In this document: positions 1 through 64,000 of the stretch, piece after piece
Layout: every line of letters begins with the position of its first letter
Numbering within the stretch: the first letter of the stretch is position 1
NCBI RefSeq assembly: GCF_003202755.1
Contig: NZ_QGLK01000001.1
Span: 744,001-808,000, forward strand
DNA length: 64,000 bases
Origin: Bifidobacterium asteroides
GTDB lineage: Bacteria > Actinomycetota > Actinomycetes > Actinomycetales > Bifidobacteriaceae
Reading direction: 5' to 3'
Translations under genes and position numbers: made by a program
The notes under the pieces: generated by a model
Database searches by the model: none
Told to the model about the DNA's origin: nothing
Seen by the model: only the letters and a program-made list of their open reading frames with translations

Positions 1-477
1 CCCGTCGAGGGCGTGGTCATCTCTCAGTTCCTGATTGTCAGAAGCGTCGGACTGCAGAACACCCTTTTGGCTGTCGCCCTGCCGGGCATGGTGGGCGCTG
101 TCAACATTCTGCTCATGACCAATGCTTTCAAAGGCATTCCGGACGAGCTGGAGGAGGCGGCAGAAGTGGACGGCGCCAATCTTTGGCAGCGGTTCTACCG
201 GATCTGCGTGCCTCAGGTCAAAGGTACCATGACTGTCGTCGGCATATTCGCCTTCGTGGGCGCCTGGAATGATTTCCTCTGGCCCCTGATCGTCATCTCC
301 GACGAGTCAAACTACACGCTCACACTGGGCATGAATCGACTCAAGGGCATGTTCATTTCGGATCCCAGATTGATAGCAGCGGGTGCCTTGGTCTCCCTGA
401 TACCGATCCTGGTCTTCTTCGCCTGTTTCCAACGCTACTTCTTCCGTGGTCTGGAACAGGGTGGCATCAAGGAATAG
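1..477 (+). CDS. Carbohydrate ABC transporter permease (MalG-type), 5' end cut by the window
   Basis: This is the C-terminal part (about 158 residues) of an inner-membrane permease of a carbohydrate ABC importer; the frame is open to base 1, so the true start lies upstream. The EAA loop that contacts the ATPase is visible as EEAAEVDGANLWQRFYRICVP, followed by two further membrane segments and a short basic/acidic tail (GGIKE). The family works with a second permease, a solute-binding lipoprotein and a shared MsiK-like ATPase, none of which is in view. The stop is 7 bases before the GH5 start, so the two are probably one operon and the GH5 enzyme probably splits the imported sugar. Substrate cannot be told from this fragment. 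Confidence 0.9.
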   Translation, partial: PVEGVVISQFLIVRSVGLQNTLLAVALPGMVGAVNILLMTNAFKGIPDELEEAAEVDGANLWQRFYRICVPQVKGTMTVVGIFAFVGAWNDFLWPLIVISDESNYTLTLGMNRLKGMFISDPRLIAAGALVSLIPILVFFACFQRYFFRGLEQGGIKE

Positions 478-484
478 CATCATC

Positions 485-1777
485 ATGAAATTTGGAGTCA
501 ATTACACCCCCTCCCATAACTGGTTCTATTTCTGGCTGCATCCGGATTGGGATGCCGTCGCCAAAGACCTCGACGACATTGCTTCCATTGGGCTGGATCA
601 TATCCGCATCTTCCCGCTGTGGACGCTGCTCCAGCCCAACAGAACCTGGATCAACAGTGCCGCTCTGGACGACCTGAGGCATATGGCCGCCCTGGCGGAT
701 GAACGAGGGTTGGATGTCTATTCGGATGTGATTCAAGGGCACATGTCCAGTTTTGATTTCGTGCCCTCCTGGTTGGTCTCATGGCATGAAACCAATATGT
801 TCACGGATCCGGATGCAGTTCAGGCTCAGGCCCGGCTGGTCGCATCAGTCTATGAAGCCCTGGCGGACCTGCCGCATTTCCGTGGCCTGACCATAGGAAA
901 TGAATGCAACCAGTTCACTGACCGTGTCCATCCGCGTCGAATGCCCTCCACCTCAAAGGAGGCTGAAGACTGGCTGCTGGAGTTGCTGACCCCGTTGAGG
1001 GAGAAGGCATCCCAGGAAGGCCGGGTGCTTCTGCATTCCGAAAATGATGCAGCCTGGTATCAGGATGGCCACGCTTTTCTTCCTCGATATGCGTCCAACA
1101 TCGGAGACATGACCTGCATTCATTCCTGGGTTTTCAACGGCGCCGCGCAGGAGTGCGGTCCCTTGGCCGAGGAGAGCACGCGTCATGCCGAGTACCTGGT
1201 GGAACTGTCGAAGGCCTTTGCCAATCAGCCCCATCGGCAGGTTTGGCTGCAGGAGATCGGTGCCCCGCTCAATGTAATGGGCGCAGATCAGGCCGCTGAC
1301 TTTTGCAGGTCTTCAGTGGAACATGCTCTCGATTGCAGCGACATGTTCGGCATCACCTGGTGGTGCTCGCATGACGTCGACCAACAATTCGGTGATTTTC
1401 CACCCTTTGAGCATCAGCTGGGTCTGTTCGATCAAGAGAAGCGTCTCAAGCCCATAGGCCAGGCCTTCGCTCAGGTGGCGAAGGACTACTCCGGCAAGGA
1501 GGCCTCTCGTTCCAGGTCCACCGCTCTGGTGGTGGACGTGAACGAGCACGATGATCCTTTGCTGAGATCTGCCTGTGCGCCTGGCGGGTCTATCTTCAAC
1601 AAGTGGATGGAACTCAGCCGTCAAGGTGCAAGGCCGGCCCTGGTCACATCCCTGCACGCGGCGGATAGCAGCTGGCTGCAGGACAGGGGCATCAGTGAGT
1701 GCATCGCCATCAAACCTGTTGGCGGAAGCTCTTACAGCGCTGTATCCGATCCCTCCCTTCTACGGAAAAAGTCCTGA
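485..1777 (+). CDS. Intracellular glycoside hydrolase, GH5-like (possible GH5_18 beta-mannosidase)
   Basis: A 430-residue clan GH-A glycosidase without signal peptide. The retaining-enzyme pair is visible: acid/base Glu140 in GNECNQF and nucleophile Glu257 in WLQEIGAP, with WWCSHD downstream as in GH5 barrels. ATG at 485 was chosen over upstream starts because an AAGGA sits 11 bases before it and the protein then opens with the family-like MKFGVNYTPSHNWF. The overall pattern recalls the GH5_18 enzymes of bifidobacteria, which act on mannose-beta-1,4-GlcNAc from the N-glycan core; that subfamily is from memory and substrate is inference. Following directly on a sugar permease, it most likely acts on an imported oligosaccharide in the cytoplasm. 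Confidence 0.85.
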   Translation: MKFGVNYTPSHNWFYFWLHPDWDAVAKDLDDIASIGLDHIRIFPLWTLLQPNRTWINSAALDDLRHMAALADERGLDVYSDVIQGHMSSFDFVPSWLVSWHETNMFTDPDAVQAQARLVASVYEALADLPHFRGLTIGNECNQFTDRVHPRRMPSTSKEAEDWLLELLTPLREKASQEGRVLLHSENDAAWYQDGHAFLPRYASNIGDMTCIHSWVFNGAAQECGPLAEESTRHAEYLVELSKAFANQPHRQVWLQEIGAPLNVMGADQAADFCRSSVEHALDCSDMFGITWWCSHDVDQQFGDFPPFEHQLGLFDQEKRLKPIGQAFAQVAKDYSGKEASRSRSTALVVDVNEHDDPLLRSACAPGGSIFNKWMELSRQGARPALVTSLHAADSSWLQDRGISECIAIKPVGGSSYSAVSDPSLLRKKS

Positions 1778-1839
1778 TCAAGCCCGATCGAAGGCATGCT
1801 GCCGTCTATCTGCCCAAGCGGTCCACCCAAGCATCTTGA

Positions 1840-1856
1840 CCGCGGCATACCCGCGG
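1840..1856 (+). terminator. GC-rich hairpin after the GH5 gene
   Basis: CCGCGG, a CATAC loop and CCGCGG again form a 6-bp stem 62 bases after the GH5 stop, followed by CTTTCAG and no real T-run. It may end the permease-GH5 transcript, but CCGCGG is self-complementary and the signal is weak. Confidence 0.35.
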
Positions 1857-1894
1857 CTTTCAGATTCGACTCGTGGTCTTGTCTGATGCTACAA

Positions 1895-1908
1895 AGTGAG
1901 CGATAACA
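1895..1908 (+). promoter_or_regulatory. Candidate LacI-family operator upstream of the LacI-type gene
   Basis: AGTGAGCGATAACA resembles E. coli lacO, and the 13-base core matches the site at 3278 in 11 of 13 positions (GTGAGCG-WW-AACA, W = A or T). It lies about 140 bases before the regulator gene, as expected for autoregulation. The rest of the 1778-2050 gap shows no convincing gene; it includes TTGACC at about 1932, a possible -35, without a clear -10 partner. Confidence 0.5.
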
Positions 1909-2050
1909 AATGCTTTGGCCTCAGGCGAAGTTGTTGACCATGGTTTTGTGCGTATGAGGGTCTAAGTTAGGGTTAAAGGCCGATATTCATATAAGCCCAA
2001 AGCGTGTGGCAGGCAGTCTGGTCTGCTGAGTCGGCCGAGCCGGATCACGG

Positions 2051-6602
<4,552 letters not shown>

Positions 6603-6621
6603 CCCATGCTTGCGGGGCCTT

Positions 6622-8163
6622 TCATCCCCGCCAGCGCAGATACTGCTGGTAGACCTGCTCACACGGGTCTCCCGTCAGCGTGGTGTCGATGTTCACCGAC
6701 CAGACGGGGGGCTCCTCTTCTCCATTCAGAGCCCAGGCTGCCTGGCGGGCCGCACCGATGGCCACATACTCGTCCGGCCGCGGCAGCTGGACATCCATCC
6801 CTAGGATTCCTGGGGCATAGGCTCTGACTGCTGGAGACTTGGCGCCGCCGCCGACCAGGAGAATTCTGGAGACCGTGGTGCCAAGCCGTTTCAGCAGTTC
6901 CAGACAGTCGCGCTGGGAGCAGAGCAGTCCTTCCACGAATGCTCTGGCCAGGTTGGGGCGCGTGGTGTTGGCCAGGGTCAGCCCCTCCAGTCTGGCGTGG
7001 GCATCAGGGCGGTTGGGGGTGCGCTCGCCGTCGAAATAGGGAATCAGAGTGATTCCTTCGGCACCCGGCGTGGACTTCTCCGCCAGCTCAGCAAGACCGT
7101 CATAATCCGTGCCCAGGGCGGCCAGACCCGCGTCCAGGATGCGTGATGCGTTGATGGTGCAGGCCAGGGGCAGCCAGTGGCCGGTCGCATCCGCAAATCC
7201 TGTCACCGAGGCGCTCATATCGTATGCTGGAACCGGGCTGACCGCTGCAGCGACACCAGAGGTTCCCAGGGAGATGGAGACGTCGCCCACCTGCATGGCC
7301 AGTCCTAGTGCCGTCATAGCGTTGTCGCCGCCACCCGGTGCGATGATGCAGCCGCCGGGTACATCCCTGCCGGCGATGCGGGGGTCGGCCTTGGCTCCGA
7401 CCTGGTGGGGGCCAAGAACCTTAGGTAGGATCACCCGCTCGGCCATGTCTTCAGGCAGGGCCATGTCCAGAAGGTCACGCCGGTAGCGGTCGGCGGCGGG
7501 GTCGTAGTAGCCGGTGCCGGAAGCATCTGAGCGATCGGTGAAGAGATCCTCCAGCCCGGGTTCGGTCCCCGGGTTGGCTGCTGGGCCATGACCGGCGATG
7601 GCCCAGCTTAGCCAGTCGTGGGGGAGACATATGGCCGCGATGGCCCTGGCATTATCCGGCTCAACCCGGCTGACCCAGGCCACTTTGGTTATGGTCAACG
7701 AGGCTACTGGGGAGGAGCCTACAGCCCGCACCCAGGCTTGTTTGCCGCGCATGGCCAGGTTCCGGTCCGAGTCCGGGTTCTTGCTTGCCCCGTCGTTTTC
7801 CGCCTGAGCGCTTCCAGCCTCTCCGGTCTTTGACTTGGCTAGCCGGATGATGAGCTCGTCGGCATCAGGAGCCGAACGGGTGTCGTTCCAGAGCAGGGCA
7901 TCTCTGATCACTTGCCCTTGACGGTCTAGCAATACCATGCCGTGCTGCTGGCCACCCACACTGATGGCTGAAACGTCGTTCAGACCTCCCGCCTGTGCTG
8001 AAGCCTCTTGAAAGGCCTTCCACCAGGCCATGGGATCAACGCTGGTGCCTGCCGGGTGAGGAGCTTTGCCGAAACGGACCAGCCGACCGGTCCGGGCCTC
8101 GGTGACCCTTACCTTGCAGGACTGGGTCGATGTGTCCACTCCCGCCACCAGGATCTCATTCAT
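6622..8163 (-). CDS. xylB: Xylulokinase, FGGY family
   Basis: A 513-residue sugar kinase that phosphorylates D-xylulose to xylulose 5-phosphate, which in bifidobacteria feeds the phosphoketolase shunt. Visible are the N-terminal phosphate loop (GVDTSTQSCK), the substrate-region GGQQHGMVLL and DALLWNDTR, and the FGGY C-terminal domain with GGGAKSP for ATP. The start at 8163 is set by AAGGAGGCT just upstream; longer frames to 8211 lack a ribosome site. It is divergent from a ROK regulator, the usual arrangement for XylR-xylB. Xylulokinase is favoured over other FGGY kinases by overall sequence and context, but xylose isomerase is not in view. Confidence 0.9.
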   Translation of the reverse strand: MNEILVAGVDTSTQSCKVRVTEARTGRLVRFGKAPHPAGTSVDPMAWWKAFQEASAQAGGLNDVSAISVGGQQHGMVLLDRQGQVIRDALLWNDTRSAPDADELIIRLAKSKTGEAGSAQAENDGASKNPDSDRNLAMRGKQAWVRAVGSSPVASLTITKVAWVSRVEPDNARAIAAICLPHDWLSWAIAGHGPAANPGTEPGLEDLFTDRSDASGTGYYDPAADRYRRDLLDMALPEDMAERVILPKVLGPHQVGAKADPRIAGRDVPGGCIIAPGGGDNAMTALGLAMQVGDVSISLGTSGVAAAVSPVPAYDMSASVTGFADATGHWLPLACTINASRILDAGLAALGTDYDGLAELAEKSTPGAEGITLIPYFDGERTPNRPDAHARLEGLTLANTTRPNLARAFVEGLLCSQRDCLELLKRLGTTVSRILLVGGGAKSPAVRAYAPGILGMDVQLPRPDEYVAIGAARQAAWALNGEEEPPVWSVNIDTTLTGDPCEQVYQQYLRWRG

Positions 8164-8355
8164 GTCAGCCTCCTTGCTTTCTGGGCTCCGGTCATTGGAG
8201 TACTTCACCATAGTATCTCAATTATTAAATCGATAAACTAAATGACCTTGGTCCGGGCCCTCCAATTGCTGACCTGCCGTCCGATTCGAACGTAAGATGT
8301 TGAAGAGGCCCAGGATTCAGCGGGCCTATGTTCGTTCATGAAAGGTTGTTGAACC
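8164..8355. promoter_or_regulatory. Divergent xylB/ROK control region with an AT-rich core
   Basis: This 192-bp gap serves both genes. At 8211-8244 it is strikingly AT-rich around a central ATCGAT (AATTATTAAATCGATAAAC), the type of site ROK/XylR repressors bind; flanking symmetry is poor, so the exact operator is not defined. No gene is seen here. Confidence 0.4.
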
Positions 8356-9591
8356 GTGACTGCCCTGCGCTCTATCAATCAGGATGATTTGAGGAACCAC
8401 AACCTCTCAGTCATCATCGACACCATTCTGCGGTCGCCTACCTCGCTCAGCAGGGCGGATCTGGCCAAGGCCACCGGGCTGACCAAGGCCACCATGTCGC
8501 TCCTGGCAAACATACTGCTCAATAATCATGTTGTTCGTGAAGGTGAACCTGATATTTCTCAGACGACCCATGGACGGCCAAGCACACCGCTTTCCGTGGC
8601 TCATGGCAGATGGGCTGGTTTAGGTCTGCAGATCAACACTGACGGTTTCGGGTGCATGGCTTTGGATCTGGATGGCAGGGTTATCGATGCCAAATGGATT
8701 CACAACGATATGCGAAGAACTAATCCTAAGGATATTTTCGATGAACTCGATGATTTGTCTAGACCTATTGAGAAGGCTCTGAATCATAAGCACTATCGCC
8801 TGGTGGGTTCTGGTCTGGCTTTGCCAGGGTTGGTAACCGATGATAATACTTTGCTCATGGCGAGGAATCTCGGATGGGAACGCTTGGATCTTACTCAGTT
8901 TTCTGTGGTCAGACGATTAACACCAAGAGCGGGCAACGAGGCAAGACTTGCAGCATTATCGCAGATTCCAGGACAGGCAACGCAAAGATTGACAAGTTCG
9001 CATGAGTGCACACTTGCCCCTACAGATTCATTTATCTATTTATCCACGGATATCGGCATTGGAGGTGCGGTGGTCCGTCGTGGCTCTGTAGAGACGGGAG
9101 ATCACGGTTTCGCCGGCGAGCTTGGCCATGTTTCTGTGGATTTAAATGGTCCTACTTGTCGTTGTGGGCGTAGAGGATGCCTGGAAACCTATGCAGGGCG
9201 GCGAGCTCTCGTTGAGGCAGCTTGCATAGCTTCCGGGGATGATGCCGTGAAGTCTGAATCGATGGATGAACTTTACAAGCGTTGGCAGCAGGGCGATGCC
9301 AACGCAGTTGATGCCATAGATCGTGGATTGGATGCCATGATCTCTGTGATTGTTACCGTAATTAACATAGTTGATGTCGATACCGTGATTCTAGGAGGGT
9401 TCTGGTCTAATTTTGGCTCTGAATTGTCTGATCGTCTTGAACAACGTTTGAATGAGCTTTCTCTTGGACGGGATGCGGTCAATATTCGTGTGTTGATGCC
9501 CTTGGTGGCTGATTATCCGGCTCTGAGGGGAGCGGCCCAGGTGGGCTTGCGCAGGTTCATTGACAATCCATTGGACTTTTTGTCGGCATGA
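8356..9591 (+). CDS. ROK-family transcriptional regulator (XylR/NagC-like)
   Basis: A 411-residue regulator with an N-terminal winged helix-turn-helix (SRADLAKATGLTKATMSLLA) and a C-terminal ROK sugar-kinase-like fold. The ROK zinc motif CRCGRRGCLETYAG and the GELGHVSV signature are intact. The start is a GTG with GAAAGG about 10 bases upstream. Divergent placement from xylulokinase suggests it represses xylB when xylose or xylulose is absent, which is inference. Base use is more AT-rich than in xylB or lacZ and resembles the following minus-strand block, so it may have arrived with that block. Confidence 0.88.
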   Translation: MTALRSINQDDLRNHNLSVIIDTILRSPTSLSRADLAKATGLTKATMSLLANILLNNHVVREGEPDISQTTHGRPSTPLSVAHGRWAGLGLQINTDGFGCMALDLDGRVIDAKWIHNDMRRTNPKDIFDELDDLSRPIEKALNHKHYRLVGSGLALPGLVTDDNTLLMARNLGWERLDLTQFSVVRRLTPRAGNEARLAALSQIPGQATQRLTSSHECTLAPTDSFIYLSTDIGIGGAVVRRGSVETGDHGFAGELGHVSVDLNGPTCRCGRRGCLETYAGRRALVEAACIASGDDAVKSESMDELYKRWQQGDANAVDAIDRGLDAMISVIVTVINIVDVDTVILGGFWSNFGSELSDRLEQRLNELSLGRDAVNIRVLMPLVADYPALRGAAQVGLRRFIDNPLDFLSA

Positions 9592-9619
9592 CCGATCTGT
9601 ATATATCTCTCTTAATCGG
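9592..9619. terminator. Weak inverted repeat between convergent genes
   Basis: CCGAT ... ATCGG (5-bp stem, 18-base AT-rich loop) fills the 29-bp gap between the ROK gene and the convergent esterase gene. It could act as a two-way terminator, but the stem is short. Confidence 0.25.
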
Positions 9620-9620
9620 C

Positions 9621-10916
9621 TTAATTGTGAAAAATACACTGCAAAAAGTTGTATAGGGCCAAATGCCAATTGCCAGAGGAATGGTATCGCATAGGAAATA
9701 CATCGAATCGGGTATTTTTGCCTGGCTCCAGTCTGTTGTCAACCTTGAGCAGGTTACGGTAGTCATTAAGTTGTCCTGCCAAAGCGAAATCAAAACTACC
9801 GCTTGATGCATATAGGTAATGGATTGGATATGTGCTAAACGGGTAAGCACAGGCAGTTGTTTTGAACTCATGTGCACTGGTTCGGCTGCCGCTAAATGTG
9901 CCGAACCAGGAATAATAATCTAGATTTTGCTCTATTGCTGAATGGTAGGTGGTGACTGCTCCTCGCGACAGGCCAGCGAACGCTCGGTGATTACGGCTTG
10001 CTCGGAATCCTTGGTCATCGATTTTTTTCGCATAAGTGGAATAGCGGGACTCGACCGCAGGCATAAGATCTCTGCGCAGCTCTTTTGCGAAAGAATACGT
10101 CAAGGTATCCAGATGGTCTTTTGCATCATTTTGAACATAAAAAGAAGGGGTAACGATAATCATTGGCTTGATGATTCGATGATCGATCAATTGATCAACC
10201 ATGTGAACATTTTCGGGATGCTTCTTCAGCCAGTAACTAGCGCTATCTCCTGTTCCATGCATGAGATAAAGGATGTCGTAGCTCTTGTGCTGATCGTATT
10301 TGAAAGGAAGGTAAACGTAGGCTGTTTTCTGAACTTCGCGTCCGTCGCTGCTGTAGGCATGGGTTCGATACCCAAGGGGCCGGACAGTGCCAGGGTGATT
10401 GGACGTTGATTCGAACTCACTTGGGACCGACCATATACTTGGCCCGGCTTGAGTTTTGTCCCTGGCCAGGGTCATACATGTCTGCCATAAGGTGGCCGCT
10501 GTTACACAAAGCACAATCAATACAGCCAGGATTTTCCGGCAGGCAACCAAATCAATCTTGGTATGGCCTTTTGCCATAGCTAAACTGCCCATACAAGCTG
10601 CTAGAAATGCAATACCTGCGATAATGAAGAAAGCTATGTTGTCCATAGCCGTTCCCCGATTGTTCATAAAATCTCCAAGTGCAAGGTTTATGCCAACCAC
10701 CAGGATCAGTATTGGTGAACAATGTGTCATTACGGTCAGAACGCATAGGAGTATGGAGCACAGGTCGACGAATGCGATTGTCAATACAGGCAATAACGAT
10801 CCGTATGTTGCATATCTCAGAACATCGAGTACCGAGATTATTGTAATTGCGCCTGTCCCAACGACATTGATGCAGTCTACCGGAGTGTTCAAAAGGGAAC
10901 GGATATGAACGAACAT
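9621..10916 (-). CDS. Membrane-anchored CE1-type esterase (feruloyl/acetyl esterase-like)
   Basis: A 431-residue protein in two parts. Residues 1 to about 150 form four or five membrane segments; residues about 180-431 are an alpha/beta-hydrolase of the esterase D / enterochelin-esterase (CE1-like) type. HGTGDSASYW (oxyanion region), GLSRG (nucleophile Ser317), SGSFD (probable Asp376) and NWHLALYNFL (probable His418) make a complete triad. The catalytic part is probably extracellular. CE1 enzymes remove ferulic or acetyl groups from plant polysaccharides, or phosphorylated side groups; the substrate here is unknown. It is the last gene of a unit with the GH3 enzyme and the small membrane protein (9-base gap). 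No clear Shine-Dalgarno is seen. AT-rich relative to the window. Confidence 0.8.
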   Translation of the reverse strand: MFVHIRSLLNTPVDCINVVGTGAITIISVLDVLRYATYGSLLPVLTIAFVDLCSILLCVLTVMTHCSPILILVVGINLALGDFMNNRGTAMDNIAFFIIAGIAFLAACMGSLAMAKGHTKIDLVACRKILAVLIVLCVTAATLWQTCMTLARDKTQAGPSIWSVPSEFESTSNHPGTVRPLGYRTHAYSSDGREVQKTAYVYLPFKYDQHKSYDILYLMHGTGDSASYWLKKHPENVHMVDQLIDHRIIKPMIIVTPSFYVQNDAKDHLDTLTYSFAKELRRDLMPAVESRYSTYAKKIDDQGFRASRNHRAFAGLSRGAVTTYHSAIEQNLDYYSWFGTFSGSRTSAHEFKTTACAYPFSTYPIHYLYASSGSFDFALAGQLNDYRNLLKVDNRLEPGKNTRFDVFPMRYHSSGNWHLALYNFLQCIFHN

Positions 10917-10925
10917 AGCCAGGTT

Positions 10926-11300
10926 TCACTTGTTTCTGTATGGGTAAATAACCGTGGTAGCACCAGCTAGGATCAAAGTCACCACAATGAGCACGGCTGA
11001 TACAATCCAGGAGGTGCTGAGTCCCTCCATGTTCATCTTTGAGAAGATCGCATAAAGTTCATCAGCTCCTGACTTGGTAAATAATAATCCGGCTACAAGT
11101 AGACTTAAGAAGGGGATATACTCCACAAACTTCCAGCCCGGGTTGAACAGTAAGAGTATTTCAAGCAGTGCCCCGAGTATAAGGAACAGCATTATCGCAA
11201 TAACGTGGCCTTGGGCCTTGGAGGTTATATAGACCAGTGATGTGATAAGAGCGATTGCTGCTGTTGCTATGCAAACAAAATTGGTTATCGCCTTATTCAT
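10926..11300 (-). CDS. Small integral membrane protein of unknown function
   Basis: A 124-residue protein with four predicted membrane helices (opening AITNFVCIATAAIALITSLV and ending TLILAGATTVIYPYRNK) and no recognisable domain. ATG at 11300 follows the GH3 stop by one base, so translation is coupled; a TTG 18 bases earlier would overlap the GH3 gene. Its place between a membrane-tethered glycosidase and a membrane-fused esterase suggests a scaffold or partner role at the cell surface, but nothing in the sequence proves that. I do not recognise the family. Confidence 0.75.
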   Translation of the reverse strand: MNKAITNFVCIATAAIALITSLVYITSKAQGHVIAIMLFLILGALLEILLLFNPGWKFVEYIPFLSLLVAGLLFTKSGADELYAIFSKMNMEGLSTSWIVSAVLIVVTLILAGATTVIYPYRNK

Positions 11301-11301
11301 T

Positions 11302-14235
11302 TCAATTGTCGCTTTCAATAGTGATATGAGCGGAATTTCTGCTCTTTCGAATCAGGGTTATGAAGAGTGCAAGATCGATCACGCATAGCAACCCAACTAC
11401 CGTATAAGCCAATTTCAGCCATGGCGGAGTCACTTTTACCACCCTTGAAGCTGTGGACAGACCATTGACGCCATTGCTGTTGACAAAGGTGTAAAGAATG
11501 ATATGTCCGGACTGGCGCAAATTGGACAGCATTTTCTTATCGTGTGCTGCTTGCTTGACAATCTGGTCGTGGAAGGTGGATGCTGAGGTCGCCCACATGG
11601 TGTTGCCTGCTTCCAACCCGGCGCCGGCATTCTGCAGGATTGGGTTAATAGCCATATCAGTATCTACAATCGCCATAGATCCCCATTCACCCCTGATCAG
11701 GTTTTTGATCAGCTTTTGGTGCGCTCCCGTCCATATGCATCCAATGCGGTTAAACGAGCCCATTGTGGCTTTAACGTGGCCATCAGTGAAAGGTCGTTCA
11801 AAAGCTTTGAGGTAGATCTCTCTGATGGTTTGCTCATCAGCAAATGTGCATACGCCTTGCCGGTTGGTTTCCTGATCATTCATGGCGAAGTGCTTGGCAA
11901 AGGCCACAACACCGTGTTTTTGCAATCCCGTGACTGCTTCATAGGCAAATTCGCCTGACAAGTAGCCATCCTCTGAGTAATACTCGAAGTTGCGCCCAGA
12001 ATACGGTGTGCGATGGATATTCATCGCAGGAGCATAAGCACCTGCTGTGTCCGTTCTTATCCAATCCTCTGCCTTTGCTTCGTTTTCCTGATGTATTAGA
12101 GAACGGTTAAATGTAGAAGCATCAGTAACCTCACCACAATATCCAGTTGCCTTGCTTCCATCCTCTACATATGGTCTGACGTTGTTGCCTTGAGGCCCGT
12201 CTTTCATGAATTGAGCAGGGAATGAAATTGATGGAATTGCGACCTGTCCAGAACGTGTTACTAAAGTCACCAAATCATCCACGCTCATTTGATCAAGTAG
12301 TTTTTCCCATCTTGGATCATTGAACCGAGCCTTATGCATTTGAGCGAAGGTTAAGCCATTTTTGGCCTTAGTGGTGATCGACGATGTATCCTTGTCTCCG
12401 GCTTGATATCCGCCAGCGGCATCTATATCATGAATCATCGCATCGGTGGCTTTGAGCTTGTTGTATGGTTTCGGGAATGTTGTCCAATCGCTGCGTGTCA
12501 GATACCCTGTTCGCTTTCCATAATGTTCCAGCCCGGCTGATTGGAATATGTTGCCGATGACTTTGCCTGAGTAGGCTTTGTCCAACTTGATAGGCTTTTC
12601 GTTGTGCCACAGATGCACGCATCCTGGATCACCATGCTCATCCATTCTTGCGGGATTCGCTCCACGGCTAGCAAGGATGTTATTCAGTGCTTGGTGGGCA
12701 TTGTTGCCAATAGCAAAGTAGAAATCACCCTGATCGAGAACATATGTTTTCAAAGTATGCGCATCGTAGGAGGAATAATCGCGTGCTTTCACTTTGATAG
12801 TGACCAAAGTACTTTGCCCAGGTTGAAGAACCGGTGTCTTGTCAAAACCAACAAGTTGAATTGCCGATTTTTCGATGCCCCCACGTTGATACGGCTGCTG
12901 TGCATACAGTTGTACGACGTCCTTGCCGGAAACATTGCCTGTATTGGTCACTTTGACTTCGAAAGTCGCTCCCCGCTCGTCTGCAGAAGAGGAAACAAGT
13001 TGTTGCTGGAAAGGATGACCTTCACTATTGCCATAACTGAGACCATATCCGAACGGGAACACTACTTCACGATCGTAATTCCAAGTTTTGTCTGCAAAGG
13101 CGCCAGAGGACGAATTGGCCTTTGTCCCTTCCGGGTCGAGGACACTGTCAGCATATCGAGTTTCATAATAACGATATCCTGTATAAATTCCTTCGCGATA
13201 AACCAGATATTTGTCGCCTTTGTTGGCAGGACCAATACGTTTGTTGATAGCTTGGCCATTGGTGAAGGTGAAGTCTCCGAAATTTTGCATGGCAGGTGCC
13301 GAGAACGAATTTGACGCATAGGTGTCAACCAGGCGGCCTGAAGGATTAACTGTGCCATCCAATATCCTGGCTATTGCTCTGGCTCCGCTTTGTCCGAGTC
13401 CGCCTGCCCACAAGGATGCATTGATGCCGTATTGGTTTTGATCCATCCAACTGAGTTCCATGGCATTGGATGTGTTGATAAGCGCGATGACTTTCCCGAA
13501 TTTTCCGCTGTCATGGATTTCCTTGAGCACTTGCTTTTCACTGTCCTGAAGGGCAAGGTATCGGTTTCCGTCGCCGAATTTACCAGTTGGCATGTCAGAG
13601 CCTTCACCGCCTACGCGTGAGAACACTACGATGGCTGCGTCTGCGAAGGTATCGTATGATTGGTGAACGGCTGCTGTGTATTCGCTGACGGGTGGTTCGG
13701 CTATATGCACATCCTTGGGTAGTGTGCCCATGTATGTTCCATTGGAACGAATATAACCAGGCTTACCCTTGTAGGATTGATAAAAGTTCCACATGGTTTT
13801 GTTGACTTTGAACCCTTCTGCGGTCAAAGCCTTGTTGAGGTCGACGGCTCTGTCGGGATCTATGCCTCCAGCTCCAGTACCACCCAGGACCAAATCGGTG
13901 GATGATCTGCCAAACAGAGTAACCTTCGAGCCCTTTGCCAGTGGTAGCGTGTTCGCATCATTTTTCAGTAACACGATGCCTTCACCGGCAACCGTCTGTA
14001 CAAGCGAGTCTGCTTTGGTCTTCCATTTGGAGAGGGGCATTCCATTGCCTCTGGCTTCGTAAATTTTATTGGCTTTTTCTGTATCCTTTATTGTGAAAGG
14101 GCTCCCACCAAGTACGGTGGTCACATAAGAGCTGTATGTCCTGGCACCAGATACTGCTCCTAAAGAAAGGGCAAGTACAATGCTCGTTGCCGCCGTGGCA
14201 ACACGCACAGCTCGTTCGGCGCTGTGTTTGCTCAT
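11302..14235 (-). CDS. Glycoside hydrolase family 3 with permuted domain order, anchored at both ends
   Basis: A 977-residue GH3 enzyme (beta-glucosidase/beta-xylosidase type). The order is reversed from most GH3s: an N-terminal membrane/signal anchor (about residues 9-30), the alpha/beta sandwich domain usually found second (AGEGIVLLKND, GGTGAGGID), a fibronectin-III-like domain (VKVTNTGNVSGKDVVQLY), and only then the TIM barrel (FMKDGPQGNN, KHFAMNDQE, nucleophile Asp860 in IVDTDMAIN). A second membrane helix (KLAYTVVGLLCVIDLALFI) sits near the C-terminus. GAGGAG lies before ATG 14235. Permuted GH3s are known, for example in Ruminococcus and Butyrivibrio. The double anchor suggests a catalytic loop held outside the membrane. 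It lies downstream of a two-component system on the same strand. Confidence 0.9.
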   Translation of the reverse strand: MSKHSAERAVRVATAATSIVLALSLGAVSGARTYSSYVTTVLGGSPFTIKDTEKANKIYEARGNGMPLSKWKTKADSLVQTVAGEGIVLLKNDANTLPLAKGSKVTLFGRSSTDLVLGGTGAGGIDPDRAVDLNKALTAEGFKVNKTMWNFYQSYKGKPGYIRSNGTYMGTLPKDVHIAEPPVSEYTAAVHQSYDTFADAAIVVFSRVGGEGSDMPTGKFGDGNRYLALQDSEKQVLKEIHDSGKFGKVIALINTSNAMELSWMDQNQYGINASLWAGGLGQSGARAIARILDGTVNPSGRLVDTYASNSFSAPAMQNFGDFTFTNGQAINKRIGPANKGDKYLVYREGIYTGYRYYETRYADSVLDPEGTKANSSSGAFADKTWNYDREVVFPFGYGLSYGNSEGHPFQQQLVSSSADERGATFEVKVTNTGNVSGKDVVQLYAQQPYQRGGIEKSAIQLVGFDKTPVLQPGQSTLVTIKVKARDYSSYDAHTLKTYVLDQGDFYFAIGNNAHQALNNILASRGANPARMDEHGDPGCVHLWHNEKPIKLDKAYSGKVIGNIFQSAGLEHYGKRTGYLTRSDWTTFPKPYNKLKATDAMIHDIDAAGGYQAGDKDTSSITTKAKNGLTFAQMHKARFNDPRWEKLLDQMSVDDLVTLVTRSGQVAIPSISFPAQFMKDGPQGNNVRPYVEDGSKATGYCGEVTDASTFNRSLIHQENEAKAEDWIRTDTAGAYAPAMNIHRTPYSGRNFEYYSEDGYLSGEFAYEAVTGLQKHGVVAFAKHFAMNDQETNRQGVCTFADEQTIREIYLKAFERPFTDGHVKATMGSFNRIGCIWTGAHQKLIKNLIRGEWGSMAIVDTDMAINPILQNAGAGLEAGNTMWATSASTFHDQIVKQAAHDKKMLSNLRQSGHIILYTFVNSNGVNGLSTASRVVKVTPPWLKLAYTVVGLLCVIDLALFITLIRKSRNSAHITIESDN

Positions 14236-14342
14236 TTCGGTATTCTCCTCACGGTTCCACTAGGCTGAACCACGGCCAGACTATGACATACATAATCTGA
14301 GGAAAATCATTTGGCAAATATCGGCCGCTTTCGGGCAAGGAA

Positions 14343-15599
14343 TCATAGAAGGAGGCTGGCAACGAAAAGATCGCCCTCCATGCCCAAATGCAAAGTGCCC
14401 TTGTATTTGTTCGTAGTGTATGCAACGCTTCTCAGGCCAAATCCGTGGTTTTTCCTGTCGTCCTTTGTGCTGACAGGCAGGCCATTGCTCATGTTTGGCT
14501 TGCTTCGACAGTAGTTTTCCACTCGAACTCCTATTAAGCCATCGATGGTGCGAATTTTAAGACCTATGTATCTTTGAGTATGATCACTTACTTTACGTTC
14601 GTATTCAATCGCATTATCAAGAAGGTTGCCGAATATTGACGCTATATCACCAGGATCGAGCCGAGAAAGGGAATCAGGCTGAACCATGATAGAAAAGACA
14701 ATTTCATCCTGTCTGCACAGCATTTCCTTTTGGCTCAGAATCAGGTCCAATTCCTTGTTGCCGGTATGGGGACTGTTGTCGTAACTGTCAAGAATCGAAC
14801 TAATTTCAGACAGGTCATCCTTATCTTCTCCCAATCCTTCCTGTATGCGCAAGAGTTGATGTTTGAGATCGTGTGCCTTCATATTGATTAGATCAATATT
14901 CTGCTTGGTCAGTTCATATTGTTTGGCTTCCTGCCTCATAAGGCGTTCCAGTGCAATTCGCTCTCCGCTTGCAGTTTTCAGGGCGACAAAACCGTATTGC
15001 ACGCAGAGACCTGCTACGCAGCACAGCATCAAGGGCAGATGAGATACCCAATAGTTTCCGATTCCAGTGATTTGATATTGATATTGCATGAGATACACAA
15101 ACACGGCTGTGATCAAGGCGAAGGAATAGACGTATGTATCGTTAATTTCGGCTGTAGGGTGCGGCCCAGAGCGTTTTGCTATGACTAGATAGGTCAGACC
15201 GTATGTCAAACAGGTACAAGTGATTGAGAGAGCCAGGCTCCCAACAGCGTTGAAATGCTGGGCAAAAGGCTGATACAGTGCTTGTTCGAGGTTATACGAC
15301 AGATTTTGCACCAGTTGCGCACTAACACAACAGAACAAAATATCCTTGAAGCTTTGGAGAAGACAAGCCCACCATAAAATTAGAGACAAAAGAAATACCG
15401 TCAGCGAGAAAAGACCTGACCAGTGGTTGTTTATCCAGTTGGGGACGACGACCATCAATGGAAGAACGACGATCAACCCGATAATCAATCGGCTGTAAAA
15501 ATGCGTGCGTTTGCTCAAGCGATAAGTGAAGAGCGTTTCAGCTAGGAGGATTTGTGGAATATATCCGTGAGCAACGGTGATGGCCAGATAAGAATTCAA
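14343..15599 (-). CDS. GHKL sensor histidine kinase (AgrC-like)
   Basis: A 418-residue sensor: about six or seven membrane helices in residues 1-210, a helical linker, then a GHKL kinase core. The phospho-acceptor His is in KAHDLKHQL, the N-box is NLLDNAIEYE, and the G-box region is HGFGLRSVAY. This layout belongs to the HPK10 group (AgrC, ComD), which mostly detect peptides outside the cell. It begins 5 bases after the LytTR regulator stop and clearly pairs with it. No agrB/agrD-like gene is seen nearby, so the signal is unknown. A 107-bp gap then leads to the GH3 gene; it holds the GH3 ribosome site and a short GGTTC/GAACC repeat but no obvious terminator. Confidence 0.88.
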   Translation of the reverse strand: MNSYLAITVAHGYIPQILLAETLFTYRLSKRTHFYSRLIIGLIVVLPLMVVVPNWINNHWSGLFSLTVFLLSLILWWACLLQSFKDILFCCVSAQLVQNLSYNLEQALYQPFAQHFNAVGSLALSITCTCLTYGLTYLVIAKRSGPHPTAEINDTYVYSFALITAVFVYLMQYQYQITGIGNYWVSHLPLMLCCVAGLCVQYGFVALKTASGERIALERLMRQEAKQYELTKQNIDLINMKAHDLKHQLLRIQEGLGEDKDDLSEISSILDSYDNSPHTGNKELDLILSQKEMLCRQDEIVFSIMVQPDSLSRLDPGDIASIFGNLLDNAIEYERKVSDHTQRYIGLKIRTIDGLIGVRVENYCRSKPNMSNGLPVSTKDDRKNHGFGLRSVAYTTNKYKGTLHLGMEGDLFVASLLL

Positions 15600-15604
15600 G
15601 TATT

Positions 15605-16309
15605 CTACGCCTTTCCAGCCAAATAAACAGCTAATTGCTGACGAAACTCTTGCTTATGGGAATGCGCAACGGGCAGGCAAGTCCCATCCAAACCAACAGT
15701 GTCATTATCAACGCGGGTGATGTAAGCCATGTTTACCAGAATCGATTTTCTGATATTCACGAATCCTTGGACAAGCAAACGTTCATTCACATCTGACATG
15801 CGACCGCGCATTCTGTATTCACCTTGTGAAGTATGAAAAATAAGGTAATGCTTTTGGCTTTCGACATAGAAAATATCTCGAATGGAAAGTCGTCGAAAAT
15901 CATCCCCCGGTTGGTTTATTACGATGCTTTCATCTGGATGAATTGATCGCATGGCTTTGTTCATCTTGATCTCAAACAAGTTGTAATGCAACGGCTTAAC
16001 AATGAAGTCGAAGGCTGAAACCTCGTATCCGTGCAAGGCATATTGTGGCTGAGTTGTAATGAAGATAAGACAAAGATCCTGATCTTTCTGACGCATTTTC
16101 GCAGCCGTCTCCAAACCGTTGGCTCCAGGCATGATGATATCCATGAAAACCAGCTGATACTGTCCAGCAAATTTATCGAGAAAGCTGAGTCCATCAGAAT
16201 AAAAGTCGTACGAAAGGGCTAGATGCTGAGTACTGGCATAACGACGCAAATAGTTTTTCATACGTGTTGCAAAATTTTGATCATCTTCTACTACAGCGAC
16301 GCGAAACAT
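15605..16309 (-). CDS. LytTR-family response regulator
   Basis: A 234-residue response regulator: receiver domain with the acidic pocket (VVEDDQNF), phospho-acceptor Asp in FMDIIMPGANGLE and the conserved Lys in FIVKPLHYN, followed by a LytTR DNA-binding domain (IRDIFYVESQKHYLIFHT, FVNIRKSILVNM). ATG at 16309 gives the normal family opening MFRVAVVEDD; an in-frame ATG at 16366 would add 19 residues without family similarity. Neither start has a strong Shine-Dalgarno. It pairs with the kinase just downstream and probably controls the GH3-esterase genes that follow; this is inference from order and strand. AT-rich like its neighbours. Confidence 0.9.
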   Translation of the reverse strand: MFRVAVVEDDQNFATRMKNYLRRYASTQHLALSYDFYSDGLSFLDKFAGQYQLVFMDIIMPGANGLETAAKMRQKDQDLCLIFITTQPQYALHGYEVSAFDFIVKPLHYNLFEIKMNKAMRSIHPDESIVINQPGDDFRRLSIRDIFYVESQKHYLIFHTSQGEYRMRGRMSDVNERLLVQGFVNIRKSILVNMAYITRVDNDTVGLDGTCLPVAHSHKQEFRQQLAVYLAGKA

Positions 16310-16423
16310 GTTTTTATGATACGTGATTAGCGGCGCTGGAAGTTTGGTGAAGAGTGTAGAAGGCATGCTTAGTGCAGGCTTTGTCCCTGTTGCTTTCGCC
16401 AGAATGCAATGCAGGAAAGGTGA

Positions 16424-16439
16424 TTAGAGTCTTCTCTAA
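16424..16439. promoter_or_regulatory. Inverted repeat upstream of the LytTR regulator
   Basis: TTAGAG-TCTT-CTCTAA is a perfect 6-bp inverted repeat about 115 bases before the response-regulator start, in a 262-bp gap with no clear gene. It may be a regulatory site of the two-component locus; LytTR proteins usually bind direct repeats, so assignment is uncertain. Confidence 0.35.
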
Positions 16440-16571
16440 CGACTAAGGGACAACCCCTGGTAATAATGCAAAGTAGGAGCGGGCCACTCAATTGGAAAAA
16501 GTGGTTGCTAATTTCTAACTACGAGCCGGTTCAGCAGTTGTCTGAAAGGTCACTCAGCCATTAAATGTGGG

Positions 16572-17114
16572 TTAGCGCTTTTCTGATAATGCAGGCAACT
16601 CCCTGCCGCCGACCTTGAAGAGGGCGTGGGCATCTCCGCCTTGCAGACGTTTCAGATAGGTTCGAGCTCGGGCCATGCGTTCCACAGTGGTTTGGGCCAG
16701 CGGGGCTGGGAGTTGACCGGGGTTGAACCAGCCGACTGACAGGCTCTCCTCGTCACCCACATAGGGGTCGGCATTACCGCTGGGGTCGGGCCAACAGATG
16801 AACAGATGATCCATGTACATGGTCTTATCCCCGTTGGCATAGGTGACTATCTCTTGGGAGGATGTGACCGCAGCCAGGTCGGTGACGATCACATCCACCC
16901 CGGTTTCCTCCTTGACTTCGCGGACCACGGTGTCGGCCGGATCCTCGCCAGGTTCGTTGATCCCATAGACCAGAGCCCACTGGCCGGTGTCGGAGCGCCG
17001 GCCCAGCAGGACTCGGCCCTGGTCGTCAGTGACGAAAGCCGTCACACCGTTCAGCCAGAGCAGGTCATGGCCTATGAACCGGCGCAGTCTGAGTACGAAG
17101 TCAGGAGTGGGCAT
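16572..17114 (-). CDS. Nudix hydrolase
   Basis: A 180-residue pyrophosphohydrolase. The Nudix box is complete (GINEPGE, seven residues, then REVKEETGV), giving the metal-binding glutamates. The family removes nucleoside diphosphates linked to other groups; the LLGRRSDTGQWALV segment and size resemble NUDIX proteins annotated as 8-oxo-dGTP or ADP-ribose hydrolases, but substrate cannot be read from sequence. It starts 3 bases after the pepP stop and is probably cotranscribed with it. GC content returns to the window norm here, marking the edge of the AT-rich block. Confidence 0.9.
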   Translation of the reverse strand: MPTPDFVLRLRRFIGHDLLWLNGVTAFVTDDQGRVLLGRRSDTGQWALVYGINEPGEDPADTVVREVKEETGVDVIVTDLAAVTSSQEIVTYANGDKTMYMDHLFICWPDPSGNADPYVGDEESLSVGWFNPGQLPAPLAQTTVERMARARTYLKRLQGGDAHALFKVGGRELPALSEKR

Positions 17115-17117
17115 ATG

Positions 17118-18719
17118 TCAGTCCCGGTCCGGGTCGGCCAGCGCAGCCCGCTGCGCCATCCAGGCCTCCACCTCTTCCACCGTCTTGGGGATGCCCGCAG
17201 ACAGCCACTGGGGCCCCTGTTCGGTCATGAGCACATCGTCCTCTACGCGCACGCCGATGCCGCGGAACTCCGGAGGCACCAGCAGGTCGTTCTCCTTGAA
17301 GTACAGTCCGGGCTCGATGGTGAAGATCATCCCAGGGGCGATGGGGGCACCTTGGTAGGACTCGTACCTGGCCTCCGCGCAGTCGTGCACGTCCAGGCCC
17401 AGGTGGTGGGCGCATCCGCAAGCGTGCCAGCGGCGGTGCTGCTGGCCCTGGGGGGAGAGGGACTCATCCACGCTGACCTTGAGGATGCCCCACTCGTGCA
17501 GGGTTTCAGCCAGCACACGCATGACGGCATGATGGATGTCCGAGTAGGTGGCACCTGGCTTGGCGGCTTCGAAACCGGCCTGCTGGGCCTTGAGCACGGT
17601 CTGGTAGATCCGCTTCTGCAGGGGGCTGAAAGTGCCGCTTACAGGGAAGGTGCGGGTGATGTCGGCCGTGTAGAGGCTGTTTACCTCCACGCCAGCGTCG
17701 ATCAGGAGCAGGTCGCCCTTCTGGACTGTCCCGTCATTGCGCATCCAGTGCAGGATGGGGGCATGCTTCCCAGAGGCGATGATGGATCCGTAGCCTACGT
17801 CGTTGCCCTTCTCGCGGGCGTTGGCGTTGAAGACGCCCTCCAGCATCCGCTCGGAACGGGGCTTGCCTATCACCTGGGGCAGATGGGTCAGAATCCGGTC
17901 GAACCCGTCCTTGGTGGCGGCGATGGCCTTGCGCAGCTCGTTCACCTCGTAGTCGTCCTTGATCATGCGGGCCTCGGAGGTGAACTCTTCGAGCTTGTCG
18001 TCGGCTTCCTCATTGCGGTCCGGACCCCCGATGCCGTTGGCCTTGCGGGCGGCCTCCACCTGGTTCAAGACCTCCTGGTCGGCAGTGCGGATCACACGCA
18101 GTTTGACCGCTCCCTGGTCCGGTCCCAGATCCTTGGCGATGGCATCAGGGAAGGAGGCGATGTCCTTGGTGGGGATGCCGGTCATGATGGCCAGCTCCCG
18201 CAGTCCGGCTCGGGGACCAACCCAGTACTCCCCGTATTGGGCGGACCGGTAGTAGTCGCGGGTGGACTGATCGGCCCGGGGATGGACGAAGAGCTCAGGG
18301 GTATGGGTCAGGCCCTTGGCAGCCTCAGGACTGTCGGGGTCCACCGGGTCCAGGACTAGGATGGCTCCAGGTTCGTAGTCTTCGCCCAGACCCGTGTAGT
18401 AGGCGAAGGTGGTGTCTGGGCGGAAGGCATAGTCGTTGTCGTTGTTTCGGGTCTTGTAGGATCCGGCGGGGATGACCAGCCGTTCGCCGGGGAAACGCCG
18501 GCCTAGTTCCCGCAGGCGACGCTCGGTGTATTTGCTGGACTCCAGCGGCTCGATCTGCGGCTCCTGGGCCTGCCAGCCGGTTGTCATGAACTTCTGGAAG
18601 GCGGGGGAATTGGGGCGCAGGGTGCGGTTGTTCACCCGATCCTCCATGTTCTGCTCATCCAGGTCCACATTCTTCGGATCGATGTCTCCTTGTAGATGCT
18701 CCTGTGCGGATGCGGTCAC
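17118..18719 (-). CDS. pepP: Xaa-Pro aminopeptidase, M24B metallopeptidase
   Basis: A 533-residue cytoplasmic enzyme that removes N-terminal residues preceding proline. It has the N-terminal creatinase-like domain (FRPDTTFAYYTGL) and the pita-bread M24 domain with all metal ligands: Asp in LLIDAGVEVNSL and TADITRTF, His in HHLGLDVHD, Glu in FTIEPGLYF and VRVEDDVLM. The GTG at 18719 was chosen because AAGGAGG lies 6 bases upstream; an ATG at 18752 would place the ribosome site inside the gene. Nudix hydrolase follows immediately. Divergent from folC. Confidence 0.93.
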   Translation of the reverse strand: MTASAQEHLQGDIDPKNVDLDEQNMEDRVNNRTLRPNSPAFQKFMTTGWQAQEPQIEPLESSKYTERRLRELGRRFPGERLVIPAGSYKTRNNDNDYAFRPDTTFAYYTGLGEDYEPGAILVLDPVDPDSPEAAKGLTHTPELFVHPRADQSTRDYYRSAQYGEYWVGPRAGLRELAIMTGIPTKDIASFPDAIAKDLGPDQGAVKLRVIRTADQEVLNQVEAARKANGIGGPDRNEEADDKLEEFTSEARMIKDDYEVNELRKAIAATKDGFDRILTHLPQVIGKPRSERMLEGVFNANAREKGNDVGYGSIIASGKHAPILHWMRNDGTVQKGDLLLIDAGVEVNSLYTADITRTFPVSGTFSPLQKRIYQTVLKAQQAGFEAAKPGATYSDIHHAVMRVLAETLHEWGILKVSVDESLSPQGQQHRRWHACGCAHHLGLDVHDCAEARYESYQGAPIAPGMIFTIEPGLYFKENDLLVPPEFRGIGVRVEDDVLMTEQGPQWLSAGIPKTVEEVEAWMAQRAALADPDRD

Positions 18720-18747
18720 GTCCAGCCTCCTTGAAATTCCGGTTCCG

Positions 18748-18766
18748 ACCATGTTGATTCCATGGT
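18748..18766. promoter_or_regulatory. Inverted repeat in the pepP-folC divergent region
   Basis: ACCATG-TTGATTC-CATGGT is a perfect 6-bp inverted repeat in the divergent promoter gap (18720-18874), 28 bases before the pepP start. It could be an operator for either gene; no regulator is assigned. Confidence 0.3.
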
Positions 18767-18874
18767 AGTGCGTTTCGCCAATGTGTCAGTCGGCTGTTTC
18801 GGCCTTCAATCGGGGCCGGTCGCGCATAGAATAGGCGGGAAGCATCCACAGCCAGCAGGAGGCACAGGCAGAAT

Positions 18875-20296
18875 ATGTCATTCGAACACCCCAACAGCAA
18901 GGGTCAGAATATTCGCGATGTCGAGCGGGCCATCATGGCGCGTCCCGCCGAGCATGACAGCCCCAATCTGGACTTGGACAGGATGGGGATGATGCTGGAC
19001 CTGCTGGGCCATCCCGAGCACAGCTTCCGGGTCATCCACGTTACCGGGACCAACGGCAAGGGGTCCACGGCGCGTATGGCCGAGGCTCTGGTTAGGGCCT
19101 ACGGTCTACGCACCGGGCTCTATACATCGCCCCACCTGGAGCGGATCAACGAGCGGATCGCCATCGACGGCCAGGAGCTCTCAGACGAGGACTTCGTGGA
19201 CCTCTACCAGCAGATCGAGGATTTCATCGCCATGGTGGACGACCGCTTCGCCCAGCAGGGCAGGGCTCCCATGAGCTTCTTCGAGGTCCTGACCGCCATG
19301 GCTGTCTGGGCCTTCGCCGACGCCCCCGTGGACGTGGCCATCGTCGAGGTTGGGATGGGCGGCCGATGGGATGCCACCAACGTCCTTGATGGCGACGCAG
19401 CCATCATCGGTCCGGTGGACATGGACCACATGCAGTGGCTGGGGGATACGGTCGAGCAGATAGCAGGGGAGAAAGCCGGGATCATCAAGCCCAAGTCCAC
19501 GGTCATCGTCGGTGCCCAACCTCATGAGGATGCCGTCATGCCCATCATCGAACAGGCCGTACGCGAGCAGGGCGCCCCCACCCTTTTAAGGGACGGCAGT
19601 GAGCTGGAGGTGGTCTCCCGTATGCCCGCAGTGGGCGGCCAGGTGGCCACCCTGCGCACGCCTCAGGGACTCTATAAGGATGTGCCCATAGACAAGTTTG
19701 GCGAGCATCAGGCCCATAACGCCCTGGCCGCCTTGGCCGCGGCCGAGACGGTCATCCCTGTCAACGGGGCCCTGGACCAGGATTTGGTGGCCGAGGCCTT
19801 GAGCCAGGTGCGCATCCCCGGACGGATCGAACAGGTGCGCACCTCGCCCACCATAATTATTGATGGCGGACACAACCTGAACGCGGCCCAATCCCTGCGG
19901 GCAGCCATCGAGGAGAACTACGACTTCAAGCAGTTGGTGGGTGTGATCTCCATGATGGCTGACAAACAGGTGGAGGACTATCTGGGCCTGCTGGAGCCCG
20001 TGCTGGACAGCGTCGTGGTCACAGAGAACTCCTGGAAAAGCCGGGTTATGCCAGCCGAGGATTTGGAGCGGGTCGCCGTGCGGGTCTTCGGACCCGACAG
20101 GGTGGTCCGGCGCGACCGGATGCCCGATGCCATCCAGACGGCCGTCGACATGGTCGACAGCGAGGATCAAACCGGAGTGGGCTATGGCCGGGGGGTGCTG
20201 ATCTGCGGCAGTTTCGTCACTGCCGGCGATGCCCGCACCCTGCTGGCCGAGCGTCCCAACCCTGATCTGGCTAAACCTAAGGCGGAGCGCGCCTGA
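18875..20296 (+). CDS. folC: Bifunctional dihydrofolate synthase / folylpolyglutamate synthase
   Basis: A 473-residue Mur-ligase-like enzyme that adds glutamate to dihydropteroate and then to tetrahydrofolate. The ATP loop VTGTNGKGSTARM, the folate-site YTSPHLERINERI and the GMGGRWDATN segment are all present, followed by the Mur ligase C-terminal domain with IDGGHNLNA. Its stop overlaps the smc start by one base (TGATG), so the two are translationally coupled. AGGAGG lies about 13 bases before the ATG. Confidence 0.95.
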   Translation: MSFEHPNSKGQNIRDVERAIMARPAEHDSPNLDLDRMGMMLDLLGHPEHSFRVIHVTGTNGKGSTARMAEALVRAYGLRTGLYTSPHLERINERIAIDGQELSDEDFVDLYQQIEDFIAMVDDRFAQQGRAPMSFFEVLTAMAVWAFADAPVDVAIVEVGMGGRWDATNVLDGDAAIIGPVDMDHMQWLGDTVEQIAGEKAGIIKPKSTVIVGAQPHEDAVMPIIEQAVREQGAPTLLRDGSELEVVSRMPAVGGQVATLRTPQGLYKDVPIDKFGEHQAHNALAALAAAETVIPVNGALDQDLVAEALSQVRIPGRIEQVRTSPTIIIDGGHNLNAAQSLRAAIEENYDFKQLVGVISMMADKQVEDYLGLLEPVLDSVVVTENSWKSRVMPAEDLERVAVRVFGPDRVVRRDRMPDAIQTAVDMVDSEDQTGVGYGRGVLICGSFVTAGDARTLLAERPNPDLAKPKAERA

Positions 20297-23200
20297 TGTA
20301 TCTCAAGGAGCTGACCCTCAAGGGCTTCAAGTCCTTCGCCTCGGCTACCACCCTGCGCTTCGAGCCGGGCATCACCGCTGTGGTGGGTCCCAACGGATCA
20401 GGCAAATCAAACATAGTCGACGCTCTGGCTTGGGTCATGGGCGAGCAGGGGGCCAAGAGCCTGCGCGGCGGATCCATGGAGGACGTCATCTTCGCCGGCA
20501 CCTCCTCCAGGCCGCCGCTGGGCCGGGCGCAGGTCACCCTGACCATCGACAACACCGACCGGACCTTGGACATCGACTACACCGAGGTGACCATCAGCCG
20601 GACCATCTACCGCAACGGCGGGTCCGAATATGCCATCAACGGTTCCGACTGCCGTCTGCTGGACATTCAGGAGCTGCTCAGCGACACCGGGCTGGGCCAG
20701 CAAATGCACGTGATCGTCGGTCAGGGGCGGCTGGATGCCATCCTGCGGGCTGATCCGGCCGGCCATCGGGCCTTCATCGAGGAGGCGGCCGGCATCCTCA
20801 AGCACCGCAAGCGCAAGGAACGGGCCCTGCACAAGCTGGCCAACACCGAGGACAACCTGTCCCGTTTGGACGACTTGATCGGCGAGATTCATCGGCAGTT
20901 GGGGCCGCTGGGTCGCCAGGCTAAGGTCTCCCGCCGGGCCGACATGATCCAGGTCAGTCTGCGGGACGCCCAGGCCCGCATCCATGCCGACGACGCCCTG
21001 ACCTCGAAAAAGAAGCTGGAAGATCTGCGCTCGCGGTTGGTTCAGACTCGGGGGCAGCTGGCCAGGGGGCAGGAGGACCTAACCAGGGTCAAACTGCGCA
21101 TCGAACAGCTGGAGGGGCTGGACAGACAGTCCAGTCCGGCCCTGGAGGCGGTCAACCAGCAGTGGAACGACCTGACCAAGCTGGGTGAGCGGGCCGGGTC
21201 CCTGGCATCCTTGGCCAGGGAGCGCAGCCGTTCGCTGGAGGCCGGCATGGTGGCCGACCAGGGGCAGGATCCTGGGGTGCTCAGGCGGCGGGCCGACGAA
21301 CTCAGGGGCCAGGCCGACCAGGAGGAGGGCCAGGTCGGAGCCGACCGGATCGCCCTGGATGGCTGCGTTCAAGCCCGTGCGGATCTGGAGCGGCGGCTGG
21401 CCGCTCACCGGCAGACCATGACCGAGCTGCGGCAGGCTGCCAGAAAGCGGCAGGCTCGGCTGGGCGACCTGACGCAGCTGGTGGCCAAGGAGGAATCGGC
21501 CCTGGAACTTTCCAGGCAGCGCGAGCGTGACCTGATCCGACAGCAGGATCAGGTCAGGGAGGGTCTGGAGCGTGCCAGAAACCGGGTGCGGGACCTGGAC
21601 AGCCAGGAGGAGAGCCCTGACCAGGACGGCAGACAGGCTCTGGACCAGGCAGGCCGGGTCAGGGACCAGGCTCGCAACAGGCTCAACGACTTGCAGGAGC
21701 GGGAACGCCGGATCCAGTCCGATGCCATCTCGGCCCAGGCCAAGGCTGATGCCCTGGCGGACACGCTGGACCATCGCGGCGCCGGCGAGGCCCTGTCCCA
21801 GGCCGGGGATCCGGCCCTGCTCGGTCAGCTGACCGACTTCGTCAGTGTGGAGGGGGGCTGGGAGGAGCCCCTGGCCCAGGCCCTGCACAACTATGCCTCG
21901 GCCCTGGTGGCCAGGGATGGCCAGACGGTCGACCGAACCCTGGAGCGGGCCCGCCGGGACCGTTTGGGACGCGCCGCGCTGATCTCGGCATCAGGCCCGC
22001 TCAAGGGGGCAGGAGTAAGTCCCGGCGATGGCCCCTGGCGGTCGGCCGCCGACCTGGTGGTCCTGCGCGAGCATCCTGCCGACCCCGACCGTGCCCAGGG
22101 GGTGCTGGCGGCTGTCCGCAGTCTGCTGGCCTCCACAGCTGTCGTCGATGACGCCGATCAGGCCCGCCGTGCCCTGGAGGACGGATGGCAGCAGGCGCTG
22201 ACCCGCCCGGGCGACATCTATGACCGGGTAGGTGCTGTAGGCGGATCCGCTCCAGCAACCAGCGACCTGGCGCTGACTGCGCGCAGGGATAAGGCCTTGG
22301 TGCAGGTGGAGGCCCTCCAGGAGGAGTCCCAGACCCTGCAGCCGCAGATGGATGCGGCCCGTGCCGCCCTCGAGCAGGCTGAGCAACAGCTGCAGGAGGC
22401 GCGCAACCAGTGCACAGAGGCCCGGGTCAAGGCCGAGCAGGCCGCCAGGGAACTGGCAGCAGCCCGCAAGGAATCGGATCGGGCACAGGCCGGGGTCAAG
22501 GATCTGGATGACCGGTTGACCCAGGTGCGCGACCAGGTGCGCACCCACGAACTCAAACTGGAGGATTTCAAGGCAGGTCTAGCCCGTGCCCAGGAGGACG
22601 GGGGGTCTGACTCTGACGACCCGGAGGGCCTGGAAGACCGACAGCATGAATTGGAAACAGACCTGGATCAGGCCCGCACCGCCGAGATGGAGGCCAAGCT
22701 GACCTGGACCGAGAGCGACCGGCGGCACGCCTCACTGCTGCGTCAGATTGATCTGCTGCGAGATCAGGCCGACCAAGCAGAACGCCATCGTCAGCGGATA
22801 GGCAAGGAGAACCGTCGGCGCAAGGCTGGCATGGCCTCCCTGGAGCTTATTGTGCTCAGGGCCGATCTGCTGGCCCAGCTGATCAAGGAGAGGATGGAGC
22901 GTGCGGCTCGCCGTCGGGATCATCTCAGAGCCAAGGCCTCGGCCCACGACAAGGAGCTGACCGATCTGCGGTCCAGCAGGGACGCTTTGGAGCCGAAGGT
23001 GGCAGGTCTGCGACAGGATGAGCACGGTCTGGATCTGGAGCGGGAGCGCCTGGCCGGCGAGGACGGCCGTCTGCGTCAGCGCATCCAGGATGACCTAGGC
23101 ATGGAACCGGAGGAGCTGATCCGCGAATACGGCCCCGACCGTCCGGTGCCTGTCCTGGATGACGAGGGCAACCCGGTGCCCCTTGACCAGGAAGCGACAA

Positions 23201-23934
23201 AGGAAGACGGGGATTCGCCAGCCTTCAAAACAGTGCCCTACCAGCGCGGTGAGCAGGAGAAGCGGCTGGCCAAGGCCAAGCGGGACCTGGCTGCCCTAGG
23301 CAAGGTCAACCCGCTGGCCACTGAGGAATACGAGGCCCTGGAGTCCCGCAACCGCTACCTGCACGAGCAGCGTCAGGATGTGGTAGGGTCTCGGGACGAT
23401 CTTATGGCCTTGGTCAAGGATCTGGATTCGACCATGGTCACGGTCTTCAAGGAGGCCTTTGACGACACTGCCCGGGCCTTCGAGCACATCTTCGCCACTC
23501 TTTTCCCTGGTGGACGCGGGCGGTTGCGGCTGGAGGACCCGGACGACCTGCTGACCACAGGCGTTCTGGTCGAGGCCAGCCCGGCCGGCAAGAAGGTCCG
23601 CAGGCTCTCCCTGCTTTCGGGAGGAGAGCGGTCACTGACGGCTCTGGCCTTGCTCCTGGCCATCTTCACGGCCCGACCCAGCCCCTTCTACGTTATGGAT
23701 GAGGTTGAGGCCGCCCTGGACGACGTGAATCTGACCAGGCTGCTCAAGGCCTTCAAGCAGCTGCGCGAGCATGCACAGCTGATCATCATCACCCACCAAC
23801 AACGGACCATGGGCATCGCTGACGTCCTCTACGGGGTCACTATGCGAGGGGATGGGGTGACGGCCGTCATCTCTCAGCGGCTGAAGAATCCGGATCCTTC
23901 AGGTCGCGAAGAGCCTGAGCACGATCAAGGGTGA
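20296..23934 (+). CDS. smc: Chromosome segregation ATPase SMC
   Basis: A 1212-residue condensin subunit that folds and separates chromosomes with ScpA and ScpB (encoded at 45426-46888). Walker A (GPNGSGKSN) is near residue 32; long coiled coils rich in Arg, Gln and Glu flank a hinge at about residues 495-620; the C-terminal head has the ABC signature LSGGERSLTALA and Walker B FYVMDEVEAALDD. Full family length. The 3' end overlaps the convergent racemase gene by 68 bases. ATG at 20296 overlaps the folC stop. Confidence 0.97.
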   Translation: MYLKELTLKGFKSFASATTLRFEPGITAVVGPNGSGKSNIVDALAWVMGEQGAKSLRGGSMEDVIFAGTSSRPPLGRAQVTLTIDNTDRTLDIDYTEVTISRTIYRNGGSEYAINGSDCRLLDIQELLSDTGLGQQMHVIVGQGRLDAILRADPAGHRAFIEEAAGILKHRKRKERALHKLANTEDNLSRLDDLIGEIHRQLGPLGRQAKVSRRADMIQVSLRDAQARIHADDALTSKKKLEDLRSRLVQTRGQLARGQEDLTRVKLRIEQLEGLDRQSSPALEAVNQQWNDLTKLGERAGSLASLARERSRSLEAGMVADQGQDPGVLRRRADELRGQADQEEGQVGADRIALDGCVQARADLERRLAAHRQTMTELRQAARKRQARLGDLTQLVAKEESALELSRQRERDLIRQQDQVREGLERARNRVRDLDSQEESPDQDGRQALDQAGRVRDQARNRLNDLQERERRIQSDAISAQAKADALADTLDHRGAGEALSQAGDPALLGQLTDFVSVEGGWEEPLAQALHNYASALVARDGQTVDRTLERARRDRLGRAALISASGPLKGAGVSPGDGPWRSAADLVVLREHPADPDRAQGVLAAVRSLLASTAVVDDADQARRALEDGWQQALTRPGDIYDRVGAVGGSAPATSDLALTARRDKALVQVEALQEESQTLQPQMDAARAALEQAEQQLQEARNQCTEARVKAEQAARELAAARKESDRAQAGVKDLDDRLTQVRDQVRTHELKLEDFKAGLARAQEDGGSDSDDPEGLEDRQHELETDLDQARTAEMEAKLTWTESDRRHASLLRQIDLLRDQADQAERHRQRIGKENRRRKAGMASLELIVLRADLLAQLIKERMERAARRRDHLRAKASAHDKELTDLRSSRDALEPKVAGLRQDEHGLDLERERLAGEDGRLRQRIQDDLGMEPEELIREYGPDRPVPVLDDEGNPVPLDQEATKEDGDSPAFKTVPYQRGEQEKRLAKAKRDLAALGKVNPLATEEYEALESRNRYLHEQRQDVVGSRDDLMALVKDLDSTMVTVFKEAFDDTARAFEHIFATLFPGGRGRLRLEDPDDLLTTGVLVEASPAGKKVRRLSLLSGGERSLTALALLLAIFTARPSPFYVMDEVEAALDDVNLTRLLKAFKQLREHAQLIIITHQQRTMGIADVLYGVTMRGDGVTAVISQRLKNPDPSGREEPEHDQG

Positions 23935-24610
23935 CCCGGGCCAGAACTTCTTGAGAGTCCACGATGGGCAGCTGCGGCATGGGGTAGGCTTCGTTGAGCA
24001 CCGAGAGTTCGGTGCAGCCCAGCAGGACCGAGTCGCAGTGGTAGTCATTCAGGAAGGCATCAAGGACGCCCAGGTAGCGATCCCGGTCCAGGCGGCCTTC
24101 CTTGACGTCGTCGTAGATCAGCGCGCTTACACGGTCCTGTAGGGCCTGGTCCGGGTCCACCAGCAGATAGCCGGCCCTATCGGCAGGGCCCTGGTAGATG
24201 GCGGCATGACGGGATCCCTCCGTGCCCATGTACCCCATGCGCGGATGGGTTTGCGCCGGATATCGCTTATTTGCCCAGTCGATGGTGGCCTGGGGCATGT
24301 CCAGAATGGGCACCGGGGTCAGAGCCTGGAGTCTGGGCAGAATCTGGTGGGCCGTGTTGCAAGCCATGACCATGAAGGAGGCCCCCATGGCTGTGGCCTG
24401 ACGCACGTCCTCGGCCAGATAGGGGAAGGGATCATCCTTGCTGCGGCCCAGGATGAACTCGGTGCGGTCGGGCACGCTGGCATGATTGAAGACCACATAG
24501 TCCAGAAAGTCCTGATCCCTGCGTGCCCCGGTCAAACGGTCTAGCACCCTGACGAAGCTTTCGGTGGCCAGTGTACCCATGCCGCCCAGAACAACGAAGA
24601 AATTTTTCAT
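23867..24610 (-). CDS. Aspartate/glutamate racemase (probably supplies D-aspartate)
   Basis: A 247-residue PLP-independent racemase with the two catalytic cysteines, in MACNTAH and LLGCTELS, and the opening FFVVLGGMGTLATESF. It is coupled to the upstream ATP-grasp ligase by an ATGA overlap, and both follow murE. In Enterococcus faecium the same pairing (aspartate racemase with Asl ligase) supplies and attaches D-Asp for the peptidoglycan bridge, so aspartate is the likely substrate; glutamate racemase (MurI) cannot be excluded. The start at 24610 has AGAGGA upstream; a longer frame reaches 24823 but overlaps the ligase. Its last 68 bases overlap the end of smc. Confidence 0.88.
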   Translation of the reverse strand: MKNFFVVLGGMGTLATESFVRVLDRLTGARRDQDFLDYVVFNHASVPDRTEFILGRSKDDPFPYLAEDVRQATAMGASFMVMACNTAHQILPRLQALTPVPILDMPQATIDWANKRYPAQTHPRMGYMGTEGSRHAAIYQGPADRAGYLLVDPDQALQDRVSALIYDDVKEGRLDRDRYLGVLDAFLNDYHCDSVLLGCTELSVLNEAYPMPQLPIVDSQEVLARVTLDRAQALRDLKDPDSSAAER

Positions 24611-25851
24611 GCCAGCGTCCTCTTGTCGCGGAAATAGCGCCGGTAACGACGCCGATAGATTGAGAACATGTGACGGATCAGCATCCAGCGTTTGAAATTG
24701 AGGTCCTTGCTGTACTCCAGGGTGGTGCCCCAGTCCCCGCGTCGGATCATGGCCATGGCCTGTCGCTTGTCCTCGGAGTCTGCGCAGTACTTGCGGAAGA
24801 TGTCCCTGGGAATTTCCATCCATAGACGATGTCCCCGGCCGAAGACGGTGCGTCCGTTGAAGGGGGTGTCCAGGACCAGGTCGTCCACAAAGCAGCGGGC
24901 CAAGTTGAAGCCATTCAAGGTGACCACATAGCTGCTGCGGCCTTGGCGGAGGTTGATCTCGAAAAGCTTGTAGACGCCGTCACGCGGATCGTACTTCATG
25001 TCGAAATTGGCCACACCACTGTAATTGATGTCCTCCAGGAAGGCCTTGATCCGGTCAAAGATGTCCTGGTTGTAGTCGGGCATGATGGCCGCATAGTTGC
25101 CCACGGCTTCGGGAGTGGGATCCTCCAGCAGGGGATGGCCCAGAAACATCATGCGCACCCGGTGGTGATGGTCCACGTAGGCATTGAGCACCCTCATGTT
25201 GTCATCGCCTCCTGGCACGAAGTCCTGGATGACCATCTGCGAGGTGTACCCGGCCTGGTAGGACCTGCGGATCATGGTGTCTAGCTCGTCCGGGTCGCTG
25301 AATATAAAGGCCTTTTTTCGCCCGGGGAAACTGATGTTCAGCCACTCGTCGCTGTCGGCTGCCTTCATGGCCACCGGGTAGTCGAAGGGCAGATTCCGGT
25401 GGCGGCCGGCTTTCACGTCCTCAGCATCTACCGACACTGTCTTCGGGTGGGGCAGGTCATAGCGATCGCAAAGCTCGTAGAAGGAGGATTTGAGCGAGAG
25501 GGACCGGTTCAGCTCCTGGTCGATGGCGTTGAAGGCGAATCGGTCGCGCAGGGAATTGCCGAACTTGTCCAGCAGGTTGGCGTAGCTGTCCCCGCAGGGC
25601 AGTAGGAGCAGGGTGGCCCCTGGATGGTCCCGGTGATAGGCGTCTGCCCATTTATTTAGGGCGGGCACAAAGACCTTGGGATTGGTGAAGTCGGTAACCA
25701 GGTGCACGTCGAGGATCCGGCTGTACTTGGTGGGGGATAACTGGTAGTGGCCGAATACAGTGGAGACCAGTCCGTAGGCCTCGTGGAAGGCCCGCGCCAT
25801 CCCGTAGGCGTTGATGTCGGTGCCCAGTATGACCGGTTGGAACTCTTTCAT
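24607..25851 (-). CDS. ATP-grasp ligase, probable D-aspartate ligase for the peptidoglycan cross-bridge
   Basis: A 414-residue ATP-grasp enzyme. The opening FQPVILGTDINAYGMARAF closely resembles, from memory, the start of Enterococcus faecium Asl, which links the beta-carboxyl of D-Asp to the epsilon-amino group of Lys in the wall precursor. Nucleotide and metal-binding parts are visible (FDYPVAMKAADSDEW, VIQDFVPGGDDN, FEINLRQGRSSY). Genes for murE and a racemase flank it, so D-Asp bridge synthesis is a strong inference. ATG 25851 is preferred for similarity; ATGs at 25872 and 25884 are possible. The stop overlaps the racemase start by 4 bases. Confidence 0.85.
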   Translation of the reverse strand: MKEFQPVILGTDINAYGMARAFHEAYGLVSTVFGHYQLSPTKYSRILDVHLVTDFTNPKVFVPALNKWADAYHRDHPGATLLLLPCGDSYANLLDKFGNSLRDRFAFNAIDQELNRSLSLKSSFYELCDRYDLPHPKTVSVDAEDVKAGRHRNLPFDYPVAMKAADSDEWLNISFPGRKKAFIFSDPDELDTMIRRSYQAGYTSQMVIQDFVPGGDDNMRVLNAYVDHHHRVRMMFLGHPLLEDPTPEAVGNYAAIMPDYNQDIFDRIKAFLEDINYSGVANFDMKYDPRDGVYKLFEINLRQGRSSYVVTLNGFNLARCFVDDLVLDTPFNGRTVFGRGHRLWMEIPRDIFRKYCADSEDKRQAMAMIRRGDWGTTLEYSKDLNFKRWMLIRHMFSIYRRRYRRYFRDKRTLA

Positions 25852-25937
25852 CTTTCTGAAACCACCTACCATGTACTCGTGCACACCATTCTGCTGTGGG
25901 GCATTCGGCTTTCCATATTAGGGAACCGTCGGGATCG

Positions 25938-27506
25938 TCAGCTGCGGGCTGCGCCTGTGGCTCCCAGGTCGTAGCTTTCCGTACCCAACAGACGTGCCAC
26001 AACGTGGTCGTCGCCCTCGTAAGGTACATGGCTGCCGTTCTTTTTGAACCAGCGCTCCTCACCCTTGCCGATGACCAAGGTGATTCGCAGACGATCCTCC
26101 GGCCGACCAGGATCTCCCAGGGCTTGCTTGATGGCCTGGGCCCTATCCGGCACAATACTGGCCTCCAGTCCCGGGTTGGTCACGAAGCCCAGCATCTGCC
26201 TGTCCACCTGGTCCGAGCTTTCTCCGTCCTCGTCATCAGCGGTCAGGATCAGCCGGTCGACGCGGTCCTGGGCGGCACTGACGATGCCCTTCCTGCGGTC
26301 GATGGCCTTGCCGCCTGCAGAGCCGGAGACCAGGGTGATCAGGGGTCTGCGCTCGCCGTAGCGCTCGTCCACGAAGTCCAGCAGCGCAGTGACCGAGGCC
26401 TTGTTGTGGGCGTAATCGACGTAGACCACCCGGTTGTCGGCCTTGAAGCGTTCCATCCTCCCGGCTATCCTGACCCTCTCCATGGCCTGAAGGACGTTTG
26501 CGTCAGGTTCCAGACCCAGACGGATCAGCATGGCCAGGGCGGCAGCCGCGTTCAGGGCGTTGAAATCCCCGTCCATGGACAGGCTGACTGGCATCATGAC
26601 TCCGCCCGAAGGCCCTATCAGATAGTCGTCGCCTCCGCCAGGAGTCCTGTGGACCAAGATGTCGTCATGCTTGGAACCATCGCCGAAGGTGGTCACTGGA
26701 ATGCCGACGAATTGGGCATCCTGACGGATCAGATCGGCTCCGCAGGCTTCAGCTCCCAGGACCAGCTGCCGGCTGTTGTAGATTATGCGACGCTTGCAGT
26801 AGAAATAGTCCTCGAAGCTGGGGTGCTCGATGGGGCTGATGTGGTCGGGGGATATGTTCAGGAATGCCCCCAGGTCGAATGTCAGCCCGTAGACGCGATC
26901 TACCTTGTAGGCCTGGGAGGAGACCTCCATGACCAGGTAGCGCATGCCGGCGTCTGCCGCCTGGCGCATCATGCGGAAGAGGTCCAGTGACTCGGGTGTG
27001 GTCAGCTGGGACTCCTGGTAATGGCGGCCGTCCAGACAGTTGTCCACTGAGGAGAGCAGAGCCGCTCGGCCTGCGGAGATCTTGCCCAGCATGGCATGCA
27101 GAAAGTAAGCGGTGGTGGTCTTGCCCTTGGTGCCGGTAATTCCTACCAGGGTCAGCTGCTTCTGGGGATAATCGTAAAAAGCGGCAGCCAGCAGGCTCAT
27201 GGACTTGCGCACGTCGTTGACGATGATCCCCGTGGCTCTGGTGTGGGAGGATAGATCCTGCTGGGCTACATAGGCAGCCGGTCCTTCGGGATTGCAGGCA
27301 TCCAGATATTCGGGCAGGAAACGGCCCTTGCAGAAGAGCAGACTGCCGGCTCCAGCCTGACGGGTGTCGTAGGTGATATTTGTGAATGGTTTGGATGACT
27401 GGGTGTCCTCTGGAGTATTCAAAGTCCACTGATCGCCCTGGATTACCTCGCGTAGCTGGCCCTGTTCGCGCAGCAACTCCAGGGTTGAAGTCATCGTCAG
27501 CGCCAT
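25938..27506 (-). CDS. murE: UDP-MurNAc-tripeptide synthetase (MurE), likely Lys/Orn-adding
   Basis: A 522-residue Mur ligase that adds the third amino acid to UDP-MurNAc-L-Ala-D-Glu. The ATP loop GITGTKGKTTTAYF, the middle-domain SSQAYKVDRVYG and the C-terminal DYAHNKASV are present. The DNPR motif of diaminopimelate-adding MurE is absent; TADDEDGESS stands in its place, which fits L-Lys or L-Orn. AAGGGG precedes ATG 27506 by about 9 bases; an ATG at 27494 is also possible. First gene of the murE-ligase-racemase set. As some Actinobacteria carry more than one MurE-like gene, the main enzyme could lie elsewhere. Confidence 0.93.
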   Translation of the reverse strand: MALTMTSTLELLREQGQLREVIQGDQWTLNTPEDTQSSKPFTNITYDTRQAGAGSLLFCKGRFLPEYLDACNPEGPAAYVAQQDLSSHTRATGIIVNDVRKSMSLLAAAFYDYPQKQLTLVGITGTKGKTTTAYFLHAMLGKISAGRAALLSSVDNCLDGRHYQESQLTTPESLDLFRMMRQAADAGMRYLVMEVSSQAYKVDRVYGLTFDLGAFLNISPDHISPIEHPSFEDYFYCKRRIIYNSRQLVLGAEACGADLIRQDAQFVGIPVTTFGDGSKHDDILVHRTPGGGDDYLIGPSGGVMMPVSLSMDGDFNALNAAAALAMLIRLGLEPDANVLQAMERVRIAGRMERFKADNRVVYVDYAHNKASVTALLDFVDERYGERRPLITLVSGSAGGKAIDRRKGIVSAAQDRVDRLILTADDEDGESSDQVDRQMLGFVTNPGLEASIVPDRAQAIKQALGDPGRPEDRLRITLVIGKGEERWFKKNGSHVPYEGDDHVVARLLGTESYDLGATGAARS

Positions 27507-27678
27507 GCCCGTCTTCCCCTTGTCTGTTGATTGTCACCTGACTTGTCCAGCCCCGATTGGTGACCTTGATCGAGACCAGACCCAAGTCTAAACCGCCTTG
27601 GAGCCAAGGCAGGAGAATCCGGCGACCCCTTGACTGAATGGACAAAAGCGGGCGGCGGGTCGGCCTCGGATCTGAGCC

Positions 27679-28437
27679 TCAGAGCCAGGAGTCGGTGACT
27701 GGACGGCGGCCTTGGGAGAGCAGGTATTGATTGAAGTGTTCCCGCCACTTGGCCTGTGCCTGCCGCTGCCAGTCCATAAGGGAGTCCATGGTGATTCGCG
27801 CTACCTGCGGGAATAGGGTGGTCATGGGCTTGATCAGGTCCACGGCCGCCACAGTATCCGCCGTGGCATCGTGGAAGTTTCCATGGGGAATGACGCCGTA
27901 GTACTCGCTGGTCAGCCCCAGGGTGCGGCGGCCCGACCGGTGGGAGATCTCCCTGTCCAGGACCAGAGGGTCCACCACTAGCAGATCCCCCTCGCTCAGG
28001 GGCTTGACTGAGCCTGCGCACCAGTGGGCGATGTCCCCGTCCAGCATCTGCACGTCGAAAGGGGCGTTGTAGGCCAGCAGGGGGATGCACTTGTCCTGGG
28101 CGCGGGCGATGAATCCGGCCATTTGCTTGGTCGCCAGTTCAGGCTCCATGCCCTCGGCGGTCAGCTGCTGATCGGTAAACCCGTTGACCCGGCTGGCCCC
28201 CTTGCTGATATGTTGGTGCGGATTGACTATCCAGGTGGCTACTACATCCCCTGAATAGCCCTTTGTCGGGTCGCGCAGAACCAGGCTGGCCGAAACAATG
28301 CCGTCCTTGCCCGGTTTGGTGCCCGTGGTCTCGGTGTCGAACCCCAGAAGCCAGGAGTCCCCTAGGCGTGTCGATCCCCTTTGTTGGGGAGCGGACTGAA
28401 GCGCCTGCTCCATGCTTGTGTACTCGGTGTTTTCCAT
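27679..28437 (-). CDS. DEDDh 3'-5' exonuclease (DnaQ-like)
   Basis: A 252-residue exonuclease of the DNA polymerase III epsilon-like group. Motif I is FDTETTG, motif II is in AYNAPFDVQML and motif III is HDATADT, completing the four acidic residues and the His. It lacks a polymerase domain, so it could proofread or act in repair or RNA turnover. GAGGAGA sits 10 bases before the ATG. It precedes murE on the same strand with a 172-bp gap that shows no gene, and is divergent from the sigma factor. Confidence 0.9.
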   Translation of the reverse strand: MENTEYTSMEQALQSAPQQRGSTRLGDSWLLGFDTETTGTKPGKDGIVSASLVLRDPTKGYSGDVVATWIVNPHQHISKGASRVNGFTDQQLTAEGMEPELATKQMAGFIARAQDKCIPLLAYNAPFDVQMLDGDIAHWCAGSVKPLSEGDLLVVDPLVLDREISHRSGRRTLGLTSEYYGVIPHGNFHDATADTVAAVDLIKPMTTLFPQVARITMDSLMDWQRQAQAKWREHFNQYLLSQGRRPVTDSWL

Positions 28438-28536
28438 AAGCGTGATTTCTCCTCAGTCATTATGGTAACCGAGGACCGACCGGCCCGCGACCGGGTCGGA
28501 ACCGCGACGGGCGAGGGGGGATGGCACAATAGGGGT

Positions 28537-29211
28537 GTGGCAGATACCAGCGAACTCGAAAGCAGAAAACGTCAATTCGAGGCCCTGGCCATGCCTGCGG
28601 TGGATGTGCTTTACCGACAGGCCATGCGCCTAACCAACAACCCCGACGACGCCCAGGATCTGGTTCAGGACACTTTCGAGCGAGGATTCAAGGCTTTCGA
28701 CCGCTTCCAGCCCGGCAGCAATTTCGAGGCCTGGATGACCACCATCGAGCGCAACGCCTACTTCAATCAATACCACAAGGCCAAGCGGCGCCCACAAAGG
28801 GCCAACGACTCTACTGGCGAGTACAACGACTGGGATATTTACTCGGCATCGGAGCACGGGTCCGAGGGGCTCAAATCCGCCGAGCAGGAGTACATGGAGA
28901 CCTTCGCCCCCGAGGAGATCATGGCTGCCCTGAACCGGCTTAGTCCGGAACGCCGACGGGTCTTCATCGACGCTGCCATCGATGGCAAGAGCTACCAACA
29001 GGTGGCCGACGAGGAGGGCATCAAGATCGGCACGGTCATGAGCCGACTGAACCGTGCGCGCTCGCAGCTGCGTCAGGAGCTGGAGCGGTATGCCAAGGAG
29101 CGCGGCTATCAGCAGGAGCGCGGGGCTGCAGGCAAGCCCTCAGCGGAACGCAGTAGACCTGTTGAGGCCAGGCCTAGTATAAAAAAAGAGATCAGTAGCA
29201 AGGGGCATTGA
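28537..29211 (+). CDS. sigH: ECF-type RNA polymerase sigma factor (SigH/SigR-like)
   Basis: A 224-residue group IV sigma factor. Region 2 (RLTNNPDDAQDLVQDTFERG, FEAWMTTIERNAYFNQYHK) and region 4 (LSPERRRVFIDAAIDGKSYQ, then GTVMSRLNRARSQLR) match the actinobacterial SigR/SigH group that drives thiol-oxidation and heat-stress genes. GTG 28537 aligns best with family members; an ATG at 28462 would add 25 residues without family similarity, and the ribosome site is poor at both. The tail after residue 190 is basic and low-complexity. A Cys-rich candidate anti-sigma gene follows 39 bases later, as for rsrA/rshA. Confidence 0.9.
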   Translation: MADTSELESRKRQFEALAMPAVDVLYRQAMRLTNNPDDAQDLVQDTFERGFKAFDRFQPGSNFEAWMTTIERNAYFNQYHKAKRRPQRANDSTGEYNDWDIYSASEHGSEGLKSAEQEYMETFAPEEIMAALNRLSPERRRVFIDAAIDGKSYQQVADEEGIKIGTVMSRLNRARSQLRQELERYAKERGYQQERGAAGKPSAERSRPVEARPSIKKEISSKGH

Positions 29212-29250
29212 GAGCCCCCGAAGATCGGGTATCAGGAAGTGGGCAGGAGC

Positions 29251-29538
29251 ATGGACGGACGCGTGGAGATGAGTCACTACGCATACGATGGCGGCGGCTC
29301 TGTCAGGGTGACCCACACCAGCCTTCGCATCTACCAGGATGCCTCCTGCGTTGACCCCAGCGACTGCTTCGATCCGGATTCCTGCTGCGACGAGCGGGAG
29401 CGCATGGTCATCGAGGAGCTGCGCCGGTACCTGCGTCCCGAATGTGCACCGGACTGTCTGCTGGACCGGCTCAGGCACATGTTCGATCAGATGGATGAAC
29501 TGGAGCAGGGGACCACGGAACGCACTACGGACAAGTAG
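29251..29538 (+). CDS. Small Cys-rich protein, putative anti-sigma factor (RsrA/RshA-like)
   Basis: A 95-residue protein with six cysteines: DASC, SDC, SCCDERE, PEC and PDC. Position after a SigR-type gene, size and the CDERERMVIEELRRYL / CAPDCLLDRL layout fit the redox-sensitive anti-sigma family. The usual zinc motif HxxxCxxC is altered: the segment YLRPECAPDC has Tyr for His and a CxxxC spacing, so metal binding may differ or be lost. ATG 29251 was chosen (AGGAAG about 11 bases upstream); GTG 29239 and ATG 29269 are alternatives. Function rests mainly on context. Confidence 0.6.
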   Translation: MDGRVEMSHYAYDGGGSVRVTHTSLRIYQDASCVDPSDCFDPDSCCDERERMVIEELRRYLRPECAPDCLLDRLRHMFDQMDELEQGTTERTTDK

Positions 29539-29613
29539 ATTCAGTTAGGTAGACCCCGTCGATTTCTTGGCAAAACGTCGGTTCTATCCGACTGTTCAGG
29601 CTATTGCAGGGAT

Positions 29614-29650
29614 CATGGCTATGCCTATGCAGCCATGGTTTTTTTTTTTA
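29614..29650 (+). terminator. Rho-independent terminator of the sigma/anti-sigma unit
   Basis: CATGGCT, a 10-base loop and AGCCATG are followed by G and a run of about eleven T. This is a convincing terminator 75 bases after the putative anti-sigma stop. Confidence 0.8.
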
Positions 29651-29660
29651 TTTATATATG

Positions 29661-29688
29661 CAAAACCCCGGCACCGTTGGTGCCGGGG
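29661..29688 (-). terminator. Terminator of the bL37 gene
   Basis: CCCCGGCACC-GTT-GGTGCCGGGG is a perfect 10-bp stem with a 3-base loop. Read on the minus strand it starts 8 bases after the bL37 stop and is followed by TTTTGC and, further on, the A/T-rich tract shared with the opposing terminator. Confidence 0.8.
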
Positions 29689-29695
29689 CAGACGA

Positions 29696-29770
29696 TCAGG
29701 TGTTCGGCCTCTTGCCGTGGTTGGCGGCCTTCTTGCGGCGATCCCTGCGCTTGCGTCCGCGCATGCCCAT
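29696..29770 (-). CDS. Ribosomal protein bL37 (24 residues)
   Basis: A very short, highly basic protein: starts MGMRGRKRRDRRKK and ends NHGKRPNT. It matches, from memory, the actinobacterial large-subunit protein bL37 (mycobacterial form has RGRKKRDRK and ANHGKRPN). AAGGAG lies 7 bases before the ATG, and a strong terminator follows the stop, so this is a complete, independently expressed gene. A second in-frame ATG two codons later (29764) could be used. Genes this short are usually missed in annotation. Confidence 0.85.
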   Translation of the reverse strand: MGMRGRKRRDRRKKAANHGKRPNT

Positions 29771-29866
29771 GATTGGACTCCTTTGCTACTGATGAACCTA
29801 TAAGCCTTGCCGATTATCGCACACCGGGCTGACCTTTGTCGACCAGCCAGGCTGCTCAGACGCTGT

Positions 29867-30835
29867 TCAGACCTCTTGTGCCCGGTAGCCCACCTGGGTG
29901 GTATAGACGGCGGCAGGCTGCAGAATGACCAGATTCCGACCAGTTCTGAAGGCGTTAGCGTAGGCGGTCATGGGCTCCACGGCAACACCGGCCGGGCGCA
30001 TGCCCGCGTCAAAGCCGGTTCCAGTGCAGACCTGCCATGAGGTGATGGTCTCATCGCCCCAGAGCTGAATGCGTATGCCGTCCGGCCGGGTGAACCAGGC
30101 CGAACAGGTGCCGTCGTCGTCCCGCTCCACATCAGTCCAGGCATCGTCGAAGTCCGCATCCTCACCCAGCGCAGGGCCCTGGCGCAGATCTGTTCGCCCT
30201 TGGACGGGTTCGGTACTAGTGGGCAGCAGCCTGTCGGGGTCGACCACCACGTGGGTGCGGCAGGGAATGGACAGGGTGCAGGGGGCGTTGTCTTTCTGAA
30301 TCTGGTCACCAACCCCCTGTTTGCCGTTGGCTAGCCAGGGGTGGATGCCGAAGGCCCAGGGTGCAGCATCGTCGCCCAGGTTCAGAGCCCGGGTGGTCAT
30401 GGTCAGCCCCTGGTCGTCAAGGGTGTAGGTGACGGTGACAACCACGTCGAAGGGGTATCCGCCCATGTCGGGCACCCGCCAGGAGAGGCTGACGGAGTCC
30501 TCAGTCAGGGCTTGCAGCCGCCAGTAGGCGCGGTATCCGTACCCGTGGATGGCGGTGTTCCGGTCGTGCTCGTCGATGGGCAGGGTATAGGTGTGGTCCT
30601 GGAATTCGTAGGTGCCGTCCTCGATCCGGTTGGGGAAGGGTACCAGCACGTTCCCGTTGCTGCAGGGTACGGTCCCATCCGGGTCGAATGAAGCCAGCAG
30701 GTCCTTTCCCCGGTATTTCAGGACGCGCAGAATGGCTCCCAGCTCGGTCACCACCGCTTCGTAGTCCCCATGACGGATGCTGTACTGCTGTCCTGTCCGG
30801 GGCACGGCCCCGCCCATCATCTCGTTCGTATGCAT
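29867..30835 (-). CDS. galM: Aldose 1-epimerase (mutarotase-like)
   Basis: A 322-residue GalM-superfamily enzyme that interconverts alpha and beta anomers of sugars such as galactose or glucose. LVPFPNRIEDG (conserved Arg), NTAIHGYGYRAYW (His), WAFGIHPWLA (second His) and the C-terminal VAVEPMTAYANAF (catalytic Glu) are all visible. GGAAGTGGGAG precedes ATG 30835. It could serve the galactose released by the beta-galactosidase, though it is 23 kb away. Gap 29771-29866 before it shows only the bL37 leader. Confidence 0.9.
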   Translation of the reverse strand: MHTNEMMGGAVPRTGQQYSIRHGDYEAVVTELGAILRVLKYRGKDLLASFDPDGTVPCSNGNVLVPFPNRIEDGTYEFQDHTYTLPIDEHDRNTAIHGYGYRAYWRLQALTEDSVSLSWRVPDMGGYPFDVVVTVTYTLDDQGLTMTTRALNLGDDAAPWAFGIHPWLANGKQGVGDQIQKDNAPCTLSIPCRTHVVVDPDRLLPTSTEPVQGRTDLRQGPALGEDADFDDAWTDVERDDDGTCSAWFTRPDGIRIQLWGDETITSWQVCTGTGFDAGMRPAGVAVEPMTAYANAFRTGRNLVILQPAAVYTTQVGYRAQEV

Positions 30836-31007
30836 GCTCCCACTTCCATAGTGCCGTTGATGCTTGGTACGCCACCATCCTAGCGCCTGGGTGGTCTTGG
30901 GTTCTTGGTGAAAGAGTGGCGGATGGACTACCGGGGGCCGTCCTGGCTTTCTACCATGGACTTGCAGTGTCCGGAACCGTCCGGATTGACATCGTTAAGG
31001 AGCGGCA

Positions 31008-32075
31008 GTGGCAGGATTTCGGACCACCGTGTGCGAACAGCCGACCCCACAGGGGCATGGGCGGGTCGTCCTGGCTGATCCGCGCGGGTTCTGCGCGGGG
31101 GTGGACCGTGCCATCCAGACCGTGCAGACCATCCTGGATGCGGACAACCCCCACCAGGGCCTGCCCCCGGTCTATGTGCGCCGACAGATAGTCCACAACC
31201 GGCATGTGGTCGAGGACCTGTCCCGGCGGGGGGCCGTGTTCGTGGACGAGCTGGACCAGATTCCCGACCAGGCCGTCCGTGCCGGGGTGCCTGTGGTCTT
31301 CTCAGCTCATGGCATCGCTCCCTCGGTCGTCAAGGAGGCCCAGCGGCGGGGAATGCGTGTGGTTGATGCCTCATGCCCCCTGGTCAGCAAGGTCCACCGG
31401 GAGGTGCAGCGCTTCGTTCGGGACGGCTACCGGATCATTTACATAGGTCACCGGGGGCACGACGAGGCTATTGGAGTCATGGGGGAGGCCCCGGACCGAG
31501 TTCATCTGGTGGAGCATGAGGCCGATATCGACGCTTTGGACTTCGGGCCGGACACGCCTCTTGTCATGCTGACCCAGACCACCCTGAGCCTGGATGAGAC
31601 CGCCGACCTGGCTGCGGCCCTGCGTCGACGCTTCCCCTGGATAGAAGAGCCGCCGGGCTCAGACATCTGCTACGCCACCCAGAACAGGCAGCAGGCGGTC
31701 AAGCTGGTGGCCGGGCAGGCGGACTGCATGATTGTAGTGGGGTCAGCCAACTCCTCCAATTCGGTGCGTTTGGTCGAGGTGGCCCGTCAGGCCCTGGATG
31801 TCCGCTTTCCTGGTCAGGGTGAGCGCAGGGCCCACCGAGTCGACGACGCGAGCGAGCTGGACCCGACCTGGCTGCAGGGCATGGATTCGGTAGGGCTCAC
31901 CTCGGGTGCGTCGGTTCCCGAGAACCTGGTTCAGGGGGTACTGGAGACCCTGGCCTCCCGAGGGTTCACCCAGGTGACCCGGGAGCGAGCAGTAGACGAG
32001 CACATGCACTTCGTCCTACCTGCTGCCCTGCGCTCAGCACGCGCATCTAGAGAGGTTCCACAGCCACAGGATTAA
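31008..32075 (+). CDS. ispH: 4-hydroxy-3-methylbut-2-enyl diphosphate reductase
   Basis: The last enzyme of the MEP isoprenoid pathway, making IPP and DMAPP. A 355-residue protein with the three Fe-S cysteines (RGFCAGVDRA, DASCPLVSKVH, DICYATQNRQ) and the conserved HGIAP, GHRGHDE, TQTTLS and GSANSSNS motifs; ASVPENLV closes the site. GTG start with GGAG 6 bases upstream (GGAGCGGCAGTG). Single gene, divergent from galM. Confidence 0.96.
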   Translation: MAGFRTTVCEQPTPQGHGRVVLADPRGFCAGVDRAIQTVQTILDADNPHQGLPPVYVRRQIVHNRHVVEDLSRRGAVFVDELDQIPDQAVRAGVPVVFSAHGIAPSVVKEAQRRGMRVVDASCPLVSKVHREVQRFVRDGYRIIYIGHRGHDEAIGVMGEAPDRVHLVEHEADIDALDFGPDTPLVMLTQTTLSLDETADLAAALRRRFPWIEEPPGSDICYATQNRQQAVKLVAGQADCMIVVGSANSSNSVRLVEVARQALDVRFPGQGERRAHRVDDASELDPTWLQGMDSVGLTSGASVPENLVQGVLETLASRGFTQVTRERAVDEHMHFVLPAALRSARASREVPQPQD

Positions 32076-32093
32076 GCCCCAGCGCTAAAACTC

Positions 32094-32600
32094 TCAGTCG
32101 GTGGCTAGGGGTGCGGTCTTGGCCTTGAGGACACGGATCAAATCCCGAGGATCCAGACCCAGGCTGATGCCGCGCTTACCGCCGGAGACCATGATGGTGT
32201 CGAAATCCAATGCGCCCTGGTCCAACACGGTGATGTGTGCGGTGCGTTGTCCGAAGGGCGATATGCCGCCTAGAACGTATCCGCTCTCCCTCTCGGCCTG
32301 GGCCTTGTCGGCCAAGCGGGCCTTTTTGGCGCCCACGGCTGCTGCCAGATGCTTGAGGTTTAGGTGTCCGGTCACCGGAACAATGCCGATGACCCGCTCC
32401 TTGCCCGTGTCGGCCATCAGGGTCTTGTAGACTGTGCGCGGATCCAGGCCCAGTTTTTTGGCAGCTTCGATGCCGTACCCCTGGTCCATGTGGTCGGCAT
32501 TGTGATGATACTCGTGGACGGTGAAGGGAACCCCTAGACGCTCCAGCTGGGCCATGGCTGGAGTCGCGGCATCCGAATCCGCTCGCTTCTTCTTGCTCAT
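32094..32600 (-). CDS. ybaK: Cys-tRNA(Pro) deacylase YbaK/EbsC
   Basis: A 168-residue tRNA-editing protein of the YbaK group that clears cysteine wrongly loaded on tRNA-Pro. Family features: GVPFTVHEYHH near the start, YKTLMAD, the VPVTGHLNLKHLAAA segment, GYVLGGISPFG and SGGKRGISLGL. Convergent with ispH (18-base gap). Confidence 0.92.
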   Translation of the reverse strand: MSKKKRADSDAATPAMAQLERLGVPFTVHEYHHNADHMDQGYGIEAAKKLGLDPRTVYKTLMADTGKERVIGIVPVTGHLNLKHLAAAVGAKKARLADKAQAERESGYVLGGISPFGQRTAHITVLDQGALDFDTIMVSGGKRGISLGLDPRDLIRVLKAKTAPLATD

Positions 32601-32677
32601 GACTCCATGCTAAGGTACTGACCGTTTAGGTTGGCTGAGGGGTGTCTTTGGCCCCATTTGCGCGGAAAGGGTAGTCC

Positions 32678-33274
32678 ATGACCGCTGTCAATGCCTGGCT
32701 GCTCGATGCGGTGACAGGCGGCTGGGGGCTGGCCGTACTTTTTCTGGCAGCTTTTCTGGATGCGCTGATCATTCCCATACCTACGGAGCTTATGGTCCTG
32801 GCCACGGCTTCGGCCTTTCGGGCCACAGGAAGACCCTTTCCCGTCCTGGTCTTTCTGGTTTGTGCCTTGGCTTTCGTGGGCGGCGATGCCTGCACCTATG
32901 GGCTGGGACGGCTTGTCCCGTTGAATCGTCTAGCCGTCTTTCGAGGTGCCGCAGGCAAGGCTGTGACATCATGGGCCCACCGGGCGCTATTGCAGGGAGG
33001 CGGCTTCTTCACACTGGCCTCGCGGTTCGTGCCCTCGGGCCGGACCGTGGTAAATCTGACTGCCGGGGCGGCGCGGTATCCGCTGAACCGTTATTTGCCT
33101 CTGGCTGCACTGGCCGGTCTGCTCTGGTCCATCTATATGTGGACCTTGGGGTATCTGGCCGCCTCCTGGTTGGAGAACAACCCTTTGGCCGTCATGGCCA
33201 TCGGCTTTCTGGTGGGCATGGTCGTCGGCCTGGTCTGCGACCTGGCCATGCGGGCGCTCACCCGGAGGCGCTGA
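32678..33274 (+). CDS. DedA/VTT-domain membrane protein
   Basis: A 198-residue integral membrane protein with about five helices. The VTT signature is visible: FLDALIIPIPTELMVLATA, GGDACTYGLGRL, SRFVPSGRTVVNLTAG and RYPLNRYLP. DedA proteins act in lipid-carrier recycling and membrane homeostasis; recent work links some to undecaprenyl phosphate flipping. The role here is not specified by context. Confidence 0.88.
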   Translation: MTAVNAWLLDAVTGGWGLAVLFLAAFLDALIIPIPTELMVLATASAFRATGRPFPVLVFLVCALAFVGGDACTYGLGRLVPLNRLAVFRGAAGKAVTSWAHRALLQGGGFFTLASRFVPSGRTVVNLTAGAARYPLNRYLPLAALAGLLWSIYMWTLGYLAASWLENNPLAVMAIGFLVGMVVGLVCDLAMRALTRRR

Positions 33275-33282
33275 TTACACAA

Positions 33283-33314
33283 GGGGTCCGTCCCCCGTAT
33301 AGGGAACGGACCCC
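33283..33314. terminator. Hairpin between convergent dedA and gap
   Basis: GGGGTCCGT ... ACGGACCCC is a perfect 9-bp stem, with an inner CCC/GGG able to extend it. No T-run, but its place between convergent genes suggests a two-way terminator. Confidence 0.55.
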
Positions 33315-33325
33315 GTAAACGCTAT

Positions 33326-33342
33326 GGCCGGAAGAACCGGCC
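33326..33342 (-). terminator. Hairpin just after the gap gene
   Basis: GGCCGG-AAGAA-CCGGCC, a 6-bp stem 6 bases after the GAPDH stop. Probably a 3'-end structure of the gap mRNA. Confidence 0.45.
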
Positions 33343-33348
33343 GGATGC

Positions 33349-34404
33349 TCAGTCGCCCAGCTTGGCGAAGTAGAGCAGGGTGCGGATCATGTTGCTGGTG
33401 AAGCCATATTCGTTGTCGTAGAAGGCAACGGTGCGGACCAGCTGGTCGTCACCGTGGGTGTTGACATCGGTCTGGGTGGGATCGAAGACGCCACCGTGGG
33501 TGTCGCCGATCACGTCGGAGGAGACAATGCCCTCGTCGTTGTAGCCGTAGTAGTCCTTGCCCTCGAAAGCCTTCTTGGCGGCGTCGTTGATCTCGTCAAC
33601 GGTGACCTTCTTGTCCAGGACGCAGGTCAGCTCGGTGACGGAGCCGGAGGGAACGGCCACGCGCTGTGCATGGCCCTGCAGCTTGCCGTCAACGGAGGGA
33701 ACGACCTTGCCGATGGCCTTGGCGGCACCGGTGGAGTGCTCGATGGTGTTGATGGCGGCGGCGCGGGTGTTGCGCGGCTTGTTGCCCTTGGGGCCGTCCA
33801 GCAGCATCTGGGAGCCGGTGTAGGCGTGGATGGTGGTCATGTAGCCGATGCGGATGCCGAAGTTGTCATCAAGCATCTTGACCATGGCGGCCAGGGAGCC
33901 GGTGGTGCAGGAGCCGGCGGAGATGATCTTGTCGGAGGACTTCAAGGTCTCCTCGTTGACGCCGTAGACCACGGTGGGTGTGGTGTCGTCCTTGGCGGGA
34001 GCAGAGATCAGAACCTTCTTGGCTCCGGCGTTCAAGTGGGCCTGGGACTTCTCGGCCGAGGTGTAGAAGCCGGTGCACTCCAGCACGTAGTCCACGCCGT
34101 CGTTATTGACCCAGGGGATGTTGTTGGCATCCTTCTCGGCATAGACCGGGTACTCCTTGCCGTCCACCACGATGGCGGTATCGGTGGAGGTGACCGAGAC
34201 AGGGGTGCCGTCGTCGTGACGGAAGGTGCCCTGAGTACTGTCGTACTTGAGCAGATAGGCCAGAATGGCCGGGGTGGTCAGATCGTTGATGGCGGCAACC
34301 TCGATGTTGGAGGCGTCGCCGCCACGGGCCTGGAGCTCAAAGATGCGCCGGAAGGCCAGACGACCGATACGTCCGAATCCGTTGATGCCAATCTTTACTG
34401 TCAT
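33349..34404 (-). CDS. gap: Type I glyceraldehyde-3-phosphate dehydrogenase
   Basis: A 351-residue glycolytic enzyme that oxidises glyceraldehyde 3-phosphate with NAD. The Rossmann motif [16 protein letters not shown], catalytic Cys166 and the C-terminal WYDNEYG-like [11 protein letters not shown] are present. The active-site signature is [13 protein letters not shown] rather than the common SNASCTTNCLAP, with Gly for Asn after the TT pair. AAGGGAG precedes ATG 34404. It has its own promoter and a leader with an imperfect palindrome, and an unusually codon-optimised look fitting high expression. Confidence 0.96.
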
Positions 34405-34424
34405 TCAATTCTCCCTTGGAGATT

Positions 34425-34464
34425 GGCCGTATACAGCACAAAAATTACCGGACCGTATATGGCC
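34425..34464. repeat. Imperfect palindrome in the gap leader
   Basis: GGCCGTATAC and GTATATGGCC form a 10-bp inverted repeat with one mismatch and a 20-base spacer, placed between the predicted transcription start and the gap ribosome site. It may fold in the mRNA or bind a regulator. Confidence 0.4.
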
Positions 34465-34486
34465 GATTACTGATAACATCTCATAG

Positions 34487-34514
34487 TTTATAGAACCCTG
34501 TGTACTTATAGCAA
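34487..34514 (-). promoter_or_regulatory. Candidate promoter of gap
   Basis: On the minus strand, TTGCTA (-35), 16 bases, TATAAA (-10). Transcription would start near 34480, giving a leader of about 75 bases before the gap ATG. Confidence 0.5.
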
Positions 34515-34564
34515 GCGACTACGCTGGTTGTGCCGAGGAAAAAACGAACAAAAAAAATGGTAGA

Positions 34565-34590
34565 TTTTGTTGTTTGTTTGCGCAACAAAA
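34565..34590 (-). terminator. AT-rich hairpin after the ArsC/Spx-like gene
   Basis: TTTTGTTG ... CAACAAAA (8-bp stem, 10-base loop) begins 4 bases after the stop; on the minus strand a run of eight T follows a few bases later. A plausible but weak-stemmed terminator. Confidence 0.45.
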
Positions 34591-34593
34591 CGA

Positions 34594-35019
34594 TCAGGAA
34601 TTGTGAGAATTTTCGTTCGTATCGGCCAGCCAATCCTCCCACTGCTGCTGACGGAATCCGACCAGGACATGGCGGCCATCCAGCAGGATGGGACGCTTGA
34701 CCAGCATGCCATCGGTGGAAAGCAGCTGCAGAGCCTGCTCCGTATCCATCTGCGGCAAGCGTTTGCTCAGCCCCTGGCTGCGATAGGCCTGACCCGAGGT
34801 ATTGAAGAACCGCCGGACGGGCAGGCCGCTTATGTCCAGCCATTCGGTCAATTCTTCCTGGGTGGGGCGGTGCTCCTTGATGTCGCGCTCGGTGAAGTCC
34901 ACATTGTGATCACGCAGCCAGGTGCGGGCCTTGGCGCAGGTGGAGCAGCGGCTGTAGCAGATGAAGAGCGGGTGTTCGGCTGTAGGTGCTGCCGATAGTG
35001 TGGTTGATGATTCCGCCAT
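34594..35019 (-). CDS. ArsC/Spx-family thioredoxin-fold protein
   Basis: A 141-residue protein with the redox motif CYSRCSTCAKARTWL and the DFTERDIKEHRPTQEEL, NTSGQAYR and KRPILLDG segments of the ArsC/Spx/YffB family. Members are either glutaredoxin-type arsenate reductases or RNA-polymerase-binding regulators. The conserved ArsC Arg and the RPIL motif fit either. No arsenic genes are nearby. Start 35019 is set by AAAGGA upstream; the longer frame to 35052 lacks family similarity. Transcribed after thiamine pyrophosphokinase (40-base gap). Confidence 0.85.
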   Translation of the reverse strand: MAESSTTLSAAPTAEHPLFICYSRCSTCAKARTWLRDHNVDFTERDIKEHRPTQEELTEWLDISGLPVRRFFNTSGQAYRSQGLSKRLPQMDTEQALQLLSTDGMLVKRPILLDGRHVLVGFRQQQWEDWLADTNENSHNS

Positions 35020-35059
35020 AGGTTTTCCTTTCCAAGTGGGATTCCAAGTCAAAAGAGGT

Positions 35060-35827
35060 TCAGGCCAGCCGACGGGAGGGTCGAGTCTCCAGGGAGCCTA
35101 GGTCGGCCTTGGGCTCCAGGTTGGTGCTCCAGACCGGCTCGGGCGCCGAGGTGGGGTAGGCGACGAACACTGTTCCCTGTTTCAGTGCTATGTGGGCCGG
35201 TTTACCGGGCAGGAACTCGTTGCTGACACCAGTGACCTGCCGGTTGGTCATGGTCATGCCGTCCGTCTGGTATTTGAGGCCCTGCTCAACCACACCCAGA
35301 GCCTGGTCGTCGGCCGCCAGGACGGAGACCATGGACCTGGGCGGGCAGTCCCAGGCGGGAAAGTCCAGGCTTCCAGGGCCAAGAGCTGTGACCAGCATTC
35401 TTTGGCCCCAGAGTTCGGCCCGGCCACCGCTTGCAGCAATCAGATGGATCAGGTTCAGGTTGGCTAGCGTGTGGTCCATGCGCCCGCCCAGGCCGCCATA
35501 TATAAGGAATCTTCGGCAACCGTACCGCCAGCCCACCTTGACTGCGGCCAGCAGGTCCGTGTCGTCTTTCTCAGCAGGCAGGACCCGGCGGGGGATGTCT
35601 GTACGCAGCTTTTGGCTGCCAGCGGGCAGGGAGTCGAAGTCGCCCACGACCAGTTCCGGCTCGTCACCGTGCTCCAGGGCCGGCTCCAGCCCGCCGTCCG
35701 CTGCGATGACCATGGCCTGTCCGCCGCGTGCCGTCTCTTCGCCAAAGTACTGTCCTGCGCCCCAAATCCGGCAGAGCGGTGCCTGACTTGCCTGGTCCGT
35801 ACGGTCCGACTGACCGTCATTCTGCAT
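35060..35827 (-). CDS. Thiamine pyrophosphokinase
   Basis: A 255-residue enzyme that makes thiamine diphosphate from thiamine and ATP. Family motifs: AADGGLEPAL, VVGDFDSL, the DDTDLLAAV metal/phosphate segment and YGGLGGRMDHTLANL, then a C-terminal beta-sandwich (GVSNEF). Start 35827 is set by AAGGA 4 bases upstream; a longer frame to 35908 would overlap azlD. Third gene of a minus-strand run azlC-azlD-TPK-arsC-like. Confidence 0.92.
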   Translation of the reverse strand: MQNDGQSDRTDQASQAPLCRIWGAGQYFGEETARGGQAMVIAADGGLEPALEHGDEPELVVGDFDSLPAGSQKLRTDIPRRVLPAEKDDTDLLAAVKVGWRYGCRRFLIYGGLGGRMDHTLANLNLIHLIAASGGRAELWGQRMLVTALGPGSLDFPAWDCPPRSMVSVLAADDQALGVVEQGLKYQTDGMTMTNRQVTGVSNEFLPGKPAHIALKQGTVFVAYPTSAPEPVWSTNLEPKADLGSLETRPSRRLA

Positions 35828-35868
35828 TAGGTCCTTCTTTCTGCGCTCGCCCATTGGCCGCATCCCCA

Positions 35869-36225
35869 TCATCCCAGACCAACCAGACGGATCAGGAAGA
35901 TCAGCCACCCTTGCACTAGGGCCATATAGGTCAGGGTGCCGCAGGCGATGCTGATCATCATGTTTCGCCAGCGCAGGTGGACCAGGGCTGTGACCAGCAG
36001 AGCCAGGGCCTCATAGAGTCCGTGGTCGCCTCCTGCCAGGTTGGTGTGCCTGAGCGAATAAACCACCAGCAGTCCCATGACGGCAGCGGGCAGCAGATGT
36101 CCCAGCCTGGTCACCAGGGCCGGTGGCCGACGCCCCTCCGGCCAGATTATGAAGGGTAGGAATCTGGTGGCCATGGTTCCCAGGACCACAATGCCTATGG
36201 TGATCAGTTGCTGTGCAGTGGTCAT
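35869..36225 (-). CDS. azlD: AzlD-family branched-chain amino-acid export subunit
   Basis: A 118-residue membrane protein with four helices; opens MTTAQQLITIGIVVLGTMAT and has RFLPFIIWP, the AzlD hallmark. It works with AzlC to export branched-chain amino acids or analogues. Start 36225 has AAGGAAGG upstream and overlaps the azlC stop by 4 bases; a longer frame to 36384 is not family-like. Confidence 0.88.
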   Translation of the reverse strand: MTTAQQLITIGIVVLGTMATRFLPFIIWPEGRRPPALVTRLGHLLPAAVMGLLVVYSLRHTNLAGGDHGLYEALALLVTALVHLRWRNMMISIACGTLTYMALVQGWLIFLIRLVGLG

Positions 36226-36959
36226 GAGGCCTTCCTTTGGCTCCGGGAGTCCAAGAGGATGAAGACGGCCAGGATGACCGCCATGGACGGGATGATGAAT
36301 CGGTCGGGTCCGAAGACAAGCAGGCAGGCCAGCGAAGCCAGCAGACCGATCAGGGCCGGCACGCGGGCCTCGGCCTGCCGCCACTGCTCCAGGAAGAGCA
36401 CCAGGAACATGGCAGTCAGCACGAAATCCAGCCCCCGGGTGTCGAAGTTCGCCAGGTTGCCCAGCACAGCGCCCAGGGTGGCTCCGCCCACCCAGTAGAT
36501 CTGATTAAGCAGGGTGACGAAGAAGAGGTACCAGCCCTTGTCGGTTCCGGCGGGGTGAGGGTCGGCGGACTCCAGGGCGAAGGTCTCATCGCACATCCCG
36601 AAAATCAGATAGGGCTTCTTCCGGCCCGTCCCTCGAAAGACCGGCAGCATGGCCAGGCCGTAGAAGAGATGCCGTGCATTGACCATCAGGGTCAGCATCA
36701 GCGCGCCCCAGGGATTGAAGGTGGACATGAGCAGGTCCACGGTCACGAACTCCATGGATCCGGCGTAGATCAGGGCACTCATGGCCAGCGGGTAGATCAC
36801 CGGGAATCCACGGCTGGTCATCAGAAAACCGTAGGAGGCTCCCAGCACCATGAATCCAGCCAAGATGGGGAGGGTCCGTGGAAAGGCTGCAGCCAGGGAG
36901 TCGAGGACGGTCCCGGAGGACTTCGCATCGTCGTCTGCCTCTTCCTGCGCTCGCTGCAT
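36222..36959 (-). CDS. azlC: AzlC-family branched-chain amino-acid exporter
   Basis: A 245-residue membrane protein with family motifs GASYGFL, ALIYAGSMEFVTVDLL, NARHLFYGLAML and GMCDETFAL. Export partner of AzlD, to which it is coupled by ATGA. Start 36959 is preceded by AGGAGG at 6 bases; longer frames to 37265 have no support. The gap to msrAB (36960-37131) holds the divergent promoters and no gene. Confidence 0.9.
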   Translation of the reverse strand: MQRAQEEADDDAKSSGTVLDSLAAAFPRTLPILAGFMVLGASYGFLMTSRGFPVIYPLAMSALIYAGSMEFVTVDLLMSTFNPWGALMLTLMVNARHLFYGLAMLPVFRGTGRKKPYLIFGMCDETFALESADPHPAGTDKGWYLFFVTLLNQIYWVGGATLGAVLGNLANFDTRGLDFVLTAMFLVLFLEQWRQAEARVPALIGLLASLACLLVFGPDRFIIPSMAVILAVFILLDSRSQRKAS

Positions 36960-37131
36960 GATCAACCTCCTGGCTTCGATTTGGAAATGGTCATATGATA
37001 ATCGCCTCTTGCGCCGCAGGGGCAGACTGGTCGACAATGTGAGAAGGCTGTCAAGAGGCTGGAAGGGCGGAATAGGGACTCTCCGGCTCTTGTTGAACCT
37101 AACGATAGGCACCGGTACGTGAGGAGGAATC

Positions 37132-38106
37132 ATGGACAAGAACAAGGTTTCGACCAACGACCTGGCCACGGTCGTCCTGGCTGGGGGATGCTTCTGGGGC
37201 ATCGAGCGGTTCTTCCAAGAGGTGGACGGGATCATTGACACCCAGGTAGGATACGCCCAGTCCACAGTGCCCGCCCCCAGCTATGAGCAGGTATGCAGCG
37301 GTGTCACCGACGCCGTGGAGAGTGTGCGGCTGACCTATGATCCCCAAACCGTCACTTTACGGACCCTGACCCTACTTCTGTTGGATTTGATCGACCCATT
37401 CTCGGTGGATCGCCAGGGCAACGACCGGGGCAGGCAGTACCGCAGCGGCCTCTACTGGGATCCCGAGCATCGCGAGCAGGAGGAGCCCGTCTTCCGTCGC
37501 GCCTTGGAGGAGTTGGAGCGCCGGACCGGCCGTCATCCCGCTGTGCAGGTGGAGGCCCTGATCAACTTCTATCCGGCGGAGGAGTCCCACCAGGACTACC
37601 TGCTCAAAAACCCTGGCGGATACTGCCACATCCCCCTGGAGGCCATTGCCAATGCCGCTTCCCGCCAACGCTACATCGAGCGCATCTGGTCCCTGGACCC
37701 TGAAAGCTACGAGGTGACCCAGCACTCGGCCACCGAACGGCCCTTCACCAACGCCTACGACGGAGAGTTCCGTCCGGGCATCTATGTGGACGTGGTCAGC
37801 GGGCAGCCGCTCTTCTCCTCGGCCGACAAGTACGACTCGGGCTGTGGCTGGCCGGCATTTACCAAGCCCATTGACCCTCAACTGCTGGTCAATCGCAATG
37901 ACTACAAGTTGCTGGGTCGGCCCCGGATCGAGGTACGGACAGCACAGACCGGCATCCATCTGGGGCATGTCTTCGACGATGGCCCGGCTGACCGTGGCGG
38001 GCAGCGCTACTGCATGAATTCCGCCGCCCTACGATTCGTGCCGCGGGACCGGATGGAGGCGGAGGGCTACGGAGATTACCTGCCCCTGGTGGATGCAGCA
38101 ATATAA
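37132..38106 (+). CDS. msrAB: Fused peptide methionine sulfoxide reductase MsrA-MsrB
   Basis: A 324-residue bifunctional repair enzyme that reduces both S- and R-methionine sulfoxide in proteins. The MsrA domain (residues about 12-170) has the catalytic GGCFWGIE; the MsrB domain (about 185-310) has [18 protein letters not shown] and catalytic [11 protein letters not shown]. The CxxC zinc pairs of many MsrB proteins are absent, as in other clusterless forms. No signal peptide, so cytoplasmic. GAGGAGG precedes the ATG. Confidence 0.95.
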
Positions 38107-38125
38107 TGACAGTTCTGCTGTCATT
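38105..38125 (+). terminator. Hairpin overlapping the msrAB stop
   Basis: AATGACAG-TTCTG-CTGTCATT is a perfect 8-bp stem that starts inside the stop codon. No T-run follows, so termination is uncertain. The rest of the gap to asnB (to 38252) shows only a ribosome site (AAGGAG). Confidence 0.45.
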
Positions 38126-38252
38126 GGCACGTCGGAGCTTTCAGCCTATGGGGGTTCCGGCGCAGTCTACTCACAAGGTTCGTTTGTTTCCTGTTTCTGT
38201 TGCCCTCTTGGTCTATTGTGGGCTCTTGGTGAACTAATAAGGAGTCAGGCCT

Positions 38253-40142
38253 ATGTGCGGGATTGCTGGGTTCGTCAACGACACCTCTGCCGAGGAAAAG
38301 ACGGCAGTGCTTAAGCGGATGACAGATATCATCGCCCACCGTGGGCCTGACAGCGAGGGTCATTTCGTGGATGAGCGGGTGGCCTTGGGTTTTCGGCGCC
38401 TCAGCATCATCGATTTGCAGGGCGGCGACCAGCCCATCTTCAATGAGGACTCCTCCATGGCCATCACCATGAACGGGGAGATCTACAACTACCGCGAACT
38501 GCGCCGCCAACTGATCGACCTGGGCCATACTTTCTCCACCGAGTCGGACACCGAAGTCATCCTGCATGGTTACGAGCAGTGGGGCCACCAGGTTGTCAAC
38601 CGTCTGCGTGGCATGTTCGCTTTTGTCATATGGGACCGTGGCCGCGGCGAGCTCTTCGGGGCCCGGGATCATTTCGGTATCAAGCCTTTTTATTACGCTC
38701 GGATGGGCGGTACTTTTATGTATGCCTCGGAGATCAAGAGTCTCCTGCAGCATCCAGATTTCCACAAGGAGCTCAACAACCAGGCCCTGCGTCCCTACAT
38801 GACCTTCCAGTATTCGGCGCTCCCTGAGACTTTCTTCAAGGGCGTATTCAAACTTCCCGAGGGTCACTGGTTCACCTTTCGGGATGGAAAGATGGACATC
38901 CACCAGTATTACGATCCGGCATTTGGAGAGAGCAAGCAGAGCCTGAAGGACTTGGTCGACGCGATTGACAAGACCGTTCAGGACTCTGTCAAGGCCCACC
39001 AGGTAGCCGATGTGGAGGTGGGTTCCTTTCTCTCTTCGGGGGTGGACTCCAGCTATGTCACAGCCCTGGCGCGTCCCCGGCATACCTATTCAATCGGATT
39101 TGGCAAGGGGACCTACAACGAGTCCGACCAGGCTAGCGAACTGGCCTCCATGCTCAATCTCAACAACACCAGCGAGTCCCTGGACGGCGACCAGGCCTTC
39201 AGCTACTTCCCACAGATCCAGTGGTACATGGACGAACCTGACTCGAATCCCTCCTGCGTGCCGCTCTTCTTCCTTTCCGAGCTGGCCAGCCGAGACCTGC
39301 GCGTAGTACTGAGCGGGGAGGGCGCCGACGAGCTCTTCGCCGGTTATATAGACTACGGGGTGCATACGCGCTCGCGCATCATCAAGGATGTCACCCGCCT
39401 TCTGGGACGATTGCCCCGCAAGGCTCGGTACGCTATCGGACGCTGGGCCAAGGGCAAGCACTTCCACGGAGCCTGGCACCTGTATGCCAACCTGGCCCCT
39501 GCTGAAGAGAATTTCATCGGTCAGGCCAGGGTCTTCGGCGAGGACGAGGCCGGAAAACTGCTCAAGCCGGCCTATCGCAAGGCTCCCAGAGTCTCTGAGA
39601 TCACCGGAAGGATATATGCCCGACTCAAGGGGCGCAACTTGTCCGAGATTAAGAAGAAGCAGTATCTGGACATACATCAGTGGATGCCCGGGGACATCCT
39701 ACTCAAGGCCGACAAGATGACCATGGCCCACTCGGTGGAGTTGCGGGTTCCCTTGCTGGACCGCAAGCTGATGGATGTGGCCGAGAAGGTGCCTACCAGA
39801 TACCTGATCACTGATCAGAACACCAAGTTCACCTTCCGCAAGGCTGCTGACCGTCATATTCCCAGAGAGTGGTCCGCCAGAGAAAAGCTGGGCTTTCCCG
39901 TGCCAATCCGGGACTGGCTGCATCAGGAGCGTTACTATCGGCTGGTCCGCAGCCTGTTCGAACAGGAGTGGGTGTCCGAGTTCTTCGACCAGGAGGCCCT
40001 GCTGCGGATGCTGGATGACAACTATGCCAAGCGCAACGATGCCCGCCGGAAGATCTGGACTGTTTACTCCTTCCTGACCTGGTATGACGTTTACTTCAAC
40101 CACGACGGGGCCAAGCCAGGGTTGCTGGATCTTCATGCCTAG
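38253..40142 (+). CDS. asnB: Glutamine-hydrolysing asparagine synthetase
   Basis: A 629-residue class B asparagine synthetase. N-terminal glutaminase with nucleophile Cys2 (MCGIAGF), IAHRGPDSEG and NGEIYNYREL; C-terminal synthetase with the ATP loop FLSSGVDSSYV, GEGADELFAGY and the KADKMTMAHSVELRVPLLD segment. Converts aspartate to asparagine using glutamine and ATP. AAGGAG lies 9 bases before the ATG. Single gene, followed by the infC promoter. Confidence 0.96.
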   Translation: MCGIAGFVNDTSAEEKTAVLKRMTDIIAHRGPDSEGHFVDERVALGFRRLSIIDLQGGDQPIFNEDSSMAITMNGEIYNYRELRRQLIDLGHTFSTESDTEVILHGYEQWGHQVVNRLRGMFAFVIWDRGRGELFGARDHFGIKPFYYARMGGTFMYASEIKSLLQHPDFHKELNNQALRPYMTFQYSALPETFFKGVFKLPEGHWFTFRDGKMDIHQYYDPAFGESKQSLKDLVDAIDKTVQDSVKAHQVADVEVGSFLSSGVDSSYVTALARPRHTYSIGFGKGTYNESDQASELASMLNLNNTSESLDGDQAFSYFPQIQWYMDEPDSNPSCVPLFFLSELASRDLRVVLSGEGADELFAGYIDYGVHTRSRIIKDVTRLLGRLPRKARYAIGRWAKGKHFHGAWHLYANLAPAEENFIGQARVFGEDEAGKLLKPAYRKAPRVSEITGRIYARLKGRNLSEIKKKQYLDIHQWMPGDILLKADKMTMAHSVELRVPLLDRKLMDVAEKVPTRYLITDQNTKFTFRKAADRHIPREWSAREKLGFPVPIRDWLHQERYYRLVRSLFEQEWVSEFFDQEALLRMLDDNYAKRNDARRKIWTVYSFLTWYDVYFNHDGAKPGLLDLHA

Positions 40143-40161
40143 GGATCTGTCCTGAAGGCTG

Positions 40162-40193
40162 TGTTATACTATTATCCGGCTTGAGAAATCAAG
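40162..40193 (+). promoter_or_regulatory. Promoter and leader hairpin of the infC operon
   Basis: TGTTATACT at 40162-40170 is an extended -10 (TGn then TATACT). Predicted start near 40177 gives a leader of about 205 bases. Near its 5' end CTTGA-GAAA-TCAAG (40180-40193) forms a 5-bp hairpin with a GNRA-type tetraloop. The remaining leader to 40381 has no gene; long leaders before infC often carry autoregulation. Confidence 0.55.
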
Positions 40194-40381
40194 AAAGCGG
40201 ATGATCCCACCTGGGAGCCTTCCATGGCTTCGGGTTCGACCTGCGCCGGTAACGGCTGGCTGTCATTATGTGCGGTGCAGGCATTGGCTGTTTCGTTGCC
40301 GTACGGCTGCGAGGGTCATGTTCGAAACCTATGGGTTCTTCGCCGGGCAGTGGATGTTGTGGTATTTGAGAAGGAGTCATC

Positions 40382-41050
40382 ATTAGCGACGAACCAAGGA
40401 TTAACGACGATATACGAGTGTCTCAGGTACGCCTGATCGGGCCCAACGGCGAACAGGTGGGAATTATTGCGACCTCCGTCGCCCTCAACCTGGCCAAGGA
40501 GGCCAACCTTGACCTGGTCGAGGTTGCGCCCAAGGCCAAACCCCCGGTCGCCAAGCTCATTGATTACGGCAAGTTCAAATACAACGAGAAGATCAAGGCT
40601 CGTGAGGCGCGCCGCAACCAGAGTATGTCGGAGATCAAGGAGATCCGCTTCAGATTGAAGATCGACGACCACGACTTCGAGGTCAAGGAGGGGCACGTGC
40701 GCCGCTTCCTGTCCGCCGGAGATAAGGTCAAGGTCACCATCATGCTGCGTGGGCGCGAGCAGTCCCGGCCCATCGGTGGCGTGGAGCTCCTGCGCAAGCT
40801 GGCTGACGACGTCGCGGATCTGGGCTCCATCGAGTTCGCCCCCAAGCAGGAGGGGCGCAACATCATCATGACCCTGTCGCCCAAGGGCAAGAAGGTCCAC
40901 ACCCAGTCCGAGCAGCGTCGGCGGGGCGGCCAGGCCCGTGCCGAGCGCAAGGCCCGTCAGGCGGCTCATTTGGCTGCCAAGACCGACAACAATACTTCTC
41001 CCAAGCAGATGAAATCCAAGGAGGGCAGCAATGCCGAAGATGAAAAGTAA
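40382..41050 (+). CDS. infC: Translation initiation factor IF-3, with ATT start
   Basis: IF-3 keeps ribosomal subunits apart and checks start-codon pairing. The family N-terminus ([20 protein letters not shown]) is encoded only if translation begins at ATT 40382, which has AAGGAG 5 bases upstream. The first usual start, GTG 40418, would delete this conserved part and has no ribosome site; ATC 40379 is another possible rare start. E. coli infC also starts at AUU, through which IF-3 represses itself. The rest shows the linker ([20 protein letters not shown]) and C-domain ([12 protein letters not shown]). The tail after residue about 185 is long and basic. The stop overlaps rpmI by 20 bases. Confidence 0.9.
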
Positions 41051-41225
41051 CTCCGCCGCATCCAAGCGCGTCCGGACCACGGGTTCGGGCAAGCTCATGC
41101 ACGCCGGGACCGGTATGCGCCACAATCTGGAGCACAAGTCGGCCAAGAAGCGTCGTCACCTGTCCACTGACGAGGTGCTCGCTCCGACCCAGTCCAAGAA
41201 CATGAAGAGGATGCTGGCCCGCTGA
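41031..41225 (+). CDS. rpmI: 50S ribosomal protein bL35
   Basis: A 64-residue basic protein of the large subunit: [25 protein letters not shown] and KNMKRMLAR are the family pattern. ATG 41031 has GGAGGG upstream and lies inside the 3' end of infC in another frame, giving a 20-base overlap and translational coupling. Middle gene of infC-rpmI-rplT. Confidence 0.97.
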
Positions 41226-41273
41226 GCGGGTGCTGTCGCGTCGAGTGAGATTTTAGAAAGCTGAGGAATATCT

Positions 41274-41657
41274 ATGGCACGAGTCAAGCGGGCAGTCAAC
41301 GCGCATAAGAAGCGTCGGGTCGTCCTGGAGCGGGCGTCAGGCTACCGTGGCCAGCGCTCCCGTCTCTACCGCAAGGCCAAGGAGCAGCTGCTCCATTCAT
41401 ATACATACAACTTCCGGGACCGCAAGGCCCGCAAGGGTGACTTCCGCAAGCTGTGGATCCAGCGCATCAACGCCGGATGCCGCGCCCAGGGAATCACATA
41501 CAACCGCTTCATTCAAGGGCTGCGCCTGGCCGGGATCGAATTGGATCGCCGCGCTCTGGCCGACCTGGTCGTCAACGACATCGACACCTTCAACGCCATC
41601 GTGGCTGAGGCCAAGAAGGCCCTGCCTGCCGATGTGAACGCTCCGGTCACTGCTTGA
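41274..41657 (+). CDS. rplT: 50S ribosomal protein bL20
   Basis: A 127-residue 23S rRNA-binding assembly protein. [31 protein letters not shown] and the [14 protein letters not shown] segment identify it. Last gene of the infC operon, followed by a terminator. Confidence 0.97.
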
Positions 41658-41682
41658 TCAGCGGATCTGGATACCGTATTTC

Positions 41683-41709
41683 AAGAACCTCGTCTTTGGC
41701 GGGGTTCTT
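41683..41709 (+). terminator. Terminator of the infC-rpmI-rplT operon
   Basis: AAGAACCTCG, a 7-base loop and CGGGGTTCTT pair over 10 bp with one G-T wobble; T-rich sequence follows. It begins 26 bases after the rplT stop. Confidence 0.75.
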
Positions 41710-41774
41710 TGCATATTTGACCATTTATCAGCGGGACGGTAAGTTGATTGACGACAATGATGCCGGGAGCCGCC

Positions 41775-43535
41775 ATGAACGATGATCACAGCGTAGTCGA
41801 GTCGGCTGTCTCGGCAGAATCAGCAGTTCAAGCCAGTCCATCTCGCGGCAGCGGTAGATCCAAGCTAACCAAAATCAATCAGTCGCGCCCCATCCTTCGG
41901 TCGCGCATCTTTCTCTATGTAACGGAGTTTTTCTCGGGGATGGCCGTTATGGCCGCTGAGCTGGGGGCCTCCCGCCTGCTGGCTCCTTACTTCTCGTCTT
42001 CTCAGATTGTATGGACCATCATCATCGGGACCATCATGATCGCCCTGGCCCTGGGTGCCGTCGTCGGCGGCCGCTGGGCTGACCGGAACCCTGACCCGGA
42101 CAGGCTCTACCTGAGCATTATGGCCGCGGCCGTCTGGATCGCCCTGATTCCTTTGGTCGGCAAGTATCTGATCATTCTGATTTCGGGACTGCTGATCGTG
42201 GCCGTCTCTACCAACTTCCTGGTCCTGGCGGCCTTTATCTCCTGCCTGATCATCTTTGTTCCGCCCCTCTTCCTCCTGGGCACCATCACACCGGGCCTGG
42301 TCAAGAGCGCCACCGACTCCCTGGACGATAACGCTTCGGTGGTCGGCCGGCTCAGCGCCTGCAATACCGTGGGATCCATCCTGGGCACCTTCCTGCCCAC
42401 CTTTGTGACCATCCCTGCCGTGGGGACCTTCGTTACCTTTCTGATCTTCTCAGGGATATTGCTTCTGGTGGCCTTGGTCTATTTTCTTTCCTCCCATGCG
42501 CACCGCCTGGCCTGCCTGATCGCCACTGTGGCCTTTGTAGTCTCAGCTGCCCTCTCGCCAATGACGGGATTCGCATTCTGGGAGAAGGGCCTGGCCTATG
42601 AGGGCGAGTCCATCTACAACTATCTGCAGGTCAAAACCCTGGCGGATAGAACCATCCTTTCCACCAACGTTCTCTTCGGCGTCCAGTCGGTGACTATGAA
42701 GCATCCCGGGATGACCGGCATGTACTACGACACGGCTCTGGCAGCACCGCTCATGGCCGATCAGTCCCGCTCGGCTCTGATCCTGGGCATGGGGACCGGG
42801 ACCTATGCCCGGCAACTGAGGCGGTACTATCCACGGATGGCCATCCAGGGGGTGGAGATTGACCAGGCCATCAGCAACCTGGCCATCAAGTATTTTGATC
42901 AGCCCTCCGATATTCAGGTTTCCACCTACGACGGCCGAGCCTGGCTGGCGGCCAACAGCCAGCACTACGACCTGATTATGGTCGATGCTTACCAGGACAT
43001 CACCATACCCTTCCAGATGAGTTCCACCGAGTTCTTCACCCTGGTTAGGAACCACCTGAATCCGGGCGGGGTCATGGTGGTCAACATGAACATGATCGAC
43101 GACGGTCAGGGGTCCATCAATGCGGCCCTGACCAATACCATCACCAGGGTCTTCGGCTCCGATGCCATCCTGACGGCCGATGTGCCCCAGACCACCAACC
43201 GCGAGCTCTTTGCACGTCGCCTTGTTTCCGCAGATTTCTCGGAAGCGGGAGGGGATAAGAGGAAGGCTATGAGGGACTATCCGGCCTCCGAACTACTGGC
43301 GGAGGAGGCAGCCAGGGTCAGCCCTGATCCGGACCTGTCCGAGATGATGGAGCAGGTCAGCTCCCGCCTGAGCACGGTTGGGGATATAAATGGGAGGGTA
43401 TTGACTGATGACAATGCGCCAGTGGAGCTGCTGGGCATGCACGCTATTGACGGAATCATCAGCAGGGAGGCCGGCCCCTATCGACGGATTCTTCAGCAAG
43501 AAGGGATTCAAGGGCTGATTCGGGAAGTCTCTTGA
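41775..43535 (+). CDS. Fused membrane transporter-like / spermidine-synthase-like protein
   Basis: A 586-residue protein of the 'fused MFS/spermidine synthase' kind. Residues 1-40 are a polar cytoplasmic tail; about 40-280 hold seven or eight membrane helices (FFSGMAVMAAELGASRLLAP, FLLGTITPGLVKSA); about 300-586 form an aminopropyltransferase/methyltransferase fold with LILGMGTGTYARQL, GVEIDQAISNLA and YDLIMVDAYQD. The polyamine-site residues are not clearly conserved, so polyamine synthesis is unproven. ATG 41775 has GGGAG 6 bases upstream; ATG 41757 and TTG 41748 are in frame. Confidence 0.8.
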   Translation: MNDDHSVVESAVSAESAVQASPSRGSGRSKLTKINQSRPILRSRIFLYVTEFFSGMAVMAAELGASRLLAPYFSSSQIVWTIIIGTIMIALALGAVVGGRWADRNPDPDRLYLSIMAAAVWIALIPLVGKYLIILISGLLIVAVSTNFLVLAAFISCLIIFVPPLFLLGTITPGLVKSATDSLDDNASVVGRLSACNTVGSILGTFLPTFVTIPAVGTFVTFLIFSGILLLVALVYFLSSHAHRLACLIATVAFVVSAALSPMTGFAFWEKGLAYEGESIYNYLQVKTLADRTILSTNVLFGVQSVTMKHPGMTGMYYDTALAAPLMADQSRSALILGMGTGTYARQLRRYYPRMAIQGVEIDQAISNLAIKYFDQPSDIQVSTYDGRAWLAANSQHYDLIMVDAYQDITIPFQMSSTEFFTLVRNHLNPGGVMVVNMNMIDDGQGSINAALTNTITRVFGSDAILTADVPQTTNRELFARRLVSADFSEAGGDKRKAMRDYPASELLAEEAARVSPDPDLSEMMEQVSSRLSTVGDINGRVLTDDNAPVELLGMHAIDGIISREAGPYRRILQQEGIQGLIREVS

Positions 43536-43614
43536 GCGTTCGCTCCAATCCACAACGCGTTAGAATATGCTCTAAAGACCAGTACTGATGAAGAGAACCG
43601 GAGGTTAAGCGGTA

Positions 43615-44544
43615 GTGGACGGTGATCATCAGGAGGGGCTGACCGCTCTGCTGGATCAGTTCCTGGCCTACACTGGTCTGGAGCGGGGTCTTGCCCCCGC
43701 CACGGTCAAGGCTTATAAGTCCGATCTGAACATGTACATTCACTGGCTGTCCGCTAGAGGCATCACCAGCGTGGAGCAGATTCAAACCGCCGATGTGGAG
43801 GGCTTTCTGGCCAATCTGGCCGATGAGAGCTCAGCCAGCCGCTCACGGAGGATGGCCGCTGTCCATGAGTGGCACCGGTTCGCCCTCAAGCAGGGGGTGA
43901 CCGACCAGGATGTCTCTCGTACCGTCAAGGCTCCCAAGGGCACCTCGGCCCTGCCCGATGTGCTGGACGTGGACCAGGTGACCCGGCTGTTGGATGTGGC
44001 CGCAATGGGCGGGTCCAAGGATCCTGTGGTCCTGCGGGACAAGGCCCTGCTGGAATTCATGTACGCCACAGGCTGCCGGGTCTCGGAGGCTGTGGGGACC
44101 GATCTGGAGGACATGGACCTTAACGAGCGGGTGGTCCGTCTGACCGGCAAGGGCGACAAGCAGCGTCTGGTGCCCATGGGCTCCTACGCCTGCCGGGCCA
44201 TGCAGACTTACTTGAATCTGGGGCGGTCCAGCCTGTGTAATCGGGCCACCAAGGGCAGGGAGCTGCGGGCCGTCTTCCTTAACAAGCGGGGCAAGCGGCT
44301 GACCAGGCAGACGGTCTGGCAGGTGGTCAGGGATGCCGGACGCCGGGCGGGACTGAACAGGCCCCTGCACCCCCACACCCTGCGGCACTCCTTCGCCACT
44401 CATCTGCTGGAGGGAGGCGCCGATGTGCGTTCCGTCCAGGAGCTGCTGGGCCATGCCTCGGTCACCACGACACAGATCTACACACACGTCAGCCCGCAGG
44501 CCCTGATGGAGACCTACCAGACGGCCCATCCCCGCGCTCGCTGA
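43615..44544 (+). CDS. xerD: Site-specific tyrosine recombinase XerD
   Basis: A 309-residue recombinase that, with XerC, resolves chromosome dimers at dif. SAM-like N-domain (TVKAYKSDLNMYIHWL), then the catalytic set: Arg in TGCRVSEAVG, Lys in GKGDKQRLVP, HTLRHSFATHLLEGG, His in LLGHASVTTTQ and Tyr in IYTHVS. GTG start with GGAGG 10 bases upstream. Lies 45 bases before parA in a segregation cluster; XerC is at 51911. Assignment as XerD rather than XerC rests on overall sequence and position. Confidence 0.93.
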   Translation: MDGDHQEGLTALLDQFLAYTGLERGLAPATVKAYKSDLNMYIHWLSARGITSVEQIQTADVEGFLANLADESSASRSRRMAAVHEWHRFALKQGVTDQDVSRTVKAPKGTSALPDVLDVDQVTRLLDVAAMGGSKDPVVLRDKALLEFMYATGCRVSEAVGTDLEDMDLNERVVRLTGKGDKQRLVPMGSYACRAMQTYLNLGRSSLCNRATKGRELRAVFLNKRGKRLTRQTVWQVVRDAGRRAGLNRPLHPHTLRHSFATHLLEGGADVRSVQELLGHASVTTTQIYTHVSPQALMETYQTAHPRAR

Positions 44545-44589
44545 CCCGCCAACCCGCGAATGCGGTCGGAAACTTGATAGGGTAGAGGC

Positions 44590-45429
44590 ATGCCTACGGA
44601 TTTGTTAGGGCGCGAGTATGAGACGTTCGCTGCCCCGGAGCCTTTGAAACAGCACGGCCCGGCCCGTGTCCTCGCCATGTGCAACCAGAAGGGCGGCGTG
44701 GGCAAGACCACATCATCCATCAACATCGCCGGGGCCATGTGCCAGTATGGGCGACGGGTGCTGATCGTGGACTTCGACCCCCAGGGCGCGGCCACCGTGG
44801 GTCTGGGCATCAATGCCAACAGTGTGGACAACACCATTTACACCGCCATGTTCGACACCTCCCTGGATGTTCACGAGGTGGTCAGGCACACCCGTTTTGA
44901 CGGTCTGGACATCATCCCGGCCAACATCGATCTGTCGGCCGCTGAGATTCAGTTGGTCACCGAGGTCGGCCGGGAGCAGGCCCTGGCGGCAACCATCCGG
45001 CCCCTGCGGCAGGAGTATGACGCCATCATCATCGACTGCCAGCCCTCGCTCGGTCTGCTGACCGTCAACGCGCTGACTGCCGCGGACGGGGTCATCATCC
45101 CTGTGGCGGCCGAGTTCTTCGCCCTGCGCGGCGTGGCCCTGCTCATGCAATCCATAGAGAAGGTCCGCAGCCGCATCAACCCCGACCTGCAGGTTTACGG
45201 AGTGCTGGTCACCATGTACACCAAGACCCTGCATTCGGACGAGGTGCTTCAGCGCATCTACGAGGCCTTCAAGGGCAAGGTCCTGCACTCCATCATCAGC
45301 CGGTCCATCAAGTTGCCCGACGCCACGGTGGCCGGCGAGCCCATCACCATGTTCGCTCCCGAGCACAAGACCGCCAAGGAGTATCGGGAGGTCGCCCGGG
45401 AGCTGATCGCCCGCGGCATCGTGGCGTGA
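44590..45429 (+). CDS. parA: ParA/Soj-family ATPase
   Basis: A 279-residue deviant Walker ATPase: NQKGGVGKTTSSINIA (Walker A), VDFDPQGAATVGLG and IDCQPSLGLLTVNAL. The family moves chromosome or plasmid cargo along DNA. No parB follows; instead the stop overlaps scpA (GTGA). The xerD-parA-scpA-scpB order is common in Actinobacteria, where this copy is not the origin-linked ParA. Its exact role beside condensin is not established here. Confidence 0.93.
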   Translation: MPTDLLGREYETFAAPEPLKQHGPARVLAMCNQKGGVGKTTSSINIAGAMCQYGRRVLIVDFDPQGAATVGLGINANSVDNTIYTAMFDTSLDVHEVVRHTRFDGLDIIPANIDLSAAEIQLVTEVGREQALAATIRPLRQEYDAIIIDCQPSLGLLTVNALTAADGVIIPVAAEFFALRGVALLMQSIEKVRSRINPDLQVYGVLVTMYTKTLHSDEVLQRIYEAFKGKVLHSIISRSIKLPDATVAGEPITMFAPEHKTAKEYREVARELIARGIVA

Positions 45430-46229
45430 GCGGATCAGCGGACGGCTTCGCCGTCGACCTGGATGTCTACCAGGGGCCCTTCGACCTGCTGCTGGGCATG
45501 CTGGCCAACCGAAAGCTCTCCCTGACGGAGGTATCCCTGGCCTCCATCACCGGGGAATTTCTGGACTATGTGCGCACCCTGGACTTCAGTCAGGGGTTGG
45601 ACCAGGCCAGTGCCTTCCTGGACGTGGCCTCGGTGCTGGTGGAGGCCAAGAGCGCCGCCCTCCTGCCTGTGGAGGACGAGTCCATGCGCGACCAGGCCTC
45701 CATGGACGCCCTTCGGGAGCGTGATCTGCTCTTCGCCAGGCTGCTGCAGTACCGGGCCTTCAAGCAGGCGGGACAGGACTTTCGAGCCAGGTTGGCCGCC
45801 AACTCGGGCCGCTACGCGCATCCCGGCCATCTGGAGCCCCAGCTGACCCACCTGCTGCCTGATCTGGTCTGGACTCTGAAGCCGGAGGATCTGGCCCTGC
45901 TCTGCGCCAATGCCCTGGTCAACGCTCCGGCCTCAGAGGTACGTCTGGACCAGTTGCACGTGCCCCTGGTCGACCTGAACAAGGAGGCCGACCAGGTTCG
46001 CCGGGCCCTGCTGGCACGGCCCGGTCAGCCGGTGGCCTTCGCCGATCTGGTCGCCTCATCCAAGGGCCGGGCGCAGGTGGTGGCCCGATTCCTGGCCGTT
46101 CTGATCTTCTTCAGGCAGGAACTGATCCAGTATCGTCAGGATGGTCCATACCAGCCGCTCTACCTGCGCTGGATAGGGCCGACCCAGGAGCCGGAAACGG
46201 CCTTGATCAGTGAGGGGGACTTCGCATGA
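45426..46229 (+). CDS. scpA: Segregation and condensation protein A
   Basis: The kleisin of the bacterial condensin, bridging the two SMC heads. A 267-residue protein opening with the family pattern VDLDVYQGPFDLLLGMLANR, an SMC-binding N-domain with FLDVASVLVEAKSAALLP, and a winged-helix C-terminus (ARFLAVLIFFRQELI). GTG start overlaps the parA stop; the stop overlaps scpB (ATGA). Confidence 0.95.
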   Translation: MSGSADGFAVDLDVYQGPFDLLLGMLANRKLSLTEVSLASITGEFLDYVRTLDFSQGLDQASAFLDVASVLVEAKSAALLPVEDESMRDQASMDALRERDLLFARLLQYRAFKQAGQDFRARLAANSGRYAHPGHLEPQLTHLLPDLVWTLKPEDLALLCANALVNAPASEVRLDQLHVPLVDLNKEADQVRRALLARPGQPVAFADLVASSKGRAQVVARFLAVLIFFRQELIQYRQDGPYQPLYLRWIGPTQEPETALISEGDFA

Positions 46230-46888
46230 GCCAATCCTCGGCTCCCGACACCCGTCCCGAATATGTGGACTTCGACGTGCAGGACTTTCCCGGTGGACTG
46301 ACCGCCTGCCTGGAGGCCATTCTGGTGGCCACGGACCGGCCGCTGACTGCAGAGGACTTCTCCCGGGTGCTGGCCGTGGACCCGGCACCGGTCAATGCCG
46401 CCCTGGAATCGCTGGCCGAGTCCTATGGCGACCGAGGATTCGAACTGCGTCGGACCGCCCGGGGCTGGCAACTGACCAGCCGGGCCGCCTACCAGCCCGT
46501 TGTGGCGGCCTTCGTCAAGGACGGTCAGACGGCACGGCTCTCCCAGGCGGCCCTGGAGGCCCTGGCCATCGTGGCCTACCGCCAGCCCATGACCCGTGCC
46601 CAGGTGGGTCAGATTCGCGGGGTCAACTCAGATGGGGTCATCCGGGCTCTGTTGGTGCGCGGCTTGGTTCGTGAGGAAGGCCTGGACGAGCAAACCCACG
46701 CCGCGCTGCTGGTTACCACCGACCTTTTCCTTGAACGGATGGGCCTGCAGTCCTTGGAGGATCTGCCCTCACTTGCCCCCTTTCTGCCCGATGAGGACTC
46801 GGCTCTGGCCCAAGCCCGCCAGGAGCTGTATGGGCAACCCGAATCCCCGGATCTTGCCCATGGTTCGTCCCAGGGCGAGGAGGAGTGA
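46226..46888 (+). CDS. scpB: Segregation and condensation protein B
   Basis: A 220-residue winged-helix partner of ScpA. Family segments: LEAILVATDRPLTAEDFSRV, RGWQLTSRAAY, LSQAALEALAIVAYRQPMTR and QIRGVNSDGVIRALLVRGLV. The acidic tail is variable. Last gene of the parA-scpA-scpB unit; CGCCT/AGGCG just after the stop is a weak hairpin. Confidence 0.95.
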   Translation: MSQSSAPDTRPEYVDFDVQDFPGGLTACLEAILVATDRPLTAEDFSRVLAVDPAPVNAALESLAESYGDRGFELRRTARGWQLTSRAAYQPVVAAFVKDGQTARLSQAALEALAIVAYRQPMTRAQVGQIRGVNSDGVIRALLVRGLVREEGLDEQTHAALLVTTDLFLERMGLQSLEDLPSLAPFLPDEDSALAQARQELYGQPESPDLAHGSSQGEEE

Positions 46889-47002
46889 ACGCCTGTCACA
46901 CAAGGCGGTTACACTTGTCTCTGTTTGTCCAATTCCTGGACCACGCCAGCCGGCAGCTAGGCCGGTGGGGGCATGGATAGCATTCACGAGAATGAGGTTT
47001 TG

Positions 47003-48922
47003 ATGGCGGTACGCGGCGATATACGAAATGTGGCGATTGTGGCACACGTTGACCACGGCAAGACCACCCTGGTCAACGCCATGCTGCAGCAGTCGCACGT
47101 CTTCTCCGAGCGGGAGGAGGTGCCCGACCGGGTCATGGACTCCAACGACCTTGAGAAGGAGAAGGGCATCACCATCCTGGCCAAGAACACCGCCGTCAAG
47201 TACACAGGCCCCCTGGCAGCCAAGCTGGGCGAGCCCGACGGCATCACTATCAATGTGGTGGACACCCCCGGCCACGCCGACTTCGGCGGTGAGGTGGAGC
47301 GCGGCATCTCCATGGTCGATGGCGTGGTTCTGCTGGTGGACGCTTCCGAGGGGCCCCTGCCCCAGACCCGCTTCGTTCTGCGCAAGGCCCTGGAGGCCAA
47401 GCTGCCCGTCATCCTGGTCATCAACAAGACCGACCGTCCCGATGCCCGCATCTCCGAGGTGGTCTCAGAATCCACCGATCTGCTCCTGGGTCTGGCCCAA
47501 GACGTGAGCGAGGAGGGAGTGGACCTGGATCTGGATTCCCTCCTGGACCTGCCGGTCATCTACTGCGCAGCCAAGGCCGGCAAGGCCTCTGTGAACCAGC
47601 CTGCCGACGGTGCTGTGCCCGACAACGACGACCTGGAGCCCCTCTTCGAGGCTATCCTGAACAACATCCCCGCCCCGGAGTATGAGGAGGGCGCCCCCCT
47701 GCAGGCCCATGTGACCAACATTGACGCGTCCGACTACTTGGGCCGGCTGGGTCTGGTGCGCATCTATAACGGCACCCTGACCAAGGGTCGCCAGTACGGT
47801 CTGTCGCGCGTTGATGGATCCATCGAAAACTTCAAGCTGACCGAGATCCTGCGGACCAAGGGCCTGCAGCGCTCCCCAGTGGATGAGGCCGGCCCCGGCG
47901 ACATCGTGGCTGTGGCCGGTGTTGAGGACATCATGATCGGCGAGACCATCGTCGACCAGGACGATCCCCGCCCCCTGCCTCTGATTCACGTTGACGACCC
48001 GGCCGTTTCCATGACCTTTGGCACCAACGACTCGCCACTGGCTGGCACCGAGGGCAAGGACCACAAGCTGACCGCCCGCATGCTCAAGGACCGTCTGGAC
48101 CGCGAGCTGATCGGCAACGTCTCCATCAAGGTGCTGCCCACCGATCGGCCCGATGCCTGGGAGGTTCAGGGTCGTGGCGAGCTGGCCCTGGCCATCCTGG
48201 CTGAGCAGATGCGCCGCGAGGGCTACGAGCTGACCGTAGGCCGTCCCCAGGTAGTTACCAAAACCGTGGACGGCAAGGTTCAGGAGCCCATGGAGTCCGA
48301 CACCATCGACGTGCCCGAGGAGTACATGGGCGCAGTTACCCAGCTCATGGCCGATCGTAAGGGCCGCATGGAGACCATGACCAACCATGGCTCCGGCTGG
48401 GTCAGGATGCAGTTCACCGTGCCATCCCGTGGCCTCCTGGGCTTCCGTACCGCCCTGCTGACTGCCACCCGTGGCACTGGCATCTCCTCGTCGATCTCTG
48501 CCGGCTACGCTCCCTGGGCAGGCGACATCAAGACCCGGCAGAACGGATCCATGGTCTCCGACCGCTCCGGCAAGGCCAGCCCCTACGCCATGCAGAAGCT
48601 CCAGGCCCGGGGTGAGTTCTTCGTCAAGCCCCAGTCGCCCGTCTACGAGGGGCAGATCGTGGGCATCAACAACAAGCCCGGCGACCTGGACATCAACATC
48701 ACCCTGGAGAAGCACATGACCAACATGCGTTCCTCCACCGCCGACGTGCTGGAGACCTTGACCCCGCCCATTGACATGAGCCTGGAGGAGTCCCTGGACT
48801 TCGCCAACGATGACGAGTGCGTGGAGGTGACCCCCGAGTCCATCCGCGTGCGCAAGATCATCCTGGACAGGGATGCCTGGTACAAGTGGAACGCCCGTCA
48901 GCGCAGGGCCAACAAGAAGTAA
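47003..48922 (+). CDS. typA: Ribosome-associated GTPase TypA/BipA
   Basis: A 639-residue translational GTPase that binds ribosomes under stress and aids large-subunit assembly. G1 AHVDHGKTTLV, G3 DTPGHADFGGEVERG, G4 NKTDRPDARISEV; then domains II, III, V-like (ERMLKDRLDRELIGN-like ARMLKDRLDREL) and the unique C-terminal domain. ATG 47003 follows GAGG and gives the family opening MAVRGDIRNVAIVAHVD; ATG 46973 would add ten residues. Confidence 0.96.
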   Translation: MAVRGDIRNVAIVAHVDHGKTTLVNAMLQQSHVFSEREEVPDRVMDSNDLEKEKGITILAKNTAVKYTGPLAAKLGEPDGITINVVDTPGHADFGGEVERGISMVDGVVLLVDASEGPLPQTRFVLRKALEAKLPVILVINKTDRPDARISEVVSESTDLLLGLAQDVSEEGVDLDLDSLLDLPVIYCAAKAGKASVNQPADGAVPDNDDLEPLFEAILNNIPAPEYEEGAPLQAHVTNIDASDYLGRLGLVRIYNGTLTKGRQYGLSRVDGSIENFKLTEILRTKGLQRSPVDEAGPGDIVAVAGVEDIMIGETIVDQDDPRPLPLIHVDDPAVSMTFGTNDSPLAGTEGKDHKLTARMLKDRLDRELIGNVSIKVLPTDRPDAWEVQGRGELALAILAEQMRREGYELTVGRPQVVTKTVDGKVQEPMESDTIDVPEEYMGAVTQLMADRKGRMETMTNHGSGWVRMQFTVPSRGLLGFRTALLTATRGTGISSSISAGYAPWAGDIKTRQNGSMVSDRSGKASPYAMQKLQARGEFFVKPQSPVYEGQIVGINNKPGDLDINITLEKHMTNMRSSTADVLETLTPPIDMSLEESLDFANDDECVEVTPESIRVRKIILDRDAWYKWNARQRRANKK

Positions 48923-48947
48923 GCCTTCTCTCACAATCAGAACAGTG

Positions 48948-48977
48948 CGACTCGGCCGCCCCATGGTGACCGGGTCG
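48948..48977 (+). terminator. Hairpin after typA
   Basis: CGACTCGG ... CCGGGTCG, an 8-bp stem with one wobble and a 14-base loop, 26 bases after the stop; no T-run. Confidence 0.4.
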
Positions 48978-48993
48978 GACTAGTCTTGAACCC

Positions 48994-49458
48994 ATGAAGT
49001 CTCAGGTTTCCAAATCCAATGACCAGGATCCTTCCCATTTGGCGGAGGAGTCTGGTCAGACAAGTCCCTTCCGTTGCTTGCTGGGCCTGCCTATTGGCCT
49101 GGCGGTGGGCGTGCTGGGAACCCTAGTCCAGCGCTCCGGGGCCGCTCAGGGTCTGCCTTGGGGGATGGCCTTGGCTTATCTGCTGGTGGCTTTGGCCGCC
49201 TGGTGGGTCCGCAGCGACAGCGGCACCATGGGTCTGGCCCTGCATTTGGTAGCATCGACGGTCGTGGTTTGGTTGCTCTCCATGCGGGGGCCGGGTGGCG
49301 ATGTGCTCATGCCCTATGCCAACTTCCCTACGTTCTTTGCCAAGTATGCGGTCTTTCTCTGGATGGGCGGGCTGGTCCTGATCCAGACCCTGGCCATTTG
49401 CTTGCCTGCCTCCTGGTTTGCTGACGGCCCCCTGCGTCGTCAGGAGCGATCCGCATGA
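48994..49458 (+). CDS. Small integral membrane protein of unknown function
   Basis: A 154-residue protein with a polar 25-residue start and four membrane helices (LLGLPIGLAVGVLGTLV, GMALAYLLVALAAWWV, MGLALHLVASTVVVWLL, FFAKYAVFLWMGGLVLI). No recognised domain, though similar four-helix proteins of DUF6113 type occur in Actinobacteria. The stop overlaps the pheA start by 4 bases (ATGA), so it is coupled to the aromatic pathway genes; whether this is functional or merely compact layout is unknown. Confidence 0.75.
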   Translation: MKSQVSKSNDQDPSHLAEESGQTSPFRCLLGLPIGLAVGVLGTLVQRSGAAQGLPWGMALAYLLVALAAWWVRSDSGTMGLALHLVASTVVVWLLSMRGPGGDVLMPYANFPTFFAKYAVFLWMGGLVLIQTLAICLPASWFADGPLRRQERSA

Positions 49459-50441
49459 GCCAGGTTCTATCAGGAACTTCGTTAACTCTGCCCGACCGAA
49501 TACCCTTGCACTTCCTGGGACCCGAGGGGACCTTCACCCACCAGGCTGCCCTTGAGGCCGCCAACCTCATGGAGACAAGGCTGGACTGCCAAGCGGATCT
49601 GAGGCCCTGCCCGGATGCGGCTGCCATTGTGGCTGCAGTCGAGGAGGGCCGAGGCTGGGGCGTACTGGCCTGGGAGAACAACGTAGAGGGCCATGTGGTG
49701 CCCAACATGGATGCCCTGATCGACACCCAATCGGTATCGGGCTTCGGCATGGTCCGCCTGCCTATCGTTTTCGACGCATTCGTCCAGGCTGACCATGGCC
49801 CCCTGGTCCAAGTCGACGCTCACCCTCATGGGCTGGCCCAGTGCAAGGGCTTCATCAAAGAGACAGGCCTCACTCCGGTGACAGCCAACTCCAACGCTGC
49901 GGCCTGCCGTGATCTGGGCCCGGATCAGGTGGCTCTGGGTCCGCGCATCTGTGGGAGCCTCTACGGACTGGAGACTTACCGGCGGGAGGTGCAGGACTAT
50001 CAGGGGGCTCGCACCGACTTCCTTCTGCTGGCTCCCCGGAACCAGGCCGCCGAGCTGGCACGCCGCCTGGCGCCAGGCGGTGATTTCGAGTCCATCGTCA
50101 CCTTTATTCCCCTGAATACCGGGCCGGGCGTGCTGGCCAACCTGCTGGACCGTCTGCGCGATGCGGGCCTAAACATGACCTCATTCATGTCCCGGCCCAT
50201 CAAGGGGCACGACGGGACCTACAGCTTCGTTGCCAGCATCGACGCCGCACCATGGCAGAAGGGTCTGCATCAGGTGCTGGCTGACCTGCTGGACAGGGGG
50301 GACTGGCTCAAGACGCTGGCGGTCCATCCGCGCACCCCGCATCCAGCGCCCCCTATCCGTGAATGGATGCTGCCCAGGGCGGGGGCCTTCCGGGGTGAGG
50401 ACCCCGATTCCGAGACGATTAGTAAGGAGTTGTTATGGTAG
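49455..50441 (+). CDS. pheA: Prephenate dehydratase
   Basis: A 328-residue monofunctional enzyme converting prephenate to phenylpyruvate for phenylalanine. The periplasmic-binding-like catalytic part opens LHFLGPEGTFTHQAAL; the ACT domain (GPGVLANLLDRLRDAGLNMT, SRPIKGHDGTYSF) binds phenylalanine for feedback. Two motifs differ from the common enzyme: the catalytic TRF triplet reads TDF (GARTDFLL) and NSIEGSV reads NNVEGHV. The catalytic Thr is kept. Overlaps tyrA by 7 bases; the two form a Phe/Tyr pair. Confidence 0.92.
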   Translation: MSQVLSGTSLTLPDRIPLHFLGPEGTFTHQAALEAANLMETRLDCQADLRPCPDAAAIVAAVEEGRGWGVLAWENNVEGHVVPNMDALIDTQSVSGFGMVRLPIVFDAFVQADHGPLVQVDAHPHGLAQCKGFIKETGLTPVTANSNAAACRDLGPDQVALGPRICGSLYGLETYRREVQDYQGARTDFLLLAPRNQAAELARRLAPGGDFESIVTFIPLNTGPGVLANLLDRLRDAGLNMTSFMSRPIKGHDGTYSFVASIDAAPWQKGLHQVLADLLDRGDWLKTLAVHPRTPHPAPPIREWMLPRAGAFRGEDPDSETISKELLW

Positions 50442-51544
50442 ATGAATCCGCCCCCTTCCCACACATGGACCTGTCCGGCCCCGAGCACATGCACCCGATA
50501 GCTGGCATGGCCGCCTCGCCGGTGCTGACCTCGGCCCACAAAATTGCCGTGGCGGGATTGGGTCTGATCGGCGGATCGCTGGCTCGTCGCCTTGCCGCTC
50601 GAGGCAGGTTCGTGATCGCGTGGAACCATAACAACCGTCCCTATGAGCAGGCCCGCAGCCAGGGAATCCATTGCGTGGACACCCTAGAGGAGCTGGCCAA
50701 GGGCAAGCCCGACGTTCTGGTGCTGGCCACCCCCTTGCGGGTCATGCCCGACGTGCTCCAGGCGTTGGCCCCGATGCTGACCCGTGGCACCACCCTGACC
50801 GACGTGGGAAGCGTCAAGGGTCCGGTCCGCAGACAGGTCAAACAGGCTGGTCTGGCCGATCGCTACGTAGGCGCCCATCCCATGGCCGGCAGCGAGGGCA
50901 CCGGCTATGAGGATTCGGACCCGGCCCTCTTGGAAGATGCTCTCTGGGCCCTCTGCGTCGATGAGCATACGGATTATAGCCGCTTTTTGACGGTAGCCGA
51001 CATGGTCACCCAGGGGCTGGGCAACCGGCTGATCGCCCTGGATGATGCCACCCATGACCGGGCTGCGGCATTAATTTCGCACATGCCCCATGTGGTGGCC
51101 ACCGCTCTGGCCAACATGCTGACGAGGTCGCCTGACCGTCGTGTGGCTTCGGCTCTGGCGGCCGGATCCTGGCGGGACATGACCCGCGTAGCCCTGACCG
51201 ATCCGGAGCGGACCAGGGCCATGGTGGAGGAGAACGCTGACCAGGTGGCCGACCTTCTGGATGCCCTGGTCAAGAATTTGCAGGGCATGGCTTCATTTTT
51301 GCGGGATCAGGGGCCGGAGGCCGCTGAAAAGCGTAGGGACTTCTTTCTCCAGGCCGATCCCTTCCGGCGCTACAAGGCTGCCTTGGGCGACCAGGAGCAG
51401 ACGCCCACAATTGATTTGGAACTGGATCCGCAGGAGGGCAACTGGCGGCAGGAGCTGCTGGATTCGGCCCTGCGCGGCGAGCAGGTCTCGGCCTTCCTGA
51501 CCACCAGCAGGGCCCGCGTGCTGCACCCGCCGGTCATCGACTGA
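50435..51544 (+). CDS. tyrA: Prephenate dehydrogenase
   Basis: A 369-residue NAD-dependent enzyme converting prephenate to 4-hydroxyphenylpyruvate for tyrosine. GLGLIGGSLARRL binds NAD; VGAHPMAGSEGTGY and ISHMPHVVATAL carry the catalytic His residues. The 33-residue N-terminal extension before the Rossmann fold is unusual but the ATG has an ideal AAGGAG 5 bases upstream, so it is probably real. No ACT domain is evident; the last 70 residues are polar. Its 3' end overlaps the minus-strand hypothetical gene by 11 bases. Confidence 0.94.
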   Translation: MVDESAPFPHMDLSGPEHMHPIAGMAASPVLTSAHKIAVAGLGLIGGSLARRLAARGRFVIAWNHNNRPYEQARSQGIHCVDTLEELAKGKPDVLVLATPLRVMPDVLQALAPMLTRGTTLTDVGSVKGPVRRQVKQAGLADRYVGAHPMAGSEGTGYEDSDPALLEDALWALCVDEHTDYSRFLTVADMVTQGLGNRLIALDDATHDRAAALISHMPHVVATALANMLTRSPDRRVASALAAGSWRDMTRVALTDPERTRAMVEENADQVADLLDALVKNLQGMASFLRDQGPEAAEKRRDFFLQADPFRRYKAALGDQEQTPTIDLELDPQEGNWRQELLDSALRGEQVSAFLTTSRARVLHPPVID

Positions 51545-51812
51545 GATCCGGATGGTCCGGGCGGGGCGAACGGCGTTCCGGAACCGGCTTCAGCGCCACC
51601 ATATCTGCCGCCTGAAGGGTCACGCGCTCCCCGGGGCGTGACCCATTGGCCGCCGGATCCCTGTCCAGGATCAGCCGATGTCTGTCCCAGTCGACCACAT
51701 GGCCCACGTAGTCGCGGAACTTGGGCCTTCCATCTTCCGGATTCAACCCCAGGGCAATCCTGACCACCAGACGTGCTCCGGCCGGTATGGTTGCTGGCAA
51801 ACGCATGGCCAT
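51534..51812 (-). CDS. Small conserved hypothetical protein
   Basis: A 92-residue protein rich in beta-strand-like segments (RLVVRIALGLNPEDGRPKFRD, VGHVVDWDRHRLILDRDP), suggesting a small barrel. GGAGG lies 3 bases before the ATG, supporting a real gene. I do not recognise a function; similar short proteins (DUF6725-like) occur in bifidobacteria. Divergent from xerC with a 98-bp gap. Confidence 0.65.
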   Translation of the reverse strand: MAMRLPATIPAGARLVVRIALGLNPEDGRPKFRDYVGHVVDWDRHRLILDRDPAANGSRPGERVTLQAADMVALKPVPERRSPRPDHPDLSR

Positions 51813-51910
51813 CCACCTCCTTCGTCAGTATCGCCTGCAGCTGCGACGAGGGCAAAAACGCCTAGACTGTATTGCACATACTGCACAGCTAAGCGAAGGG
51901 AGCACCCGTA

Positions 51911-52843
51911 GTGGACCAGGATCTGCAGGACTTTACCGACTATCTTTCCCGGGTGGCAGGCAAGAGTCCCAACACCGTGCGTTCCTACCGGGCCGACCTG
52001 GCGGGCTTTCTGCACCTGATGCATTTGCGCGGCATCGATGACCCTGCGCAGATCGACCTGGCCACCATCAGGTCCTGGCTGGCCCGTGAGGCAGCCACTC
52101 ACGCCCGCTCGACCATGGCCCGGAAGACGGCCGCACTAAGGTCCTTCTTCGGTTGGTTGAGCAGGCACGGCCGGATCAAGACCGACCCCACTCTGGCCCT
52201 GAGCAGTCCCAAGCAGTCCGAGCACCTTCCACGAATCCTGACGCATGATCAGGCCCGCACCTTGATGGATACGGTTGACCAGGATCCAGTCGAGTCCAGG
52301 GAGGACGAGAAAGTTCAAGCGGCCCTGCAGGTGCGGGATGCGGCCATGCTGGAGCTGCTGTACGCCACGGGTATGCGTGTTGCCGAGCTTTGCGGACTTG
52401 ACCTGGATGATGTGCATCGGCACAGCCGCACTGTGAAGGTCCTGGGCAAGGGTTCCAAGGAGCGGGTTCTGCCCTATGGCCTGCCCGCCGACCGCGCCCT
52501 GGATCGCTGGCTGGGGGAGGGGCGGCCGGTCCTGGCGGGCGCAACGGCTAAATCGGCCCGCAAGGCAGGTCAGGCCCTCTTCCTGGGTCAACTAGGCGGC
52601 AGGGTTGGCCAGCGGCAGGTTCGCAAGGTGGTTCATCAGGCGGCTGGTCAGGCTGGGGTGCCCGACATCGCCCCCCATGCCCTGCGGCACTCGGCCGCCA
52701 CGCATATGCTGGATGGGGGAGCCGACCTGCGCGAGGTTCAGGAGATGCTGGGCCACTCCTCCCTGCGAACCACCCAGCGCTACACCCACGTCTCCATCGA
52801 GCAGCTGCGGGACCGGTACAGGCAAGCTTTTCCGCGGGCTTGA
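51911..52843 (+). CDS. xerC: Site-specific tyrosine recombinase XerC
   Basis: A 310-residue partner of XerD. N-domain TVRSYRADLAGFLHLM; catalytic Arg in TGMRVAELCGLDL, Lys in GKGSKERVLPYG, HALRHSAATHMLDGG, His in LGHSSLRTTQ and Tyr in RYTHVS. GTG start with AAGGGAG upstream. Followed by a hairpin terminator. No prophage or integron features surround it, so a housekeeping role is likely. Confidence 0.93.
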   Translation: MDQDLQDFTDYLSRVAGKSPNTVRSYRADLAGFLHLMHLRGIDDPAQIDLATIRSWLAREAATHARSTMARKTAALRSFFGWLSRHGRIKTDPTLALSSPKQSEHLPRILTHDQARTLMDTVDQDPVESREDEKVQAALQVRDAAMLELLYATGMRVAELCGLDLDDVHRHSRTVKVLGKGSKERVLPYGLPADRALDRWLGEGRPVLAGATAKSARKAGQALFLGQLGGRVGQRQVRKVVHQAAGQAGVPDIAPHALRHSAATHMLDGGADLREVQEMLGHSSLRTTQRYTHVSIEQLRDRYRQAFPRA

Positions 52844-52849
52844 GATTCG

Positions 52850-52869
52850 GCAAGTGAGACGAGACTTGC
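52850..52869 (+). terminator. Terminator after xerC
   Basis: GCAAGT, an 8-base loop and ACTTGC followed by TTTACG, 6 bases after the xerC stop. Short stem, reasonable position. Confidence 0.5.
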
Positions 52870-52974
52870 TTTACGAAATATCTTCGTACCAGAATATGGC
52901 GTATTGTGGCTTACACGTCTGTCAGGGATCTTTGAGGTTCGGTCATCCTAGTGTCTCTGGTTGCAGACGTGAAG

Positions 52975-53003
52975 TTGACAGTTAGTAAATATATGAATAT
53001 TAG
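52975..53003 (+). promoter_or_regulatory. Candidate promoter of the first oppA
   Basis: A perfect -35 TTGACA (52975), 17 bases, and TATTAG (-10). The expected start, about 53010, would leave only about 6 bases before ATG 53016 and cut off the GGGAG ribosome site, so either the message is nearly leaderless or the real promoter lies upstream and this is another kind of site. Confidence 0.45.
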
Positions 53004-53015
53004 GGAGCAGCAGCA

Positions 53016-54686
53016 ATGAAGAAGGGTTCACAGCTCACGCTCGTGTCCGCGACCATCTGTGCCTTGGCGCTTTTGGCAAGCGGCTGCGGTAGTGGTTCAG
53101 ACACCAAGGGCGCTCAGCAATCGTCCAGCAGCCAGTCAGGCAACAATACCGTCGTTTCGGTCCATGGGTGTGAGCCTGCCAAACCACTCATTCCCAGCAA
53201 CACAGTGGAGAGCTGCGGCGGGCAGGTGGTGGACGCCATCAATGCCAAGCTGGTCCGCTTCGACGACCAAGGCAAGGCCCACAATGATCTGGCTTCAGAG
53301 ATCAAGGGCAACGACGACATGTCCCAGTACAAGGTCACCCTGGTCGACGGGCGCAAGTTCTCGGACGGCACTCCCATCACGGCCCAGTCCTTCACTAAGG
53401 CCTGGTCCTGGGCAGCCAATGTGAACAACGGCCAGTTGGGTTCCAGCTTCTTCGCCAACATCAAGGGCTATGACGATCTGCAGAAGCAGGGCGCGCCCGC
53501 GGATGGACAGCTGGCCGGCCTGAAAGTCGTGGACGACAAGACCTTCACCGTGGACCTCAGTTCACCCTCGTCCACCTTCCCCATCCAGGTGGGCTACACC
53601 TCCTTTGCGCCGCTACCCGAGTCTTTCTACAAGGACACCAAGGCCTACGGTGAGAACCCGGTCAGCTCGGGACCATACAAGTTTGAATCTTGGCAGCACA
53701 ATGCCATGGTCAAGCTTCGCAAGAACACCACCTACAAGGGCGATGTCAAGGTCCGGAACGGCGGCATCGACTACAAGGTCTACACTGACGTCGGTTCGGC
53801 TTACTCCGATGTGCAGGCGGGCAACCTGGACGCGATCGATACCGTCCCCACCTCAGCCCAGAAGACCTTCATGACTGACAACTTGGTTCAGGGCTACAAC
53901 AAGCCTGGTTCCGTCCTGCAGATGTTTACCATCCCTACCACCATGGAGCACTTCGGCCAGGACGAGGAGGGTCACCTGCGCCGTCAGGCCATCTCCATGG
54001 CTTTGGATCGCAAGATGCTGATCGACAAGGTCCTGGGAGGCTTGGGTGTGCAGCCCACTGATTTCACCGCGCCGGCCATCCCCGGTTATTCCAAGAACCT
54101 CAAGGGCTCCGATAATTTGAAGTACAACGCTAAGAAGGCCAAGGAGTACTGGGCCAAGGCCGATGCCATCAGCCAGTGGCCTGCCGACAAGAGCTTCCAA
54201 ATGGTCTACAATGCTGACGGGGGTGCCAAGGATTTCTATGACGGCATGGCCAACTCCATCAAGAACACGCTGGGCATCAAGGCTGAGGCCACTCCTGTAC
54301 CCACCTTCAGCGAGTTCCGTGGCAACGTTAACAAGCGCGCCTACAAGGATGCGGCTTTCCGGTCGGCCTGGTCACCTGACTATCCTTCTCCTGAGAGCTA
54401 CCTGTTGAGCAACTTTGCCAGCTCGGCGGCTGACGGCAACGGGTCCAACGATGGCGACTACAAGAACCCCAAGTTCGATGACCTGCTGAAGCAGGCCGCA
54501 AAGGCCAAGGACACCAGCGAGGCCAACAAGCTTTTCCAGCAGGCTGAGGAGATCCTTCTGCAGGACATGCCAGCGGTTCCGCTCTACTACGCCAACAATA
54601 AGGGTGCCTCCGCCAAGAATGTGCAGGGATTGACTCTGGGCTGGAACAGCTATCCGAACCTCGCGGAGTTGTCTAAGAAGAAGTGA
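53016..54686 (+). CDS. oppA: Oligopeptide ABC transporter, substrate-binding lipoprotein (copy 1)
   Basis: A 556-residue family 5 solute-binding lipoprotein. Lipoprotein signal ends LLASGC; the mature protein has the family segments FSDGTPITAQSFTKAWSWA, SGPYKFESWQHN, RRQAISMALDRKMLIDKVL and QDMPAVPLYY. It captures peptides outside the cell for OppBC. About two thirds identical in sequence to the next gene, clearly a tandem duplicate. The linker after the lipid Cys is Ser/Gln rich. Separated from the rest of the opp genes by hairpins. Confidence 0.95.
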   Translation: MKKGSQLTLVSATICALALLASGCGSGSDTKGAQQSSSSQSGNNTVVSVHGCEPAKPLIPSNTVESCGGQVVDAINAKLVRFDDQGKAHNDLASEIKGNDDMSQYKVTLVDGRKFSDGTPITAQSFTKAWSWAANVNNGQLGSSFFANIKGYDDLQKQGAPADGQLAGLKVVDDKTFTVDLSSPSSTFPIQVGYTSFAPLPESFYKDTKAYGENPVSSGPYKFESWQHNAMVKLRKNTTYKGDVKVRNGGIDYKVYTDVGSAYSDVQAGNLDAIDTVPTSAQKTFMTDNLVQGYNKPGSVLQMFTIPTTMEHFGQDEEGHLRRQAISMALDRKMLIDKVLGGLGVQPTDFTAPAIPGYSKNLKGSDNLKYNAKKAKEYWAKADAISQWPADKSFQMVYNADGGAKDFYDGMANSIKNTLGIKAEATPVPTFSEFRGNVNKRAYKDAAFRSAWSPDYPSPESYLLSNFASSAADGNGSNDGDYKNPKFDDLLKQAAKAKDTSEANKLFQQAEEILLQDMPAVPLYYANNKGASAKNVQGLTLGWNSYPNLAELSKKK

Positions 54687-54718
54687 TGATCGTGCCGAAA
54701 ACAGCATAATCCGTCGTC

Positions 54719-54760
54719 GACCCGGCCGGACCCGCAGCAAAGCGGATTCGCGCCCGGGTC
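54719..54760 (+). terminator. Hairpin between the two oppA genes
   Basis: GACCCGG ... CCGGGTC (7-bp stem, long GC-rich loop) ending in TTGTG. Probably a partial terminator or processing/stability structure setting the ratio of the two lipoproteins. The rest of the gap holds only the second oppA ribosome site (AAAGGAAAG). Confidence 0.45.
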
Positions 54761-54812
54761 TTGTGTACTGGCGGCGGATTCGGGAAACCAACCAAAGGAA
54801 AGAGCAGCACAT

Positions 54813-56459
54813 ATGAAGAAGCAATCGGCCCTGACCATTGCCGGCGCCGGACTGTGCGTCATGGCGCTCACGCTGAGCGCCTGCGGCGGATCCGGTGGAT
54901 CTGACTCCTCAGCCAATAGTACCAACGGCGGCAGCTCGGATGCCGTCATCTCGTTCTTCAACCCTGAACCGACCAATCCTCTCATCCCTGGCATGACCAA
55001 CGAAGTGGGGGGCGGCAACCCCATCGACCTCATGTTCTCCAAGCTGGTACGCTTCGATGACAAGGGCAAACCAGTCAACGAGATCGCAAAGCAGATCAAG
55101 GCCAATGAGGACAACACCCAGTACACCGTGACCATCAACGACGGCTGGAAGTTCTCGGATGGCACCCCGGTCACCGCACAGTCCTTCACCAAAGCCTGGT
55201 CCTGGGCGGCCAACATCGGTAACAAGCCGCTGGCCTCCAGCTTCTTCGCCAACATCAAGGGTTATGACGACCTGCAGAAGGAGGGCACCCCTGGCGAGGC
55301 CCAGCTGTCCGGCTTGAAGGTCATCGATGACAAGACCTTCACCGTGGATCTCAGTTCGCCCTCGTCCACCTTCCCCATTCAGGTGGGCTACACCGCTTTT
55401 GCGCCGCTGCCTGAGTCCTTCTATAAGGACACCAAGGCCTTTGGCGAGAAGCCAGTGACCGTGGGGCCCTACAAGTTCCAGTCCTGGGAGCACAACAAGT
55501 CCATAAAGCTGGTCAAGGACTCCACTTACAAGGGCGGTATCAAGGTCAAGAACGGCGGTGTTGAGTTCCGGTCCTACACCGATCCCACCGCGGCTTACCG
55601 CGACGTGCAGGCCGGCAACCTGGATGTACTCGACACTCTGCCCGCCTCGGCTCGCAAAACCTTCCAGACCGACAACACGGTCCAGGCCGTCAACGACCCG
55701 GGTTCGGTCATCCAGATGTTCACCATCCCGACCTACATGAAGCACTTCGGCCAGGATCAGGAGGGCAAGCTACGTCGCCAGGCCGTCTCCATGTCTATCG
55801 ACCGAGCAAGCATCATCAAGAAGGTGCTGTCCGGAACCGCCAAGGAGGTCCACGACTTCACGGCCCCCGTCATCCCCGGCTATTCAACCAGCATCAAGGG
55901 ATCCGACGTGCTCAAGTACAACCCGTCCAAGGCCAAGGAGCTCTGGGCCGAGGCCAACAAGATCTCCCCATGGGGCGAGGGCGACACCTTCAAAATCGCC
56001 TACAACGCCGATGGTGCTCACAAGGAGATCTACGATGCCGTCACCAACTCCATCAAGAACGCCCTGGGCATCCAGGCTGCGGGCAACCCTTTGCCCACCT
56101 TCAGCGAGTTCCGCTCCAACGTGCAGAACGGCAAGTTCAATGACTCGGCCTTCCGCTCTGGCTGGCAGCCTGACTACCCCTCGCCTGAGAGCTATCTGTC
56201 GAGTAACTTCTCCAGCTCGGTATCCAACGGTAACACCTACAGGAACCCCGAGTTTGACGCCCTGTTGAACAAAGCAGCCTCCGCCAAGAGCATCGACGAG
56301 GCCAACAAGATCTACCAGCAGTCCGAGGAGGTGCTCTTCCGCGATTTGCCAGCAGTCCCGCTCTACTACCAGAACTCCAACGGCGTGGCCGCGAAGAACA
56401 TCAAAGGATTTTCCTTCACCTGGAAGGGAACCCCCGCCTACTACAACATCAGCAAGTGA
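54813..56459 (+). CDS. oppA: Oligopeptide ABC transporter, substrate-binding lipoprotein (copy 2)
   Basis: A 548-residue paralogue of copy 1 with lipobox LTLSAC and the same core motifs (FSDGTPVTAQSFTKAWSWA, VGPYKFQSWEHN, RRQAVSMSIDRASIIKKVL, RDLPAVPLYY). The first 50 mature residues and several surface segments differ, which fits a different peptide preference; specificity is not readable. Ends 45 bases before a strong terminator. Confidence 0.95.
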   Translation: MKKQSALTIAGAGLCVMALTLSACGGSGGSDSSANSTNGGSSDAVISFFNPEPTNPLIPGMTNEVGGGNPIDLMFSKLVRFDDKGKPVNEIAKQIKANEDNTQYTVTINDGWKFSDGTPVTAQSFTKAWSWAANIGNKPLASSFFANIKGYDDLQKEGTPGEAQLSGLKVIDDKTFTVDLSSPSSTFPIQVGYTAFAPLPESFYKDTKAFGEKPVTVGPYKFQSWEHNKSIKLVKDSTYKGGIKVKNGGVEFRSYTDPTAAYRDVQAGNLDVLDTLPASARKTFQTDNTVQAVNDPGSVIQMFTIPTYMKHFGQDQEGKLRRQAVSMSIDRASIIKKVLSGTAKEVHDFTAPVIPGYSTSIKGSDVLKYNPSKAKELWAEANKISPWGEGDTFKIAYNADGAHKEIYDAVTNSIKNALGIQAAGNPLPTFSEFRSNVQNGKFNDSAFRSGWQPDYPSPESYLSSNFSSSVSNGNTYRNPEFDALLNKAASAKSIDEANKIYQQSEEVLFRDLPAVPLYYQNSNGVAAKNIKGFSFTWKGTPAYYNISK

Positions 56460-56504
56460 GGTGACGGGAGCTTGAATCACACACCCCAAAACTGATACTG
56501 CCTG

Positions 56505-56548
56505 GGCCGGCGCGGGAGGATTTACTCCGCGTCGGCCTTGGTGTTTTT
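56505..56548 (+). terminator. Strong terminator between oppA2 and oppB
   Basis: GGCCGGCGCGGGAG, loop GATTTA, CTCCGCGTCGGCC form a long GC-rich stem with one mismatch and one bulge, followed by TTGGTGTTTTT. It should make the binding-protein messages more abundant than those of the membrane parts. Downstream (56549-56649) only the oppB ribosome site (AAAGGAG) is clear. Confidence 0.8.
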
Positions 56549-56649
56549 GCACCCCTGTTGAGGTGTGCTGGTAGACTCAAACAAGAATTTTTGCGGCGGC
56601 CCCGATCCCCATGCCGATCCCGGTCGCGGATGACAAAGGAGAATAGCCG

Positions 56650-57576
56650 ATGGGTAAATATCTTCTGCGACGTATTCTGCAGATGATCCCCGTCGTTCTT
56701 GGCACGACGCTTCTGATATACGCGCTAGTCTTTGCGCTTCCTGGTGACCCTGTGGCCGCCATGTTCGGGGACAAGCCGGTCAATCAGGCCGTTGCCGCAC
56801 AGATACGTTCGGAATACAATCTCGACAAGCCCTTCATCGTGCAGTACGTGCTTTTTCTGAAGAACGCACTGACCCTGAACTTTGGCAATACCTTCGCCGG
56901 TCAGCCTGTGATCAGCGTTATCGGCAGGGCCTTCCCAGTGACCATTAAGCTGGCTTTGATGGCCTTCGTCTTCGAGGGCATCTTCGGCGTGATCTTCGGC
57001 ATCATCGGCGGCCTGACCAAGGGCAAGTGGTCGGACAACATCATCCTGGTCCTCTCCCTGCTGCTGATTTCGGTGCCTACCTTCGTCACCGGCTTCATTC
57101 TGCAGTACCTGTTCGGTGTTAAATGGCATCTGCTGCCAGCCACGGCCGGAGCCAATCCGGGCTTTATTGATTTGCTCATGCCAGCCATCGTGCTGGGATC
57201 CGTATCCATGGCCTCCATCATCCGTCTAACCAGGACGGAGATCACTTCAAACATTTCCGAGGATTACGTGCGCACGGCCCGGGCCAAAGGCATGAGCAAC
57301 CGATCTGTCATCGTCCGGCATGTATTGCGCAACTCTCTGATTCCCGTGGTCACCTACCTGGGCGCCGACATCGGCGGACTCATGGGCGGGGCCATGATCA
57401 CCGAGCGCATCTTCAATATCCAGGGCGTGGGCAACACCCTCTACCAGGCCATCCTGAGGGGCGAAGGCACCCTGGTGGTCTCCATCGTGACCATTCTGGT
57501 CCTGATCTTCGTCATCACCAGCCTCCTGGTCGATCTGCTCTACGCAGTGCTCGATCCGCGGATCCGGTATGCGTGA
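56650..57576 (+). CDS. oppB: Oligopeptide ABC transporter permease OppB
   Basis: A 308-residue inner-membrane permease with six helices. MGKYLLRRILQMIPVVLGTT is the typical OppB start, and YVRTARAKGMSNRSVIVRHV is the EAA loop that docks to the ATPase. Partner of OppC, which begins just after its stop. Confidence 0.95.
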   Translation: MGKYLLRRILQMIPVVLGTTLLIYALVFALPGDPVAAMFGDKPVNQAVAAQIRSEYNLDKPFIVQYVLFLKNALTLNFGNTFAGQPVISVIGRAFPVTIKLALMAFVFEGIFGVIFGIIGGLTKGKWSDNIILVLSLLLISVPTFVTGFILQYLFGVKWHLLPATAGANPGFIDLLMPAIVLGSVSMASIIRLTRTEITSNISEDYVRTARAKGMSNRSVIVRHVLRNSLIPVVTYLGADIGGLMGGAMITERIFNIQGVGNTLYQAILRGEGTLVVSIVTILVLIFVITSLLVDLLYAVLDPRIRYA

Positions 57577-57592
57577 GGGAGAGGGACCGACT

Positions 57593-58597
57593 ATGAGTGA
57601 AACGGCAATGAACGAGTCAAGCGAACAGAACGAAAGCCAGGCCCGCGTCTACTTCCCCGGCCCCCTGCCGGGGCAGGAGCGGTTCGTGGCCCCCATTGAC
57701 GAGACGCCCCTGCGCGAGGTGGACTCGGTGGATGAGGACGTGCCGCCCACCAGTATGTGGGCCGACGCCTGGAAGACCCTGAGGCGCAACCCGCTCTTCA
57801 TCATCTCTGCAATCCTGGCGATCGTGGTCATCCTGGTGGCCCTCTTCCCCAACCTCTTCGCCAAGCAGGACCCCATGGCCTGCAATCTTTCCAATTCCCT
57901 GGAGCCGGGCCGGCCGGGACATCCCTTTGGCTTCGACCTGCAGGGCTGCGATGTCTACAGCCGCGTCATCCACGGGGCTCGAACCTCGGTGGCCATCGGC
58001 ATCATGACCACCATTCTGGTCACCGTCTTCGGCGGGCTCATCGGCGCAATTGCTGGATTCTTCGGGGGCTGGGTTGACGCAGTGCTCAGCCGCATCACCG
58101 ACATCTTCTTCGCCATCCCCATGATTCTGGGCGCCATCGTGCTCCTGCAGATGTTCCGTACCTCCACCTCACTGTGGAAGATCATCCTGACACTGACACT
58201 CTTCGGCTGGGTCAACATGGCGCGCATCACCCGCAGTGCCGTCCTGGAGGCCAAGAACCTGGAGTTCAACACCGCTTCCACGGCCTTGGGCTCCACGCCC
58301 TTGCGCAACCTCTTCCGGCACATCATGCCCAACTCACTGGCCCCGGTCATCGTCATGGCCACCATGTCGCTGGGCAGCTACATCGTCTCGGAGGCTACCC
58401 TGAGCTTCCTGGGCATCGGCCTGCCCTCCACCGTGGTCTCCTGGGGCGGGGACATCTCAACGGCCCAGAGCCTGCTGACCACCAATCCCTCGGTCCTCTT
58501 CTATCCCTCCGCAGCCCTGGCCATCACTGTGCTGGCCTTCATCATGATGGGTGACGCGGTCAAGGATGCATTGGATCCCAAGAGCAGAACGGCCTGA
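57593..58597 (+). CDS. oppC: Oligopeptide ABC transporter permease OppC
   Basis: A 334-residue permease with a long polar N-terminal tail, six helices, the GTDLQGRD-like FGFDLQGCDVYSRVIHGAR segment and an EAA loop (EFNTASTALGSTPLRNLFRH). ATG 57593 has GGGAGAGGGA upstream; an in-frame ATG at 57569 overlaps oppB. Partner of OppB. Confidence 0.94.
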   Translation: MSETAMNESSEQNESQARVYFPGPLPGQERFVAPIDETPLREVDSVDEDVPPTSMWADAWKTLRRNPLFIISAILAIVVILVALFPNLFAKQDPMACNLSNSLEPGRPGHPFGFDLQGCDVYSRVIHGARTSVAIGIMTTILVTVFGGLIGAIAGFFGGWVDAVLSRITDIFFAIPMILGAIVLLQMFRTSTSLWKIILTLTLFGWVNMARITRSAVLEAKNLEFNTASTALGSTPLRNLFRHIMPNSLAPVIVMATMSLGSYIVSEATLSFLGIGLPSTVVSWGGDISTAQSLLTTNPSVLFYPSAALAITVLAFIMMGDAVKDALDPKSRTA

Positions 58598-58608
58598 GTG
58601 GAGGAAGC

Positions 58609-60606
58609 ATGACTGAAGCAGACAAGAACATGACTACCAATCAGGAAAATCAGCCCCTGCTCGACGTACGGGACCTGCAGGTGGACTTCACCGCCGATGG
58701 GCGCACCGTTCATGCAGTTCGCGACGCTTCCTTTAACGTCTATCCCGGCCAGTGGGTGGCCATCGTGGGGGAGTCCGGCTCGGGCAAGTCCACCTCGGCC
58801 ATGGCTGTGCTGGGTCTTCTGCCCGGTACTGGCAAGGTGACCGGGGGTAGCATCCGGCTTAAGGGCCGCGAGCTGGTGGGTCTGGACCGCAAGGACTACG
58901 AGGCGCTGCGCGGTTCCCAGGTGGGCCTGGTTCCGCAGGACCCCATGAGCAATCTGAACCCGGTCTGGCGCATCGGCTCCCAGGTCAAGGAAGCGCTGAC
59001 CGCCAACCATATGGATGTCTCACGGGAGAAGCGCTCCCGGTTGGCAAAGGCCCTGGTTGGCGACGAAGAGGTGAAGGTAAAGAAGTCTGACGACGAGCTC
59101 TTCATCTCCTCCAAGGACCTGCCCGGTCTGCTCGAGGCTGCTCGCCAGGCCCTGAGTGATGCCGGGGTTGTCGACGTGGACAAGACCATGGAGGCCATGA
59201 AGGCCGAGTGGGATGTGGGCTCCGAGACCCGCTGGGGCGTGGCCAAGTCCCTGATCGACGCCGGTATGGATGACGACAAGGCCTGGGAGCTGGCCAAGGA
59301 GCATGTGACCGGCTCGGACATGAATGACCGCATCGCCGGCCTGCTGTCGGAGGCTGGACTGCCTGAGGCCGCCACCAGGGCGCGGCAGTATCCGCATGAG
59401 TTTTCCGGCGGAATGCGTCAGCGTGCCCTGATCGCTATCGGCCTGGCCTCCCGGCCCGACCTTCTGATTGCGGACGAACCCACCAGCGCTCTGGATGTGA
59501 CCGTCCAAAAACGGATTCTGGACCACCTGCGCAGCCTGACTGAGTCCTTGGGCACCGCTGTGCTCTTCATCACCCACGATCTGGGTCTGGCAGCCGAGCG
59601 CGCCCAGCACATCGTGGTCATGTACAGGGGCCAGGTGGTGGAGTCAGGGCCCAGCCTGGAGGTCCTGCAGCACCCCCAGCACCCCTACACAAAGCGGTTG
59701 GTCCAGGCCGCGCCCTCGCTGGCCTCCCAGCGCATCATCTCCGCCAAGCAGCGTGGTCAGGATGCCGAGGGCCTGCTGGAGCATCACGTCAAGGGCGAGA
59801 GCACCCTGGAGCGCAGTGAGCATGTCATCACCGTGGAGCACCTGACCCGTGAATTCAGGCTGCCGCGGCGTAAGGAAATGTTCAAGGCCGTGGACGACGT
59901 CTCCTTCTCGGTCAAGCGGGGGACCACCCTGGCTATCGTGGGGGAGTCCGGCTCGGGCAAGTCCACCGTGGCCAACATGGTTCTGCACCTGCTCAAGCCC
60001 ACCTCAGGTCGGGTGACCTACGAGGGCCAGAACATCGCCGACTTCGGCAGCCACCAGCTCATGGAGTTCCGTCGGCACGTGCAGCCGGTCTTCCAGAACC
60101 CCTACGGCTCCCTGGACCCCATGTACTCCATCTACCGCTCCATCGAGGAGCCCCTGCGCATCCACAAGATCGGCAACGCCAAGTCCAGGCAGAAGCGGGT
60201 CAAGGAGCTGCTGGACATGGTGGAGATGCCCGAGTCGGTCATGGGGCGCTACCCCAACGAGCTCTCCGGCGGACAGCGTCAGCGTATCGCCATCGCCCGG
60301 GCTATGGCACTGAATCCGGATGTGATCATCTGCGACGAGGCCGTCTCTGCCCTTGACGTGCTGGTCCAGGACCAGGTGCTGCGGCTGCTCAACGACCTGC
60401 AGGCCGAGCAAGGTCTGAGCTACCTGTTCATCACCCACGATCTGGCTGTGGTCAGGCAGATCGCCGACGAGGTGGTGGTCATGCAGCACGGCCGGCTTGT
60501 GGAGCACGCCACCACCGACGAGGTCTTCGACCACCCGCAGCGCCAGTACACCAAGGATCTGCTGGACGCCATCCCCGGCGGCAAGCTGCGCCTGGGTCTT
60601 GACTAG
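58609..60606 (+). CDS. oppD: Fused two-domain oligopeptide ABC ATPase (OppD-OppF)
   Basis: A 665-residue protein joining both ATPase subunits. Domain 1 (about 15-370) has GESGSGKST, Q-loop VPQDPMSNLNP, signature FSGGMRQRALI and LIADEPTSALD; domain 2 (about 405-650) has GESGSGKST, FQNPYGSLDP, LSGGQRQRIAI and ICDEAVSALD. In domain 1 about 95 extra, mostly helical and charged residues (roughly 135-255) separate the Q-loop from the signature; OppD normally has about 60 residues there in all. The domain-1 D-loop and the second Walker B EAVSALD (Glu kept) look active. Start ATG with GGAGGAAGC. Confidence 0.94.
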   Translation: MTEADKNMTTNQENQPLLDVRDLQVDFTADGRTVHAVRDASFNVYPGQWVAIVGESGSGKSTSAMAVLGLLPGTGKVTGGSIRLKGRELVGLDRKDYEALRGSQVGLVPQDPMSNLNPVWRIGSQVKEALTANHMDVSREKRSRLAKALVGDEEVKVKKSDDELFISSKDLPGLLEAARQALSDAGVVDVDKTMEAMKAEWDVGSETRWGVAKSLIDAGMDDDKAWELAKEHVTGSDMNDRIAGLLSEAGLPEAATRARQYPHEFSGGMRQRALIAIGLASRPDLLIADEPTSALDVTVQKRILDHLRSLTESLGTAVLFITHDLGLAAERAQHIVVMYRGQVVESGPSLEVLQHPQHPYTKRLVQAAPSLASQRIISAKQRGQDAEGLLEHHVKGESTLERSEHVITVEHLTREFRLPRRKEMFKAVDDVSFSVKRGTTLAIVGESGSGKSTVANMVLHLLKPTSGRVTYEGQNIADFGSHQLMEFRRHVQPVFQNPYGSLDPMYSIYRSIEEPLRIHKIGNAKSRQKRVKELLDMVEMPESVMGRYPNELSGGQRQRIAIARAMALNPDVIICDEAVSALDVLVQDQVLRLLNDLQAEQGLSYLFITHDLAVVRQIADEVVVMQHGRLVEHATTDEVFDHPQRQYTKDLLDAIPGGKLRLGLD

Positions 60607-60643
60607 GTATCCTTTGTACAGACTCACAAGGAAATGAGGCATC

Positions 60644-61492
60644 ATGGGATTGTTCGGTTTCGGCAGGAAACGCGCCAAGAGGCAGGCCGAGGAGAACATC
60701 GAGGATCAGGAGGACCAGTCCAAGGGGCCCGACAAGTTCGAGAGCGCTGAGGAATCCACTGAGAAATCCGATCTGACATCAGAGGAGGACCGTGACGAGA
60801 CGGCTGCGGAACAGGACGAAGCCGAGCAGAGCGGCCAGGGTCCCTGGGACAGCATGGATCCCGAGGCCCCCGATACCGATGAGTACCTTGATATCGGCGC
60901 CCTGATGTTGCCCTTCCTACAGGGCAGCGAGCTGAGGCTCAAGGCCAACTCGCAGACTGGAGACGTGCTGGGAGCCACCATCACCTACGGGTCCTCCAGT
61001 CTGGAGCTGGAGCCCTTCGCGGCACCCAAGTCCCTGGGCCTGTGGGACGAGGTCCGGGCCGACCTGCTCAAGGCCAACCCTTCCTGCGAGGAGGTGGACG
61101 GCGTCTTTGGGAAGGAGCTGACCCTGCCCGTCAAGGTCAAAGGCAAGAACCTGCTGACACGGGTGGTGGGCATCGATGGACCCCGTTGGATGCTGCGAGG
61201 CATCTTCTCCGGCCCTGCAGCTAAGGGAGGCAAGGAGAAGGATGTTCTCGACGGCTACCTGGCCGACCTGGTGGTGGTCCGTGGCGATGAGCCCCTGGCC
61301 CCCCGTGACTTGGTTCCCATGCATGCGCCCATCACCCCCAATCAGCGCCGAGGAGAAGCCGAAGATACGGAGTCCAAGGACGATGAGGCAGCGCAGATCC
61401 CCGACAAGCCGGAGGGCCCCTTCAACTCGGATCAGCAGACCGAGGTGAAGACCACACTGTCACGCGGACCTATGTTCTCGGAGGTCCGCTAA
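60644..61492 (+). CDS. DUF3710 protein
   Basis: A 282-residue actinobacterial protein. Residues 1-75 are charged and probably disordered (MGLFGFGRKRAKRQ, then Glu-rich); the rest is the DUF3710 domain (YLDIGALMLP, RWMLRGIFSGPAA, DLVVVRGDEPLAPRDLVPM). Function is unknown; it usually lies beside DUF3159, as here (4-base gap). Confidence 0.88.
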   Translation: MGLFGFGRKRAKRQAEENIEDQEDQSKGPDKFESAEESTEKSDLTSEEDRDETAAEQDEAEQSGQGPWDSMDPEAPDTDEYLDIGALMLPFLQGSELRLKANSQTGDVLGATITYGSSSLELEPFAAPKSLGLWDEVRADLLKANPSCEEVDGVFGKELTLPVKVKGKNLLTRVVGIDGPRWMLRGIFSGPAAKGGKEKDVLDGYLADLVVVRGDEPLAPRDLVPMHAPITPNQRRGEAEDTESKDDEAAQIPDKPEGPFNSDQQTEVKTTLSRGPMFSEVR

Positions 61493-61496
61493 GGCT

Positions 61497-62183
61497 GTGA
61501 AGCAGAAGCATTCCGGGCTGGCAGCGCTGGCTGACGATGATTTCTCCGTCATGGAGGCCATCGGCGGCTGGCGGGGGATTGTCGAGTCGCTGCTGCCGGG
61601 GCTGGTATTTCTGGTTTTCTTTCTAGTTACCGGCCGTCTGGGGCTGACTGTGGCGATTTCGGCGGTCCTGGCCGTTGTGCAGCTCTTGATTCGTCTGGTC
61701 CAGCGGCAGTCCTTTCTGGGGGCGCTGGCCGGTCTGCTTTCGGTAGGCATCTGCCTGGTGGCCGCATGGCTGACCCGGGATGCCCGCAATTATTATCTGC
61801 CAGGATTCCTGACCAACGGATTCTGGATCATCGTTCTTGGGGCCTCGCTGCTGGCACGGATGCCTGGCATCGGCCTGCTGGTGGAGTATCTGCGCCGACC
61901 CGTCGTCTCCGGGTGGAGACAATGGCTGGCCTCCTGGCGCAGTGAACCAGAGCTGGTACTGGCCTATAATCAGGCCACCTTGGTCTGGATTGCCGTCTTT
62001 GCGCTGCGCCTGCTGGTCCAGGTGCCGCTCTATTTGACTGGTTCCGTCGGGTTTCTTGGCGCCGCACGCCTGATCCTGGGCCTCCCCCTGTTTGCTCTGG
62101 GCATTTGGGTCAGCTGGCTGCTGATCGGCGGCCCCTACCATCGTCGTCAGGCCGACCAGGAGGTTCATGCCGATCATGACTGA
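61497..62183 (+). CDS. DUF3159 membrane protein
   Basis: A 228-residue membrane protein with about six helices and the family start MEAIGGWRGIVESLLPGLVF; RDARNYYLPGF and YNQATLVW are typical. GTG start. Function unknown. Its stop overlaps the methyltransferase by 17 bases. Confidence 0.88.
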   Translation: MKQKHSGLAALADDDFSVMEAIGGWRGIVESLLPGLVFLVFFLVTGRLGLTVAISAVLAVVQLLIRLVQRQSFLGALAGLLSVGICLVAAWLTRDARNYYLPGFLTNGFWIIVLGASLLARMPGIGLLVEYLRRPVVSGWRQWLASWRSEPELVLAYNQATLVWIAVFALRLLVQVPLYLTGSVGFLGAARLILGLPLFALGIWVSWLLIGGPYHRRQADQEVHADHD

Positions 62184-63462
62184 GACCAGGGTTCGTCTGC
62201 GCATCGAACGCTATGCCGACCAAGGCCGTTGCGTAAGCCACCTGGAGGACGGCCGGGTGGTCTTCATCCGCTTCGCCCTGCCCGGGGAGCTGGTGGAGGT
62301 CCTCCTGGACGAGCCTCACGGCCGGGCCGGCAGATTCGCCACGGGCGAGGTAACTCAGGTGTTGGAGGCCAGCCCTGACCGACGCGAACCCGTCTGGCCC
62401 CTGGCGGGACCCTTGGCCTGGGGAGGCGGCCTGGGTGGCGCTGATCTGATTCACGTCAGCCTGCCCGGTCAGCTGACCTGGAAGGCTGATCTGATTGGTC
62501 AGCAGATGTCCCGTCTGGGCGGGGTGGACGTCCAGGTGCCGGTGGCTCGTGTTCCCGGCGATGAGGAGCTGAGCGGCCTGCACTGGAGGACACGAATCGA
62601 GTTGGTGGCCGACGATCGGGGCCGCCCCTCCATGCGTCGGCGGGGATCGCATGACCGCCTGCCGATTCAGACCATGCCCCTGGCCACCCAGGAGCTGCTG
62701 GATCAGGCCGACGAACTGGGCATCTGGGAGGGCGGCCTGCCCGCCGGTGCCCGCATACGCCTGGCCGTGCCCCAGCCGCGCGACGGGGGACCGGTCGGTG
62801 ACAACTACGCCCTGCTGGTGGACGGTCGCCTGAGTAAGGGGAGCCGCCTGCTGACAGAGCGGCTGGTGGCTGGGGCAGGACCTGTGTACCAGGTCCGGGC
62901 CGACGGATTCTGGCAGGTCCACCGTCAGGCACCGGTCATGCTGACCAAGGCGGTCCTGGACCAGGCCAGGCAGGCCCTGGACGGGGTGGCCGAGCCGGTC
63001 ATCTGGGACCTCTACTGCGGGTCAGGGCTCTTCACCCTGCCCCTGGCCGCTCTGGCCGACGGACGGGCCCGGCTCCTGGCCGTGGAAGGGTCCGCCGGAG
63101 CCATTGCCAGTGCGAAAAACAACGTAAAGCGGGCTGGACTGGACCGGGTGGCCCTGCGTCGGGGGGATGTGGCCAAGGTCCTGGCTGGCGGTGCTCCCAA
63201 GGGGCTGGGCCATCCCGACCTGATCCTGCTGGATCCGCCCAGGGCCGGCGCCAAGGCTCAGGTCTGCCGACTGCTGGCCGCCAGCGGGGCGTGGACCATC
63301 ATCTATGTGGCCTGCGACCCGACCAGCCTGGCCAGGGATACGGCCACCCTGATCTCCCTGGGCTACAGCCCCAAGCACCTCGAGGCCTTTGACATCTACC
63401 CGATGACCCACCACGTGGAGACCGTGGCGGTCTTCACCCGCACGACGGGAAGGCGACGCTGA
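62167..63462 (+). CDS. RNA uracil-5-methyltransferase, TrmA/RumA family
   Basis: A 431-residue SAM-dependent methyltransferase with an N-terminal TRAM domain (VRLRIERYADQGRCVSHLED), motif I WDLYCGSGLFTLPLA, motif LLDPPRAGAK, catalytic Cys in YVACDPTSLARD, and FWQVHRQAP. It probably methylates a uridine in 23S rRNA or tRNA. The iron-sulfur cysteines of E. coli RumA are missing (WPLAGPLAWGGGLGGADL stands in that place), as in other Actinobacteria. ATG 62167 has AGGAGG 3 bases upstream; ATG 62176 is an alternative with wider spacing. Confidence 0.9.
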   Translation: MPIMTETRVRLRIERYADQGRCVSHLEDGRVVFIRFALPGELVEVLLDEPHGRAGRFATGEVTQVLEASPDRREPVWPLAGPLAWGGGLGGADLIHVSLPGQLTWKADLIGQQMSRLGGVDVQVPVARVPGDEELSGLHWRTRIELVADDRGRPSMRRRGSHDRLPIQTMPLATQELLDQADELGIWEGGLPAGARIRLAVPQPRDGGPVGDNYALLVDGRLSKGSRLLTERLVAGAGPVYQVRADGFWQVHRQAPVMLTKAVLDQARQALDGVAEPVIWDLYCGSGLFTLPLAALADGRARLLAVEGSAGAIASAKNNVKRAGLDRVALRRGDVAKVLAGGAPKGLGHPDLILLDPPRAGAKAQVCRLLAASGAWTIIYVACDPTSLARDTATLISLGYSPKHLEAFDIYPMTHHVETVAVFTRTTGRRR

Positions 63463-63463
63463 C

Positions 63464-64000
63464 ATGAGCCGCGCCGGGCAAGTCTTGGCAGCGGTCAGGC
63501 GGCTGGCGGGTCTCCTGTTGGCGGTTGCTCTGCTGGCAGGCCTGCCCATGCTCACCGGCTGTGCCCCCAAGGACAGGGCCGTGGGCGACTCCTGGCATGA
63601 GGGTACCGTGCCCCACGACGGCGTGGATCGCTCCGACACGCTCGTGGCTTTGATCGGCTGCCCGCAGAAGGGCGGTAAGGACCCGGATGCCGGTCTGGAC
63701 AGCCGCATCCTGGCATCATTGAAGGCGGAGAGGATGAAGGGCTATTTCTCCTCAGCACAGTCCACCGGCGATCAGCAGGATGGCGTGCAGGATGCCATCA
63801 ACCGCGGGGTCAGTCTGATTCTGATCCGTCGGCCCGGAGCCGGCGACTGGACCCCAGCCCTCAAGGCAGCCCGGAAGGCGGGCATCCCTGTGGTAGAGTT
63901 CGCTCAAAGCGCCAAGGCTTGGACCCCTGACCCGGGTAGGCTCTACTATGCGGCTACGGTTCACCCGGTGGATCCTGCCGGGCATCCACGCGCGCCCCTG
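63464..64000 (+). CDS. Lipoprotein with periplasmic-binding-like fold, 3' end cut by the window
   Basis: An open frame from ATG 63464 to the window end (179 residues so far). Signal peptide with lipobox MLTGC, then a segment resembling type-1 sugar-binding proteins (SRILASLKAERMKGYFS, QDAINRGVSLILIR, ALKAARKAGIPVVEF): the 'each day a new bound state' strand-helix pattern of LacI/RbsB-like receptors. It starts 1 base after the methyltransferase stop, so is cotranscribed. Ligand unknown; the rest lies outside. Confidence 0.75.
   Translation, partial: MSRAGQVLAAVRRLAGLLLAVALLAGLPMLTGCAPKDRAVGDSWHEGTVPHDGVDRSDTLVALIGCPQKGGKDPDAGLDSRILASLKAERMKGYFSSAQSTGDQQDGVQDAINRGVSLILIRRPGAGDWTPALKAARKAGIPVVEFAQSAKAWTPDPGRLYYAATVHPVDPAGHPRAPL

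Follow-up and report, generated by a model that had tools for sequence, protein, structure and literature searches.

The window analysed here is a 64,000-nucleotide stretch of the Bifidobacterium asteroides genome, in which five genes on one strand lie beside a ROK regulator gene within a block of foreign composition. The features, in window coordinates, are:

15605-16366, minus strand: LytTR response regulator (RR), with REC and LytTR domains by Pfam
14343-15599, minus strand: AgrC-like GHKL histidine kinase (HK) with a sensor part of several transmembrane (TM) helices, by Pfam HATPase_c_5
11302-14235, minus strand: permuted GH3 exo-glycosidase with a TM helix at each end, by Pfam, hydropathy and structural model
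10926-11318, minus strand: P4, a small four-helix membrane protein of 130 residues, by AlphaFold; no family match
9621-10916, minus strand: membrane-fused CE1-type esterase (EST), by Pfam Esterase and five TM helices
8356-9591, plus strand: ROK regulator, chimeric, by identity profile and GC3
8550-16590, no strand: imported block with approximate breakpoints, by identity profile and blastn against the relatives' site

Architecture of the cassette

The original prediction had placed five genes on one strand at this site, and open reading frames, Pfam and hydropathy confirm all of them. Hydropathy also finds TM helices in GH3, P4 and EST, in keeping with the claim that all three effectors are membrane-bound. 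The predicted spacing of 1-9 bases between effector genes holds for P4 and EST, which lie 9 bases apart, but not for GH3 and P4, which overlap by 17 bases if the called starts are used; HK and GH3 are separated by 107 bases. Pfam recognised no transporter among the five cassette genes, and a promoter and terminator scan did no better than on shuffled sequences.

The sensor pair is readily recognised. RR matches the Pfam families LytTR (2.7e-16) and Response_reg (8.6e-16), and its residues D75 and K123 (alignment numbering) are invariant in the four paralogues of this genome; judging from the alignment, its true start is probably an internal ATG about 19 codons further in. HK matches HATPase_c_5 (4.3e-21), has four TM helices by hydropathy, and carries a histidine (H243, in KAHDLKHQ) that is likewise invariant in the four own paralogues. 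A profile of HK found no match among PDB sequences at a threshold of 0.001.

The GH3 protein has the Pfam domain order Glyco_hydro_3_C, Fn3-like, Glyco_hydro_3, which is permuted, and hydropathy places TM helices at residues 10-28 and 944-962. Positively charged residues flank both terminal helices on their outer side, and the positive-inside rule is the basis for orienting membrane helices; on these grounds the catalytic part would lie outside the cell. D860 and E211, invariant in 24 aligned rows, are what we take to be the nucleophile Asp and the acid/base Glu of GH3. The predicted structure (pLDDT 86) best matches the permuted GH3 structures 5k6o, over 913 columns, and 5wug, over 937 columns, while the canonical GH3 structures among the matches listed align over 437-627 columns. 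With its sandwich-Fn3-barrel order and catalytic Asp and Glu, the protein belongs to the permuted (GlyA1) subfamily. It shares this domain order with GlyA1 and the P. barengoltzii beta-glucosidase (5k6l-o, 5wug) and differs from them in its TM helices at both ends; the main text of PMC5104943 nowhere uses the words transmembrane, kinase or regulator. Two permuted GH3 enzymes are described, in the available parts of their reports, as active on plant-type beta-glycosides (PMC5104943, PMC11233000). The double anchor was considered as a hallmark of GH3 genes linked to a regulator and rejected: among linked proteins 40 have helices at both ends and 10 do not, among unlinked ones 35 and 7 (p 0.79).

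EST matches Pfam Esterase (1.9e-9), with five TM helices N-terminal to the esterase domain by hydropathy. Residues S317 (in GLSRG), D376 and H412 are invariant in six rows and presumably form the Ser-Asp-His catalytic triad expected of CE1. The closest solved relative of the EST profile is the feruloyl esterase domain of XynY (1gkk, E 3.6e-47). EST would thus be a CE1 acyl (feruloyl-type) esterase, with feruloyl activity predicted from its sequence; it shares esterase domain and triad with the XynY and XynZ feruloyl esterases of CE1, and differs from them in the five N-terminal TM helices fused to the domain.

P4 has three TM helices by hydropathy and four helices in its AlphaFold model (pLDDT 90). 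No Pfam or NCBIfam match was found for it, and a fold search against the PDB returned nothing significant (best E 0.16).

Import of the block

GC content is 0.468 over 8550-16590, compared with 0.624 and 0.630 on the flanks. GC3 lies between 0.44 and 0.50 in the five genes and at 0.49 in ROK, whereas 28 mechanically called reference ORFs from the rest of the window, each 300 residues or longer, have 0.78±0.05, with a lowest value of 0.67. These scans bear out the compositional drop noticed originally. The site was compared in 12 of the 26 other genomes of the genus, those with the closest PepP. The block is absent from nine of them, in which ROK and NUDIX lie 26-46 bp apart; two relatives (L208 and L215) have other genes at the site, and one (L216) lacks ROK and XylK there.

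The breakpoints can be placed approximately from alignments. Identity to two profiled relatives is 0.84-0.96 until about 8550, inside ROK (about 0.88 in the ROK part before the drop), and 0.54-0.73 in the rest of that gene; at the other end, blastn against five relatives picks up again at 16590-16591, beside the NUDIX stop. The ROK gene at the same site in five relatives has a GC3 of 0.72-0.79, versus 0.49 here. It is chimeric, its first approximately 200 bp resembling the relatives and the remainder being xenologous, so that the foreign composition ascribed to it in the original prediction applies to all but those first bases, which are followed by sequence sharply unlike the relatives' gene. 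Given the low GC3, the empty site in relatives and the breakpoints, a block of about 8.0 kb has been imported and most of ROK replaced. The transfer proposed at the outset is thereby borne out, and the gene-order comparison did not reveal the same block at normal composition in all relatives; an EST homologue (E 0.001) occurs in one of the 27 genus genomes, namely this one. Because one breakpoint falls inside ROK and most of that gene is replaced, the import would have occurred by homologous recombination, the donor being a lower-GC relative in which the cassette already lay next to ROK. A search for repeats at the block ends yielded nothing convincing. We rejected the idea that ROK belonged to the cassette from the start, since it stands without the cassette in nine relatives and no ROK match lies beside the three related cassettes described below.

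Recurrence of the cassette and of its kin

A family-level search of 189 genomes returned the closest GH3 relatives (65, 60 and 58% identity) in three genomes from two other genera. All three (L187, L188 and L189) have the order RR-HK-GH3-P4-EST on one strand, with cassette proteins 31-64% identical to those of the block and a cassette GC near that of the surroundings; XylK, ROK, NUDIX, PepP and FolC found no match around them. The same one-strand order in three other genomes takes the five-gene arrangement beyond chance. A goat metagenome-assembled genome (MAG) contig assigned to Oscillospiraceae (L101), for which misbinning is possible, has RR-HK-GH3, a 132-residue multi-TM ORF at the P4 position and EST; this ORF has no sequence match to P4. 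The self-contained module of the original prediction thus recurs as a unit.

The B. asteroides genome itself holds four LytTR genes and four matching kinases, each near a permuted GH3 gene:

Module A: the window cassette
Module B: P4-like, GH2 and GtrA-like (the last below the Pfam cut-off)
Module C: GH78, MFS_2, GH3 and P4-like
Module D: GT2 and two GH3

Two further permuted GH3 genes (L019 and L020) have no LytTR gene nearby. Recent duplication as the origin of the four modules was rejected, as A, B, C and D sit apart in the tree.

Weak relatives of P4 lie 3' of GH3 in modules B and C, in the three related cassettes and at three further loci (L203, L110 and L128). A small multi-TM ORF follows 24 of 132 GH3 genes (near-copies included), compared with 59 of 945 other genes (p 1.6e-5). 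In the tree, the window GH3 falls into a clade of 15 rows; 14 come from loci with such an ORF after GH3, and at the fifteenth (L109) the contig ends there.

Linkage of sensor pair and GH3

Within the 27 genomes of the genus (own included), LytTR genes occur in 23 and a full-length permuted GH3 in 21, all of them among the 23 (Fisher p 8.5e-4, kinship ignored). In each of these 21 genomes the permuted GH3 has a LytTR gene no more than 7 kb away. Counted by gene, 24 of 27 LytTR genes across the genus genomes are at most 10 kb from a full-length permuted GH3; the three others are a second copy in G005 and the genes in G015 and in G017, where the contig ends.

The linkage extends across phyla. We scanned named genomes with the GH3 alignment, retained the best 80 of 577 loci, mostly from Bacillota and Actinomycetota, and counted RR and HK near GH3 by six-frame search. 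Both were present at 40 of these 80 loci, many of which reach contig ends, and half had no regulator in the retrieved DNA; where at least 5 kb was available on both sides, RR was found at 18 of 29 loci. For 40 loci in 39 genomes, hand-picked from the best 80 of 577 mostly for long flanks, a linked regulator was observed at 28 compared with 2.2 expected from 285 LytTR genes in 111.5 Mb of whole genomes, and the maximum in 200,000 simulation runs was 11. With an ORF caller, RR or HK lay within 6 kb of the permuted GH3 at 59 of 104 loci (the window, 3 own, the 80 named loci that are the best of 577, and 20 from the family picked among high GH3 scores).

GH3 and RR distances agree within Bifidobacteriaceae (Mantel r 0.64, 23 rows); outside the family no co-divergence was detected (r 0.09, p 0.18, 29 rows). 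We built a tree of 52 linked rows, taking from each locus only the GH3 closest to an RR, a rule by which the L188 cassette GH3 was left out. Bifidobacteriaceae need 9 changes on this tree, at least 8 of them forced by well-supported branches, so their rows interleave with those of Bacillota. An Alloscardovia row (L143) stands beside a Bifidobacteriaceae row.

Partner enzymes in other versions of the module include GH78 with MFS_2, GH2, CE1 and GDSL. GH2 occurs at 8 of 40 linked and 5 of 40 unlinked loci and MFS_2 at 7 of 40 and 6 of 40, with unlinked loci shorter on average, and GH78 at none of the 40 linked and 3 of the 40 unlinked loci. The block is one version of a large module family in which sensor pair and GH3 are kept and the partner enzyme is swapped. 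This family is widespread and common in sequence, and little studied.

Repeats upstream of GH3 genes

The upstream regions of 149 GH3 genes, near-copies included (136 after their removal), were searched for an operator. In the 149 upstreams, 9-mers that recur with 8 of 9 positions matching are most frequent at period 21, with 19 found versus 4.8 expected. A two-block motif search converged on roughly [AG]CAGTTTATGCCA twice, with a log-likelihood gain of 265 from 24 starts compared with 116-122 in three shuffled sets of 8 starts each, and 49 of the 149 upstreams reach p 0.01 in-sample under this model. By eye this motif resembles the AgrA box. AgrA-like fixed patterns showed no excess (6 versus 5.4 and 13 versus 13.2 expected). 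With near-copies removed, a direct repeat of period 21 precedes 16 of 89 linked and 2 of 47 unlinked GH3 genes, compared with 60 of 794 controls (p 0.002); for periods of 20-22 the counts are 24 of 89, 6 of 47 and 101 of 794 (p 6e-4). Some of the control sequence is coding DNA, and this inflates the control rate at multiples of three. According to the available parts of PMC2766830 and PMC6193735, a LytTR site is a pair of 9-bp direct repeats separated by 12 bp, a spacing equal to the period of 21 found here.

Strong pairs of the same motif (in-sample) precede two GH3 genes far from the LytTR genes of their own genomes (L019 and L077), for which reason the module D regulator may act in trans. 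Upstream of the window GH3 the best repeat pairs are weak (operator score p 0.09), and upstream of RR in the window there is nothing strong. The original prediction that the two-component system controls the enzymes is therefore supported indirectly, by linkage and by repeats upstream of linked GH3 genes elsewhere; within the window no operator was convincing. When a motif model was trained on non-bifidobacterial upstreams, it settled on an A-rich pattern resembling a ribosome site, and we gave it no weight despite a test p of 4e-5; trained in the opposite direction, 15 of 91 upstreams exceeded the 5% false-positive threshold and 3 of 91 the 1% threshold. Two fixed patterns were in excess: perfect 7-bp inverted repeats (49 versus 23 expected), which may be terminators or near-copies, and a GGTT dyad (10 versus 3.5).

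Discussion

We propose that the block is an acquired sensor-glycosidase cassette for acylated plant glycosides at the cell surface, the best explanation overall, to which we assign a probability of roughly 0.6. The membrane GHKL kinase would sense a small extracellular compound and phosphorylate the LytTR regulator, which might then switch on a set of cell-surface enzymes: an exo-acting GH3 held in the membrane at both ends, its partner P4, and the membrane-fused CE1 acyl (feruloyl-type) esterase. Acting together at the cell surface, these could take acyl groups and terminal sugars off decorated plant glycosides or oligosaccharides. The partner enzymes of the wider family (GH78 with a transporter, GH2, CE1, GDSL) weakly suggest decorated plant glycosides as the substrate class; the argument is a weak one because unlinked GH3 loci have GH2 and MFS_2 almost as often.

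AgrC/LytTR pairs are usually taken for peptide receptors, and the original prediction had called the system peptide-type. Quorum sensing of this kind, in which the kinase would detect an autoinducing peptide and the enzymes, at high density, would reshape glycans of the cell's own surface or of its biofilm, fits the AgrC/AgrA architecture of kinase and regulator, but we regard it as very unlikely. A search for AgrB (PF04647) found none in the 27 genus genomes, own included, and none in 24 of the 28 genomes, incomplete MAGs among them, that carry linked modules; its detection in the other four indicates that the search was able to find it. Inspection by eye of the small ORFs at 14.2-16.6 kb revealed no recognisable peptide gene. 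The peptide label is consequently not supported, and since neither AgrB nor a peptide gene was seen, we favour a small non-peptide ligand, likely a sugar-linked compound. A bolder extension, speculative and on balance rather unlikely, is that such AgrC/LytTR pairs constitute a large unrecognised non-peptide branch in Bacillota and Actinomycetota, whose kinase would sense a glycosylated amphipathic molecule (a plant glycoside, an acylated oligosaccharide or the freed aglycone) at the membrane. The double-anchored GH3 and P4 would then be part of the sensing loop, with deglycosylation of the ligand beside the kinase, and the enzyme would thereby set both the signal and its own expression.

The enzymes could alternatively act on the cell's own envelope, trimming teichoic acid, exopolysaccharide or glycolipid while the kinase senses envelope state. 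TM helices in all three effectors, the GT2 near module D and the GtrA-like gene (below the Pfam cut-off) near module B are compatible with this; the partners found elsewhere (GH78, GH2 and feruloyl-esterase-like CE1) and the plant-type beta-glycoside activity described for two permuted GH3 enzymes point the other way, and we consider it unlikely. Neighbourhood might also reflect shared mobility only, the sensor pair travelling with GH3 genes and exerting no control over them. Transfer is plain at this site and the window has no convincing operator, but a LytTR gene within 7 kb of GH3 in 21 of 27 genus genomes, the period-21 repeats upstream of linked GH3 genes and the in-sample pairs at GH3 genes distant from any LytTR gene make this account quite unlikely.

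AgrC/LytTR pairs tied to a surface glycosidase in two phyla, mostly in genomes without AgrB, open a way to test for a class of non-peptide ligands. They also make it testable how surface deglycosylation of plant compounds might be turned on in bifidobacteria and Clostridia. Compact and mobile, the cassette occupies a site that close relatives have empty, which allows its effect to be assessed against a near-identical background. Should the enzymes turn out to be inactive or constitutive, the work would be worth no more than a census of linked genes.

Several known systems resemble the block in part. Like Agr quorum sensing, it pairs a multi-TM GHKL kinase with a LytTR regulator; it differs in that no AgrB was found in its genome and the linked genes encode glycan enzymes. 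The LytTR Regulatory System, in the available part of its description, combines a LytTR regulator with a membrane inhibitor and is distinct from a two-component system, whereas RR contains a REC domain and sits next to a GHKL kinase, and P4, which has no Pfam match, follows GH3. The gram-positive polysaccharide utilisation locus (gpPUL) comprises glycoside hydrolase genes, a carbohydrate transporter and a regulator. The block likewise unites glycoside hydrolases and a regulator in one locus but has no transporter among its five genes, although module C of the same genome has MFS_2. The gpPULs of Roseburia and E. rectale contain mostly LacI/AraC regulators and transporters in the accessible part of PMC5320581, where Ros-7 is listed with RR[LytTR] and HK.

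A close precedent is Butyrivibrio proteoclasticus B316, in which three LytTR regulators (PUL7, 21 and 33) each lie near a secreted GH3 with a C-terminal TM helix, and for which carbohydrate sensing was suggested (PMC2914790). The available text of that account covers one genome, and kinase type, permutation, double anchor, P4, operator, esterase version and spread are absent from it. The original prediction had called the arrangement rarely described, which fits the open literature; the adjacency was, however, noted in B. proteoclasticus in 2010, and it is common in sequence. A search of open-licence literature turned up no description of P4, of the version with an esterase, or of the cross-phylum family and its operator. 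As a kind of system, two-component control of surface carbohydrate enzymes is already known. A LytTR gene linked with cellulase genes is also mentioned in the accessible part of PMC5733062.

The gap between the ROK and NUDIX genes, which holds the imported five-gene block in the window, is filled by other genes in two of the 12 relatives whose corresponding sites were fetched (L208 and L215), and it may therefore constitute an insertion hot spot.

In genome G018, one open frame of 696 residues spans both the LytTR response regulator and the histidine kinase (locus L067, 6649-8736), a possible regulator-kinase fusion. A 695-residue frame in genome G036 likewise contains LytTR. The permuted GH3 glycosidase, named for its C-Fn3-N domain order, is represented at locus L201 by two adjoining ORFs of 534 and 499 aa (7202-10321) and is apparently broken in that genome. 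Two modules were found near each other, within 20 kb, at L195, L196, L204 and L143; at the last of these, from Alloscardovia omnicolens, kinase matches are spread over several short ORFs.

Variation within the genus was seen in module D, which in the window's own genome comprises a GT2 and two GH3 genes. Compared with L052-L054, the slot next to the canonical GH3 in some genomes (L055, L058, L059, L060 and L062) is occupied by a permuted GH3 that is divergent and encoded on the other strand, which looks like a replacement of the enzyme. Module B (P4-like, GH2, GtrA-like) has a GH20-type gene immediately upstream (L016, 6547-8631).
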